Shown piece by piece: positions 1 through 52,017 of a DNA stretch of 52,017 nt. The stretch comes from an uncultured Lactobacillus sp. (GTDB taxonomy: Bacteria > Bacillota > Bacilli > Lactobacillales > Lactobacillaceae), in contig CAJUTO010000010.1 in assembly GCA_910589675.1 (NCBI GenBank), forward strand, positions 1-52,017. The letters run 5' to 3'. Under the pieces are notes generated by a model. The model saw nothing but the letters and a program-made list of their open reading frames with translations, was not told the origin of the DNA and ran no database searches. Position numbers and translations under genes: made by a program. Every line of letters begins with the position of its first letter. Position 1 is the stretch's first letter.

Positions 1-14
1 CGTACGGTGCAATG

Positions 15-42
15 AGAGGGGCAAACTAGAAAAGTTTCCTCT
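15..42. other. Bulged hairpin at the end of rqcH
   Basis: AGAGG (15-19) and AAACT (23-27) pair with AGTTT (33-37) and CCTCT (38-42), leaving a 3-nt bulge. It lies at the rqcH stop codon but has no U-run on either strand, so it is a weak terminator candidate. The window edge hides its context. Confidence 0.25.
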
Positions 43-1735
43 ACTCTATTCTTTTTTCTAAAATATCTTTTTCATTGGGAGTGACTTCGATTGAATTCTG
101 ACCAGTATAAATGACAAAACCTGGCTTAGCTCCATTAGGCTTTTTAATTCTTTTAACTTGCACATAATCAACTGGGACGTGACTAGAATTCTTTCCTTTA
201 GAGAAATAGGCAGCAATTTCAGCTGCTTCTTTGATATCTTCATCACTTGGGGTACTATCTTGTAAAATGACATGAGAACCGGGCATATTTTTAACGTGGA
301 ACCAGTAATCACGTTTATCCGCCTTCTTTAAAGTTAGCCAATCATTTTGATAATTATTTTTACCAACTAATACTTTTTTACCATCACTTAGTTTAAAAGT
401 ATTCAAATTTTTTTCACTAATCTTTTTCTTCCGATGACGATTATGATTTTGCTCTTTTAGATAGCCTTGATTAATTAATTCATCGCTAATTGCATCAATA
501 TCTTGTGGATCCGCATTATCAATTGCAGTTTGGATAGAATCAAAGTAATCTAAGTTCTCATTTGCTAATTTAATTTGTTCATTAACATGTTTAATTGAAT
601 TACGTAATTTTTGATAACGAGTAAAGTATTTTTGGGCATTTCTAGCAGGTGAAAGTGCGGGATCAAGTTTTATTTTTAAGGGCTTATTATTTTCATAATA
701 ATTTGGTAGATCAATACTTGTCATCCCAGCCTTTACTTCATGAAGATAAGCATTAAGTAATTCACCCTTAATTCGATATTCTTCAGAATTCTCGGCTTGA
801 TCTAATTGCTTACGTAACTTAATAATCTTCTTTTTAAGTTTTTTAAGCTCATTATTAACAATATTTTCAATTCTTTTAGATTTTTGCTTTACCCATTCAC
901 GATTAGCCTGATCACGATAAAACTCGTCTAATGTTTTATTGACATCGTCATTAGAATAAATCAAATTTAATTCTAGATGATATGGTAGGTAAGTATATAC
1001 ACGATCCTTATGCTTAATGGTCTGTAGCACATATCCTTTTGGCCTATTAAATTGATTAAAAAATGTCTGTAAAGAACTATATGAAAAATCGTCTTCTAAG
1101 TAACCAGTAAATTCTTTTTTATCGTCTCCGTCTAAACCATTAAATTGTCTTACAAAATCTGCTGGTTCAGGATACTTTTCCTTTAAGTCATTGAAGTTGT
1201 CAGCACAAAGATCAAAGCCATTGATTCCTGGAAGAAGAGGAGGCAGTTCATAAGGTGCATGTGGAAGTAATAAGCGTGCGCGGTTTTCATCAGGATTGAT
1301 TCTTTTAAGCAAATCAATAATTTTATTATTATCCGCATTATATAAAATCACATTACTATGTCGTCCCATCAATTCTACCGATAAAATAAGCTGCATTTCA
1401 TCTCCTAATTCATTTCGATTAGAAAAATGAAAGTTAACTATTCTCTCAACACCGATTTGTTCGATTTTTTGAAGAACTGATCCTTCTAAATATTTCCGCA
1501 AAACCATAACAAAAGTAGGAGCAACGTCAGGATTTGCAATTGTATCATTTGTAATATAAAAGCGTGGATTTTGAGCATTAGCAGAAATCAGCAAACGCTG
1601 ATTCTTACGATCTTTCCTGAAATTTAAAACTAAATCTTGTTCAAATGGTTGGTATATTTTAGTAAGTTTTCCTCCAACCAGAGTAGGGGAGAGATCTTGC
1701 AGAAGACTATGAATAAATAAACCATCAAAAGCCAT
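41..1735 (-). CDS. rqcH: RqcH/Rqc2-type ribosome quality control protein (NFACT, FbpA family)
   Basis: Known role of the family: it binds stalled 50S-peptidyl-tRNA complexes and drives C-terminal alanine tailing; older annotations call it fibronectin-binding protein. The 564 residues have normal length and domain order. The NFACT-N start is MAFDGLF, an ELMGRHSN motif lies at about 121-128, a Lys-rich coiled coil at about 283-330, and the NFACT-R domain at about 448-545 with DYWFHVKNMPGSHVIL. The ATG at 1735 is preceded by TAAAGGAGGA. The DR pair expected at 97-98 reads Glu97-Arg98. It is transcribed alone, on the opposite strand to the next three genes. Family assignment is secure; the effect of Glu97 is unknown. 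Confidence 0.93.
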   Translation of the reverse strand: MAFDGLFIHSLLQDLSPTLVGGKLTKIYQPFEQDLVLNFRKDRKNQRLLISANAQNPRFYITNDTIANPDVAPTFVMVLRKYLEGSVLQKIEQIGVERIVNFHFSNRNELGDEMQLILSVELMGRHSNVILYNADNNKIIDLLKRINPDENRARLLLPHAPYELPPLLPGINGFDLCADNFNDLKEKYPEPADFVRQFNGLDGDDKKEFTGYLEDDFSYSSLQTFFNQFNRPKGYVLQTIKHKDRVYTYLPYHLELNLIYSNDDVNKTLDEFYRDQANREWVKQKSKRIENIVNNELKKLKKKIIKLRKQLDQAENSEEYRIKGELLNAYLHEVKAGMTSIDLPNYYENNKPLKIKLDPALSPARNAQKYFTRYQKLRNSIKHVNEQIKLANENLDYFDSIQTAIDNADPQDIDAISDELINQGYLKEQNHNRHRKKKISEKNLNTFKLSDGKKVLVGKNNYQNDWLTLKKADKRDYWFHVKNMPGSHVILQDSTPSDEDIKEAAEIAAYFSKGKNSSHVPVDYVQVKRIKKPNGAKPGFVIYTGQNSIEVTPNEKDILEKRIE

Positions 1736-1807
1736 AAATATCCTCCTTTAAAACAGTATATTTAATTATACTCTTTAATCTCTTGAATTTCCTTGATAAA
1801 TATATAT

Positions 1808-1859
1808 GTGATTTTTTCACTAATATTGTTAATTTTTCACGAATCTTGTGAAAAATTAA
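1808..1859. promoter_or_regulatory. Palindromic operator upstream of the MarR-type gene
   Basis: TTAATTTTTCAC (1829-1840) and GTGAAAAATTAA (1848-1859) form a perfect 12-bp inverted repeat with a 7-bp spacer. A second, shorter palindrome, GTGATTTTTTCAC, lies at 1808-1820. The shared half-site TTTTTCAC therefore occurs three times. It sits between the divergent rqcH and MarR genes and fits a dimeric winged-helix operator. Autoregulation is inferred. Confidence 0.55.
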
Positions 1860-1922
1860 ATTATGTCTTAGAATTATTGTTGATTAGAAAAATGGGAAAA
1901 TTAAGTATAGGTGGTAAATAAA

Positions 1923-2333
1923 ATGAATGTCTTAATATTTAATAGCGTTAGTGAGAATATTAAGCGAGTGATTAATAAAAAGTGTGGATTAAACCTCTCT
2001 CAAACTCGCTTATTACTATTCTTTGATCATCATCAGAACGAGACTTTGACGATGGGAGAATTAGCACAGGCATTAAGTATATCTCTTTCGACCCTAAGTA
2101 GACAAATCAAGCAGAAAAAAACTGCTTCTTTAATTAAAGTAGAACGTTCAAAGAAGGATTCTAGCAAATCTTTAAATTTAAACAATGAAGGATTAGCTAA
2201 AGCCCAAGAATTAAAAAAAGTTCTTTCTCAAATTGAAGCACAAATTTTTTCTAGTTGGAGTGAAGAAAAAATACAGGATTTTGATAGTAAATTACAAATT
2301 ATTGTTAATAACCTTGTAACAGATGAAGTATAA
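1923..2333 (+). CDS. MarR-family winged-helix transcriptional regulator
   Basis: A 136-residue cytoplasmic protein with the MarR layout: an N-terminal helix, then a winged HTH around LTMGELAQALSISLSTLSRQIKQ at roughly 42-65, a wing rich in Lys/Ser and a C-terminal dimerisation helix. I chose the ATG at 1923 because AGGTGGT (1909-1915) lies 7 bases upstream; a GTG at 1911 in the same frame falls inside that ribosome site. An inverted repeat operator lies just upstream. The ligand and targets cannot be told from sequence. The product is small and divergent, so MarR is the best guess rather than a certain subfamily. Confidence 0.75.
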   Translation: MNVLIFNSVSENIKRVINKKCGLNLSQTRLLLFFDHHQNETLTMGELAQALSISLSTLSRQIKQKKTASLIKVERSKKDSSKSLNLNNEGLAKAQELKKVLSQIEAQIFSSWSEEKIQDFDSKLQIIVNNLVTDEV

Positions 2334-2347
2334 ATCATCGATTATGT

Positions 2348-2376
2348 TTAAAAAACGTTGGATTTTATGATATAAT
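2348..2376 (+). promoter_or_regulatory. Extended -10 promoter of degV
   Basis: TGATATAAT (2368-2376) is an extended -10 box (TGnTATAAT). The -35 region at about 2348-2353 (TTAAAA) is poor, as is usual with extended -10 promoters. It is followed by a leader of about 65 bases. Confidence 0.5.
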
Positions 2377-2397
2377 TTCATTTTGATAAGTAGTATT

Positions 2398-2419
2398 GCA
2401 GCATGCAACTTAATGCTGC
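2398..2419 (+). other. Leader hairpin of degV
   Basis: GCAGCAT (2398-2404) pairs with ATGCTGC (2413-2419) around an 8-nt loop in the leader of the DegV gene. The sequence after it is CCATTTTAATTTT, only moderately U-rich. It may be an attenuator or merely a stabilising stem. Confidence 0.35.
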
Positions 2420-2448
2420 CATTTTAATTTTAAGGTAGGTTTTCACAC

Positions 2449-3336
2449 GTGAAGATAGCACTCATTACAGATAGTACTAGTGATATAAGCCCAGAAGAAG
2501 CCAAGGCCAATGATATTACAGTAGTACCTATTCCGGTTATTATTGGAGATAAGCAATACATGGATGGGGTAGATATTACTGCAGAGAAGCTTTTTGAGCT
2601 AGAACGCGATGGAGCACCTTTTCCTAAGACTTCGCAGCCTAGTCCGGGTACTATGCTTGAATTATGCCAAAAATTGAAAAATGAAGGTTATGAAGCTATT
2701 ATTGCTATTCCCTTAACATCTGGTATTTCTGGCTTTTATAACAGTTTAGTTACTTTAGCTCATAATCATCCTGAATTTAATCTTTATCCTTATGATCCAG
2801 CAATGACCGTTCGTTCAATGGGAAATCTAGTGCTAGCAGCTGCTAAAATGATTAAAAATGGTTGGGAACCTAAAGAAATTCTATCTAAGTTAGACGAAAT
2901 TAGAGATACAATTGATGTTCTTTTCGTTGTAGATGATTTAAATAACTTAGTGCGCGGCGGCCGTTTGAGTAATGCGAGTGCTTTTATTGGTACCATGCTT
3001 CAAATTAAGCCACTTTTAACATTTAAAAAGGATGATTATCAAATCGTAAGTTTTGATAAAGTTCGTTCCATGAAGAGAGCTGTTAAGAAGGCTGAAAATA
3101 TCACTATTGAGCGAATTAATAATTCGCCTATTAAGGATAAATTGTCATTAGCAGTTTATAATTCTAATGATTTAGAGCAGGCTACTAAGGTTAAAAATGA
3201 TTTTCAAGCTGCTTTCCCTAATATGACCATTAAAATGTTCAATTTTAGTTCCGTAATTGCTACCTATTTAGGAGAAAAATCTCTTGGTATTACTTGGATG
3301 GCAGACATAGATAAAATGGACTTTAGTAAAAAATAA
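2449..3336 (+). CDS. DegV family fatty-acid-binding protein
   Basis: DegV proteins bind a fatty acid between two alpha/beta domains; several are the FakB partner of fatty acid kinase FakA, feeding exogenous fatty acids into phospholipid synthesis. Visible marks are the N-terminal ALITDSTSDISPEEA, the FPKTSQPSPG segment near residues 59-68, IAIPLTSGISGFYNS near 87-100 and the RGGRLSNA motif near 169-176. The 295-residue length is usual. The start is GTG at 2449 with AAGGTAGG upstream. It is monocistronic, with its own promoter and terminator. Which DegV paralogue this is, and whether a FakA partner exists, cannot be seen here. Confidence 0.92.
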   Translation: MKIALITDSTSDISPEEAKANDITVVPIPVIIGDKQYMDGVDITAEKLFELERDGAPFPKTSQPSPGTMLELCQKLKNEGYEAIIAIPLTSGISGFYNSLVTLAHNHPEFNLYPYDPAMTVRSMGNLVLAAAKMIKNGWEPKEILSKLDEIRDTIDVLFVVDDLNNLVRGGRLSNASAFIGTMLQIKPLLTFKKDDYQIVSFDKVRSMKRAVKKAENITIERINNSPIKDKLSLAVYNSNDLEQATKVKNDFQAAFPNMTIKMFNFSSVIATYLGEKSLGITWMADIDKMDFSKK

Positions 3337-3345
3337 TCATATCAA

Positions 3346-3380
3346 AAATAGGAGAGCTAAAGTTGCTTTCCTATTTTTTT
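3346..3380 (+). terminator. Intrinsic terminator of degV
   Basis: AAAATAGGAGAGC is followed by a short loop and GCTTTCCTATTTT with a run of seven T, just after the degV stop. Confidence 0.8.
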
Positions 3381-3420
3381 AATAAAGTAAATTACATGAA
3401 CTTAAAACGAGAGTGATTAA

Positions 3421-4533
3421 ATGAAAAATAAGTTTTTAAAAATATTAGGACTAGTCGCTGGTATTGGTCTAGGACTGGTAATCGTTTTTCAAGTTATATT
3501 AGCTATGAACACAAGTGCTATTAAAAGTAGTAGTCCTACCGCTGTTAATTCTGCTACAAGTAATAGTAGTGACAAAGAAATTATTGCAGAAGCACTCAAT
3601 ACCGATTTCAAAAGCTATAAATTTAATGTAAAGAATTCACCCGGAATTCAAGCTACAAGAACTTGGACTGGGGAATATCAAAATGATCCACTTAAGGCAC
3701 AAGCTAAAGTTGATAAGACATCTATGTGGCTAAATGAAGACAAAGTATATCAAAAAATGTGGGATAATACTGGTAGTCCAAAGTGGAAAGCTTCTTCTAC
3801 TATGACTCCTAATAAAGTAGTTAGCCAATTCGACCCAGCAATTATTTTAAGCGGAAGTAAAGCAATTAAAGGTGATATGAAACTTAAGAAATCTGGCTCT
3901 ATCTATCGCGTTAGCTACAGTGGTAATAATCTAAAGTTCTGGAATAAGACCCACAGTAAGCTAATTAAAAAGCTTAAAGGTAATGCATCTGGATTAGATA
4001 ATGAGGGAGCACTTAAAAGGTTAAAGGTTGAATATACCTTAAAAGAAAAGGGCGGCCACTTAGTCTTGACGAGCTTTTCATTCTACTTGCGTTTTGCTTA
4101 TGCTGGATACGATATTTCTCAAGAGGGGACATATACAGAAATCAATGCAATTAAGGTAAGTACTCCAAAAGCATTGAGAGCTAAGACAGCCACAAAGAAG
4201 AGTCATAGAGTATACCATCCAAAAGCTGATGATAGTTTTGATATTGATATTGATTCTGGAAATTCAAATACTCAATCTAGTCAATCAAGTGAAAGTTCTT
4301 CAAGTAGTAGCCAACAATCTAGTTCATCGCAAAGTAGCAAATCAGAAGAACATAACGAGGAAAGTCAACATTCTCAAAGTCAAAGTAGTACATCAACCCA
4401 ATCCTCTGATAATAAAGAATCTAGTCAACAATCACAAGCCAATAATAGTAACAACAGCTCAGATACTAACCACAATAATCAAGGACGAGCACAAAACAAC
4501 CAACAATCTGCTGCTAGTCAGCAAAGTCATTAA
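3421..4533 (+). CDS. Membrane-anchored surface protein with Ser/Gln/Asn-rich tail, unknown function
   Basis: I do not recognise a named family. The 370-residue product has a basic start and a hydrophobic segment at about 7-29 (ILGLVAGIGLGLVIVFQVIL), either an uncleaved anchor or a signal peptide without a lipobox Cys. Residues 50-255 look like one extracellular beta-rich domain with several Trp (TWTGEYQN, KMWDNTGSPKW), resembling lipoprotein-like LppX/DUF6612 domains; that is a guess. From about 275 to the end the sequence is low-complexity Ser, Gln, Asn and His with no LPXTG signal. GAGAGTGA precedes the ATG. It has its own terminator and no operon partner. The tail may span the cell wall. 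Confidence 0.7.
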   Translation: MKNKFLKILGLVAGIGLGLVIVFQVILAMNTSAIKSSSPTAVNSATSNSSDKEIIAEALNTDFKSYKFNVKNSPGIQATRTWTGEYQNDPLKAQAKVDKTSMWLNEDKVYQKMWDNTGSPKWKASSTMTPNKVVSQFDPAIILSGSKAIKGDMKLKKSGSIYRVSYSGNNLKFWNKTHSKLIKKLKGNASGLDNEGALKRLKVEYTLKEKGGHLVLTSFSFYLRFAYAGYDISQEGTYTEINAIKVSTPKALRAKTATKKSHRVYHPKADDSFDIDIDSGNSNTQSSQSSESSSSSSQQSSSSQSSKSEEHNEESQHSQSQSSTSTQSSDNKESSQQSQANNSNNSSDTNHNNQGRAQNNQQSAASQQSH

Positions 4534-4535
4534 TT

Positions 4536-4581
4536 AAAAAACGATTTGAAAATCTTTTTTAGATCTTCAAATCGTTTTTTA
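4536..4581. terminator. Bidirectional terminator between convergent genes
   Basis: AAAAAACGATTTGAA and TTCAAATCGTTTTTT form a long stem around a U-rich loop. It ends the plus-strand surface protein gene and the minus-strand LysR gene. Confidence 0.88.
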
Positions 4582-4589
4582 TGTATAAA

Positions 4590-5471
4590 TTAATTTTTGC
4601 TTTTTATAGAATCTCGTATCAGTTTAAGAAATAGACTTGCAACATTTGATAGTTGATTTCTTGAACTCCAAATCAAACGATTATGGTCAATAATTTTAGG
4701 CTCAAGTGGTAAAAAGCATAAATTACTCTTATCTAAAGGAAGCAAATCTTTATATATCAATAGGCAATAAGGTCCCTTGTCTACGAGATACTGCAAATTA
4801 TCAGGTAAGTTAAATGTAGCCACGATATTTAACTTTTGTGGCTCAGTATACCAATCTCTAAAGTTATCAGAATCAGCCGTATGTTTTGACATAATGACAG
4901 GATAATTTTGTAAATCTTCGGCAGTAACACAGGAATGATCAGCTAATGGGTGATTTTTACTTACAATCACACCATATTCATTAATTTCAGGAAGGGTCAG
5001 ACTATTAAAATTTTGAGTAGTATCATATTGGCCCATTGTAATTCCAAAGTCTAATAGTCCGCGCTCAAGCTTGCTTTCAATCATGGATGAATTTCCATTA
5101 AAGAAGTGAATCTTCACTTGAGGATAGTTCTGTAAAATTTGATGGATAATATCCATTACACGTTTAGTTGCAATACTTTCTCCTGCTCCGATGTATAATT
5201 CACCAGATATAATTTGAGAGCGTTTTAGATTTTGTTGTGTTTTATTGGTCAAAGAAATTATTTCTTCTGCATGTTCCTGAAGATAATATCCTTCTTGAGT
5301 AAGAGTAATTTCCTGATGTCCACGATAAAACAAAGTTACGCCAAGTTCAGCCTCTAAATTTTTCAATTGGCGTGAAAGCGATGGTTGACTAATATGAAGA
5401 GCTTCAGCTGCCTTTGATATATTTTTTGCTTCACAAACCGCAAGAAAATATCTTAAAACTCTTAATTCCAT
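4590..5471 (-). CDS. LysR-family transcriptional regulator
   Basis: 293 residues, the normal LysR length. The N-terminal winged HTH is MELRVLRYFLAVCEAKNISK through AAEALHISQPSLSRQLKNLE, followed by the linker helix and a periplasmic-binding-like effector domain (for example LYIGAGESIATKRVMDII). AAGGAAGG lies before the ATG at 5471. There is no divergently transcribed target beside it; the neighbour is the recombinase gene in the same direction. The effector is unknown. Confidence 0.9.
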   Translation of the reverse strand: MELRVLRYFLAVCEAKNISKAAEALHISQPSLSRQLKNLEAELGVTLFYRGHQEITLTQEGYYLQEHAEEIISLTNKTQQNLKRSQIISGELYIGAGESIATKRVMDIIHQILQNYPQVKIHFFNGNSSMIESKLERGLLDFGITMGQYDTTQNFNSLTLPEINEYGVIVSKNHPLADHSCVTAEDLQNYPVIMSKHTADSDNFRDWYTEPQKLNIVATFNLPDNLQYLVDKGPYCLLIYKDLLPLDKSNLCFLPLEPKIIDHNRLIWSSRNQLSNVASLFLKLIRDSIKSKN

Positions 5472-5541
5472 GAAGTGTTCCTTCCTTTTTACATAAAGTA
5501 TACACTTTTATTATAGGCTAAATAATGAGATTAGAGTTGAA

Positions 5542-6612
5542 TTAATCAGAAGATTTATATCTATTTATTTTATTTAGTGCCGCTTTTTGTTTTTTTTGAT
5601 CTACATGAGTATATAAATCAGTAGCTGTTGTTCCTTTCTGACCCAATTGCTGTGCTACTAACACTTGATCCTTAGTTACTTCATAAAGTTCACTAGCTAG
5701 CGTATGGCGTAACTTATGGGGAGTAAGAGGTTTCCCAAAAGCTGCAGAATACTTGTTAACCATTTTCTCAACTGCATTAGTGGTTATCCTTTTAGTCTTT
5801 CCATGCCATCTAGTTAAAAAGAAAGCAATATCTTCTTTTTCAGCATGATAATGATCGGCACGTATTTCCCTATATTTCTTTAAATAAGGAATCGTCCATT
5901 CAGCAATGGGAACACTATCTTTTTGACCACCTTTGCGTGTAACATCCAGCATAGCATCTTTTAAATTAATATTACGCATATTTACGCCAACACATTCAGA
6001 AACTCTAATTCCAGTTCCTAAAATCAATGCAATAATCGCCATATCTCGCTCGTGATTCTTTTTAAAGGCAGGTAGGGACTGCTTATTACATTTATGTATA
6101 TATTCATTTTCAATAAAATCTAAGAATTGGTACTTTAAATCTCCCATATACATATGTGACTCTAAAACATGAGCTCTATAATTTAATGTCTTAGTGTCAT
6201 TTAATGAATTGATTTTTAACATGACATTACGGTCAAAATATGGTTCACCATGATTATTGTCAGAAGTAATCGTTAAGAACTTATAGAGGGAGCGTAGAGC
6301 ATTAATAGAACGATTAATGGTAGTTGGCGAATTTAAGCGACCTTGTTGATTTTTAGTATGTTTAAGATGATGAATGTACAGCATAACATCATTTCTTTGT
6401 AGATTTTCCAACGTCGTTACTTCAATCTCTTTATTAGAAGAAACTGAAGCAATATTATTTTGTCTTAGCCAGTCGAAAAAACGTCGAATTTCAGTTAAAT
6501 ATTGATAGGTTGTAGTTAATGAATGAGAAGTTCCTAGATTGTATTCCTTTACAAAATCTGGCATATTAGCCAATTCTTGCTTAATAAGTTCTAAGTATTT
6601 ATTAGTTTCCAA
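5542..6612 (-). CDS. xerS: XerS-like tyrosine recombinase
   Basis: 356 residues, the length of the single-recombinase XerS group rather than XerC/XerD (about 300). Family role: resolving chromosome dimers at a terminus site. The SAM-like core-binding domain covers about 1-145; the catalytic domain holds Arg203 (GTGIRVSE), Lys227 (RKGGQK), His299 and Arg302 (HKLRHT) and nucleophile Tyr334 (DLYTHV). The position normally His or Trp before the Tyr is Gln325 (QQLGQKG). The start is TTG at 6612 behind GAGGAG. It stands next to a 1.3-kb gene-free region containing a dif-like site, which supports a segregation role over a mobile-element integrase. Confidence 0.8.
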   Translation of the reverse strand: METNKYLELIKQELANMPDFVKEYNLGTSHSLTTTYQYLTEIRRFFDWLRQNNIASVSSNKEIEVTTLENLQRNDVMLYIHHLKHTKNQQGRLNSPTTINRSINALRSLYKFLTITSDNNHGEPYFDRNVMLKINSLNDTKTLNYRAHVLESHMYMGDLKYQFLDFIENEYIHKCNKQSLPAFKKNHERDMAIIALILGTGIRVSECVGVNMRNINLKDAMLDVTRKGGQKDSVPIAEWTIPYLKKYREIRADHYHAEKEDIAFFLTRWHGKTKRITTNAVEKMVNKYSAAFGKPLTPHKLRHTLASELYEVTKDQVLVAQQLGQKGTTATDLYTHVDQKKQKAALNKINRYKSSD

Positions 6613-6641
6613 ATTATAGTCTCCTCGAACGTAGGTTTGTA

Positions 6642-6647
6642 TAATAT
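6642..6647 (-). promoter_or_regulatory. Putative -10 of the xerS-like gene
   Basis: TATAAT on the minus strand, about 30 bases before the TTG start. No clear -35 is seen. Confidence 0.35.
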
Positions 6648-6684
6648 TATATCTTATTTATTGACCTAAAAAAAGTTTTGTTAC

Positions 6685-6718
6685 TGTCCCCTAGCAGGAG
6701 AGAGGGGAGACAAGCTAG
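6685..6718. repeat. Nested inverted repeats near the recombinase gene
   Basis: TGTCCCCT (6685-6692) can pair with AGGGGAGACA (6703-6712) with a small bulge. Overlapping it, CTAGC (6691-6695) can pair with GCTAG (6714-6718). This is the most GC-rich spot in the gap. Its function is unknown. Confidence 0.35.
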
Positions 6719-7170
6719 TATACTATGGAAAAGGCTGGTAATTAGTTATAACGCGTATGGAATTTAGATCAATTTACAACTAACAGGATCAGAACAATAA
6801 ATTAATCTAAAAAGAACGGATTTTTAGTATAAATAAAGGGTATTTAAGAAAAATCATTAAGTAAAAAGCAATTATTGCTGTAAATAAGCGTAGTTTCAAA
6901 GCATGAATAATAAAATTAACTATAATGTATGAGAAGTTAAGGTTAAAATAGGAGATAAACATAAGCTGAATAAGAGTATTAAAGGAGAATAAAAAGTATT
7001 AGTTCAAAAATGATATAGTAAAATATTTAAATATCGGACTGAATTACATATGGTTAAAATAAATTTGTAGCTGTTGGGATCAAAACAAAATTTTAAAAGT
7101 TAACTTTAAAAGAAAAAACAGATCGATTTGAATGAATTAAAAATCCATATTTTATAGGATATACATCTAT

Positions 7171-7204
7171 ACCTTTCATTAAAACAATAATTTTAATGAA
7201 AGGT
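7171..7204. repeat. Perfect 14-bp inverted repeat at the skew switch
   Basis: ACCTTTCATTAAAA (7171-7184) and TTTTAATGAAAGGT (7191-7204) are exact reverse complements around a 6-base loop. The half-site TTTTAATGAAA recurs directly at 7207-7217. No gene ends within 500 bases, so it is not an obvious terminator. Confidence 0.75.
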
Positions 7205-7761
7205 AATTTTAATGAAAAATCATGTATTATTGCCCCAGCCAGGAGTAATATTGTCCTAATTTATTACTCTATGTATTACCATAATCATATTCAGTAAGAA
7301 CTATAAAATCTAGCAATCCCTTATATTTCAATTATTTTCAAAATATCATAAGTTCAAGATAAAATATACTTATCCTATCTAAGCTTTTATCTGAGAATAC
7401 TTGTACAACTAGCTTAAATCCACAAATAAGCTCTGGCAATAGCAAACATTTTGCATAGGACATATAACAGAAAATTTAAATCAAATCGATTAACTGCTAA
7501 CCAATAATTATTTTAAAAGCCATAGAATGGCCGCCACAGCATCACAAAGTTATAGATAAGAGATAGACATAGCTATAAAAATTTTTACTTAAGCTTACAG
7601 TGAAGATTCAAAATAAAAATCCTTAACTTATATTTTTTAGTTAGTAAGAATCTAATTAACCCAGAAAAATTATTTTAGATATGTTGATAAAGATTTAACT
7701 GCCTAAAACATAATACATATAAACAAGGTACTTTTGATATATTCTATAATTTTTATATACT

Positions 7762-7789
7762 ACTTTACATAATATATATTATACGAATT
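7762..7789 (-). other. dif: dif-like chromosome dimer resolution site
   Basis: Read on the minus strand, the 28 bases have an 11-bp left arm AATTCGTATAA, a 6-bp centre TATATA and an 11-bp right arm TTATGTAAAGT. Compared with the B. subtilis dif as I remember it, 24 of 28 positions match, including the whole run from the centre through TTATGTAAA. It lies in a gene-free gap 1.15 kb from a Xer recombinase and near a GC-skew reversal. No search was run. Confidence 0.72.
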
Positions 7790-7845
7790 TATGCTTTTAT
7801 GATTTATTAGCTCCTTTTCTCTTTACCACTTATTTTTTCTAAATA

Positions 7846-7897
7846 AAAATCTCACCAAATTGAACCACTGAATACACAGTTCATTTAGTGAGATTTT
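7846..7897 (-). terminator. Long terminator of the yoaK-like gene
   Basis: AAAATCTCAC (7846-7855) pairs with GTGAGATTTT (7888-7897), extended inward by AAAT/ATTT and GAAC/GTTC. It has a U-run on the minus strand and lies about 30 bases after the stop. Confidence 0.88.
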
Positions 7898-7926
7898 AAA
7901 ACATGTACTAAAAATTTCAAAAACGA

Positions 7927-8622
7927 CTAGTCATTTTTGAAATTTAATTTTTTCCGTTTACTCAATGAAATTGTATAAACAACATTAATAGTACCTAGAA
8001 GTAATACGGCAAACCATATAGTTTTTAAGAAAAATACTTTTTGAAGTAATGCTGACACAATGGCTCCAAGTGCAAAAGCAATAACTAAGAACATATAGTT
8101 AACAGCTGCATTATGCTGAGATTTATCTTCACCAAAGAAATATGCACTCCAGGCAACGACAGATTTTTTTAAATTACCCGTTGTAAATGCATTGTTATAC
8201 CCCATACCTTCGATCTTACTAAAGGAAGCATTTTGAACAGCCAATCCAAAGGCAATTACAGGCACGACATAATAATTCGGAACAGTTTTAGGAACAAAGC
8301 CTACTCCTAAGCAAATAAGTAAAATTGGAAATAGACAAAATACCCGCCAATAATTACTTTTAACGTATTTATGAAAAAGACCCACCAGTAATAACCCTAA
8401 AGTAAATGCAATAAATGTAGTTGCTCTATTTAACATACCTGCTATATTGTGATCCGCAAATGCTGAAGCAAAGAAGATAACATTTCCTGTTTGACCTGCA
8501 GACAAAGTATGTCCTCGTTGAATATAAGTATAAGCATCAATAAAACCAGCTGAAAAAGTTAAGGATGTGGCTAAAATACGTGATTCTGATGGCCGATACT
8601 TATCATTAGTAAATATATTCAT
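7927..8622 (-). CDS. YoaK/DUF1275 family membrane protein
   Basis: 231 residues with about six hydrophobic segments and the family start FSAGFIDAYTYIQRGHTLSAGQTGNVIF. The family is widespread and of uncertain function, possibly transport. GGGGGT precedes the ATG. It is monocistronic: the upstream cyclophilin gene has its own terminator, and a strong terminator follows. Confidence 0.9.
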   Translation of the reverse strand: MNIFTNDKYRPSESRILATSLTFSAGFIDAYTYIQRGHTLSAGQTGNVIFFASAFADHNIAGMLNRATTFIAFTLGLLLVGLFHKYVKSNYWRVFCLFPILLICLGVGFVPKTVPNYYVVPVIAFGLAVQNASFSKIEGMGYNNAFTTGNLKKSVVAWSAYFFGEDKSQHNAAVNYMFLVIAFALGAIVSALLQKVFFLKTIWFAVLLLGTINVVYTISLSKRKKLNFKND

Positions 8623-8652
8623 ATTTAACCCCCGTGTTATAAGCCCAAATTA

Positions 8653-8680
8653 AAAACATGATCAAGGTAGACCATGTTTT
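8653..8680 (-). terminator. Terminator of the cyclophilin gene
   Basis: AAAACATG and CATGTTTT on the minus strand form a stem followed by TTTTTAATTT, just after the stop at 8688. Confidence 0.7.
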
Positions 8681-8687
8681 AACTGAA

Positions 8688-9275
8688 TTAATCTTCAATC
8701 TGAATGTTCTTAATAATTACATCTTCTTTAGGCTTATCATTTGCCTTATCACGTGGAACTTTTGCAATTTCATCAACGACATCCATACCATCAATTACTT
8801 GACCAAAAACTGTATGACGACCATCTAACCATGGAGTTCCACCCTGTTTATATGCTTTTACAATTTCTTTTGGATAGCCAGCTGCATCCATTTCCTTAAT
8901 CATTCGTTTAGGCACATTCTTGTTTTGAACAATAAAGAATTGGCTCCCATTAGTATTAGGACCAGAATTAGCCATAGAAAGTGCGCCACGTAAGTTAAAG
9001 AGTTTATTTGAAAACTCATCTTCAAAAGGATGTCCCCAGATACTTTCACCGCCAGTACCGTCACCCTTTGGATCACCGCCTTGGATCATAAAGTCACTAA
9101 TTACACGATGAAAAGTAGTATTATCATAGTAACCTTTTTTAGCTAAACGAACGAAATTTTCTACAGTCATTGGAGCATCTTTTTCAAATAATTGAACTTT
9201 AATATCTCCATGATTAGTTTTAATTACTGCTTTTGGACCTTTTACATTTTCAAGGTCTAATTGTGGATATTCCAT
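8688..9275 (-). CDS. Cyclophilin-type peptidyl-prolyl cis-trans isomerase
   Basis: 195 residues, cytoplasmic, with no signal peptide. Prolyl isomerases speed folding at Xaa-Pro bonds. Clear motifs are [44 protein letters not shown] and [18 protein letters not shown]. These include the catalytic Arg (FHRV) and the Gln/Phe pocket (SQFFI). The length and the insertion before LDGRH match the bacterial PpiB-like group in lactobacilli. TAGGAGGA precedes the ATG. The gene lies 61 bases after recQ, so co-transcription is possible. Confidence 0.95.
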
Positions 9276-9336
9276 CTTAATCCTCCTATTTTTAATCTGT
9301 TCTAGTCTATTCTACTATTTATTACTAGACACTTCA

Positions 9337-11133
9337 TTAATCTATTTCTTCTTTCAAATATTTTCTAATGGTATCAAGCATAATTTGCCCATATGCTTTT
9401 AGTTTTGCTTGACCAACACCTGAAATATTCAAAAAGTCTGTTTTTGTTTTAGGTTTTTGAAGTGCCATATCTCTTAATGATTTATCTGAAAAAATATAAA
9501 ATGCCGGTATCCCCTGCTCTTTAGCTAATTCTAAGCGTGTTTCCTTTAAACGCAAGAATAGGTTATTTTCCTTTTCTGAAATTTGATTAGTAAGTTGTAT
9601 TGATTTCCTGATATTTTTTGAAATCTTTTGACTTACTTGCTTTTTATCATCTAAAACGTCCCATCCTAAATTAGTTACATGAACTACAGGATATTGAGTA
9701 TCTGTTAACTCCAAGTAGTTATGGCTGATTAGATAATTAATTAAATCTAAAGCAGCTCTCTTTCCTAACTTCAAACTACCATAATTTTTAAAATTAGATG
9801 CCCGAAGTTCTCGCATGCGCTGATTATTGGCACCTGTAACTACATCGGCAACTACATTTTTGCCAAAACGTCCATCAAGTTCATAAATTGTTGAAATGAT
9901 TTTTTTGCTTTCTGCAGTAATATCTTTTTCAATAAATGTTCCCAAGCAATTAGAACATTTGCCACATGGAGAGCAAGTCTGACCAAAATATCTGACGATA
10001 AATTGTTGTAAACATTCCGTTGTATTGACGTATTTAGTAATTGCAGCTAATTTCTGATATTGAATTTTTTGGTATTCATCATCTAAATCAGATTGTTCAA
10101 TAAACCAACGATATAGTCTAATATCTTTCGGGTGATAAATTAATATTCCTTCACATGGCTCTCCGTCTCTGCCTGCTCTCCCGGCTTCTTGATAATATGA
10201 TTCTAAGTTTGGAGTACTATTAGCGTGAATTACAAATCGAACATTTCTTTTATCAATTCCCATACCAAAAGCATTTGTTGCAACAATCACCTGGACCTTA
10301 TCAAATTGAAAGGCATCTTGTACATCGGCTCTTTCTTTATTAGATAGCCCAGCATGATAACTCGCTGTTAAAATTCCATTTTGAGCTAAATAGTCAGTCA
10401 ACTCTTCAACATTTTTTCTTGTACTCGCATACACAATCCCTGATTGATTGGGATGCTTTTTAATATAATCTAAAAGATATAAGTTAGTATTTTTAGGATT
10501 ATCTACTACCTTGAAGCTCAAATTTGGTCTTGCAAATGAAGTAATAACATAATTTTCAGCCGGAATATTTAATTGATCTGCAATATCTTTCTGAACTGAA
10601 GGTGTTGCAGTTGCTGTTAAAGCTAAAATATTAGGCTGGCTTTTAATTGACTTTACTCCCTCCATAATTTGGCGGTACGCAGGTCTAAAGTCATGGCCCC
10701 ATTGAGAAATACAGTGGGCTTCATCGACTGCAACTAAAGAAATATCCAAAAAGTTTAATTGATAGCGAAAATAATCCATTGCTAGCCGCTCAGGAGTTAT
10801 GTATAAAAGTTTTATTTTTCCTTCATAGGCTTGTCTCAAGATTGGATTTACTTCTTCTTGAGGAGTTGCTGAATTTAAAGCAGCAGCATTAATGCCATTT
10901 TGTTTTAGAGAGTCTATCTGATCCTTCATTAAGGAAATTAAAGGAGATATTACCAACGTTACACCAGGGTTAACCAATGCTGGTATCTGATAACACATTG
11001 ACTTTCCTGCTCCAGTTGGCATTACAGCTAAAACATTTCTTCCTTTAAGAACTTGCTCAATAACTCGTTCTTGTCCAGGACGAAAAGTTGTATAACCAAA
11101 AACATTCTTTAGTACTTCTATTGATGATTTCAT
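9337..11133 (-). CDS. recQ: ATP-dependent DNA helicase RecQ
   Basis: A 3'-5' DNA helicase of recombination and repair. 598 residues with Walker A MPTGAGKS (38-45), DEAH (137-140), motif VI QEAGRAGRDGEP and a four-Cys zinc site (TECLQQF...CSPCGKCSNC). An RQC winged helix is followed by a C-terminal HRDC domain at about 515-590 (ISGVGQAKLKAYG). Usual length for Gram-positive RecQ. GAGGAAA precedes the ATG. The gene sits 70 bases after ppaC, separated from it by a terminator. Confidence 0.96.
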   Translation of the reverse strand: MKSSIEVLKNVFGYTTFRPGQERVIEQVLKGRNVLAVMPTGAGKSMCYQIPALVNPGVTLVISPLISLMKDQIDSLKQNGINAAALNSATPQEEVNPILRQAYEGKIKLLYITPERLAMDYFRYQLNFLDISLVAVDEAHCISQWGHDFRPAYRQIMEGVKSIKSQPNILALTATATPSVQKDIADQLNIPAENYVITSFARPNLSFKVVDNPKNTNLYLLDYIKKHPNQSGIVYASTRKNVEELTDYLAQNGILTASYHAGLSNKERADVQDAFQFDKVQVIVATNAFGMGIDKRNVRFVIHANSTPNLESYYQEAGRAGRDGEPCEGILIYHPKDIRLYRWFIEQSDLDDEYQKIQYQKLAAITKYVNTTECLQQFIVRYFGQTCSPCGKCSNCLGTFIEKDITAESKKIISTIYELDGRFGKNVVADVVTGANNQRMRELRASNFKNYGSLKLGKRAALDLINYLISHNYLELTDTQYPVVHVTNLGWDVLDDKKQVSQKISKNIRKSIQLTNQISEKENNLFLRLKETRLELAKEQGIPAFYIFSDKSLRDMALQKPKTKTDFLNISGVGQAKLKAYGQIMLDTIRKYLKEEID

Positions 11134-11148
11134 TTTCCTCTACTAAAT

Positions 11149-11184
11149 AAAAAAACAAGTATGAAAGGATCATACCTGTCTTTT
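11149..11184. terminator. Terminator of ppaC
   Basis: ACAAGTATGA (11155-11164) pairs with TCATACCTGT (11170-11179). A run of seven A on the plus strand gives the U-run for the minus transcript; TCTTTTT lies on the other side. Confidence 0.85.
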
Positions 11185-11203
11185 TCTAAATTAAACCAAA
11201 TAA

Positions 11204-12139
11204 TTAAGCTTCAAAAGCATTAGTTAAAGGAGGAACAACTTGCTTCTTTCTTGAAACAACGCCTGGTAACTTAACTTCTGAATCTGATAATTTAGCGTTA
11301 AATGCTTTTTCAAATTTAGCCTTTGATTCATCACTACCTACTACTAAAGCTTCTGAATCTGAATCAAGAATGTTGGTAATTAAAAGCATAAACATATCGT
11401 AGCCTTCACGCTTAGAAGCTTCATCCATAGCCTTTAAGAAAGCGTCTTTACGTTCTAAGGCTTCTGGTAAATCAACAACGTTAATTTGTGCTACACGAAC
11501 GTTGCTACCGTTTAATTCAAAACTCTTAGCATCTAAATCAATTAGGTCTTCTTCTGACTTGTCAGCAATATTAGTACCAGCTTTAAGCATCTTAAGACCG
11601 TATTCTTTGTAGTCAACACCAGCAATGTTTGCTAAAGATACTACAGCTTCTTTATCTTGGTCAGTAGTTGTTGGTGACTTTAAGAGTAAAGTATCTGAGA
11701 TAATAGCTGAAAGCATAATTCCTGCAATATCTTGTGGAATTTCAATTTCTTTTTCGTTGTACATTTGCCACATAATGGTACTGGTACAACCAACTGGAGC
11801 TGCACGGTAGTATAAAGGATCAGCAGTATTGAAGTTCATAATACGGTGGTGATCAACTACATGAGTTACTTTAACCTTATCAATGTCAGAAACACTCTGT
11901 TGAGGTTCGTTATGGTCAACAAGCATTACTGCATCAACTTCATTTGAAGCAGTTTTAATAACACGAGGTGCAGTAAAACCAAACTTATTTAAAGCATACT
12001 TAGTTTCATCATTAGCTTCACCTAAAGCAACAGCTTCGGTATCGTAACCTAACTTATTTTGTAAGTATGAGTATGCAATTGCTGTTCCGATTGCATCTGT
12101 ATCAGGATTTTGGTGACCAAAAATCAATTCTTTTGCCAT
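11204..12139 (-). CDS. ppaC: Manganese-dependent inorganic pyrophosphatase (family II)
   Basis: Hydrolyses PPi to phosphate in the cytoplasm using Mn2+. 311 residues with the DHH-type metal ligands His9, Asp13 and Asp15 in GHQNPDTDA, Asp75 in LVDHNEPQ, and DHH at 96-98. The C-terminal substrate motif [10 protein letters not shown] matches the family. TAAAGGAG precedes the ATG at 12139. It has no CBS insert and has the family's standard length. A Mn importer gene (mntH) lies in the same window but far away. Confidence 0.97.
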
Positions 12140-12221
12140 TATATAGAGCTCCTTTAAAATTATATCTACCTAATTATTTTAGATTAAAAGTTAAACTTAA
12201 GCAAATCTATCACGCATTAAA

Positions 12222-12254
12222 AAGGCATCCTTTTGCTATAAAAAGAATGCCTTA
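12222..12254 (-). terminator. Terminator of the second LysR gene
   Basis: AAGGCATCCTTTT pairs with AAAAGAATGCCTT. On the minus strand the stem is followed by TTTTTAAT, directly after the stop at 12258. Confidence 0.88.
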
Positions 12255-12257
12255 AAA

Positions 12258-13211
12258 CTAAATATTAACTTTAATATCCTCTAGTCTACTATCATAATCT
12301 TTTTCTTCAATAAACTTATCCCACTCTTTTAAGAAGTTGACTAGTCGAGGTATTTCACTCTTATTTTTACGATAAATAAAACAACTCTCAAAGTTTGTCT
12401 CACTTTTTGTCTTTACTGGAGATAATGTAATTTCAGCTTTGTGTGCCTTATAAAAACTCTTGGAGACATAAGTGTTATAGTCGGTTTGCTCAGCAAATTT
12501 GATTAATTGATATGGAGCAGTAAATGTTACCGTAGTATTTAATTCATTGTTTGGAAACTCACTAGCATAAAAGCGACGAACAATTTGTGGTAAGTAGTAG
12601 TCCTTAGGATAAGCAACCCATTTATGCTGAGTTGTTTTATTAAACTCATCTTCTGGATCGTGAGTTAAGAAAATAACTTCTTCAGGATAAATTTGTTTTG
12701 CCATATACTGTTTCATGTTCTTCACAGTTGAATTATGATCTGGCATGTAAAGAACTGCTAAATCTAATTGATTATTATCTAGTCTATCCCAAAGTTCTGT
12801 CCTATTATAGAAACCCACATGTAATGTTATATCAGGATATTTATGGTTGAATTTAACTAAGAATTGATCAATTACTCTTGCTTCAATAGTAGATAATATT
12901 CCTAAAGAAATAGTTCCGGTATCTGATTTAGTGTATTGCTGAATACTGTCTACAGCATTATTAACTGTTGAAAATAGTGCTTTTGCTGTCTCTTCCATCT
13001 TTAGGCCAGCATCAGTTAAATATAATTTTTTGCCCATTTGGCCAAATAATGGTGACCCAACTGCTCGTTCAAGTTTTTTAATTTGTTGCGTTAAGGCCGG
13101 CTGAGTAATACCTAAAATTTGAGCTGCTTGCGTATAACTCATATTATCAATTAATTGAAGAAAGTAACGTAACGATTTCGCGGATAAAACCGCATCAGTA
13201 TTTGTTTTCAT
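12258..13211 (-). CDS. LysR-family transcriptional regulator
   Basis: 317 residues. The N-terminal HTH reads SLRYFLQLIDNMSYTQAAQI then LGITQPALTQQIKKLERAVG, with a short extra N-terminal tail. It is followed by a LysR substrate domain (ISLGILSTIEARVIDQFL). It is larger and clearly diverged from the LysR at 4590-5471. No obvious target is adjacent; the 240-base AT-rich gap upstream separates it from parC. The effector is unknown. Confidence 0.9.
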   Translation of the reverse strand: MKTNTDAVLSAKSLRYFLQLIDNMSYTQAAQILGITQPALTQQIKKLERAVGSPLFGQMGKKLYLTDAGLKMEETAKALFSTVNNAVDSIQQYTKSDTGTISLGILSTIEARVIDQFLVKFNHKYPDITLHVGFYNRTELWDRLDNNQLDLAVLYMPDHNSTVKNMKQYMAKQIYPEEVIFLTHDPEDEFNKTTQHKWVAYPKDYYLPQIVRRFYASEFPNNELNTTVTFTAPYQLIKFAEQTDYNTYVSKSFYKAHKAEITLSPVKTKSETNFESCFIYRKNKSEIPRLVNFLKEWDKFIEEKDYDSRLEDIKVNI

Positions 13212-13405
13212 AATTGAATACCTCTTATATAAATCTGGAATAATAGCTAATGAATAAGATTTTTAAATACAACTAATTATTTTCTGATAGTCCTTTATTA
13301 AAGCTTAATATTCATCTCACACTTTTTATAATAACACCTGTGCCAATAATAATAAAAAATTTTGCATAAAATGCATACTATTTTCCTATAATTCTTATTT
13401 TAATA

Positions 13406-13447
13406 AAAAAACTAAGGATAACAGTTCAATCATTATCCTTAGTTTTT
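13406..13447 (-). terminator. Terminator of parE-parC
   Basis: AAAAACTAAGGATAA and TTATCCTTAGTTTTT are a perfect 15-bp inverted repeat just after the parC stop. Confidence 0.9.
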
Positions 13448-13453
13448 AACTAA

Positions 13454-15934
13454 TTAAAATAAATTTTCAGTTTTATCTCTTCCATCTGCAATTGGTCGGC
13501 CAAGCGTTAACGAGACAGGAGTCCCATCTGTCATTGGGTCTAGTACAAAAGATCCATTTGAATAGCGGTCGCCCAATGGGAATTCAGAAGTGTTAAGTTC
13601 AATATGACGATCACTAGAAGTATTCAGATGGAGAATATGATTTTCACCATAACTACTGATTGCCATAATTCGATGAGGCTTAGTCTTAAGTTCACGTAGT
13701 ACAAGGACACCTCGTTTTGCACGCGTAACTTTATTTATAAGGCTAAGTTTTAGTTGCTTAAACGCTCCCCGTTGAGTGATGATTCCAATCTTAATTAAAT
13801 CAATATATTTAGGATCAGCTAAAACATAATTTACTATGTAGTCATCATCTTTAAGGTTAACGGATTTAACACCAACTGCTTTTGAGCCGGATGTAGGTAT
13901 CTCACTAATATCAAATCTTACTGCATATGCTTGGTTAGTAATTAGAGTTATTTCTTGCTTACTATCAGGTTGAACTTGATCAATGCGGACAACTTTACTG
14001 TCATTACTCTTAAGCTTAATAGAAGTAATTGCACGAGACTTATATGTTCTAGTAGGTTGTAAATCTGCTAATGTAACTTGTTTAATATATCCATCGTTAG
14101 TAGCAATCAAAAAGTTTAAATTGGCCTTTAAATCATTAACTTCAAACACCCGAATAATTTCTTCATCACTATCAAGACCAATTTCTTGAGACAGGTGCTG
14201 CCCTGTTTCTTTCCATTTTGTTTCAATTAATTCATGTACTGGACGATAAATTAGGTTTCCTTTATTAGTAAAAATATAAAGGTTATCCAAGGTAGACATT
14301 GTTTTTTCAAACACAACCTTATCACCAGCAGGCAATCCATTATCTTCATCATCGGTTGATTGGAATGAACGAAGAGATGAACGCTTCAAGTAGCCGTCTT
14401 TACTTACTAATACTCGTACATCTTCATCAGCTACTAGAGCTTTTTCATTAATTTCAATTTTAGCTGCTTTAGCAGTAATTTCTGTTCTTCTTGGTGAACC
14501 GAATTCTCTTTTTACCGCATTTAATTCTTTAACTACAACTCTTTCAAGAACCTTATTATCACTTAATATTTCATTGAACTTTTCGATTTTTTTATTTAAA
14601 TCTGCTTGTTCCTTTTTAAGTTGGTTAACATCAGTATTAGTTAAACGGTATAACTGCAAAGAAACTATAGCTTCCGCTTGATTATGAGTGAACTCATACT
14701 TAGAAATTAAATTCTTTTTAGCATCTTTTTTATCTTTAGAAGATCTAATAGTTTTGATTACTTGATCTAAAATATCTAAGGCATGAATAAGACCTTCAAC
14801 TATTTCTAGACGCTGTTTAGCCTTCTTTAGATCAAATTCTGTTCTCTTAGTTACAACATCTTTTTTATGTGCTAAATAAGAAGATAAAATACGCTTTAAT
14901 CCAACTTGTACGGGAGTCATACGATCAATAGCAACCATATTGAAATTGTATGAAACTTGTAAGTCAGTGTTTTTAAATAGATAGTTCAAGATGTTTTGAC
15001 TATCAGCACCCTTTTTAAGTTCGATTACAATTGAAAGGCCGTGACGATCAGTTTCATCTCTTACTTCTGAAATACCGTCAATTTCCTTATTTAAACGGAT
15101 TTCGTCAATTTTCTTAACCATCATTGCTTTATTTACGCCGAAAGGTACTTCGGTTACAACTATTTGCTGACGATGGCCTTTAATTTCTTGAATTGTAGTC
15201 TTAGACCTAACTTGAATTCTTCCACGACCAGTTTCATAGGCCTCTTTAATGCCTTTAGTTCCTAGGACAATGCCACCTGTTGGAAAATCAGGTCCCTTAA
15301 CAAATTTCATCAAATCATCTGTTGCAGCATCGGGATGCTTTAGCAGATAAACAGCTGCTTCAATAACCTCAGCAAGATTATGAGGTGGAATTTCAGTTGC
15401 GTATCCAGCTGAGATACCTGTTGATCCATTAACTAATAAGTTAGGAAAGTGAGCCGGTAAAACTGTTGGTTCATACTCTGTATCATCAAAGTTCAAAATC
15501 ATTTGAACAGTTTCTTTATCAATATCTTGTAAAAGTAAATTAGAAATTTTACTTAAACGAGATTCGGTATAACGCATGGCTGCTGGACCATCCCCATCCA
15601 TCGATCCATTATTACCGTGCATTTCGATTAAAGGTTCACGCATTTTCCAATCTTGCGATAAGTGAACCAAAGCCCCATAAATAGAACTGTCACCATGAGG
15701 GTGAAAGTTACCCATAACATTACCGACAGCTTTTGCCGCCTTCTTATAAGGCTTATCATATGTATTATTATCTTTATACATCGCATACAGAATACGACGT
15801 TGAACTGGTTTTAAGCCATCTCGAATATCTGGGAGAGCACGTTCTTGGATAATATATTTTGAATATCGTCCAAATCTTTCACCCATAACTTCTTCAAGAG
15901 GTAATTCCCTAATTCTTTCATTTGTTTGTGTCAT
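13454..15934 (-). CDS. parC: DNA topoisomerase IV subunit A
   Basis: With ParE it decatenates daughter chromosomes. 826 residues: winged-helix/tower breakage-reunion domain, then a C-terminal beta-pinwheel. The catalytic tyrosine is Tyr122 in AAMRYTESRLS. The quinolone region reads HPHGDSSIYGA, with Ser83 present but Gly at 87 where most homologues have Asp or Glu. The pinwheel lacks a GyrA-box (QRRGGKG-type) and parE lies upstream, so ParC rather than GyrA. It starts 16 bases after parE behind AGAGGTTA and is followed by a strong terminator. Confidence 0.95.
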   Translation of the reverse strand: MTQTNERIRELPLEEVMGERFGRYSKYIIQERALPDIRDGLKPVQRRILYAMYKDNNTYDKPYKKAAKAVGNVMGNFHPHGDSSIYGALVHLSQDWKMREPLIEMHGNNGSMDGDGPAAMRYTESRLSKISNLLLQDIDKETVQMILNFDDTEYEPTVLPAHFPNLLVNGSTGISAGYATEIPPHNLAEVIEAAVYLLKHPDAATDDLMKFVKGPDFPTGGIVLGTKGIKEAYETGRGRIQVRSKTTIQEIKGHRQQIVVTEVPFGVNKAMMVKKIDEIRLNKEIDGISEVRDETDRHGLSIVIELKKGADSQNILNYLFKNTDLQVSYNFNMVAIDRMTPVQVGLKRILSSYLAHKKDVVTKRTEFDLKKAKQRLEIVEGLIHALDILDQVIKTIRSSKDKKDAKKNLISKYEFTHNQAEAIVSLQLYRLTNTDVNQLKKEQADLNKKIEKFNEILSDNKVLERVVVKELNAVKREFGSPRRTEITAKAAKIEINEKALVADEDVRVLVSKDGYLKRSSLRSFQSTDDEDNGLPAGDKVVFEKTMSTLDNLYIFTNKGNLIYRPVHELIETKWKETGQHLSQEIGLDSDEEIIRVFEVNDLKANLNFLIATNDGYIKQVTLADLQPTRTYKSRAITSIKLKSNDSKVVRIDQVQPDSKQEITLITNQAYAVRFDISEIPTSGSKAVGVKSVNLKDDDYIVNYVLADPKYIDLIKIGIITQRGAFKQLKLSLINKVTRAKRGVLVLRELKTKPHRIMAISSYGENHILHLNTSSDRHIELNTSEFPLGDRYSNGSFVLDPMTDGTPVSLTLGRPIADGRDKTENLF

Positions 15935-15950
15935 TTAAAAATATAACCTC

Positions 15951-17909
15951 TTAATCTCTACTTGTTTCTAGAATTGATCCGTCTTCACCCATACGGAATT
16001 TAACGTTTTCATCAATCCATTTTCTTCTAGGAGCCACTTTATCTCCCATTAAGGTTGTTACACGCTTTTCAGCAAGTTGAGCATCGTCAATCTTAACTCT
16101 AATTAAGGTACGAGTTTCAGGATTCATAGTTGTTTCCCATAATTGATCAGCATTCATTTCACCTAAACCTTTGAAACGCTGCAAAGCAAAACCCTTACCC
16201 ATGTCTTTAGAGTCTTCGCTCAATTCTTCATCAGTCCAAGCATATTTAATCTTGGCTTTTGCTCCGTTACCTTTTTGTAATTTGTATAAAGGAGGCAGAG
16301 CAATATACACACGCCCCGCTTCAACCATTGGGCGCATATATCTGTAAAAGAAAGTTAAAAGCAAAATTTGAATATGGGCACCATCAGTATCCGCATCTGT
16401 CATGATGATGATTTTATCGTAATTTGCATCCTTAATCTGAAAATCTGACCCAACACCTGCACCAATAGTATGGATCATGGTATTGATTTCTTCATTTTTA
16501 AAGATATCTTGTAACTTAGCTTTTTGTGTATTTAAGACCTTGCCTCGTAATGGCAAAATAGCTTGGAACTTTCTATCTCTTCCTTGTTTTGCGGAACCAC
16601 CAGCTGAGTCCCCTTCGACTAGGAATAACTCATTTTTCTTTGGATTACGTGATTGAGCAGGAGTTAATTTTCCTGAAAGAATCTCCTTCTTTCGTCTCTT
16701 TTTACCACTTCTGCTTTCATCTCTGGCCTTTTTAGCAGCTTCACGTGCATCCCTTGCTTTTTGTGCCTTCTGAACTAAGCTTTGAGCAAATTCTCCGTTT
16801 TCCATTAAATAGTATGAAAGCTGTTCATAAACAATGCTGTCTACAACACTTCTAGCTTGAGGAGTTCCAAGTTTTCCTTTAGTCTGTCCTTCAAATTCTA
16901 GTAATTCTTCTGGAATCTTAACAGATAATACTGCACTTAAGCCTTCACGATAATCGCTACCTTCTAGACCTTTATCCTTATTCTTTAATAGCCCTTGCTT
17001 TTTAGCGTAATCATTAAAAGCTTTTGTAAACCCACTACGTGCCCCAGCTTCATGACTACCACCATCAGCTGTACGAACATTATTTACAAATGAAACAAAG
17101 TTTTCGGAATATCCATCATTGTATTGGCCTGAAAATTCAACTTCAATTCCATTTTGTTTACCAGAAAAGTAAAAAACATCTCCCATTGTATCTTTGTCTT
17201 CGTTTAAATAAGATACAAATGACTTAATTCCATCTTCATATAGAAACTCATCATGATGTTCTGGTTCTCGTTCATCAGTTAGTGTGAACTTAACACCCTT
17301 TAATAGAAAAGCTGACTCACGAATTCGTTCTTGAATAGTTTCGTAATTATATGTGGTAGTAGAAAAAATAGTTGGATCTGGTTTAAAAGTAATAGTAGTA
17401 CCATTTTTATCCTTAGTCTTGCCTAAATGCTTAAGCGTACCAATTGGATGACCACCATTTTCAAATTCTTCTTCATATGCTTGACCGTCTCTGACTACTC
17501 TTACTTTTAAGTAAGAAGATAGTGCATTTACAACAGAAGAACCTACTCCATGTAAACCACCAGAAGTTTGATAATTCTTTTCGGTAAACTTACCACCTGC
17601 ATGTAACACAGTAAGGATAACTTCAATAGTTGGAATTCCTGATTCATGCATTCCTGTTGGCATTCCACGTCCAAAATCTTGAACCGTAACTGAGTTATCT
17701 TTATGAATAGTTACATTGATTTCTTTACCATAACCAGCCATTGCTTCGTCAACTGAGTTATCAACGATTTCATAAATCAAGTGATTTAACCCATGCCGAT
17801 CAGTTGAACCGATATACATTCCTGGACGTTTTCTTACTGCCTCTAGTCCATGAAGAATCTGAATCGAAGAATCATCATATGAACTGGTAGTTTTATTTGC
17901 TTTAGCCAA
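15951..17909 (-). CDS. parE: DNA topoisomerase IV subunit B
   Basis: GHKL ATPase subunit of topo IV. The ATP-binding site shows EIVDNSVDEAMAGYG and HGLEAVRKRPGMYIGSTD. The TOPRIM domain has LVEGDSAGGSA and DADTDGAHI, and the C-terminus has QRFKGLGEMNADQLWETTM. I place the start at TTG 17909 (MAKANKTTSS, 652 residues) because GGAGG lies 7 bases upstream. A longer TTG start at 17936 would put that ribosome site inside the coding region. It is the first gene of parE-parC and divergent from plsY. Confidence 0.94.
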   Translation of the reverse strand: MAKANKTTSSYDDSSIQILHGLEAVRKRPGMYIGSTDRHGLNHLIYEIVDNSVDEAMAGYGKEINVTIHKDNSVTVQDFGRGMPTGMHESGIPTIEVILTVLHAGGKFTEKNYQTSGGLHGVGSSVVNALSSYLKVRVVRDGQAYEEEFENGGHPIGTLKHLGKTKDKNGTTITFKPDPTIFSTTTYNYETIQERIRESAFLLKGVKFTLTDEREPEHHDEFLYEDGIKSFVSYLNEDKDTMGDVFYFSGKQNGIEVEFSGQYNDGYSENFVSFVNNVRTADGGSHEAGARSGFTKAFNDYAKKQGLLKNKDKGLEGSDYREGLSAVLSVKIPEELLEFEGQTKGKLGTPQARSVVDSIVYEQLSYYLMENGEFAQSLVQKAQKARDAREAAKKARDESRSGKKRRKKEILSGKLTPAQSRNPKKNELFLVEGDSAGGSAKQGRDRKFQAILPLRGKVLNTQKAKLQDIFKNEEINTMIHTIGAGVGSDFQIKDANYDKIIIMTDADTDGAHIQILLLTFFYRYMRPMVEAGRVYIALPPLYKLQKGNGAKAKIKYAWTDEELSEDSKDMGKGFALQRFKGLGEMNADQLWETTMNPETRTLIRVKIDDAQLAEKRVTTLMGDKVAPRRKWIDENVKFRMGEDGSILETSRD

Positions 17910-17943
17910 ATAAATGCCTCCATTTTTAACAGACAATCAAAAT

Positions 17944-18000
17944 CAACCCCACAGCTATTATAATCTTTGTTAAAATAGCTTTAGATTTTAAATGGGGTTG
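17944..18000. promoter_or_regulatory. Divergent parE/plsY promoter region with flanking inverted repeat
   Basis: CAACCCCA (17944-17951) and TGGGGTTG (17993-18000) are exact reverse complements enclosing 41 AT-rich bases. A TATAAT for parE (minus strand, 17957-17962) lies between them, and plsY promoter elements probably do too. It may be an operator or coincidental symmetry. Confidence 0.4.
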
Positions 18001-18008
18001 AAAAGTGA

Positions 18009-18665
18009 ATGTCTACGTTGAATTATTTACTAATTTTTATTTTAGCATACTTGATTGGATCCTTTCCCACAGGTGTGTTAGTCGGAAAGATATTTTTTCA
18101 TGAAGATATAAGAAATTTTGGTTCAGGAAATATTGGAACAACCAACTCGTTCAGAGTAATGGGACCTGTAGCAGGCAGTGCAGTTTTAGTCATTGATGTA
18201 TTAAAAGGTACACTTGCAACAGATTTACCATTAATTTTCCATCTAAAGGGACCAAAATATTTATTACTAATTGCTGGTGTCTGTGCCATTTTAGGTCACA
18301 CCTTTTCCATCTTTCTAAAGTTTAAGGGAGGAAAAGCGGTAGCAACTAGCGCCGGTGTCTTTCTTGGCTATAATTTAAAATTCTTTGGACTATGTGCCCT
18401 CGTATTTTTACCAATGCTATTTATTACCTCATATGTAAGTTTATCAAGCTTGGTTTCAATAGTTATCATCTTCATTTGTTCCTTCTGGTTTCATGATATC
18501 TTTCTTACAATCATTACAGGAACTATGATGATCTTGCTCTTTGTAAGACACCGCTCCAATATCAAGCGCCTAATTAATCATGAAGAAAATATCGTTCCTT
18601 TTGGACTATGGTATTGGTACAAAAAGTCTCATGGATTGCTAAAAAAGAATGCTAAAAATAAATAA
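18009..18665 (+). CDS. plsY: Acyl-phosphate:glycerol-3-phosphate acyltransferase PlsY
   Basis: Membrane enzyme that moves an acyl group from acyl-phosphate to sn-glycerol-3-phosphate, making lysophosphatidic acid. 218 residues with about five membrane segments. The three PlsY motifs are present: GSFPTGVLVGKIF near residues 17-29, RNFGSGNIGTTNSFRVMG near 35-52 and GHTFSIFLKFKGGKAVAT near 97-114. Longer than many PlsY through its C-terminal tail. The ribosome site before ATG 18009 is weak. Divergent from parE, the order seen in many Firmicutes. Confidence 0.96.
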   Translation: MSTLNYLLIFILAYLIGSFPTGVLVGKIFFHEDIRNFGSGNIGTTNSFRVMGPVAGSAVLVIDVLKGTLATDLPLIFHLKGPKYLLLIAGVCAILGHTFSIFLKFKGGKAVATSAGVFLGYNLKFFGLCALVFLPMLFITSYVSLSSLVSIVIIFICSFWFHDIFLTIITGTMMILLFVRHRSNIKRLINHEENIVPFGLWYWYKKSHGLLKKNAKNK

Positions 18666-18672
18666 TCAGAAC

Positions 18673-18712
18673 AAAAGACTGTTTAGGGCAAACTCCTCAA
18701 CAGTCTTTTTTC
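18673..18712 (+). terminator. Terminator of plsY
   Basis: AAAAGACTGTT (18673-18683) pairs with AACAGTCTTTT (18699-18709), followed by Ts. Confidence 0.88.
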
Positions 18713-18768
18713 ATAAGTATTATACTTTATTTGAACAAATGTTCGCAAGATGCAATTTTAGCATCTAA

Positions 18769-19383
18769 TTAATATGGATAATTATCTAGGTGGTCTTTCT
18801 CAGTGATTTTTCTAACTACTCGGCCTGGAACCCCCAAAACTAAAGAGTTGTCTGGAATATCTTTTGTAACTACGCTGCCAGCTCCAATAACGCAGTTGTT
18901 TCCAATCGTTACTCCTGGACAAACAGTTACATTACTAGCTAACCAACAATTATCGCCAATTGTAATTGGTGCTCCATATTCAATATCTGCTACTTTACCA
19001 TCTGCTTGCAAGCGCGCATTTCTTTGCTCTGGCAATAAGGGATGCAGCGGCGTTACTAATGAAGTATTAGGACCACACATTACATTGTCTCCAATAGTAA
19101 CTGGACAAGTATCTAAAATAGTCAAATTAAAGTTAGCATAAAAATTTTTACCTAATTTTGTAAATTTACCGTAATCTACTTCAATTGGTCCTTGAAGGTA
19201 AACTCCTTCTCCATGCTCTGGAAATAAATTATCAATAATTGCTTTTCTTACTTCCTTATCTTCATCTGCTGTTTGATTATAATCACGGCTTAAGCGATGC
19301 GCCTTTGTCGAAATAGCTCTTAACTCTTCTGTGTCGGGACGATAAGGTAATCCTGCTAGCATATTTTTAGTATTTTCTTCCAT
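18769..19383 (-). CDS. Maltose/galactoside O-acetyltransferase-like hexapeptide protein
   Basis: Acetyl-CoA-dependent sugar acetyltransferase of the LacA/Maa group; the natural acceptor sugar is not predictable. 204 residues: the N-terminal Mac domain (MLAGLPYRPDTEELRAISTKAH), then a left-handed beta-helix of hexapeptide repeats (VTIGDNVMCGPN, ITIGDNCWLASNVTVCPG, VTIGNNCVIGAGSVV) ending VLGVPGRVVRKI. The catalytic His is probably that in TPLHPL. AAGGTG precedes the ATG. Monocistronic. Confidence 0.92.
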   Translation of the reverse strand: MEENTKNMLAGLPYRPDTEELRAISTKAHRLSRDYNQTADEDKEVRKAIIDNLFPEHGEGVYLQGPIEVDYGKFTKLGKNFYANFNLTILDTCPVTIGDNVMCGPNTSLVTPLHPLLPEQRNARLQADGKVADIEYGAPITIGDNCWLASNVTVCPGVTIGNNCVIGAGSVVTKDIPDNSLVLGVPGRVVRKITEKDHLDNYPY

Positions 19384-19460
19384 TTCTTACACCTTACTTT
19401 CTTATGGTTTTGATTATCTTTAAAATATCATATTTGGGATTAAGATTATAGTGAATAAAA

Positions 19461-19497
19461 AAATAGATAGAAACATAAATCATGCTTCTATCTATTT
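19461..19497 (-). terminator. Terminator of the aldo/keto reductase at 19519
   Basis: AAATAGATAGAA pairs with TTCTATCTATTT; on the minus strand the stem is followed by a T-run. Confidence 0.85.
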
Positions 19498-19518
19498 CTA
19501 TTAGATTAATATCACTGG

Positions 19519-20394
19519 CTATTCTGAATCACGTAATTGCTTTAGACTTTCGCCGAAAACATCATCAATTACTGCTGGGTCACGGTGGTCAAAGAATTGA
19601 CTTACGCCCTTATCTAATCCTTTAATCTTATCCATTTCATCCTTAGTTAATTCAAAGTCAAAAATATCAAGATTTTCTTTTTGACGTTTTTCATGAACAG
19701 ATTTTGGAATAACAACAATATCTTGTTGGGTAAGCCAACGCAAAATAACTTGAGCAGTAGTCTTGTGGTGAGCATCAGCAATTTCTTTTAATGTCTTATT
19801 ATTGAAAATATCATGTTTACCCTCTGCAAATTGAGCCCAAGCTTCTACTGCTACATCTCGGCCTTGGAAGAATTTGACATCATTAGTTTGTTGGAACCAT
19901 GGATTAATTTCAATTTGGTTAATTGCTGGCTTATCTTCATGAGCAAGTTCTAAGTTCATGTATTGATCAGGATAAAAGTTTGATAAACCAATTGAACGAA
20001 CTTTACCAGCGCGCTTAGCAGCAGCTAAAGCGTTCCAAGCGCCGAATGTATCACCATATGGTTGGTGGAGTAATACTAAGTCTAAATAATCAGTTCCTAA
20101 TTCTTTTAAATCATGATCAATTGCTTTAGTAGCTTTTTCAAATGACATGTTTGAAACCCAAATTTTTGTAGTTAAGAAAATATCGTCTCTATTAACTGCA
20201 CTCTCTGCAATTGCTTCACCTACAGCAATTTGATTTTCATATACTTCCGCAGTATCAATCATCCGATAACCATTAGCTAACGCCATCTCAACCGTTTGTC
20301 TTGCTTTTTCATGATCTGGTATTTGGAAGACGCCTAAACCAAGTAAAGGCATTTTATTGCCATCATTTAATGTAATAGTTGGAACTTCTGTCAT
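19519..20394 (-). CDS. Aldo/keto reductase, intact
   Basis: NAD(P)H-dependent carbonyl reductase with a TIM-barrel fold. 291 residues with the catalytic tetrad Asp47 and Tyr52 (IDTAEVYEN), Lys77 (TTKIW) and His110 (VLLHQP). The C-terminal cofactor segment VIPKSVHEKRQKENLDIFDF is complete and continues about 37 residues beyond. AGGGAGGA precedes the ATG. A second, truncated aldo/keto reductase lies at 27836-28657. The substrate is unknown; 2,5-diketo-gluconate reductase-like is the usual automatic label. Confidence 0.94.
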   Translation of the reverse strand: MTEVPTITLNDGNKMPLLGLGVFQIPDHEKARQTVEMALANGYRMIDTAEVYENQIAVGEAIAESAVNRDDIFLTTKIWVSNMSFEKATKAIDHDLKELGTDYLDLVLLHQPYGDTFGAWNALAAAKRAGKVRSIGLSNFYPDQYMNLELAHEDKPAINQIEINPWFQQTNDVKFFQGRDVAVEAWAQFAEGKHDIFNNKTLKEIADAHHKTTAQVILRWLTQQDIVVIPKSVHEKRQKENLDIFDFELTKDEMDKIKGLDKGVSQFFDHRDPAVIDDVFGESLKQLRDSE

Positions 20395-20512
20395 TTATAA
20401 GTCCTCCCTTTTCTACTCATTCTCCCTCATTCTAAGTCTAAAAATGCAATAAATAAACTAATAGAGCTTATTTTTCATTATCTTTGATTTTGCCAGTGAA
20501 ATAATGGCTAAG

Positions 20513-21382
20513 CTACTCATAAAACTTGTTAAATAAGTCTTCTAGTGAAATTTTCCTAACAGTAAATGAAACGTTATTTTCAAGTAGTATATGAATTATT
20601 GAGTCAAATTTATCTTGACTTAATTCATCAATTGGTAAAAGAATCGTTTGATTAGGTAGAATTTGATAATTACTTTCTTCGAGAATATCGTTAATCAAAC
20701 TTGAATTATTAAATTCTAAATATTTTTTTGTTTCAGCTTTATTGTTTAGATTTTCAATTATTTTACCATTCTTTAAAAATAAAATTTGATCTGCATATTG
20801 CTGTAAATTTTGCAACAAATGTGAGGCCATAATTATTAACTTACCCTGTGCTCGCAAATTTAACAATACCTGTGAAATTAACTGAACATTTTGGGGATCT
20901 AATCCATTCATTACTTCATCTAAAAGCATGACTGACGTATTGGTAGCCACCACCATTGCAAAACATAAACGTTGTTTCATCCCTAGTGAATAGGTTTCTA
21001 CTTTACGATCAATATAAGTTTCCATTTTTAAGGTTGAAATAATATCTTTTACTTTCTGCGGATTATTATGCCATAAGTTAGCATAAAGTTTTAAATGATC
21101 TCTCCCAGTCATAAAAGAAAAAAGTTCACTTTGGTCAGGAAAAGCGCAAATTTCTTGATGCAATTTAACTATTGTCTTTTCGTTCTTATACTGTAATTCG
21201 TTATATTCTACGTATCCCTTTTGAGGTTTCAGATTGTTCAATATAACATTGATCAAAGTCGATTTTCCTGTGCCATTTGGTGCAACTAAACCATAAATTG
21301 TTCCATTTTGAAAATTATAATTAAAATCATCTAAGACAGTATGATTACCAAAAGATAAGGTAATATTTTTTAATTTAAGCAT
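20513..21382 (-). CDS. ABC exporter ATP-binding subunit
   Basis: 289 residues, an ABC-2-type export ATPase: Walker A APNGTGKST near 34-42, Q-loop region CAFPDQSELF, a signature variant YSLGMKQRLCF near 130 and Walker B VMLLDEVMNGLDP. The C-terminal extension is typical of bacitracin/lantibiotic-type exporters. It is last in an operon with two related membrane proteins, starting 6 bases after the stop of the frameshifted permease. AAAGGGATG precedes the ATG. The cargo is unknown. Confidence 0.9.
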   Translation of the reverse strand: MLKLKNITLSFGNHTVLDDFNYNFQNGTIYGLVAPNGTGKSTLINVILNNLKPQKGYVEYNELQYKNEKTIVKLHQEICAFPDQSELFSFMTGRDHLKLYANLWHNNPQKVKDIISTLKMETYIDRKVETYSLGMKQRLCFAMVVATNTSVMLLDEVMNGLDPQNVQLISQVLLNLRAQGKLIIMASHLLQNLQQYADQILFLKNGKIIENLNNKAETKKYLEFNNSSLINDILEESNYQILPNQTILLPIDELSQDKFDSIIHILLENNVSFTVRKISLEDLFNKFYE

Positions 21383-21388
21383 TTAATT

Positions 21389-22641
21389 TCATCCCTTTAC
21401 TAATGAAACTCTATTTGAATGACTAATCATTATCATACAAATTTCAACTATTAAAATGGCAAAAATAAGAGGATAAAGTCCTGCTACAAATCCCCATCCT
21501 GGAGAATCCATTAAATATGCTAAATTTCCAGTTAAACTTTCTCCAATAGAGAAATATGTCATTGGTAGATTTTGTAAAAATGGATATACATATCCCATTC
21601 CTAAAGAAAAATAGAAAACTTTTCCACTAATTGCAAATATAGTTGCTAATATTTCAGCAATATATTCATTTCTAAAAATTATAGAAAATAAAATCGTGAG
21701 CCTAATAAACAAAAAACAATTAAAATGGCAAAAATCCCAAACTGCCCAAAATATTCTCCTAAGGTTGGATATTTAAAAGGCTGTAAAAAATACAATCTTC
21801 CCGTATAAAAAGTCGTTCTCAAATTAAATGAACCAAAGCCGTATTTTGGAGCTGTACATAAAGTAATTACCACTAAAGCTAGTAAAAAATTTATCCCTAC
21901 GCCTATTTCAACTACCAGGGTTTTAATCCAAAGGATAGAATTTTTACTTAAGGGAATATTTTTTAAGACCGATTTGTTCTTACGATCGTTAGGTACAATA
22001 TCCGCTGCAAAAAATATCACAATAATAATTAATATTAGAGCTGTCCAACCTGATATAGAATTTTGCAATATTTGTAAAGTAGTTCTTTCCTCGATAGTAT
22101 TCCTAGTAAGTGGCTGTTTGCTTTTAACTAGAGCGTCATATAAATGGGCTGTTCTTTGATAACCAAAGTGCCCATCCTCCCTATAATTATTATTTTGGTA
22201 ATACTGAACGGGATATAGAAATTGTTCATTCTCATCTACAAAAATCAAATGATCAACATCTTTATACCACCTGCTTGAGTAAATAGCATATTCTCTCCAA
22301 TTATTTGTCTTAATTCCATGAAGACGATGTTTATCAAATTTTAGAATAGCAGGATAAGTTTTTAGAGCATTAACATATCCTTCATTCGGCACCTCATGTG
22401 CATTTTTTGATTTCTGCATTTCATTTATTTTTGTTACTGCTTTTTTCAAGAATAAATTATATCGTTGGTATTCTCCCTTAATTGCATAAGGATCAACTTT
22501 TTCAATTATTTGCCGATTAGGTACGCTAACTAAGCCAAAATATAAAGAAAGAATAAAAGTTAAAACAAATAGACCAATATTTTTAGGATTAGTGAAAAAG
22601 CATTTTAGTTGAAAAATAAAATATTGTTTCTTCATTTTCAT
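21389..22641 (-). pseudogene. ABC-2 type permease split by a frameshift
   Basis: A 320-residue frame (22641-21679) begins with a membrane segment and a long outer loop. It stops abruptly after ILIVFCLLGSRFYFL, inside a membrane helix. The rest, FIRLTILFSIIFRNEYIAE onward with about three more helices, continues in another frame to the stop at 21389. Adding one T to the T6 tract (plus strand A6 at 21711-21716) would join both as IVFLFIRLT. The first half shares SVLKNIP with the permease upstream. Its start overlaps the upstream stop (ATGA). It could be a true mutation, a slippage-corrected gene or a sequencing error. Confidence 0.75.
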
Positions 22642-23747
22642 CCCTTCCTCTCCCCTAGATACTTAAATCCATAAATCAAAATCAATGACCAGATCAAAAG
22701 TACTAAGTAACCAGTCAGAAAATTAACATTGGTTAAATGCAAATTACTTGCAAGGTCTCCATTAAATAGATTGGTTAAATCTAAATATGGCGATGGTAAA
22801 AATAGAAGCCACTTCAAAATATCTTTTGGTAAAAATAATAAAGCGTAAATACTGCCTTCGATGAAGATAGTTAAATAAATGTTCTTAGTTATCTGATTTA
22901 AAAACATACTTAAACTTGTAACAAAAATAACTAATCCAGAAAGATATGCTAAGAAGACAAGGCAATAACTCCACAAGGGAATAGTAAGTGCATGAGTAAA
23001 ATAAAAAGTAACTGGATAGTTTAAAGTAACAAAATTATGTTTTATACCAGCAAATACATAAGCTCCAATTATAGAGAGTAATACTGATGAGAAAACTAAG
23101 ATAAAGTTAATACTAATCTTTCCAATTATCTCGTCTTTAAAGAAATAAGGAATATTTTTTAAGACTGATTGATGCTTTAAGTTAATAATCCAGCTATCAG
23201 CCGAGATGAAAGAAATATAAAAGAAGATAACAGTACCTAAAAATGATAAAACATAAATTAAATATGTTGCTGAACTTTCATTATTCATTACAATCGGAAT
23301 CTTATGATTAATTAAATAATTAATCCGATTCAATTCTTTGCTAATAAAAAATTGCGATGGCACATTTAATGTATTAGCTCCAGCATAGTGGTTCGTATAG
23401 CCTGCTTGCATAGTGGTTAGCAAATTGCGATAGCTGTTTAAATATTGCACAGGATCGGTAAATACTTGACTATTTTGTAAACTAGCTAATTCCTGAGCTT
23501 GTTTATTTAAATTGTCATAGGTATTCTTATAAGTAGATTTTTTTAGCATTTCACTATCAAAATAATTAGAATTAGCCTGCAAGGATTCGCTATAAGTTTC
23601 CCAGCTTTTTGTTCCATCTCCTATTTTTTGATTTTCCACTATAAATAAAGAAAAGGTTGAAAATAGGATAAGAATAACAATAAGAAGTTGGTTTTTCTTT
23701 GATTTTAAGACAATTAACAAGTTGGATTTAAGATATGTTAGATTCAT
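22638..23747 (-). CDS. ABC-2 type permease subunit
   Basis: 369 residues: one N-terminal membrane helix (LLIVILILFSTFSLFIV), an outside loop of about 130 residues, then about six helices. This is the layout of ABC-2 peptide or antibiotic exporters. It shares the cytoplasmic motif SVLKNIP with the next gene, so the two are related half-channels. TAAGGAAG precedes the ATG. First gene of a three-gene operon, with an operator-like repeat cluster upstream. Confidence 0.82.
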   Translation of the reverse strand: MNLTYLKSNLLIVLKSKKNQLLIVILILFSTFSLFIVENQKIGDGTKSWETYSESLQANSNYFDSEMLKKSTYKNTYDNLNKQAQELASLQNSQVFTDPVQYLNSYRNLLTTMQAGYTNHYAGANTLNVPSQFFISKELNRINYLINHKIPIVMNNESSATYLIYVLSFLGTVIFFYISFISADSWIINLKHQSVLKNIPYFFKDEIIGKISINFILVFSSVLLSIIGAYVFAGIKHNFVTLNYPVTFYFTHALTIPLWSYCLVFLAYLSGLVIFVTSLSMFLNQITKNIYLTIFIEGSIYALLFLPKDILKWLLFLPSPYLDLTNLFNGDLASNLHLTNVNFLTGYLVLLIWSLILIYGFKYLGERKG

Positions 23748-23774
23748 TGGTACAACTTCCTTAAAATTTGTTTT

Positions 23775-23860
23775 AGTATAATATTAGCACGAAATAACAA
23801 AAGTATTAATAAATGAAATCGATATTTCATATTATTTTTTTATCTTTTCATATTATTTTT
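23775..23860 (-). promoter_or_regulatory. Promoter and repeat operator of the ABC exporter operon
   Basis: The minus strand has TATACT at 23780-23775 as a likely -10. Upstream lie a palindrome ATGAAAT-CGAT-ATTTCAT (23813-23830) and two direct copies of TTTCATATTATTTTT (23825-23839, 23846-23860) exactly 21 bp apart. This spacing suits a regulator dimer binding the same helix face. No regulator gene is adjacent. Confidence 0.45.
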
Positions 23861-23896
23861 AGCTCAATCAGACCAATCAGACAATTATCGATCAAC

Positions 23897-23924
23897 AAAA
23901 AGCCCGTGTAAAACATGGGCTTTT
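23897..23924 (-). terminator. Terminator downstream of the BI-1 gene
   Basis: AAAAAGCCC pairs with GGGCTTTT, extended by TGT/ACA. It lies 120 bases after the BI-1 stop with nothing coding in between. Confidence 0.8.
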
Positions 23925-24044
23925 ATTTACTGATAAATCTCTCAATAAGCTTTCAGTTATCCTACTCAAAGGATAATTCTAGTCTATTAAAATATAGATG
24001 AATTAATATATCGCTAATATCGTAAATACTATAAACAAAGATTT

Positions 24045-24761
24045 TTAATTATTATTATCATTTGAGCCAAAAATAGTTAAGAATTGCAAAAATAGGTTAA
24101 CAAAGTCTAGATATAACTGAAGAGCTCCCATAACGGCTAATCCATTCGTAGAAACTTCACCACCAAATTGTAAATAGATGTTCTTCATTCTTTGTGCATC
24201 CCAAGCAGTTAAAACAGTGAAGATAATAACTGCGATGAATGAAAAGATGTAATTAGCTGCTGAACTCTTTAAAAACATGTTGATTAACATAGCTACAATT
24301 AATCCAATTAATGCAGCCGAAGCATACAAGCCCCACCTACTTAGATCTTTCTTAGTAACTGTACCTAAAATGGCCATGACTACGAAGACCGTTGCAGATG
24401 CGACAAAAGCAGAAGCAATATCTTGCCCTGTATATGTGCCTGCAATAAAAGCAAAAGTTACTCCATAAATAATCGCTGTTACCATCAGTAAAATAAAACT
24501 TGCTACTGGATTTCTTGTTGCCTGAAAATTAATTGCAAATGTTAGAACAATCGGAATTAATAATAAAAGCCACATCGTCCAGGGATGATGAACCATTAAA
24601 GAAACCATTTGTCTAGCAAATACAGTCATCGTTAAGTAAGCACTCAGAGCAGATACAAAAACAGCGAGGGCCATATAGCCATAAACTTTACTTAAAAAGG
24701 TATTTAAACCAGCTTCATCAACTAAGTGACGCCGCTCTGGTTCTTGATCGAAATTATACAT
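24045..24761 (-). CDS. Bax inhibitor-1/YccA family membrane protein
   Basis: 238 residues with about seven membrane helices and the family pattern GYMALAVFVSALSAYLTM near the start and TAWDAQRMKNIYLQFGG before the last helix. Family members are pH-sensitive Ca2+ leak channels or membrane-protease partners; the role here is unproven. GGAGGA precedes the ATG. Monocistronic. Confidence 0.92.
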   Translation of the reverse strand: MYNFDQEPERRHLVDEAGLNTFLSKVYGYMALAVFVSALSAYLTMTVFARQMVSLMVHHPWTMWLLLLIPIVLTFAINFQATRNPVASFILLMVTAIIYGVTFAFIAGTYTGQDIASAFVASATVFVVMAILGTVTKKDLSRWGLYASAALIGLIVAMLINMFLKSSAANYIFSFIAVIIFTVLTAWDAQRMKNIYLQFGGEVSTNGLAVMGALQLYLDFVNLFLQFLTIFGSNDNNN

Positions 24762-24850
24762 ATTAAGTCCTCCAATCTACCTATATTCTTTCATTTTTAA
24801 TGTATCACTTAGTAAGCATGAATAGAAATATGAGCTATTATTTTATGCAC

Positions 24851-24893
24851 AAAAAAAGCAATCAACAGCATGAATGCTGAAGATTGCTTTTTT
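24851..24893 (-). terminator. Terminator overlapping the stop of the small protein gene
   Basis: AAAAAAAGCAATC pairs with GATTGCTTTTTT, with a second inner stem CAGCAT/ATGCTG. The stop codon of the gene lies at its base. Confidence 0.92.
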
Positions 24894-25122
24894 ACAACAT
24901 TTTATGTTTTTTCATTCGTTCTTCGAAAATACCGTTCACTATTTTTTTCATTTCTTCTTTTTCTTCTGCACTAGCTTCTTCTTCAAAAGCTTTATATAAA
25001 TCCGGATGCTCCTTAGCAATTAATTTACAAGTCTTTTCAGTTGCGTGCTTACGAAACATTTTAGGTATTTTATTTAAATATTCAGGCTTAACTAGTGCGA
25101 TAATTTTTTCATTTGCAGTCAT
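24892..25122 (-). CDS. Small charged protein, unknown function
   Basis: 76 residues, mostly helical and rich in Lys and Glu (EEEASAEEKEEMKKIVNGIF, EERMKKHKML). No signal peptide, membrane segment or recognised motif. I favour the ATG at 25122; a GTG at 25131 is possible but would be only 3 bases from the AAGGGAG ribosome site. It follows the amidohydrolase gene with a gap of at most 17 bases, so it is very probably co-transcribed. The codon pattern and operon position support a real gene. Confidence 0.7.
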   Translation of the reverse strand: MTANEKIIALVKPEYLNKIPKMFRKHATEKTCKLIAKEHPDLYKAFEEEASAEEKEEMKKIVNGIFEERMKKHKML

Positions 25123-25139
25123 AATACTCACTCTCTCCC

Positions 25140-26051
25140 TTATTGTCTCTCAAGCATATGATAATAATTAGTTTCAAAGATCTTTTTATCATATAAATCC
25201 GAGATATCTAGATTTTCAATTGCATTAGATACAAGCTCATCAGCTCCCGATGGCATTACTGCAAACGGAGCATCAGTTCCAAACAGGACATGGTTAATGC
25301 CAAAATAATCTATTGTTAATTGCAAAGCTGGCGTATTACCTAAAATAGCCGTATCAACATAAAAATTCTTAAACATCTCAGCATGCTCTGGATCTAAAAT
25401 GTGATTAATTCTACCACTAAAGAATGGAGCCATAGCACCTGCATGGTGAACTAAAATTTTCAAGTTAGGTGCTTTTTTGAAGATATCACTTTGTACTAGT
25501 TGCAACATAGCCTGCGATAGTTCATATTCCCAAGAAAATACTAGATTATTATCTGGCTTTCGATTATCAAAAACGGGATGTAGCCATAAAGGAAGATGTA
25601 GTTCAGCTGCTTTCAATAAAATTGGTTCAAATTCAGGATCAGCAATGCTTTTACCTAAATGACGAGTAAAAATCTGTGCGCCAACTAAATTTTTATCGGC
25701 CTTAATTTTCTCTAAGATTTCGAGCGAAGCAGGAACGTTATTTAGCGCTAGCATCCCTACTCCCGCTTCAAAATAATCAGGATAAGAAGCTATGATAGTA
25801 GACAGTTCTTGATTTGCTTCTTGTGCAATTTGACTAGCTTTCTCTTCATCTACAAAGTCTTCTGGATTGATATTAGCAAATGAAATTACCTGCTTAGTAT
25901 TTTTATCCGGCCAATTAGCTATTCTTTGATTTAAATCAACTAGAGTTTCTATCTTTATAAAAGGATATTTTTGTGGAATTGTAGCATCAATTTTTAACAT
26001 GGTCTGATAAAAATCAGGCGTTAAAATATGTGCAAATGCGTCTATTTTCAT
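25140..26051 (-). CDS. Amidohydrolase (ACMSD-like, amidohydrolase family 2)
   Basis: 303 residues with a TIM-barrel metal hydrolase/decarboxylase pattern: MKIDAFAHILTP near the N-terminus, LWLHPVFDNRKP in the middle, LKILVHHAGAMAPFF and NHVLFGTDAPFA near the end. These supply the His and Asp metal ligands. The first motif reads DAFAHI instead of the common HxH, so metal binding may be altered. The substrate is unknown. It lies 54 bases after rarA, and a small-protein gene follows closely. Confidence 0.85.
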   Translation of the reverse strand: MKIDAFAHILTPDFYQTMLKIDATIPQKYPFIKIETLVDLNQRIANWPDKNTKQVISFANINPEDFVDEEKASQIAQEANQELSTIIASYPDYFEAGVGMLALNNVPASLEILEKIKADKNLVGAQIFTRHLGKSIADPEFEPILLKAAELHLPLWLHPVFDNRKPDNNLVFSWEYELSQAMLQLVQSDIFKKAPNLKILVHHAGAMAPFFSGRINHILDPEHAEMFKNFYVDTAILGNTPALQLTIDYFGINHVLFGTDAPFAVMPSGADELVSNAIENLDISDLYDKKIFETNYYHMLERQ

Positions 26052-26105
26052 TATATTACCTTCTTTTCTCTTTCACCTTCATTTTAGCATAATTATTAAA
26101 ATGAC

Positions 26106-27368
26106 CTACTCTCCATATTCCTTACCATAAATATATTTATGAAGTTTAAAATATTGTTGTTCGAGCTTTTTCTCATTAATATTATCTTTTGCAAAATAAT
26201 ATCTTTGACCTTCAAGCCCCTTAGGCATGTAATTTTGTTTTGCAATTTGAAATGGTTGTGTAAATGGATTATCTATCAACCCACCACCTGTTATTTCTTC
26301 TGAATGCTTATAATGCATATCTCGTAATCCACGTGGCATGGGATGCTTATTAGGATGAATAGTATCTTTATCTAGCTTTGCCCAAATTTCATCAAAAGCA
26401 CCTGACTTAGGGGACAAACACATTAACATAGTCGCAAACATCAAAGGATATTTTGCCTTTGGCATCCCTATTTTTTCTGCCTGATTAGCTGCAACTACTA
26501 TTTGCGTTACTTGTTCTGGATTGGCTAAGCCAACATATGTGTATGGAATTTCTCGCAAACGCCGTACTACTGACGGTAGATCTCCGTTTTTAAGTAAGAC
26601 GGTAAGATAATACAAGGCTGCATCAGTATCGGATCCAGCCATTGAATCGGAATAAGCTGCTAAATAATCATAATGTTTAGTTGCTTTTCTGTCATAAGCA
26701 AAATGTTGACCTTTTACAAACTCCTTAACATTTTTAGCTGAAATTTTTTCTCCATTAACTGCATGAATAGTTTCTAATAAATTTAATGCTACACGCAAAT
26801 CTCCATCAGCTGAACGAGCAATAATATTAATTGCTTCTTTATCTATTTGTTTTTCATCTAAATGAAATACTTCTTTTAGAGCTCGGACTAAAACCTCACT
26901 AATATCCTTATCGTCTAAAGTCTCAAATTCAAAAATCTGACAACGTGAGCGGACAGCAGGAACAATTGACATAATAGGATTTTCAGTAGTTGCGCCAATT
27001 AAAAGAATTTGTCCGTTCTCTAAATAAGGCAAAAGATAATCCTGCAATGTTGTCGTCATACGATGAATTTCATCAATCAGTAGAACAAATGATTGATAAG
27101 GATAAGTATTAATGATTTGCATCAGCTTTGCTTTATTATCAATCGAAGCATTAAAAGTGGCTAGCGGATAATCATATTCTCGAGCAATAATTTGCGCTAG
27201 ACTTGTTTTTCCTGTTCCAGGCGGTCCCCATAATAAGAGCGAAATTGGAACATGATTTTTGATAATTTGATAAAGGGGCTTTCCTTCAGAAATTAGCTTA
27301 GTTTGACCTACAAATTGCGATAAATTTTTTGGCCGGATCAAATCTGCTAGTGGCTTTTTGATAGGCAT
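26106..27368 (-). CDS. rarA: Replication-associated recombination protein A
   Basis: AAA+ ATPase (RarA/MgsA/WRNIP1) acting at stalled replication forks with SSB. 420 residues: Walker A LLWGPPGTGKTSLAQ near 44-58, Walker B VLLIDEIHRM, sensor 1 LIGATTENP, and the C-terminal tetramerisation domain with YPLMFATMLMCLSPKSGAFDE. AGAAGGT precedes the ATG. First of a probable three-gene unit. Confidence 0.95.
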   Translation of the reverse strand: MPIKKPLADLIRPKNLSQFVGQTKLISEGKPLYQIIKNHVPISLLLWGPPGTGKTSLAQIIAREYDYPLATFNASIDNKAKLMQIINTYPYQSFVLLIDEIHRMTTTLQDYLLPYLENGQILLIGATTENPIMSIVPAVRSRCQIFEFETLDDKDISEVLVRALKEVFHLDEKQIDKEAINIIARSADGDLRVALNLLETIHAVNGEKISAKNVKEFVKGQHFAYDRKATKHYDYLAAYSDSMAGSDTDAALYYLTVLLKNGDLPSVVRRLREIPYTYVGLANPEQVTQIVVAANQAEKIGMPKAKYPLMFATMLMCLSPKSGAFDEIWAKLDKDTIHPNKHPMPRGLRDMHYKHSEEITGGGLIDNPFTQPFQIAKQNYMPKGLEGQRYYFAKDNINEKKLEQQYFKLHKYIYGKEYGE

Positions 27369-27429
27369 AAAATCGACCTTCTTACTTATAGTAAAGTGTT
27401 AAGTTTTATCTATTATTATCACAATTATT

Positions 27430-27720
27430 AGTTCAAAACAAATTTATATAACCCCAAGCTCTACTCAAATCATTTTAAACACTTTGTCCGATTGTAAGAT
27501 TACCCCAACTGATTTAACGGTTGCAAACAGTAATTTAGCTTATACTGCGTCTCTTTTAGCTGGTGAAGGTCATAGCGTTCAAATTTCTTACAATAATTTA
27601 TATGATAAGAAACTAGAGGGTTTAACTGCTCGCCCTCTTTCTCCCAAAATTACTGATCCTAATATCGTTATCGGGAAGAAGAATCGAAAGCTATCTAATT
27701 TAGGAAACTTATTTTTATAA
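27430..27720 (+). pseudogene. Remnant of a LysR regulator (C-terminal part only)
   Basis: The readable frame, from about ITPSSTQIILNTL to the stop at 27720, resembles the second half of a LysR effector domain (NSNLAYTASLLAGEGHSV, LTARPLSPKITDPNIVIG, then RKLSNLGNLFL). No HTH, start codon or ribosome site lies upstream; rarA begins within 60 bases. The first possible start (TTG 27484) has no ribosome site. A terminator follows. It is similar in kind to the LysR at 4590-5471 but not a copy. Confidence 0.65.
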
Positions 27721-27758
27721 AAATTACGAGACTCGCTTAATAATTAAATGAATAGTGA

Positions 27759-27812
27759 AAAAGAGTAATTGTCTACCTCATTCTATCTATGGGAATACAA
27801 TTACTCTTTTAT
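27759..27812. terminator. Bidirectional terminator
   Basis: AAAAGAGTAATTGT (27759-27772) pairs with ACAATTACTCTTTT (27797-27810). It lies between the LysR remnant and the convergent aldo/keto reductase pseudogene. Confidence 0.87.
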
Positions 27813-27835
27813 GTTTTTATATTATGTTCTATGGC

Positions 27836-28657
27836 TTAATAATCTTCATCTTCTCGCATCTCTGCTGGCCAACCATCAATTGGCTTGCGCTCATCTAAAG
27901 CACGGAGCTGCTTAAGATCCTCTTTATCTAACTAAAAATCAAAGATATCAATATTAGCTTTAATATGGGCCGAATTAGTAGAACGAGGAATAGTTACAAT
28001 GTCATTCTGGACTAAATACCGTAAAATCACTTGGATTGGTGATTTACCATATTTTTCACCAATTTTTTGTAACACTGGATTAGTCATCAGATTTTGTTGG
28101 CCGTTACCTAAGGGACTATAGCTTTCATGAATAATATTTTCTTTTTTCAAAAATTCGTGCATTTTCCATTGTTGTAATAAAAGATGTGTTTCAATCTGAT
28201 CAACCATGGGTTGAATTTCTGCATGATTGATTAATTCTAATGTTTGTCGACTATTAAAATTACTGATACCAATAGCTCGCGTTTTACCGGCTTTATATGC
28301 TTCTTCTAGAGCGCGCCAAGTATCTAAATCGTGGCCCATCGGCCAATGAATTAAGACTAAATCAAAATAATTTAAGCCACTTTTACTTAGAGAGTCGTCT
28401 AGTCCCCGTTTAGTCGCTTCATATCCATCAGTCATTGTCTTCGTTGTAATGAAAACCTCATCTCGATTAAGGTTACTTGCATGAACCGCTTCACCTACTT
28501 GCTGTTCATTTTGATAATATTGTGCTGTATCAATTAAACGGTAGCCATCTTTAAAAGCAGATAAAACAGCTTCTTTTGTTTGGTCTGGGTTAATCTCGTA
28601 AGTTCCAAAGCCAAAAATTGGGATTTTAACACCATTATTTAACGTTAAATGTTTCAT
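27836..28657 (-). pseudogene. Aldo/keto reductase truncated by a nonsense codon
   Basis: The frame runs from ATG 28657 (ribosome site AGGTAA) with the catalytic set Asp43, Tyr48, Lys73 and His104 intact. It hits TAG at 27932-27934 right after IDIFDF. The same frame then continues for 31 residues (LDKEDLKQLRALDERKPIDG, then WPAEMREDEDY) to a TAA at 27836. This tail matches the family's normal C-terminus, where the interrupted codon is usually Glu (GAG), so one G-to-T change explains it. The 241-residue product may still fold but lacks the last helix. Confidence 0.85.
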
Positions 28658-28752
28658 AATTACCTGTTATACCTCTATTTAATTCATTATTTTACTCCCA
28701 TATGATAATCATATCCTAAAAGCGTAAAGAAAACCCTTATTTTAATTTATAC

Positions 28753-28783
28753 AAAAAATAGCGACTTAAAAGCCGCTATTTTT
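28753..28783 (-). terminator. Terminator of the ABC multidrug exporter gene
   Basis: AAAAAATAGCG pairs with CGCTATTTTT just after the stop at 28789. Confidence 0.87.
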
Positions 28784-28788
28784 ACCTA

Positions 28789-30540
28789 CTACTTTTTAAA
28801 TTGATTATGCACGTATTCTGCATAAAGAGGTGTTGATTTAACTAATTCATCATGAGTACCTGAACCAGAAACAGTTCCATGATCAATGAAATAAATTTTA
28901 TCTGCATCAACAATTGTACTTAAACGGTGAGCAATTACTAAAGTCATTCTATTTTTCATCAGACTTGCTAAGGCTTTTTGTACCATAGCTTCAGATTCTG
29001 AATCAAGACTTGCAGTAGCCTCATCAAGCATTAAGATTTTCGGATCACGCAAAAAGGCCCTCGCAATTGCAATTCTCTGTCTTTGTCCACCAGACAGCTT
29101 AACACCTCGTTCACCAATCTGTGTTTCTAAGCCATCTTCTGCCCCTTTTACAAATTTATCTGCATATGCCATCTTTAAAACATGCCATAATTCATCGTCA
29201 CTAACTTTTCTTCCTAAACCATAAACCAGATTTTCACGAATAGTTCCCGGCATAACCGATGAATTCTGACCTACAAGTCCAATTTGCTTACGCCAATCAG
29301 TTAAATCAATCTCTTCTATATTTTGTCCACCAATAGTTATCTTTCCCGAAGTTGGTTTATAGAAACGTTCTATTAGTGAAAAAATTGTTGTTTTTCCACC
29401 ACCTGATGGACCAGCAAAGGCGACAACAGTGTTAGGCTTAGCCGACACATTGATATCATGTAGAATTTGCTTTCCTTTTTCATATGAGAAACTTACATTC
29501 TGCAGCTTCAATTCTTTTCCAGCAATATCAACCTTTTGATTATCGGCAGATACTTCAATTGGTTCATTAAGCATTTCGCCGATACGTTCAGTTGAACCTG
29601 ACGTCTTAGCTAATTCATTGAAAAATTGACTAATTATGATTACTGGACCCATCAATTGAAATAGATACATTAAGAAGGAAATAAGTGCACCCATAGTAAG
29701 TGTACCTTGCATAACACGAATAGCACCGTAAGTTAAAATACCAATTACTAAAATCATCATTAACATATTAGAAATTGGCTGCATCAAGGAGTTAATCCAG
29801 GATTCCTTTACCCCAATTGCATAAAGTTTAGCAATTCTTTTTGTTCCAGTAGCAAGCTCTTTCTTCTCTGAATTACTTGATTTTACCAAACGGATTTCAC
29901 TTAAAACATTAGTTGAATCACTAGAAAATTTTGCCAGTTCATCTTGACGTGCCCGTCCAATTTTTCCTGACAATCTCATAAATGGTAATAGGACAAATAT
30001 CACTAAAGGAACAGCAAGAACCATGATTAAGGACATCTGCCAATCCATCATAAACATGATGACGACAGCACCAAAGAATTGTAATAAAGAAGTAATTGCA
30101 TTGGGTAAGGTATTAGCAAGTAAATTCTTGACTTGCAACGTGTCATTAACTAGTCTTGATGAAATTTCACCCGTCGAAGTATTATCAAAATAACTAACTG
30201 GCATCTTAAGTAAGCGGGCCCAGAGACTATCACGAAGTTTTGAAACGACATGCTCTCCAAACACTCCCAAAATACAGACAGATAAGGCACTAATAATTAC
30301 TCCACCAAAAAATACTATTCCAGTAATAATTACCAGGTTTATATTTAAATGCTTAAAGTTATTAATAATTCTTTGTGCAAATTGAGGAACGATTAAGTTT
30401 GCTCCCGTGGCAATTAATCCAGCCAAAGTACCAACAACTAATTGCCAGTATTTAGGATGCACTTGATTTATTAATTTAAAAAAATCCTGAAAACTAAAAC
30501 TACGTTTTCCTTTTTCAATCCGGGGTCTTCCTCTATCCAT
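28789..30540 (-). CDS. ABC multidrug exporter half-transporter (BmrA/LmrA-like)
   Basis: 583 residues: six membrane helices in about 35-320, then a nucleotide-binding domain with Walker A GPSGGGKTT, Q-loop GLVGQNSSVMPGT, signature LSGGQRQRIAIARAF and Walker B ILMLDEATASLD. Homodimeric exporters of this type move lipophilic drugs or lipids. GGAGGAA precedes the ATG. It lies 84 bases after a MarR gene. Both promoters carry the same TTAGxTACCTAA operator, so it is probably repressed by that MarR protein. Confidence 0.94.
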   Translation of the reverse strand: MDRGRPRIEKGKRSFSFQDFFKLINQVHPKYWQLVVGTLAGLIATGANLIVPQFAQRIINNFKHLNINLVIITGIVFFGGVIISALSVCILGVFGEHVVSKLRDSLWARLLKMPVSYFDNTSTGEISSRLVNDTLQVKNLLANTLPNAITSLLQFFGAVVIMFMMDWQMSLIMVLAVPLVIFVLLPFMRLSGKIGRARQDELAKFSSDSTNVLSEIRLVKSSNSEKKELATGTKRIAKLYAIGVKESWINSLMQPISNMLMMILVIGILTYGAIRVMQGTLTMGALISFLMYLFQLMGPVIIISQFFNELAKTSGSTERIGEMLNEPIEVSADNQKVDIAGKELKLQNVSFSYEKGKQILHDINVSAKPNTVVAFAGPSGGGKTTIFSLIERFYKPTSGKITIGGQNIEEIDLTDWRKQIGLVGQNSSVMPGTIRENLVYGLGRKVSDDELWHVLKMAYADKFVKGAEDGLETQIGERGVKLSGGQRQRIAIARAFLRDPKILMLDEATASLDSESEAMVQKALASLMKNRMTLVIAHRLSTIVDADKIYFIDHGTVSGSGTHDELVKSTPLYAEYVHNQFKK

Positions 30541-30561
30541 TAATAAATTCCTCCTTAATAG

Positions 30562-30620
30562 TTAGGTACCTAATAATGATTGACGCTTAGTATTAAAACA
30601 TGTAGATACCTAACTGTCAA
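30562..30620 (-). promoter_or_regulatory. Exporter promoter with two MarR boxes
   Basis: The minus strand has TTGACA (30620-30615), a 17-bp spacer and TTTAAT (30597-30592). One box, GTAGATACCTAA (30602-30613), sits in the spacer. A perfect palindrome, TTAGGTACCTAA (30562-30573), lies downstream of the start point. Confidence 0.7.
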
Positions 30621-30624
30621 GTCC

Positions 30625-31062
30625 CTAATTATTTCGAACTTGTTGGTTTAGTTCCTTCAGGAGTGGAATTAATTGATCTAATAGCTTTTCGTCTACTCGA
30701 CTAGAAAGTTTTTTTAATATCAAGTTAAAGCTTTTTTTCATCTCAATAACTTGTTTTTCGCCTAAGTGGGTAAGATAAATTCGTTTAATTCGGGCAGACT
30801 TTTCATCTTGTTTGCGTTGAATATATCCATCACGTTCAAGATTTTTCAACATATTAGTTACACTGGCATTACGTAAGTGAAAATTATCAGCTAGTTCCCT
30901 TTGAATCATACCGGGATGCTCTTGAATATACATTAAAGTTCGTCCTTGCTGAGGAGTAAGTTGACTAAATTTTACTTCTTCCCCATAAAATCTTTTAGAA
31001 AAGTTGAAGTATAAACGGAATAAATCCATCATTTCTTGATATTTTTCTACTTTATCTGTCAT
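30625..31062 (-). CDS. MarR-family regulator of the adjacent exporter
   Basis: 145 residues with a standard MarR winged HTH: FSQLTPQQGRTLMYIQEHPG, then QRELADNFHLRNASVTNMLK as the recognition helix and the basic wing KQDEKSARIKRIYLTHLGEK. AAAGGGG precedes the ATG. It is followed by the ABC exporter gene, and the same operator precedes both genes, which predicts autorepression and drug-responsive control. The ligand is unknown. Confidence 0.94.
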   Translation of the reverse strand: MTDKVEKYQEMMDLFRLYFNFSKRFYGEEVKFSQLTPQQGRTLMYIQEHPGMIQRELADNFHLRNASVTNMLKNLERDGYIQRKQDEKSARIKRIYLTHLGEKQVIEMKKSFNLILKKLSSRVDEKLLDQLIPLLKELNQQVRNN

Positions 31063-31099
31063 CTTTTAACCCCTTTGTTAATAGTTAGAATGTATACTG

Positions 31100-31111
31100 T
31101 TAGATACCTAA
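31100..31111 (-). promoter_or_regulatory. MarR box in the regulator's own promoter
   Basis: TTAGATACCTAA, the third copy of the box, lies directly downstream of a TATAAT on the minus strand. Confidence 0.65.
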
Positions 31112-31136
31112 TTATAAAATATGCCACAATAAAACA

Positions 31137-31168
31137 AAAGGAAGTATGTAGTAAATCATACTTCCTTT
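31137..31168 (-). terminator. Terminator of mgtA
   Basis: AAAGGAAGTATG and CATACTTCCTTT form a perfect 12-bp stem with an 8-nt loop, followed by CTTTTGTTTT on the minus strand. Confidence 0.85.
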
Positions 31169-31193
31169 AAAAATAGATTTAATATTAAAACAA

Positions 31194-33872
31194 TTAGATT
31201 AAATATTTCTCTGATTTTAGATACCATTTCTTTACTAACATCGTTAAAGCAATGTATAAAATCAATAAAATAAATACAATTCCTAAAAAATATACTGGAA
31301 TTGGACCAAATTTCACTGCTTTTGCGACAGGAATAATAAATGGTAACATAGTCCCAATTGCAGCCATACCAATCGTTGCCCATGTAACAATTGCTGTAGC
31401 ATGCTGTTTAATAAATGGGAGGCCTGGATCTCTAAGTGCATGAATAACCATTTCTTGGGTCCAAAGCGATTCAATAAACCAGCCAGTACAAAAGACAGCT
31501 GAAAAAAGTAATTTTTGTGAAGCAGTTGCTCCTGCATAGCTACTTCCGATAATTTGTGGACAAACTATAAAGAACAGTAATGCAAAAGTTATGATGTCAA
31601 AAATCGAAGATGTAGGACCAAAATAGAACATAAACTTAGGAAGCTTCTTAGTACTCCACTTTCTTGGTTCAGATAAATAATGTTTATTCATTGTATCGAA
31701 TGGAATTGATAGACAGCTGGTACCGTACATTAAGTCTAAAATGAGAAGTTGAACTGGAAGCATTGGAAGAAAAGGAAGAAATGAGGATGCTACTAAAATT
31801 GATAAAATATTACCAAAATTAGATGAAAGCGTAATTTTAATATATTTCATCGTATTTCCAAAGACTTGCCGACCAATTTGAACAGCTTTTTCTAAAATCA
31901 TTAGGTCTTTGTGTAACAAAATTATATCAGCAGATTTTTTAGCAATGTCTACGGCTGTATCAACGGAAATAGCAACATCAGCTGCTTTCATAGCAGGTGC
32001 ATCATTAATTCCATCTCCCATATAAGCTACGGTATGGTTATTTTCTCTTAATAATTGAATAATTTGTGCCTTTTGTTGAGGAGACAGTTTTACAAAAACA
32101 TCACATTCTTCAACCATTTTCTTCAATTCAGCTGAACTTTTATTTTCTAAGTCCTTTCCCTGATACACGCAAGCAATATCTAACCCAACTTGCTTGCCAA
32201 CGTTTCTAGTGACAGCTTCATTATCTCCAGTTAAGATTTTTACAGTAATTCCATCCCTCTTTAAAGCAGTTAATGCAGCTTTAGCACTATCCTTTGGTGG
32301 ATCTAAAAATGCTAAAAATCCAGTTAAAATTAGTTCTTTCTCATCATCAACACTGAATTCACCAACAGGAGCAGGATTTTTCTTATAGGCTAGCAATACC
32401 ACCCGTAACCCATCTTGGTTCATTTGATTGATCTTATTTAAAATTTCTTGTCTTTGCTCTTGATTAAGAGCCCTAATTTCACCATTAATTTCTAACCGGT
32501 TAGAACAAGCAAGCATTTCTTCAGCAGCCCCTTTTGTTACTAATAAGTGTTCATGCTTCTTATTCATTACCACTACACTCATTCGTCTTCTTTTAAAGTC
32601 AAAGGGAATCTCATCAATTTTTTGATAATTTTGATTAATGTCATTTGTATCTAATTCACCTTTAGCTGCATCAATGATCGCCTTATCAATTAAGTCTTTC
32701 ATCCCTGTTTGATAGTAACTGTTCAAATATGATAGTTCTAAGACTTTTGATTTTTCTTCTAAATTCAAATCATAGTGACGCTCTAAAACTACTTTGTCTT
32801 GTGTTAAAGTTCCAGTTTTATCTGTGCAAAGAATATCAGCGGAGCCAAAGTTTTGAATTGAATTCATTCGTTTAACAATTGTTTCGTGCCTTGCCATTTC
32901 AACTGATCCCTTAACTAGATTGCTTGTAACAATTACAGGAAGCATTTCTGGAGTTAGTCCCACAGCCGTAGCAATAGCAAAAATCAATGCATTAAGCCAA
33001 TCCCCTTTGGTTAAACCATTAATTAAAAACACAAGAGGTGCAATTACAGCGGTCATAATCAATAAAATTTTTGAAACATTTTTGATTCCAATATCAAAAG
33101 TTGTTTCTTTATTTTTATTCTTGCTCAGAGTACGTGCTAAATTGCCAAATACTGTCTCATCACCTGTAGCAAATACAACGCCCATTGCAGAGCCTGAAAC
33201 AATATTTGTTCCCTCATATAAAATATTCGGATAATCTAGATAGTTATCATTTTCCTTTGGCTTTTCATTTGCTAGTTTTTCAACAGGACTAGATTCACCA
33301 TTTAATGAACTAGCTGAACAAAAGAGATCCTTACTTTTTAACAAATACAGATCTGCTGGTACTAGATCTCCAGCAGTTAGATTGATAATATCACCAACCA
33401 CTACATCTTTAGTCGGTAATTCTTGATCTTTCCCATCTCGTTTGATATTCGTGGTTACAGATACCATATTTAATAGTGAATCAACTGCGTCACTGGTTTT
33501 AACATTCTGGATAAAACTAGTTATTCCAGAAATTAAAACCATTGTAATCATAATAATGACTGTACTGAGATCCTTTTGATCTGCAGGAACAAAAAGATAG
33601 TTAGTCAAAAAAGATAAAAGAGCTAAAAACAGTAATACTCCTGTAAATGGAGTCATGAAAGCATCAAATAAAAAATGCAATTTTGGATGACACTCTTTAT
33701 TTGATACTTCATTTAACCCATCGCGCTCTAAACGCTTTTTTGCTTGCGCAGGGTTTAACCCATTAATTGACGTATCTAATTGCTTTAATACTTCACTCTT
33801 TTCTTTTCCAGCAATTTGCTTAGCTAAAGTCGCATCAGTTACTACACGATCCTTAGAGTTGAATTTTAACAT
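31194..33872 (-). CDS. mgtA: Mg2+-importing P-type ATPase
   Basis: P3B-type transport ATPase, 892 residues from the ATG at 33872; an upstream TTG-led extension of 20 residues lacks a ribosome site, whereas GAGGGAGAG precedes this ATG. Phosphorylation site Asp351 in CTDKTGTLTQDK, actuator motif NGESSPVEK, hinge YMGDGINDAPAMKAADVAIS and about ten membrane helices. The leader is an M-box riboswitch, which fixes the ion as Mg2+ with good confidence. Monocistronic with its own terminator. Confidence 0.95.
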   Translation of the reverse strand: MLKFNSKDRVVTDATLAKQIAGKEKSEVLKQLDTSINGLNPAQAKKRLERDGLNEVSNKECHPKLHFLFDAFMTPFTGVLLFLALLSFLTNYLFVPADQKDLSTVIIMITMVLISGITSFIQNVKTSDAVDSLLNMVSVTTNIKRDGKDQELPTKDVVVGDIINLTAGDLVPADLYLLKSKDLFCSASSLNGESSPVEKLANEKPKENDNYLDYPNILYEGTNIVSGSAMGVVFATGDETVFGNLARTLSKNKNKETTFDIGIKNVSKILLIMTAVIAPLVFLINGLTKGDWLNALIFAIATAVGLTPEMLPVIVTSNLVKGSVEMARHETIVKRMNSIQNFGSADILCTDKTGTLTQDKVVLERHYDLNLEEKSKVLELSYLNSYYQTGMKDLIDKAIIDAAKGELDTNDINQNYQKIDEIPFDFKRRRMSVVVMNKKHEHLLVTKGAAEEMLACSNRLEINGEIRALNQEQRQEILNKINQMNQDGLRVVLLAYKKNPAPVGEFSVDDEKELILTGFLAFLDPPKDSAKAALTALKRDGITVKILTGDNEAVTRNVGKQVGLDIACVYQGKDLENKSSAELKKMVEECDVFVKLSPQQKAQIIQLLRENNHTVAYMGDGINDAPAMKAADVAISVDTAVDIAKKSADIILLHKDLMILEKAVQIGRQVFGNTMKYIKITLSSNFGNILSILVASSFLPFLPMLPVQLLILDLMYGTSCLSIPFDTMNKHYLSEPRKWSTKKLPKFMFYFGPTSSIFDIITFALLFFIVCPQIIGSSYAGATASQKLLFSAVFCTGWFIESLWTQEMVIHALRDPGLPFIKQHATAIVTWATIGMAAIGTMLPFIIPVAKAVKFGPIPVYFLGIVFILLILYIALTMLVKKWYLKSEKYLI

Positions 33873-33907
33873 AGTAATCTCTCCCTCTAAAAAATCGGCA
33901 AACAAAC

Positions 33908-33939
33908 AAAAAGACCAACGCAAAAACTGCATTGGTCTT
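33908..33939 (-). terminator. Riboswitch terminator before mgtA
   Basis: AAGACCAACGC pairs with GCATTGGTCTT, followed by TTTTTG on the minus strand. It lies 36 bases before the mgtA start and is the expression platform. Confidence 0.85.
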
Positions 33940-34125
33940 ATAATAGCGATTTAATACTCGTCGTTCAGTTTTAACACTACGTAACGTAAAGTTTTTTCAA
34001 CTAGCTGACTGGGAAAAGCCTTAACTCGACAGTTCCTGTTTGACCCGTTGGCATCTCTGGATGTTCCTGGGCATCAGCATATATTTACGTAGGAGTCTCA
34101 CCTAACAGTTTATTTGCTTCTTTAT
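33940..34125 (-). promoter_or_regulatory. M-box (ykoK) magnesium riboswitch
   Basis: The minus strand carries the M-box core in order: GTTAGGTGAGACTCCTACG, then ATGCTGATGCCCAGGA, ACATCCAGAGATGCCAACGG, GTCAAACAGG and the GTCGAGTTAAGG arm. High Mg2+ compacts the aptamer and favours the downstream terminator. Order and spacing match the class closely. This accounts for most of the 450-base gap before mgtA. Confidence 0.93.
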
Positions 34126-34253
34126 TTAATTAACGACTATAGCCTAAACGACTATTTTTTATTATTCAACCGTCTTTATAATTTCTTTACTTTCTTAAAA
34201 AAATCGAAATATTTTACTTCAAGTATTCTTTAAAGAAATTATCAAGTTTACTA

Positions 34254-34289
34254 AAAAAGTTAAGTACTACAGTCAGTACTTAACTTTTT
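34254..34289 (-). terminator. Terminator of the cupin gene
   Basis: AAAAAGTTAAGTACT and AGTACTTAACTTTTT form a perfect 15-bp inverted repeat about 35 bases after the stop. Confidence 0.9.
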
Positions 34290-34324
34290 ATCTACCTAAT
34301 TCATTAATATAAACTCTATTAAAT

Positions 34325-34738
34325 TTAACCTAACTTGTCATATTCTTCATCAGAAACTGGCTCAAGCCAAGTGGTTTTACCGTCTCCGACCATTACTGCT
34401 ACATGAGCAAACCATGAGTCCTTGGTAGCACCATGCCAGTGTTTTGTATTAGGGTTAACAATTACAACATCACTGGGAACCATCTTCTGTGCTGGTTTAC
34501 CTTCTTCTTGATACCACCCTTCACCTGCAACGGCAATTAGGATTTGAGGAATTGAGTGCATGTGCCAATCGTTGCGACATCCTGGCTCAAAACTTACATT
34601 GCTGACACCAGTTTTTGCCTCTTTACTTGTAGCTAAAGGATTAAGAAAACTCTTTCCTTGAAAGTATTTTGCGTATGCTTCGTTAAATTTACCAAAGCCA
34701 AAGACACTATTTTTTACTTCTTCTTCATTTTTTGCCAT
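34325..34738 (-). CDS. Cupin-domain protein
   Basis: 137 residues from the ATG at 34738, chosen because GGAGG precedes it; a longer frame exists upstream without a ribosome site. One cupin barrel: GCRNDWHMHSIPQILIAVAG (His ligands in WHMH) and VIVNPNTKHWHGATKD (second motif). It often occurs beside, or fused to, carboxymuconolactone-decarboxylase-like proteins, and the group includes enzymes and sugar- or metal-binding proteins. Divergent from tpx, so a redox-linked role is possible but unproven. Confidence 0.85.
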   Translation of the reverse strand: MAKNEEEVKNSVFGFGKFNEAYAKYFQGKSFLNPLATSKEAKTGVSNVSFEPGCRNDWHMHSIPQILIAVAGEGWYQEEGKPAQKMVPSDVVIVNPNTKHWHGATKDSWFAHVAVMVGDGKTTWLEPVSDEEYDKLG

Positions 34739-34869
34739 TATTTTTTCCTCCGTCAAACTCTTTATTTCTCTCATCTATTATTTTATATCCACCCTTTATA
34801 AATTAAAAATAGTTATTTCTACTAGACATCTATGCATTTAAGGTATGGTATTTCACTACATAGGCTAAA

Positions 34870-34908
34870 TATTTAAGATACCTCCTATAATTTGCTATAT
34901 TTAAGATA
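34870..34908 (+). promoter_or_regulatory. tpx promoter bracketed by direct repeats
   Basis: TATTTAAGATA occurs at 34870-34880 and 34898-34908, 28 bp apart, on either side of TATAAT (34886-34891). No good -35 is seen, which hints at an activator. Confidence 0.45.
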
Positions 34909-34934
34909 ATAAGAAGAAAGAGAGGGTATAACTT

Positions 34935-35429
34935 ATGAAAATCACTTTTAAAGGTAAAGAAGTTAAATTAATAGGTACTCCGCCAGCAGTTGGTGAAGAA
35001 ATGCCTAATTTTACAGTACAAGATAAGAATAATCATGAATTCACCAAGTCTGATTTGCTAGGTAAGTTTAGTTTAATTAGTGTAGTACCAGATATCAATA
35101 CTCCGGTTTGCAGTATTCAAACCAAAACTTTTAATAAAACAATGGATAAATTTCCAGAAATTAACTTTTTGACTATTTCAACTAATACTGTTGAAGACCA
35201 GCAAACTTGGTGTGCTGCCGAAGATGTTAAAAATATGCAATTGATGTCGGATAAAAATTTGTCATTTGGTAAGGCCACTGGATTATTAATTCCAGAATCT
35301 GGCATTCTTGCTCGCTCGGTTTGGGTTCTTGATCCGAATGGTAAAATCTTATACCGTGAATTAGTTGATGAAATTACACATGAACCTAATTATGATGCAG
35401 TATTAAACGAACTAAAACAATTGCATTAA
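34935..35429 (+). CDS. tpx: Thiol peroxidase
   Basis: Atypical two-Cys peroxiredoxin reducing alkyl and hydrogen peroxides with thioredoxin. 164 residues with the peroxidatic Cys59 in NTPVCSIQT and the resolving Cys93 in TWCAAEDVK, as in E. coli Tpx (60/94). AGAGAGGG precedes the ATG. Monocistronic; its promoter carries a direct repeat. Confidence 0.96.
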   Translation: MKITFKGKEVKLIGTPPAVGEEMPNFTVQDKNNHEFTKSDLLGKFSLISVVPDINTPVCSIQTKTFNKTMDKFPEINFLTISTNTVEDQQTWCAAEDVKNMQLMSDKNLSFGKATGLLIPESGILARSVWVLDPNGKILYRELVDEITHEPNYDAVLNELKQLH

Positions 35430-35452
35430 TGTTTATCAAAATCAGTTTATAG

Positions 35453-35498
35453 AAAAAGTGTTTACCAGATTTTAAAGTCTTGATGGTAAACACTTTTT
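35453..35498 (+). terminator. Terminator of tpx
   Basis: AAAAAGTGTTTACCA and TGGTAAACACTTTTT are a perfect 15-bp stem, followed by T. Confidence 0.92.
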
Positions 35499-35562
35499 TC
35501 TTGATTAAAATTTAATATAAAATGGTTAAAGAACTACCACGAATAATTAAGGAGGATTAGAT

Positions 35563-35895
35563 ATGTCATTAACAGTTAATCTTTACTACACTGGTAAAAA
35601 TGGAAGCGCTCGTAAATTCGCTGAAGAAATGGAAAGCAGCGGTGTAGCCGACCGTATTAGGAAAGAACCAGGAAATGAAAAATATGAATATTTCATTCCA
35701 TTAGATGATCCTGAAACTATTCTTCTAATTGATAGCTGGAAAAATCAAGAATCTCTTGATGCCCACCATGCTTCACCAATGATGCAAGAATTAGCCGACC
35801 TACGTAAAAAGTATGATCTTCATATGCGTGTAGAACGTTATATTTCTGACGAGAATGGTATTCCAAGCAGTGATCAAAAATTTATTCGAAAATAA
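35563..35895 (+). CDS. Putative quinol monooxygenase (ABM-domain protein)
   Basis: 110 residues with a ferredoxin-like antibiotic-biosynthesis-monooxygenase domain: LTVNLYYTGKNGSARKFAEE, KYEYFIPLDDPETILLIDSW and LDAHHASPMMQELADLRKKY. The HHASPMM motif is typical of YgiN-like proteins. AAGGAGG precedes the ATG. It lies downstream of tpx but is separated by a terminator. The substrate is unknown. Confidence 0.85.
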   Translation: MSLTVNLYYTGKNGSARKFAEEMESSGVADRIRKEPGNEKYEYFIPLDDPETILLIDSWKNQESLDAHHASPMMQELADLRKKYDLHMRVERYISDENGIPSSDQKFIRK

Positions 35896-35924
35896 TAGAT
35901 TTTTAACCATATTCAAAGACTAAT

Positions 35925-35976
35925 AAAAAGGCGCATGCCTAATATCTAAAAAAGATATTAGCTTACGCCTTTTTTT
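35925..35976. terminator. Bidirectional terminator
   Basis: AAAAAGGCG and CGCCTTTTTTT flank an inner stem CTAATATCT/AGATATTAG. The stop codon of the minus-strand gene at 35963 lies within the 3' arm. Confidence 0.9.
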
Positions 35977-36415
35977 CTATATAAACCTCTAAAAATGTAC
36001 TATTGTTGAACTTGCTATTAGTAACATAAGAACTAGAATCAGACTTTAGAACAATCATTAAAGCGTTAGATTCACCATAGTTTGCATCTTCCCATGGCAT
36101 ATAAATATTTTTAGTTTTTCCAGATTTAAAAATCAAATCTACATCAACTAAATCATGGAATTTAGCAATCCGGTCAGCTAAATTATATTCTTCTGAGGTT
36201 TCAATGGTATTTACTCTGTCCCAGTCAGCAATCATAGTAAACCCATCACATTCAAGGCCTGTTTTAAGGACATCACTATCTTCCTCTTCATGGCCCCAGC
36301 GATGGCTTAAGTTAGTATATACATTTTTAAAATTAAAATAAGGAATATACTCAATTGGAATTTGCTCAGACTCACAATTTTCAAAATTAAATTGAATTGC
36401 TTTTAACTTTTCCAT
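35963..36415 (-). CDS. Hypothetical cytoplasmic protein
   Basis: 150 residues from the ATG at 36415; a TTG at 36436 is the alternative. No family recognised. Acidic, mixed alpha/beta, with WGHEEEDSDVLKTGLECDGF and IYMPWEDANYGESNALMIVL. No signal peptide or membrane helix. Its stop codon lies inside a terminator hairpin. It is a single gene between convergent tpx-side genes and the UvrA paralogue. Confidence 0.65.
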   Translation of the reverse strand: MEKLKAIQFNFENCESEQIPIEYIPYFNFKNVYTNLSHRWGHEEEDSDVLKTGLECDGFTMIADWDRVNTIETSEEYNLADRIAKFHDLVDVDLIFKSGKTKNIYMPWEDANYGESNALMIVLKSDSSSYVTNSKFNNSTFLEVYIEKKA

Positions 36416-36561
36416 ACTATGCTTCCATCCTCTCAAACTTTACTGAATTGCCACTTTATTATACAAAATTATTTAACAATTTTAACTAATTAACAAGGAT
36501 GAAAAATATATAGGCTTCAATATAATACTTTTTATCTTCTTTAGATAATTTGGTCATAAGA

Positions 36562-36595
36562 ACCCCCCGAAATTCGTGTCCGAATTTCGAGGGTC
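36562..36595 (-). terminator. GC-rich hairpin after the UvrA paralogue
   Basis: CCGAAATTCG pairs with CGAATTTCG around TGTC, extended by CCC/GGG. On the minus strand it is followed by TTCTT rather than a full U-run. It is either an unusual terminator or a dispersed hairpin repeat. Confidence 0.5.
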
Positions 36596-36624
36596 ACTAC
36601 AATTCTTAGGTTGGCTACTTCTTA

Positions 36625-39147
36625 TTAACTGTTTATTTTATTTAATTTAAACTGATCGACATAATCTGCTAAATACTTTACGGTCAAGCTTTGCGGATCT
36701 TTAATTAATTCTAATGGTCTACCTTTAGCCACTAACTTTCCTCCATTTTCACCACCACGTGGTCCTAAATCAAGCATGTAGTCAGTATTAACGATTAAGT
36801 TAAGATCATGCGTAATAGTAATTATAGTTGCGCCTTGATCAAGAAGTTTTTGCATTACATGAACTAATACCTTTACATCTAAGGGATGCAGACCAATAGT
36901 AGGTTCATCAAAAACAAATAAGGTATCGTCTTGTCTCTGACTTAAGTGTGTTACTAATTTTAATCTCTGCGCTTCCCCACCAGACAAAGTTGGTGTACTT
37001 TCTCCTAAGTGTAAATAATCAAGACCTACTTCTTTCAATAAAAGTAGATCGCGTTCAATTTTTGGAATCTCTTTAAAAATTGGAATAGCTTCGTTTATAT
37101 CCAGGTTAAGAACATCAACAATCGAAAGATCATGCCATTTAACTTTTTGAATTTTTTGATTATATCTATCTCCATGGCAAGTAGGACAGGTTTGTTGCAT
37201 ATCAGGCAAAAACTGAATATCTAAAGTAACGATTCCTGTACCACCACAAGTTGGACAAGCTCCTTCCTTATTATTATAAGAAAAGTAACTGGGAGTATAG
37301 TGTTTTTCTTTAGCTAAAGGTTGTTGAGCAAAGAGCTTACGCAAATTATCCATAATTGAAGTATAAGTTGCGACTGTTGAACGCGTACTCTTTCCAATTG
37401 GAGAAGCATCCACACTTACAACATGATGTATCGGAGAATTAAATTCTTTAACTTGCTTTGGTAAAGGCTCTCCCTTATCTTGGACCTTAATTGCTGGAAC
37501 AATAGAATCTAAAATCAAACTAGTCTTACCTGCTCCTGAAAAGCCAGTTACAGCAGTAATTTGATTTACAGGAATGCCTGCTTTAATATCATGTAAATTA
37601 AAATAGTGATCTACTTCGAAAGTAACTTGCTCAGAATTAACTTTATCGCTAACTTTACGAGCCATTAAATCAGCTTTGCCATCTAAATAAGGTGCAATTA
37701 AAGATTGAGGATCTTTTTCAATTTCTAAAGGAGTGCCTTGATCCAAAATTTCTCCTCCAGCTTCACCAGAACCAGGACCAATTTCAATAATTTCATCAGC
37801 TGCTTTTATAATATCAACGTTATGATCAACGACCACAAGAGAATTACCTTGTGCAACTAATTTTCGCAATACTTTAATTAATCCATCAACATTAGCGGGA
37901 TGCAATCCAATTGAAGGTTCATCTAAAACGTATAAAACTCCGGTAGTTTCTGTACGTAAAGTTCTAGCAAGTTGGATTCTTTGTAATTCACCAGTAGACA
38001 AGGTATTCCCAGCTCGTGCCATGGTTAAATAATCTAATCCTAAATCCAGTAATGGCTGCAAATTATTAATAAATTCATTGAGTAGGGCTTTAGCCATGGG
38101 ATGCATATTTTCTGGCAGACTAGCGAGAACTTCTTTACTCCATTTAGTCAAATCGCCTAGTTGCATATGTTGAACTTGATCAATATTTTTTCCATTAACT
38201 AACTGATTAAGTAGTTCTGGACGAAGACGCGTTCCATGACAAACGGGACAAGTTGAATAAGTAAAAAATTCTGCAAGACGTTTCTGTGCTCGTTCACTTT
38301 TACTACTTTCAGCTGATTTTAAAACGGCTTGATGCGCATTTTCATATAAAGCATTAAAATTATGAAAAACTCGACCGGTTCCTGACAACAAATCCATCTG
38401 GTACTTCTTTTCAGGACCATTTAAAACAAAATCTTTCTCTTTCTCAGTTAAATCCTTATAAGGAATGTCAATTCTAACGCCCGCATGTTCAGCCACATTT
38501 GGCATAAAGTTCCTTCCTGGTAAATTCCAAGAAGCTACAGCACCGTCTCTAATCGAAAGATTGGGATCTGCAATTAATTTACTTTCGTCTAATTGGCGTA
38601 CCTTACCAGTTCCACCGCAACGTTCACAAGCTCCATCAGAATTAAAAGAAAAATCTTCCGCACTTGGAACGTGAAACTTTACACCACAAGTTGGACAAGT
38701 AACCTGTCCCATCTCATCTCCGGACTTAGACATTGCTTCTGCAATATCTAAACTTGGGGCAACTCGGTGTCCATTAGGACAGACGGGGGACCCTAATCTT
38801 GAAAAAATTAGTCGTAAAACATTATATGTTTCAGTAGTTGTTCCAACAGTCGCTCGTTCATTAGGAACACTTGGTCTCTGGCGCAGGGCTAAAGCAGATG
38901 GAATATGTTTTACACTAGTTACATCCGCTTGCGCACCTTGCTTAATTCGTCGACGCATATAGGTAGATAGAGCGTCCAAGTAACGGCGCGACCCTTCTTC
39001 ATATAAAATTCCCATTGCTAGGGATGACTTTCCTGACCCCGAAAGTCCTGAAATAGCCACAAACTTATGAAGTGGGATATCTACATTAATATTCTTCAAG
39101 TTATGAACACGTCCATCACGAACTTCAATCTTTTTTGGGACTGCCAT
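36625..39147 (-). CDS. UvrA-like ABC ATPase (UvrA2/drug-resistance type)
   Basis: 840 residues, about 100 shorter than housekeeping UvrA. Two nucleotide sites (GLSGSGKSSLAM near 32-43 and GFSGAGKTSL), signatures LSTGELQRIQLARTLRTE and LSGGEAQRLKLVTHLSQR, and Cys-pair zinc modules (CPTCG...CERCGG and CPTCGGTG...CPTCHG). The shorter N-terminal half suggests loss of the UvrB-binding insert, as in UvrA2 and DrrC-like self-resistance proteins. AGAAGGAAA precedes the ATG. Whether it acts in repair or drug tolerance is open. Confidence 0.85.
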   Translation of the reverse strand: MAVPKKIEVRDGRVHNLKNINVDIPLHKFVAISGLSGSGKSSLAMGILYEEGSRRYLDALSTYMRRRIKQGAQADVTSVKHIPSALALRQRPSVPNERATVGTTTETYNVLRLIFSRLGSPVCPNGHRVAPSLDIAEAMSKSGDEMGQVTCPTCGVKFHVPSAEDFSFNSDGACERCGGTGKVRQLDESKLIADPNLSIRDGAVASWNLPGRNFMPNVAEHAGVRIDIPYKDLTEKEKDFVLNGPEKKYQMDLLSGTGRVFHNFNALYENAHQAVLKSAESSKSERAQKRLAEFFTYSTCPVCHGTRLRPELLNQLVNGKNIDQVQHMQLGDLTKWSKEVLASLPENMHPMAKALLNEFINNLQPLLDLGLDYLTMARAGNTLSTGELQRIQLARTLRTETTGVLYVLDEPSIGLHPANVDGLIKVLRKLVAQGNSLVVVDHNVDIIKAADEIIEIGPGSGEAGGEILDQGTPLEIEKDPQSLIAPYLDGKADLMARKVSDKVNSEQVTFEVDHYFNLHDIKAGIPVNQITAVTGFSGAGKTSLILDSIVPAIKVQDKGEPLPKQVKEFNSPIHHVVSVDASPIGKSTRSTVATYTSIMDNLRKLFAQQPLAKEKHYTPSYFSYNNKEGACPTCGGTGIVTLDIQFLPDMQQTCPTCHGDRYNQKIQKVKWHDLSIVDVLNLDINEAIPIFKEIPKIERDLLLLKEVGLDYLHLGESTPTLSGGEAQRLKLVTHLSQRQDDTLFVFDEPTIGLHPLDVKVLVHVMQKLLDQGATIITITHDLNLIVNTDYMLDLGPRGGENGGKLVAKGRPLELIKDPQSLTVKYLADYVDQFKLNKINS

Positions 39148-39232
39148 TTTATTTCCTTCTTTATCATTTCTATAATTTACATCTATATATTATAGGAAAC
39201 TTTTTACTCAGTTGTTAAATTATCGTTTTTAA

Positions 39233-39246
39233 CACATATTTATGTG
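39233..39246. repeat. Short palindrome upstream of the first ATPase
   Basis: CACATA-TT-TATGTG lies between uvrA2 and the divergent ATPase gene. It may serve either promoter. Confidence 0.3.
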
Positions 39247-39316
39247 GAGTTTTCTCTATTACAGTTTATAGCTATTGTTTACTGCTCCTTACCCGATCTT
39301 TCTAAAGTGGAAAAAG

Positions 39317-39365
39317 GTTATAAAAAGTTATAAAATTAAATAAAAGTTATAAAAAGTTATAAAAA
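39317..39365 (+). repeat. Phased repeat array I before ATPase 1
   Basis: Four copies of GTTATAAAAA (one ends in T) start at 39317, 39327, 39346 and 39356, giving spacings of 10, 19 and 10 bp. They form two identical pairs, GTTATAAAAAGTTATAAAA, offset by 29 bp. The array ends 14 bases before the ATG and overlaps the expected promoter and ribosome site (AGAGGGG). This is an iteron-like operator array. Confidence 0.85.
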
Positions 39366-39378
39366 GAGGGGTAACTAA

Positions 39379-40479
39379 ATGGAAAATCCTTTTAATCCTA
39401 GTTTTGGAAAAATGCCCAGTGTTTTCTTAAATCGTGATTCATTAACTCAACGTATAGTTACTGAATTGAACCGAGTGGGATCGCCTTTTCAAACATCCCT
39501 TCTTTACGGGCAACGTGGTTCGGGAAAAACTACATTGATGACAGAAGTTTCTAATTTAATAAGTAAAGATAAAAATTGGTTAGTAATCAATTTAGTTCTA
39601 GATGATGATCTCTTAATCTCCCTAATAAATCAATTACAAAGACATCTTCTTAACTTGAAGATTATAAAAAATATCGACCTAAAGATGAACTTCTTTGGAC
39701 TAGATATGAGTGCTAGTTTCCATCAACAGGCTGAATCTAATTTTCAATTATTATTCCAAGATGCCTTAGAGAAACTAACAAAAAAAGGGTTTCATGTTTT
39801 AATTAACATTGACGAAGTACATTTAACACCATTATTAAAAAAATTTGCTAGTTGTTATCAAATTATGATTCGAAACAATCTTAATGTTTCTTTACTTATG
39901 GCAGGTTTACCAGAAAATGTTTCAGAAATCCAAAATGATGATGTTCTTACCTTTTTATTGCGTGCCAATCGAATCGTTTTGAATCCTTTAGATATTGAAA
40001 GTATAAAAAATAGTTATCAGCATATTTTTAGTAAAGCTGGCTATACGTTTTCTACTGAAACTCTTTTATATATGACTAAACAAACTCAAGGATTTGCTTA
40101 TGCTTTTCAATTATTGGGCTATCATTTGTGGGAAGAAATCATTCATTCCTCCAATAAGACGATTTCTATATCTGATATAAACAACATCTTAGACATCTAT
40201 ATTAGTGAATTAAATAGAAATGTTTACTTCAAAGTTTATAGTGACATGTCTGAACGTGAAAAAGAATTCGTACAAGCTATGGTTAAATCTAAGCAACACA
40301 AGGTTAAAAGTCAGGTTATTGGTAATCTTATGGAAAAAGGACCGAATTACATTGCTGTATATCGCCGAAAATTAATTGATGATCAAATTATTAAGCCAAA
40401 TGGTTACGGCTATGTTAGCTTTTTATTGCCCTACTTCGATAAATTCGTTGAACAAGAGATGATTTTAGATGAATTTTAA
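39379..40479 (+). CDS. AAA+ ATPase 1 with C-terminal winged-helix-like end, repeat-coupled
   Basis: 366 residues. It begins ENPFNPSFG; Walker A is GQRGSGKT (44-51), Walker B LINIDEVH (141-148), sensor-like LLMAGLPEN (172-180) and an Arg-bearing FLLRANRI (192-199). TQGFAYAFQLLGYHLWEE (236-253) belongs to the lid. The C-terminal 80 residues (SEREKEFVQAMV, VYRRKLIDDQIIKPNG) look like a winged helix. The overall plan recalls ORC/Cdc6 and STAND-type P-loop ATPases. No transposase or toxin is adjacent. Paralogue of the gene at 40796. AGAGGGG precedes the ATG; the repeat array overlaps its control region. The function is unknown; autoregulated DNA binding is inferred. Confidence 0.8.
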   Translation: MENPFNPSFGKMPSVFLNRDSLTQRIVTELNRVGSPFQTSLLYGQRGSGKTTLMTEVSNLISKDKNWLVINLVLDDDLLISLINQLQRHLLNLKIIKNIDLKMNFFGLDMSASFHQQAESNFQLLFQDALEKLTKKGFHVLINIDEVHLTPLLKKFASCYQIMIRNNLNVSLLMAGLPENVSEIQNDDVLTFLLRANRIVLNPLDIESIKNSYQHIFSKAGYTFSTETLLYMTKQTQGFAYAFQLLGYHLWEEIIHSSNKTISISDINNILDIYISELNRNVYFKVYSDMSEREKEFVQAMVKSKQHKVKSQVIGNLMEKGPNYIAVYRRKLIDDQIIKPNGYGYVSFLLPYFDKFVEQEMILDEF

Positions 40480-40542
40480 AATTAATCTAGAACTTTTTAG
40501 TTTCTCTCTTTCTTATCCCTCATGATTTAACTAAATATAAAT

Positions 40543-40597
40543 AAAATGAGCAATAGCTTTCCTACAGTTCATATAGAAACTATTACTCATTTTATTT
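40543..40597 (+). terminator. Terminator of ATPase 1
   Basis: AAAATGAG-C-AATAG pairs with CTATT-A-CTCATTTT, followed by ATTTT. Confidence 0.82.
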
Positions 40598-40704
40598 TAC
40601 ATTCATATCTAAGCTTGCTTTAGTGCTTTATATACTTCAGTCGCAAAAGATAAAATCCTATCAACATTAATGCACTTATGCAAAACAATTCTAGAATCAC
40701 CTAA

Positions 40705-40783
40705 AAAGTATAATGAAGTATAAAATTGTGCCGCAAAGTATAATGAAGTATAAAAATTTGCAGTAAAGTATAATGAAGTATAA
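40705..40783 (+). repeat. Phased repeat array II before ATPase 2
   Basis: Three perfect copies of the 19-mer AAAGTATAATGAAGTATAA at 40705, 40735 and 40765, exactly 30 bp apart. Each holds two GTATAA half-sites 10 bp apart. The first half-site includes a perfect TATAAT. The array ends 12 bases before the ATG. A diverged inverted half-site, TTTATATACTTC, lies at about 40627-40638. The design matches array I but the motif differs. Confidence 0.92.
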
Positions 40784-40795
40784 TGAGGTTTTAAA

Positions 40796-41875
40796 ATGTA
40801 CAGTGAAAATCCATTTGATGCCGAATTCGGCGGTATTCCTGAACTATATCTTGATTTTAATAATGATGCTGTCAAATATGCTAAAAGAGCACATCGTTAC
40901 AAAAAACATCCCACTTACTCACTTTTTATTACTGGTGTTCGTGGTTCAGGTAAAACAGTTTTTATGAACAAAGTTGGCAAAGAACTTAATAAATATGATG
41001 ATACAATCGTAGTAACTCTTCATAATACTGAAGATTTATTTCGTATAATGTACATTAAGCTAGCCCCAATGCTTAATAAATTAAAAAAGTGGTCTTCATC
41101 TGTTTCAATTAGCTTACCATTCGTTTCTATAAATTTTGCTGAAGCAAATGAAAAACATGATGAAATCTACTATAAAACCGAAATCACTAAAATTTTAAAA
41201 TTACTGAAACAAGCTAACATGCGAGTCGCATTTTGTATTGATGAAGTTTCTAATACACCAGCAATTCAAAAATTAGCTGAAGAATTTAATAATTGGAGCT
41301 TAAGTGAACTGCAAGTTTCTGTTATCATGAATGGATTGTTGAAGGAAGTGGCGGAACTTTCTAGTTCGCATAATTTAACTTTTTTAGTACGCGCTGATAG
41401 GTTTCACGTTAATAAATTGCAAAAATTATCAATTGCTCAAGCGTATATTAAAGTATTTGACATTACAAGTGACCAAGCTGAAGAAATGGCCGAGATGACA
41501 CAAGGTTATGCTTATGCTTTTCAATTAATTGGCGATTTGATGTATGAAGAGCTATCTACTGGTAAAAATTTTGAAGACTCCTGGAATTATACTAAGTTAG
41601 CTTTTAAAGATACGCTTTTCAATCAAGCATATGATGTCATCTCACATGAATTAACAGAAATTGATTTTCAATTTCTCTACGAGATGTCAAAAAATAATAA
41701 TATTAGTGCAATTATTGAAAAAATGGGTAAAAGCAAGCAATATGTAAATATATATCGTACTAAGCTAATTAAATATGATTTAATCAAAACAATCATTCGC
41801 GGTAAATTAGGATTCACCCTACCTTTATTTAGGGAATTTATCCAAGCAAAATATGATGAATTAAATTGGGGATAA
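40796..41875 (+). CDS. AAA+ ATPase 2 with C-terminal winged-helix-like end, repeat-coupled
   Basis: 359 residues, a clear paralogue of the preceding ATPase: ENPFDAEFGGIP at the start, Walker A GVRGSGKT (47-54), Walker B FCIDEV (146-151) and VSVIMNGLLKEV. TFLVRADRF carries the Arg, and TQGYAYAFQLIGDLMYEE is nearly identical to its partner. A beta-hairpin insert sits between the Walker motifs in both. The C-terminal wHTH contains KSKQYVNIYRTKLIKYDLI and ends with LPLFREF. AATGAGG precedes the ATG directly after the repeat array. It has its own promoter and terminator, so the pair is not an operon. The function is unknown. Confidence 0.8.
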   Translation: MYSENPFDAEFGGIPELYLDFNNDAVKYAKRAHRYKKHPTYSLFITGVRGSGKTVFMNKVGKELNKYDDTIVVTLHNTEDLFRIMYIKLAPMLNKLKKWSSSVSISLPFVSINFAEANEKHDEIYYKTEITKILKLLKQANMRVAFCIDEVSNTPAIQKLAEEFNNWSLSELQVSVIMNGLLKEVAELSSSHNLTFLVRADRFHVNKLQKLSIAQAYIKVFDITSDQAEEMAEMTQGYAYAFQLIGDLMYEELSTGKNFEDSWNYTKLAFKDTLFNQAYDVISHELTEIDFQFLYEMSKNNNISAIIEKMGKSKQYVNIYRTKLIKYDLIKTIIRGKLGFTLPLFREFIQAKYDELNWG

Positions 41876-41968
41876 AAAAACTGAAATGATCAAATCATAT
41901 CCAGTATTGTTTTGTAATTATTTACTTTTTAAAATAAAATTCGTTTTAACCTAAATAATAAATAAACT

Positions 41969-42002
41969 AAAACGGGTGAAGTCAATCAACTTTACCCGTT
42001 TT
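41969..42002. terminator. Bidirectional terminator between ATPase 2 and bsh
   Basis: AAAACGGGT-G-AAGT pairs with ACTT-T-ACCCGTTTT. Confidence 0.88.
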
Positions 42003-42043
42003 ACTTTGTCAAAATTTACTACTAAATTATTTTAAACTAACCT

Positions 42044-43021
42044 TTAATTTTCAAATTTAATGGCTTGATCCTTAAATAATTCATAGGTAATCAAGTCAGA
42101 AGTATCCAAATTTTCATTATTCATATCCACAGCATTAATTTGGTTATTATCGTAAGTAGTAAAATATAAAATTCCCTTATCCAAATTCATACAGTCTGAA
42201 TACATGGTAAATTCAAATACATTATCTTCAACTTCATCGGTACCCTTTGCTTGTTCAACTGAATGTAAAATATGGAAGAAATTAGTTACATTTTCAACTT
42301 CATCATTACCTTTTGGTGAATGAGCTAATACAAAAGATGCCTTAATAAAGCGAGAATTTGAATCTGTTCCGCCTGGTAAATGATGGGTCCCTAATCCACG
42401 ACTATACAGATTAATATCTGCATTAGGTACAAGTGTATTTTTAGGTTGAGCTGGAGAAACCGAAGCAAAGTTAGCCAAGGTTTCAACTTGAGCTGGAAAG
42501 ACAGGATTATTTGTTAAAGTATTAACTGGGTTGTCATAAACGTGTAAACCAGTTTCTGTTGATTCAATAACTATACTCTTACCACTTTTATCACCCATTA
42601 ACCAATGAAGAGTAGTAACTGGTAAATCTTTAGAGAAACTTTCATCAGTAATATTAGTTTCAGACAATAATTTCTTTACATCTTCAATAGTTTCACAACT
42701 GCTTAATAAATATGGGATCAGTTCAAAAGAAGTAACATTCTTTTTGCTTTCATCTACAGCAAAATATTTACCAGGACCAGTGAAATTTAATCCGGCTATT
42801 CCTAATCCTTTTTCATTGATAGCATCACAATACAATGGATAGTCATTGGCAACTACTGAAACACCGATCATTGCATAATGAGTATCTTGTGTTGGTAAAT
42901 GACGATAATTAAGTTGATAATTTCTAGGAGTAATTACCACTTTCTGACCATAGGCAATTTCATAATCTAAATTTCTACCAAAATAATTATCTTTTGGACT
43001 ATATAAAATTGATGTACACAT
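42044..43021 (-). CDS. bsh: Bile salt hydrolase (choloylglycine hydrolase)
   Basis: N-terminal-nucleophile amidase cleaving glycine or taurine from bile salts. 325 residues with the full catalytic set: Cys2 (exposed after Met removal), Arg16, Asp19, Asn79, Asn171 and Arg224. The specificity loop reads Ser207-Arg208-Gly209 (LYSRGLGTHH), the S-R-x type associated with taurine preference. There is no signal peptide, as expected for intracellular BSH. GAGAAGGAAA precedes the ATG. Monocistronic. A gut-adapted host is implied. Confidence 0.96.
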   Translation of the reverse strand: MCTSILYSPKDNYFGRNLDYEIAYGQKVVITPRNYQLNYRHLPTQDTHYAMIGVSVVANDYPLYCDAINEKGLGIAGLNFTGPGKYFAVDESKKNVTSFELIPYLLSSCETIEDVKKLLSETNITDESFSKDLPVTTLHWLMGDKSGKSIVIESTETGLHVYDNPVNTLTNNPVFPAQVETLANFASVSPAQPKNTLVPNADINLYSRGLGTHHLPGGTDSNSRFIKASFVLAHSPKGNDEVENVTNFFHILHSVEQAKGTDEVEDNVFEFTMYSDCMNLDKGILYFTTYDNNQINAVDMNNENLDTSDLITYELFKDQAIKFEN

Positions 43022-43296
43022 CTTAATTTCCTTCTCTTCTCAAAAATCTTTTCACTTTCTATTGTAGTCTTAAAATGTAATAAATTCCCTTAACTTGTCT
43101 TGGATGCAACTTTAAATAAAAAAAGTAGAACATGAATTAAGAAGAGTAACCTTTATTCTCATACGCTAAGTGCATAGTATTTTTTACTACTTACTAAGAA
43201 AAAGTTAACTTTCACTAAAAATATATAACTATTTCACCATTAATTATTCACATCTCCCAAATGAACTTGTTGTCGAATGGAGGTGATAACAGTTAC

Positions 43297-43774
43297 ATGA
43301 AAAGTGTCAGAAAAACAATTAAGCTCTTTCTTCTATTAGGTCTTGTTTCTGTAAGTGTTAATACTTATAAGAATAATCCTACTGTTCGCACGGCTACTAA
43401 CGATTCAATTAGTACATTAAAGGAAAAAATATCAACCTTAGATGCTAGCGATCTTAATCCATTAAAGCTAGTTCCACCTAAAGTTTCCGATCAACCTTCT
43501 GATCAGACGCTATCCTCGGAATCAGCCAAATCAGCCAGTAACTTCTAATTCTAGTGAAGGACAAAATCAAGAGACTTCCAGCAACCAGACTTGGAACCAT
43601 GCTAAAGCAAATGTCTTTATTGATATTTCAAACAATGATGAATTAGGTCATGCAATTGGCTTACAACATACTAATACAGCTTCTGTAATGTATCCGGCAG
43701 GATCCTATTATTCTATTCAAGAGCAAGATATTAATGCCGCTAGAGATTCATACAAATCTGCATATGCGGCATAA
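43297..43774 (+). pseudogene. Decayed matrixin-type secreted metalloprotease
   Basis: Starts at ATG 43297 behind GGAGGTGA with a signal-like segment (IKLFLLLGLVSVSV). The first frame ends at 43548. The homologous continuation lies in another frame from about 43520 (NQPNQPVTSNSSEG) to the stop at 43774. That part contains ELGHAIGLQHTNTASVMYPA, the zinc-site end of matrixin-like proteases, but the first zinc His is Asp (NNDELGH). About 80 residues usually found before it (the body of the catalytic domain) are missing. So there are a frameshift, an internal deletion and a lost ligand. Confidence 0.82.
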
Positions 43775-43828
43775 AAAGAGTTTCGTAAACAAGTCTTAAT
43801 TTGATTTAAAACATAACTCTTTAGAAAG

Positions 43829-43877
43829 TAAAAGCACTGATATATCAACGTTTATTTAACGATGATTATCAGTGCTT
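43829..43877. terminator. Bidirectional terminator
   Basis: AAAAGCACTGATA pairs with TATCAGTGCTTT, followed by ATTTT. It ends the metalloprotease remnant and the methyltransferase gene. Confidence 0.85.
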
Positions 43878-43907
43878 TATTTTAATGTTTTTCCCTGGAT
43901 ACTTTTA

Positions 43908-44648
43908 TTATTTTTGACACTTAAAGAACCAGCGAGTTGCCTTTTTATCTCTCATCTCTAAACTAAAGTCAGATCCAACTTCAATTGAGTTAAAACCAGC
44001 ATGTTTCAACAATTCTTTAATGGTATCTAAATCATATGCTCTTTCATAGTGAGTCTCAGATAAACGATCATATTCGCCATTGGGTAGACGATTAAAGAAT
44101 GTTAAATCATGGATCACCCCATGTTCGACATCTTCATTGGCATAACTCTGCCACATAAATGCTCGACGATGATCATCATCTTGATAATTGTACATATAGC
44201 CTGGGTAAATATCGTCAGTTTGATGAGGTGTAATTACATCGAAAAGAAATACACCATCATCTTTTAAATGATTGGCGACCTCAGAAAATACTTGAAACAA
44301 GTCAGCTTCGTCATCAAGATAACAGAAAGAGTCCGCATAGCAAGTAATTACATCGAATTTTTCAAGGCCAGCTAAATCTCGCATATCAGCTTGAACCAAC
44401 TGTAAAGAAACATTATTTTCAGTACTATGTTGGTCTGCTAAACTCAGCATTTCATCAGAAAAATCAGCTACCGTGACATTTATACCATCTTTAGCAAGTA
44501 AAACAGCTAATCGTCCACTACCACCAGCTAGGTCGAGTAGCTTACCATTCTTTTTATTAATATTAGCTAAAGTGAATTTCTCCCAGCTCTTGTACATATC
44601 TGAATCAAACAACTGATCATATAATTGGGCAAAAGTTTGATAAATCAT
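43908..44648 (-). CDS. Class I SAM-dependent methyltransferase
   Basis: 246 residues, Rossmann-like: motif I LLDLAGGSGRLAVLLAKDG (about 38-56), the acidic end of strand 2 in VTVADFSDEML, VQADMRDL and DVITCYADSFCYLDDEAD. It belongs to the group with a small beta insert after strand 5. The substrate is unknown. The ribosome site is weak. It lies downstream of mntH with an 81-base gap lacking a clear terminator, so read-through from the suf operon is possible. Confidence 0.92.
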   Translation of the reverse strand: MIYQTFAQLYDQLFDSDMYKSWEKFTLANINKKNGKLLDLAGGSGRLAVLLAKDGINVTVADFSDEMLSLADQHSTENNVSLQLVQADMRDLAGLEKFDVITCYADSFCYLDDEADLFQVFSEVANHLKDDGVFLFDVITPHQTDDIYPGYMYNYQDDDHRRAFMWQSYANEDVEHGVIHDLTFFNRLPNGEYDRLSETHYERAYDLDTIKELLKHAGFNSIEVGSDFSLEMRDKKATRWFFKCQK

Positions 44649-44729
44649 TTTTATTAATCCGATCTATTTAAATTATTATTCTCTTAATATTAACCCAATT
44701 ATTAAAGATATTAAAACTATTTCTTACAG

Positions 44730-46229
44730 TTATTTCTTCTTTCGCATATCCCAACATGTCCAGCCCATTAATAAAATAATCAACATAATGATCGCATAAG
44801 CGAAAACTACTGCATCTCTTTTTGGCATCATATTAAAGGAAACAAAAGTAGCTAGTAAATTACACAAATTCAAGAAAATTAAAACAATTGAACTGGCCCA
44901 CCCTAGAATTGACCAAATCTTTCTATTCTTAAACTGTCCCATCATTCTCCTATCATCTGTCATAATTAAAAGTGGCACAATTGAAAACGGTACTGCAAAT
45001 GCTAGAAAAACTTGAGAATTTTCCAAAAGCATGTTTAGGGCAAAATGTTGCTGAGAAATTGAATCTTTTGCTGTCATCAGTACACACATAATAACTGGAA
45101 TCACAGATAATAATCTAGTAAATAATCGTCTTGCCCATAGTGGCATCTTTAAGTGAATAAAGCCTTCCATTACTACCTGTCCAGTGAGAGTTCCAGTAAT
45201 TGTTGAATTTTGACCAGAAGCAAGAAGTGCAACTGCAAATAAGACTGATAAAATTCCCGTCTTAGCTACTGAGATCAAAATTGGATTGCTTAACATAGTC
45301 GTATTGCTTAGAGCATCATACAAACCAAAGAATGAACTATCTTTGACTGCACCACTTTTAAAAACAGCAGCTCCCATAATTAATAAAAGTACATTAACAA
45401 AAAAGGCAATAATTAATTGAATATTTGAATCCCACGTAGTAAAACGGACTGCATTTTGAACATCTGCAAGATTATCATGGTTAATTTTTCTAGTTTGGCA
45501 AATAGATGAATGCAAATAAAAATTATGCGGCATCACAGTGGCACCAATTATTCCCAAACTTCCTGTTAAAGGTGATAATCCATTAACTACGGGATGCTGA
45601 GCTACTAATTCTGGAGATGGCAATGCAGACAAAAAAATATTTTTCCAGTTAGGATTAGCTAACATGACTTGATAAGTAAAAACCAGTAGTATCACCATAA
45701 TCAAGCAGGATACCAGGGCTTCTATTTTTCTAAATCCAACTTTTGACAATAACAATAAGAGTAATACGTCAAAGACAGTGATAAAAGTTGCAATAACTAG
45801 GGGAATCTTAAATAAAAGATTTAAAGCAATTGCCGCTCCAATAACTTCCGCTACATCAGTTGCCATAATTGCTAGTTCAATTATAATCCAAAGGATAAAA
45901 CTTAATCTTTTACTAGTACGTGCACGAATGGCTTGTGCTAGATCCATTTGAGTAACGATTCCTAGTTTTGCGGCCATATATTGTAAAAGCATAGCCATTA
46001 AACTAGAAATTAAAATAGTAGAAATCAAAAGATAATTAAAACTCTGACCACCATTAATTGAGGCTGCCCAGTTTCCTGGATCCATGTATCCAACAGCAAC
46101 TAATGCACCAGGACCAGTATATGCTAAAAGCATCCTGAAGAAATTACGAGTTCTCGGAACAGGAATGGTGCTATTAATTTCCACTAAAGATTTACCATTT
46201 GCGTATGAAATAAAACTATGATCTTCCAT
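44730..46229 (-). CDS. mntH: Nramp-family Mn2+/Fe2+ importer
   Basis: Proton-coupled divalent metal importer. 499 residues, about 11-12 membrane helices. The metal-site motifs are MDPGNWAASINGG (DPGN, helix 1) and GATVMPHNFYLHS (MPHN, helix 6). AGGGGTAAAG precedes the ATG. It starts 8 bases after the sufT stop, which places it as the last gene of the suf operon and ties metal import to Fe-S assembly. Lactobacilli often use Nramp for manganese; iron transport here is suggested only by context. Confidence 0.95.
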   Translation of the reverse strand: MEDHSFISYANGKSLVEINSTIPVPRTRNFFRMLLAYTGPGALVAVGYMDPGNWAASINGGQSFNYLLISTILISSLMAMLLQYMAAKLGIVTQMDLAQAIRARTSKRLSFILWIIIELAIMATDVAEVIGAAIALNLLFKIPLVIATFITVFDVLLLLLLSKVGFRKIEALVSCLIMVILLVFTYQVMLANPNWKNIFLSALPSPELVAQHPVVNGLSPLTGSLGIIGATVMPHNFYLHSSICQTRKINHDNLADVQNAVRFTTWDSNIQLIIAFFVNVLLLIMGAAVFKSGAVKDSSFFGLYDALSNTTMLSNPILISVAKTGILSVLFAVALLASGQNSTITGTLTGQVVMEGFIHLKMPLWARRLFTRLLSVIPVIMCVLMTAKDSISQQHFALNMLLENSQVFLAFAVPFSIVPLLIMTDDRRMMGQFKNRKIWSILGWASSIVLIFLNLCNLLATFVSFNMMPKRDAVVFAYAIIMLIILLMGWTCWDMRKKK

Positions 46230-46237
46230 CTTTACCC

Positions 46238-46561
46238 CTATCCATGAATTCCAAGGGTCATCCGGGCCACTCTAGACATCATACTTGGATTCCATTGCGG
46301 ATACCAAACGAGTTTAATTTGGCACTCATCAACTTCATCAACACTTTTGGCAGCTTTAGTAATTTCGTGATCTAACCACTCACTTAGAGGACATCCCATA
46401 ATCGTTAAAGTCATCGTAATCTGACATTTTGTCTCGCTTACTTCAATACCATAAATTAATCCTAAATCAACGATGTTAACCTGAAGTTCTGGATCAATTA
46501 CTTTTTTTAAGGCTTGGTAAACTTCCTTTTCGGTATTAGATAATTTCTCTATTTCTAGCAC
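46238..46561 (-). CDS. sufT: SufT-like MIP18/DUF59 protein
   Basis: 107 residues, one DUF59 domain: VYQALKKVIDPELQVNIVDLGLIYGI, TMTLTIMGCPLSEW with the conserved Cys, and ending VWYPQWNPSMMSRVARMTLG. Helps Fe-S cluster maturation or transfer. GTG start at 46561, overlapping the sufB stop by one base (TAGTG), so translation is coupled. Between sufB and mntH. Confidence 0.92.
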   Translation of the reverse strand: MLEIEKLSNTEKEVYQALKKVIDPELQVNIVDLGLIYGIEVSETKCQITMTLTIMGCPLSEWLDHEITKAAKSVDEVDECQIKLVWYPQWNPSMMSRVARMTLGIHG

Positions 46562-47964
46562 TATCCAATTGCTCCTTCCATTTGGAAGCTAATCAAGCGA
46601 TTAAGTTCGACTGCATATTCCATTGGTAATTGCTTAGTAAAGGGTTCAACAAAGCCCATAATAATCATTTCAGTTGCTTTTCTTTCTGGGATGCCACGAC
46701 TTTCTAAATAATACAGCTGGTCTTCAGAAATTTTAGAAACTGTGGCTTCATGTTCCATCGCTACATTTGAATTTTCAATAGCATTAGTTGGGATCGTATC
46801 AGAAGAAGACATATCATCCATAATAATCGTGTCACATTCCACGTGTGCCTTTGAGCCATCTGATTTTTTAGAAAACTTAACACTACCGCGATAATCTGTT
46901 GACCCACCGCCCTTGGCAATTGACTTGGACACAATTGAGCTAGAAGTATTAGGAGCATTATGAAACATTCCAGCTCCAGAATCTTGGTGAATACCGTGAT
47001 GGGCAACTGCAATTGAAAGCATAGTACCGCGAGCACCTTCACCGTTTAAATAGACACTTGGATATTTCATGGTAACTTTCGCACCTAAATTACCGTCTAC
47101 CCATTCCATAGTTGCATGCTTTCCAGCAACTGCACGCTTTGTTTCTAGACTATAGACGTTATCAGACCAGTTTTGAATTGTAGTATAACGACAATATGCA
47201 TTATCTAAGACATTTACTTCAACAACTGCCGCATGTAAAGAATCTGAAGAATATTGCGGAGCAGTACATCCTTCAACATAATCAAGATGCGCGTCCTCAT
47301 CAACAATGATCAAAGTTCTTTCAAACTGGCCTGAATTTTCTGCATTTAATCTAAAATATGCCTGAACTGGTGTTGGAACTTGCACTCCTTTTGGCACATA
47401 AATAAAAGTTCCTCCTGACCAAACAGCACAGTTTAAGGCAGAAAATTTATTTGAATCAATTGGAACTAACTTACCAAAGTATTTTTTGAATAAATCAGGA
47501 TACTCCTGCAAAGCTGTATCCGTATCAGTGAAGATGATCCCTAGTTTATCAAATTGTTCTTTCATTTTATGATAAACCATTTCCGATTCATATTGGGCAG
47601 CCGAACCCGCTAAGTATTTTCGCTCTGCTTGCGGTACACCAAGTCGCTCAAAAGTATCCTTAATATCTTGTGGTACATCCTTCCAATCACGATATTTCTT
47701 ACCGGTCATTTTTTGATAATAAAGCATATTATCTAGATCAAGCCCTGAAAGATCGGGACCAAAATCTGGCATTGGCATTTTTTCATAAATATGAAAAGCT
47801 TTTAAACGATAATCTAGCATCCATTTAGGTTCATGTTTTTCTGCTGAAATTTGTCGAACTACTTCTTCTGTTAAGCCACGACCAGTTGAAAATTTCGGTT
47901 CTACATTATCGTGAAAGCCGAACTGATAATCTTCGTCTTTAACTATATCCTCTGCTTTAGTCAT
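46561..47964 (-). CDS. sufB: Fe-S cluster scaffold SufB
   Basis: Scaffold of the SufBCD complex. 467 residues from the ATG at 47964, which has AAAGGAAG before it; an in-frame TTG 8 codons upstream lies before that site. Conserved blocks are [78 protein letters not shown] and [20 protein letters not shown]. Cys in EGCTAP is among the cluster-forming candidates. Overlaps the sufU end by 8 bases. Confidence 0.97.
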
Positions 47965-48415
47965 TTTCTTCTTCCTTTTCTTTACCAAGTAATGCTCGAT
48001 CTAGTCCCCACCATGCTAAAGTAGCGCATTTGATTCGGGCAGGAAATTGCATAATATTTACTAATACTTGAGCATCTCCTAATTGTTCTAATTTTAAAGT
48101 GTCGCTTTTCTTGTTGGCTGCTAAGTTTGAAAATAGCTGTGAAAGCTCAATTGCCTCTTTGATACTTTTTCCTTTTACCAAGTCTGTCATCATACTGGCA
48201 GACGCTTTACTGATTGTGCACCCTTCGCCGTTAAAAGCAATTTTTTTAATTTTATTATTTTCAATCAAAATTGTCAGATGAATTTTATCACCGCAACTTG
48301 GATTATATACAGTAGTTTCATGACTAAAATCAGTTAGTTGTCCATAATTTCGCGGCATTTGAGCATGATCTAAAATTACAGCTTTATATAAACTTCTTAA
48401 TTTATCTAAACTCAC
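47957..48415 (-). CDS. sufU: Sulfur relay protein SufU
   Basis: Zinc-dependent sulfurtransferase taking persulfide from SufS. 152 residues with zinc ligands Cys41 and Asp43 (NPSCGDKI), Cys66 ([10 protein letters not shown]) and Cys130 (RIKCATLAW), the same spacing as Bacillus SufU. This marks the Gram-positive SufU version rather than SufE/SufA. Overlaps the sufS end by 14 bases, so translation is coupled. Confidence 0.97.
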
Positions 48416-49640
48416 TGAAAAACTCCTTTGCTTCGTGGAGAGAACTTACTAATTTATCAATATCATCTTTAGTATTATAAATAGATAAACTAGCTCGAAC
48501 AGTTGACTCCGTATTAAGGCTAGCCATTAGAGGCTGAGCACAATGATGGCCAGCACGAACTTCAATTCCGTCCAAATCTAGTGCAGTTGCTAAGTCATGG
48601 GGATGAATATTCTTTAAATTAAAAGATATTACTCCAATGCGACCATTACTTTTTTGTGGACCATAGATTGTTAATCCTAAAACATTTTTAAGCTTTTCTA
48701 AGGCATAACTTGTCAATTCCTGTTCATGTTTTTGAATAAGCTCAAAGTCTAGAGACTGCAGATAATCAATTGCTGCTCCAAGTCCAATGGCACCAGCAAT
48801 ATTTGGTGTACCAGCTTCAAATTTATATGGTACTTCTGCCCATGTTGCTCCTTCTCTAGTTACATTAGCAATCATTTCACCACCCAAACGATAAGGTGGC
48901 ATTTTATCTAAGAGATCTTTTTTTCCATATAAAACACCAATTCCTGTCGGAGCAAACATTTTATGGCCAGAAAAAGCATAAAAATCTACATTTAATTCAG
49001 CTACATCAATTGGAAAATGTCCAACTGCTTGTGCACCATCAACTACAACAATTGCTCCTTTTTCATGAGCTAGATCAGTAAGCTCCTTAATTGGATTAAT
49101 TGTGCCCAAAACATTGCTTACATGCGTCAAGGCAACAATTTTAGTTTTTGAGCTGATTTTACTTTTTAAATTTTCAATATCAAGTAAGCCATCTGAATTT
49201 ATTTCAATAAAGTTTAACTTAGCCTGTTTTCTTTTAGCAAGTTGCTGCCAAGGCAAAAGATTACTATGGTGTTCCATAATTGAGACTAGGATCTCATCCC
49301 CTGCCTGAATATTTTGTTCACCGAAGCTAGCTGCAACTAAATTTAAACTATCAGTACATCCAGAAGTAAAAATAACTTCTTTAGCATTATTTGCGCCAAT
49401 AAAATTAGCCACCTTTTGACGGCTTGATTCATATTGATTAGTAGCTCTTAAGCCTAATGCATGGACTCCGCGATGGACATTTGCACGTTCTTTTTCATTA
49501 AAATCTCTAACTTTTTCTTCAACAAACTTCGGTATTTGGCTAGTTGCAGCATTATCTAGATAAACAAGAGTTTCATCATTAATCTTTTGATTAAAAATTG
49601 GAAAATCCTGCTTTATTTTTTCAGTGTTTAATTTGGCCAT
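48402..49640 (-). CDS. sufS: Cysteine desulfurase SufS
   Basis: PLP enzyme releasing sulfur from cysteine. 412 residues, group II: PLP Lys227 in FSGHKMFAPTG, active Cys367 in VRAGHHCAQPLM, LDNAATSQIP at the N-terminus and IMEHHSNLLPW. Starts within the last 20 bases of sufD. Partner of SufU downstream. Confidence 0.97.
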   Translation of the reverse strand: MAKLNTEKIKQDFPIFNQKINDETLVYLDNAATSQIPKFVEEKVRDFNEKERANVHRGVHALGLRATNQYESSRQKVANFIGANNAKEVIFTSGCTDSLNLVAASFGEQNIQAGDEILVSIMEHHSNLLPWQQLAKRKQAKLNFIEINSDGLLDIENLKSKISSKTKIVALTHVSNVLGTINPIKELTDLAHEKGAIVVVDGAQAVGHFPIDVAELNVDFYAFSGHKMFAPTGIGVLYGKKDLLDKMPPYRLGGEMIANVTREGATWAEVPYKFEAGTPNIAGAIGLGAAIDYLQSLDFELIQKHEQELTSYALEKLKNVLGLTIYGPQKSNGRIGVISFNLKNIHPHDLATALDLDGIEVRAGHHCAQPLMASLNTESTVRASLSIYNTKDDIDKLVSSLHEAKEFFSEFR

Positions 49641-50826
49641 CGATCAGTTTTCTCTCTAGAATATCAATCATTTTTCTGCGAACATCTTTATTTGGAATTG
49701 CATCTAAAACTGCACCTAAAAAGCCACGTATAACTAATCTTTGTGCCTGATCGTAAGGAATTCCTCGACTCATTAAATAGTTCATTTGGACTTTATCAAC
49801 TGGACCAACACTAGCAGCATGAGCTGCAATAACGTCATTTTCATCAATTAAAAGTAATGGATTAGCATCCCCATGAGCTTCATCCGACATCATTAGGACT
49901 CTATTTTGTTGATCAGCTTTTGAGCCATGTGCACCATGCACAATTTGACCAATTCCATTGAAGATCAACCTGGAATTTTCTAGTAAGACCCCACGTTGAT
50001 TAATTAATCCAGTTGAGTGCGGACCACGATTAGTTACGCGATTATTAATTCCCACTTTTTGGTTAGCAGTTGTAACTGCGATTGCCTTAGAATCTGCAAA
50101 GCTTCCTTCCCCAACTAACTCAGAATCAAGATCTCCCAGTGTATTGCAATCGTTCATAAAAGCAATTGCCCATTCAACATGGGCATCTTTTTCAATTTTT
50201 GCTCGACGATTAAAGTAAAGGGTTGTGTCTTGGCTAAGTTCATCAAGTGAAGAGAATTCAATATGACTCCCTGGGCGTGCTATAAGCTCAACCATTAAAC
50301 TTGCTGAACTAGCTTTTTTCTCTTTATCTTGAATTTCTTCTAAAAATTTTACTTTACTATTATTATCGGCAACGATTAAAAGGTGAGAAATATAGGTATC
50401 TTGAGTTGGGCTTAAAGAAATTGTAATCGGTTCGGTTAAGATAATATCTTTAGGAATATAGAGGAAAAGTCCAGAATTTAAGTAGGCATAATGATAGGCA
50501 GTTAATTTATCTTCATTATGTTTAATTACTGACCCTAAAGTTGACTGCACAAGTTCGGGATATTTTTTACTTGCTGTAAAAATATCGGTTAAGATAATAC
50601 CTTTCTTTTCTAAAAGTTTCTGCTCCTCTTTTAAAGAAAAGTCAGCTTGATTAGACCAAGAAAAATCTTCCTTTTTAATCAAAGGCCAATCTTGATACGA
50701 GAATCGCTGCATTTTAGGATAATCAAGTTCTTCTAGTCTTTCAAAGGCTTTAATTCTTAAATCAGTTAACCATGAGGATTCATTATTTTTATGAGAAAAA
50801 TTAAGCAAATTTTCTTTAGTTAGCAT
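49621..50826 (-). CDS. sufD: Fe-S assembly protein SufD
   Basis: 401 residues, paralogue of SufB forming the SufBCD heterocomplex. Typical beta-helix core (IEFSSLDELSQDTTLYFNRR, VEWAIAFMNDCNTLGD, NRGPHSTGLINQRGVL) and the conserved His in DVIAAHAASVGPVDKVQMNY, LMSRGIPYDQAQRLVIRGFL. Starts 9 bases after sufC. Confidence 0.96.
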   Translation of the reverse strand: MLTKENLLNFSHKNNESSWLTDLRIKAFERLEELDYPKMQRFSYQDWPLIKKEDFSWSNQADFSLKEEQKLLEKKGIILTDIFTASKKYPELVQSTLGSVIKHNEDKLTAYHYAYLNSGLFLYIPKDIILTEPITISLSPTQDTYISHLLIVADNNSKVKFLEEIQDKEKKASSASLMVELIARPGSHIEFSSLDELSQDTTLYFNRRAKIEKDAHVEWAIAFMNDCNTLGDLDSELVGEGSFADSKAIAVTTANQKVGINNRVTNRGPHSTGLINQRGVLLENSRLIFNGIGQIVHGAHGSKADQQNRVLMMSDEAHGDANPLLLIDENDVIAAHAASVGPVDKVQMNYLMSRGIPYDQAQRLVIRGFLGAVLDAIPNKDVRRKMIDILERKLIDGQIKH

Positions 50827-50835
50827 AAAACTCTC

Positions 50836-51630
50836 CTAATTCTCATCAACTAATTTAATATCTAAACCAAGTTCATCCCGTAAACCTGCATATCCCTCTT
50901 GTTCAAGCTTCTTAGCTAAATCAGGACCTCCATCTTTTACAACTCGTCCATCCATCATGACATGTACAACATCTGGAACGATGTAATCAAGTAAACGTTG
51001 ATAGTGCGTTATCATTAAAGCACCAAATTTATCTCCTCGCATTGCATTAACTCCACGCGATACTACTCGTAATGCATCAATATCAAGGCCAGAATCAATT
51101 TCATCTAAAATTCCAAAACTTGGTTTAATCATTAGCATCTGTAAAATTTCATTACGTTTCTTTTCTCCGCCTGAAAATCCTTCATTAAGATATCGTTCAG
51201 TCATGGCCTCATTCATATCTAACAAATCAAGATTCTTATCCAATTCATTCAAGAAAGTCATCACTGATATTGGATCATCTTTTGGTCGACAAGCATTAAT
51301 TGCAGCACGTAAAAATTCTGCATTAGTTACACCAGGTACCTCTGCTGGATATTGCATTGCTAGAAATAGCCCCTTACGAGCTCGCTCATCTACGGGCATT
51401 TCAACAATGCTTTCATTATTTAACAGAATATCTCCTTGAGTAACATGGTAGCGGGGATTTCCCATAATTGTTTCAGATAAAGTAGATTTCCCGGTTCCAT
51501 TAGGCCCCATAATTGCGTGAATCTCGCCAGTTTTCAAACTTAAATTCACACCTTTAAGGATCTTTTTTTTACTCTTCTTATCCTTATCCTCAACTTCAAC
51601 ATGTAAATCTTTAATTTCTAACGTAGCCAT
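50836..51630 (-). CDS. sufC: Fe-S assembly ATPase SufC
   Basis: Soluble ABC ATPase driving SufBCD. 264 residues from the ATG at 51630 (ribosome site AAGGTGAGG); a GTG 4 codons upstream overlaps that site. Walker A MGPNGTGKST, signature GFSGGEKKRNEIL, Walker B SFGILDEIDSGLD and the H-loop ITHYQRLL. First gene of sufCDSUBT-mntH; the promoter must lie in the 320-base gap upstream. Confidence 0.97.
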   Translation of the reverse strand: MATLEIKDLHVEVEDKDKKSKKKILKGVNLSLKTGEIHAIMGPNGTGKSTLSETIMGNPRYHVTQGDILLNNESIVEMPVDERARKGLFLAMQYPAEVPGVTNAEFLRAAINACRPKDDPISVMTFLNELDKNLDLLDMNEAMTERYLNEGFSGGEKKRNEILQMLMIKPSFGILDEIDSGLDIDALRVVSRGVNAMRGDKFGALMITHYQRLLDYIVPDVVHVMMDGRVVKDGGPDLAKKLEQEGYAGLRDELGLDIKLVDEN

Positions 51631-51642
51631 GTAAATCCTCAC

Positions 51643-51926
51643 CTTTTATCATTCTATATTTAGTGTTATCAGCTCTAGCTAACATACAACATATAGATAA
51701 TATTAATCCTATTAAAGCTATAATTTTAGTCTTGACTTTTGATTAGAAGTTCTTAGCCCTATTCTAATAACAAGTAAATTTTATTGGCTGCATAATTTTC
51801 CCTGTTCATGAATCTAGTTATTTTAGTGCTAAGATACAAATGAGGTAATTTCATTCCCGCGATGCCTTATCTTCTTGTTTAAAGAGTCGGTGGAGGCCTA
51901 AAATGATGAAAAATATTTACATATAT
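51643..51926. other. Gap upstream of the suf operon
   Basis: AT-rich; it must contain the sufC promoter. Weak minus-strand candidates such as TAGAAT (about 51765) lack a good -35. A strong ribosome-like GGTGGAGG precedes ATG 51903 on the plus strand, but that frame runs through a terminator. I see no riboswitch or operator I can defend. Confidence 0.4.
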
Positions 51927-51961
51927 AAAAAAGAGGTTGATTTAAAATCAATCTCTTTTTT
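51927..51961 (-). terminator. Terminator of the gene at the right edge
   Basis: AAAAGAG-G-TTGATTTTAAAATCAA-T-CTCTTTTTT forms a near-perfect hairpin. It lies directly after a minus-strand stop codon. Confidence 0.85.
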
Positions 51962-51962
51962 A

Positions 51963-52017
51963 CTAAATCAAACCCATCTTTACCAAATACTCTGCATTTT
52001 CTACAGTATTCCAAGCA
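51963..52017 (-). CDS. 3' end of an unidentified gene (partial)
   Basis: The last 17 codons of a minus-strand frame, AWNTVENAEYLVKMGLI, end in TAG at 51963-51965, immediately before a strong terminator. Too short to identify; the terminator is the main support. Confidence 0.5.
   Translation of the reverse strand, partial: AWNTVENAEYLVKMGLI

What the first reader, a model, noticed from the sequence alone, without database searches (positions are those of the whole stretch)
39317..41875. Two paralogous AAA+ ATPases, each with its own private phased repeat array
Seen: two genes of 366 and 359 residues share ENPF starts, Walker A/B motifs, a hairpin insert, TQGxAYAFQL and a winged-helix-like C-terminus. 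Directly before each start codon is a dense repeat array of paired half-sites 10 bp apart, with pairs repeating every 29 or 30 bp. The two arrays use different words (GTTATAAAAA versus GTATAATGAA). Each gene has its own terminator. Inference: each protein binds its own array through the winged helix, on one helix face, controlling itself or building an ATP-dependent filament. Diverged specificity would keep the paralogues from cross-talk. Known: ORC/Cdc6-type proteins and plasmid initiators use iterons, but I know no described system with this layout on a chromosome.
Basis: partly seen in the sequence, partly recalled or inferred. Interest (0 to 1): 0.82.

Follow-up and report, generated by a model that had tools for sequence, protein, structure and literature searches.

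The report
Self-targeting ATPases with private operator arrays
Two neighbouring genes in a Lactobacillus genome belong to a widespread and apparently undescribed family of ATP-driven DNA-binding proteins, most of which seem to recognise a short private repeat array over their own promoter, with the DNA word and the protein's recognition helix changing together.

Summary
Two stand-alone AAA+ proteins (366 and 359 aa, 29% identical) each follow a phased array of 10-bp direct half-sites in pairs every 29 or 30 bp, with different words. This is a rule in the closer family: 166 of 192 homologue upstream regions have at least 4 phased half-sites, against 13 of 288 control genes; among 20 more distant members only 8 do. 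Words differ (N4.TAAAA, N4 variable). In the window's genome exact words occur only before their own gene.

The second half-site of the first pair coincides with a -10 box; TTGACA-like boxes pile up 17 bp upstream. Recognition-helix Lys314 goes with G at word position 2 in discovery (p=4e-12) and held-out homologues (8 of 9 versus 5 of 66, p=6e-7), also on independent branches. Both models show a winged helix; nearest folds are archaeal MNS/STAND ATPases, NLRs and Orc1/Cdc6.

Best reading: cis-acting autorepressors with fast-diverging private operators. Binding, repression and any further function are untested; same-helix-face and filament claims are not shown.

The parts
39308..39336 (+). candidate promoter of ORF1: TGGAAA - 17 bp - TAAAAT; the -10 is the end of the second half-site of array 1
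   Evidence: 9 of 12 matches; such sites are as frequent in shuffles, 16 found versus mean 17.6; only the family-wide 17-bp peak gives it weight
39317..39365 (+). array 1: four half-sites GTTA.TAAAA-A/T at 39317, 39327, 39346, 39356 (pairs 10 bp, period 29)
   Evidence: only exact copies of the pair in the genome
39379..40479 (+). ORF1, 366 aa, AAA+ ATPase with C-terminal winged helix
40252..40422 (+). ORF1 winged helix (residues 292-348; recognition helix 322-334 = 40342-40380; Pro322 stands at the code position)
   Evidence: model; alignment table
40539..40597 (+). terminator-like hairpin after ORF1
   Evidence: z -6.0; not listed
40706..40790 (+). array 2: six half-sites AGTA.TAATG/TAAAA in three pairs at 40706, 40716, 40736, 40746, 40766, 40776 (period 30); the last one runs into the ribosome-binding site
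   Evidence: only exact copies of the pair in the genome
40757..40784 (+). possible promoter of ORF2 inside array 2: TTTGCA - 16 bp - TATAAT
   Evidence: 10 of 12; the first-pair position has a poor -35 in this copy
40796..41875 (+). ORF2, 359 aa, AAA+ ATPase with C-terminal winged helix
41657..41815 (+). ORF2 winged helix (residues 288-340; recognition helix 314-326 = 41735-41773; Lys314 and Asn318)
   Evidence: model
41964..42007 (+). terminator-like hairpin after ORF2
   Evidence: z -7.1; not listed

Best explanation
Each gene is a self-contained, cis-acting autoregulatory unit. The protein is a minimal STAND/MNS-like AAA+ ATPase (P-loop, Walker B DE, lid, C-terminal winged helix, no further domain). 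Each monomer reads one 10-bp half-site (four variable bases plus a TAAAA-like core) through its recognition helix. Neighbouring protomers sit head to tail on each pair and probably contact each other through the ATPase domains. The first pair fills the -35/-10 spacer and the -10 box, and the other pairs lie downstream in the leader, so bound protein shuts off its own promoter. Specificity switches through few recognition-helix changes (Lys314 reads G at word position 2; Asn318 with Pro or Gln at 319 reads G at position 4), so paralogues in one cell do not silence each other. Shown by sequence: arrays, word diversity, privacy of the exact words in the genomes tested, promoter overlap in the family, covariation. 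Inferred: binding, repression rather than activation, ATP as the switch, head-to-tail contacts. What the protein does when released is not known; my guess is a dose-dependent effector or sensor, since no second DNA target and no recurrent partner gene was found.
For: Arrays in 77 of 81 held-out homologues, and 166 of 192 versus 13 of 288 controls. Gaps 10 (522), 19 (155), 20 (32) of 857. TTGACA-like boxes (5 of 6 or better) peak at the one offset that gives a 17-bp spacer, 18 of 93, other offsets 0 to 3; in held-out genes 27 of 75 have one at 16-18 bp with the register taken from the -10 alone. T at the sixth -10 position: 80 of 167 in that half-site, 115 of 857 elsewhere. Lys/Arg314 with G2: discovery 20 of 26 versus 3 of 66, held-out 8 of 9 versus 5 of 66; independent pairs 6.7 same and 0.0 opposite of 10, median p 0.016. 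Asn318+Pro/Gln319 with G4: held-out 9 of 9 versus 8 of 66. Exact words only at own genes in the window's genome; in 8 further genomes the ORF1 pair (up to 1 mismatch) occurs only before its ORF1-type gene in 5 and nowhere in 3. No recurrent neighbour among 358 flanking proteins. Arrays show no RNA structure (z -0.7, -0.2).
Against: No binding or expression data. The window's own promoters are weak matches, no more frequent than in shuffles. Asn318 with G4 is not significant on independent pairs (median p 0.125), and ORF2 itself has Asn318 with A at position 4. The Gln319 rule failed in held-out data (p 0.69). Other columns also associate with words, probably through shared ancestry; the top held-out hit is Pro319 with C2. 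Some members lack a recognisable array: among the closer set for example L057, L058, L059, L077, L123-L125, L214 and L300, L303, L305, L326; of 20 distant members 12 lack 4 half-sites, mainly a branch starting NPYRPGAG or similar. A co-directional ORF starts within 30 bp downstream in 24 of 188 cases, so the unit is not always solo. Spacer occupancy could also mean activation, as in MerR proteins (recalled).
Confidence: 0.78

Rival explanations
1. Replication-initiator-like element: the array is an iteron origin, the protein an Orc1/Cdc6- or DnaA-like initiator that also represses its own promoter, and chromosomal copies are captured or degenerate replicons.
Against: With ORF2 as query only 12 of 72,556 plasmid records and no phage record match; 2 viral contigs match by one peptide pattern. 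No replication gene recurs nearby. Positions along contigs are scattered. The -35/-10 geometry is that of a promoter.
Confidence: 0.1
2. Defence or abortive-infection module: a STAND-like ATPase held silent on its array, released on phage attack, then toxic or activating as an oligomer. (Compatible with autorepression; it concerns the purpose.)
Against: PADLOC gives only weak matches (best E 0.001). No effector domain, no recurrent partner gene among immediate neighbours. Association with defence islands further away was not tested.
Confidence: 0.2
3. Ordinary global regulator: the proteins control other genes, and autoregulation is incidental.
For: A winged helix plus ATPase resembles ATPase-type regulators such as IniR (PMC5760070, passages seen). 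Single half-sites were not searched genome-wide.
Against: In the window's genome no pair other than the own arrays matches with fewer than 3 mismatches. At 3 mismatches word 1 has 5 further hits, against 22 hits of the reversed control; word 2 has 4 outside array 2, two of them a relic array, against 5 control hits.
Confidence: 0.08
4. The arrays are neutral tandem duplications or RNA leader elements without protein binding.
For: AT-rich tandem repeats arise easily; arrays partly lie in the leader; some distant members lack them.
Against: Word and recognition helix co-vary in held-out data; spacing is conserved across phyla; no RNA folding of the two window arrays.
Confidence: 0.03

Closest known systems
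Archaeal MNS-clade ATPases of the STAND class (SSO1545, 2fna; PAB2304, 2qen; clade name recalled); Pfam ATPase_2
   Different: Below the Pfam ATPase_2 cut-off for both window proteins (26.7 and 24.8 versus 33.2); I know of no private promoter array for the archaeal proteins (recall; not tested here)
Orc1/Cdc6 and DnaA initiators
   Same: AAA+ plus DNA-binding C-terminus, tandem AT-rich sites beside the gene
   Different: Curated Orc1/Cdc6 (ORF1) and DnaA (ORF2) models score far below cut-off; mostly in chromosomal contigs with varied neighbours
BldC of Streptomyces (PMC5859096; abstract and outline seen)
   Same: Binds DNA direct repeats by head-to-tail oligomerisation
   Different: 68 residues, no ATPase domain; controls a regulon, not only itself
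RdfS, an oligomeric winged-helix protein of an integrative element (PMC11963761; search listing only)
   Same: Winged-helix protein that oligomerises on DNA
   Different: Controls excision; no ATPase domain mentioned in the listing
RepA autorepression in repABC plasmids (PMC4492784; search listing only) and phage-repressor immunity groups (recalled)
   Same: Paralogous autorepressors with separate specificities in one cell
   Different: Unrelated protein families, part of larger operons or replicons
IniR of mycobacteria (PMC5760070; passages seen)
   Same: Regulator whose ATPase domain is predicted to resemble SSO1545
   Different: 818 aa with a MalT-like domain and an SdiA-like DNA-binding domain; controls iniBAC

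Membership tests
STAND/MNS-type ATPases | Walker A and Walker B with acidic pair | tested here: met
   K53 173 of 173, D149 173 of 173, E150 170 of 173 aligned members
STAND/MNS-type ATPases | curated sequence models | tested here: inconclusive
   ORF2 passes NB-ARC (25.2 versus 23.5) and ORF1 does not (14.9); both are below ATPase_2 (33.2) and the nSTAND models
STAND/MNS-type ATPases | GxP (GLPL-type) motif in the helical domain (motif recalled) | tested here: inconclusive
   G237 171 of 173 but Pro239 only 38 of 173; both window proteins have Ala
STAND/MNS-type ATPases | whole-length fold with C-terminal winged helix | tested here: met
STAND/MNS-type ATPases | extra effector or sensor domains typical of many STAND proteins (recalled) | tested here: not met
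   359 and 366 aa taken up by ATPase and winged helix
Orc1/Cdc6 initiators | curated sequence model | tested here: not met
   ORF1: TIGR02928 13.1 bits versus cut-off 181.3; Pfam ORC-CDC6-like 13.1 versus 27
Orc1/Cdc6 initiators | AAA+ plus winged helix fold | tested here: met
Orc1/Cdc6 initiators | acts at a replication origin | not testable with these tools
   no replication data; positions scattered along contigs
Autorepressors on direct-repeat operators | operator overlaps own promoter | tested here: met
   family-level 17-bp -35/-10 geometry within the first pair; weak in the two window copies
Autorepressors on direct-repeat operators | recognition helix determines operator word | tested here: met
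   as association only: Lys314 with G2 in discovery, held-out and independent pairs
Autorepressors on direct-repeat operators | repression of own transcription | not testable with these tools
   needs a bench assay

The most novel reading that the evidence does not exclude
A single-gene, horizontally mobile selfish or immune-like element in which a minimal STAND ATPase assembles an ATP-dependent head-to-tail complex on a private array that both silences it and marks it as self. Each word would define an immunity or compatibility group, and new words would be favoured because they let a new copy work beside resident ones; a short recognition-helix code sets the group.
Probability: 0.3. Interest if true: 0.87.

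Novelty: new variant of a known kind. Interest (0 to 1): 0.75.

Why it matters
It ties a large, poorly annotated ATPase family of gut bacteria to a readable DNA target: for most closer members the likely binding site lies in front of the gene, so well over a hundred natural protein-operator pairs are at hand (167 in the code tables) to derive a winged-helix recognition code and orthogonal repressors. It also poses a sharp question: why should a STAND-like ATPase regulate, as far as sequence shows, only itself, and why do the words turn over between about 80% and 50% protein identity?

Tried and rejected
Looked for a partner gene: no recurrent one among 358 immediate neighbours (80 aa or more) of 194 genes; the largest cluster has 6 (ABC-transporter-like), and a co-directional ORF starts within 30 bp downstream in 24 of 188. 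Looked for trans targets: none in the window's genome with fewer than 3 mismatches to a pair, beyond the own arrays; a relic array at 3 mismatches. RNA structure of the window arrays: none. Defence, phage and curated family models: only ATPase-type matches, mostly weak. Nine searches of an open-access library returned no paper that I recognised from title and abstract as describing this family or layout; three papers were opened (passages, abstract and outline). The pTE15 plasmid paper concerns a 295-aa AAA family ATPase that was not essential for replication; I did not compare its sequence.

A rule tried and not kept: Gln319 predicts word position 4 not A (discovery p 7e-8, held-out p 0.69). 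The word-avoidance test within genomes was only suggestive (1 of 59 versus 6.8%; p 0.08). My first, simple array score was strict: 83 of 113 beat all 40 shuffles; many of the rest are visible arrays with very AT-rich words, but L057-L059, L077, L123-L125 and L214 show none to my eye. A fold family missing from the lists is not excluded.

Rows dropped: one search gave 144 homologous frames; 133 were full-length, 114 left after 90% redundancy, 113 with enough upstream DNA; 92 with at least 4 half-sites entered the code table. Held-out: 113 frames, 109 full-length, 81 below 85% identity to the first set and to each other, 77 with a called array, 75 with at least 4 half-sites. In one search, 192 of the 194 had at least 100 bp upstream. 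One search kept 80 of 222 relatives. From I first fetched chiefly the stronger matches, so the array rate above applies to the closer family. Some words are out of register (for example L007, L184), which blurs the code counts; I did not correct them by hand.

Scripts read upstream DNA together with the directly following gene start, contiguous in the genome. Searches were unfinished tickets.
Full report
What is there. The window carries two co-oriented genes, ORF1 (39379-40479, 366 aa) and ORF2 (40796-41875, 359 aa), between a UvrA-like gene and a bile-salt-hydrolase-like gene (the two neighbour names are my reading of the sequences). They are full-length paralogues at 29% identity. With ORF2 as query the window's genome (1.68 Mb, 59 contigs, unnamed) has no third protein match. 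The same proteins occur at 100% identity in an uncultured Lactobacillus record (L133), and Lactobacillus johnsonii ATCC 33200 has ORF1 at 98% and an interrupted ORF2 at 95%. Array 1 has two pairs of GTTATAAAAA with period 29; array 2 has three pairs of AAGTATAATG/A with period 30. Both genes are followed by strong hairpins (z -6.0 and -7.1).

The array belongs to the closer family. Homologues were taken from 75 genomes of the genus (31 with a match), 301 and 397 sampled genomes of the family (32 and 45 with a match), 398 of the phylum (10), 397 of another family of the phylum (70; unnamed in the tool, Lachnospiraceae by my inference from named relatives), and the 80 kept of 222 loci of named genomes, with record titles from Lactobacillaceae, Lachnospiraceae, Erysipelotrichaceae, Acholeplasmatales, Streptococcus, Treponema and Actinomycetota. 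In the first set 83 of 113 upstream regions beat all of 40 shuffles. In a held-out set 77 of 81 have a called array. With one scoring rule for all, 166 of 192 homologue upstream regions have at least 4 half-sites in 9-11 bp steps, against 13 of 288 upstream regions of other ORFs in the same loci. Spacings are sharply phased: of 857 gaps, 522 are 10, 155 are 19 and 32 are 20 bp. The two plasmid copies looked at have arrays too.

The edge of the family. Because the held-out set favoured strong matches, I also fetched 20 of the 26 weak matches. Only 8 of 20 have at least 4 phased half-sites. Those without belong mainly to a branch of about 390-400 aa that starts NPYRPGAG or NPYTPGAG, like L123-L125 of the first set. 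Several of these (L370, L371, L376, L377, L380) seem to have just one pair of related 10-bp words, upstream of a TTGAC-like box; I did not follow this up. So the array is a trait of the closer, NPF-type family, not of every relative.

The words differ and are private. Most words have the form N4.TAAAA with a variable first four (GTTA, AGTA, GATA, GATC, AGTT, AGTC, GATT, GTTC, AATG, ATAG, ACAG, AAGG and others). Word similarity falls with protein identity: 80% of pairs at 70-79% identity share a word within one change, 21% at 50-59%, 7% at 40-49%. In the window's genome the ORF1 pair has exact matches only at 39317 and 39346; five other hits have 3 mismatches, against 22 hits of the reversed control. 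The ORF2 pair has exact matches only in array 2; four hits outside it all have 3 mismatches, and two of these, 29 bp apart on another contig, form a third related array (control 5 hits). There an IS605/TnpB-like ORF (my reading) follows the array, where a same-species genome has an ATPase gene behind the same flank. In eight further genomes the ORF1 pair, with up to one mismatch, occurs only directly before the ORF1-type gene (five genomes) or not at all (three). Word 2 was searched in the window's genome only.

The array sits on the promoter. Measured from the second half-site of the first pair, TTGACA-like hexamers (at least 5 of 6) occur in 18 of 93 homologues at the single offset that makes a 17-bp spacer to the TAAAAT inside that half-site; the other 69 offsets give 0 to 3. 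In the held-out set, with the register taken from the -10 alone, 27 of 75 genes have such a box at 16-18 bp (18 at 17), and spacings further off give 0 to 2. The sixth -10 base is T in 80 of 167 of those half-sites against 115 of 857 others. In the window ORF1 fits (TGGAAA-17-TAAAAT) but weakly, and ORF2's best match lies in its third pair; such sites are as frequent in shuffles. So promoter occlusion is a family-level inference.

The recognition helix predicts the word. AlphaFold2 models of both proteins are confident (pLDDT 89.7 and 88.2) and end in a winged helix whose third helix starts at residue 314 of ORF2 and 322 of ORF1. In a scan of 21,203 residue-base associations in the first set, Lys314 with G at word position 2 came first (p 4.9e-11); in the held-out scan of 17,374 it came second (6.4e-7) behind Pro319 with C at position 2 (6.5e-9), which was not followed up. 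Lys or Arg at 314 goes with G2 in 20 of 26 versus 3 of 66 (first set) and 8 of 9 versus 5 of 66 (held-out). Asn318 goes with G at position 4 in 12 of 17 versus 7 of 75, and 10 of 14 versus 7 of 61; with Pro or Gln at 319 the held-out count is 9 of 9 versus 8 of 66. ORF2 itself has Asn318 with A at position 4, so the Asn rule holds only in part. A Gln319 rule did not replicate. On a FastTree tree of the ATPase part alone (167 rows), Lys314 with G2 holds on independent pairs (6.7 same way, 0.0 opposite of 10; median p 0.016), Asn318 with G4 is not significant (4.0 versus 0.3 of 9; p 0.125), and two crossed controls show no trend. The two window genes fit the Lys314 rule: ORF2 has Lys314 and AGTA, ORF1 has Pro there and GTTA.

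Mechanism and limits. The best reading is a private autorepressor: one winged helix per half-site, head-to-tail pairs, promoter occlusion, ATP as a likely switch. I commit to binding plus self-repression at 0.78 for the two window genes. Repression rather than activation, ATP dependence, oligomer form and the purpose of the protein are inferred or unknown. Nine literature searches found no description of the family (listings, three papers opened), but the library holds open-access papers only.

Noticed in passing
L113 (G000:C11:12747-12795): A relic third array (AGTATAAAAT pairs, 29 bp apart) stands without its ATPase gene; an IS605/TnpB-like ORF (my reading) follows instead.
   Followed up: partly
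L095 and L135: One member of the pair is interrupted in close relatives: ORF1 in a same-species genome, ORF2 in Lactobacillus johnsonii ATCC 33200, so each seems dispensable.
   Followed up: partly
L369-L381: A related branch of about 390-400 aa (start NPYRPGAG or NPYTPGAG) lacks the array; some copies (L370, L371, L376, L377, L380) seem to have one pair of 10-bp words upstream of a TTGAC-like box, perhaps a different operator layout.
   Followed up: no
window 40609-40875 (-): The 88-aa minus-strand ORF is array 2 read backwards (repeated TSLYF), not a likely gene.
   Followed up: no
L171, L193, L180, L212, L160: Some members use quite different words or spacings (GTTGTCAA, AATGACAACA, an AAGTTTAGAGG repeat about 30 bp apart), which suggests other recognition modes in the family.
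   Followed up: no
L057, L058, L059, L123-L125: Distant relatives in the first set also lack a visible array, so the array may have been gained or lost at the family's edge.
   Followed up: partly
held-out set, word position 2: Pro319 with C at word position 2 is the strongest held-out association (p 6.5e-9), possibly a further code rule or a lineage effect.
   Followed up: no
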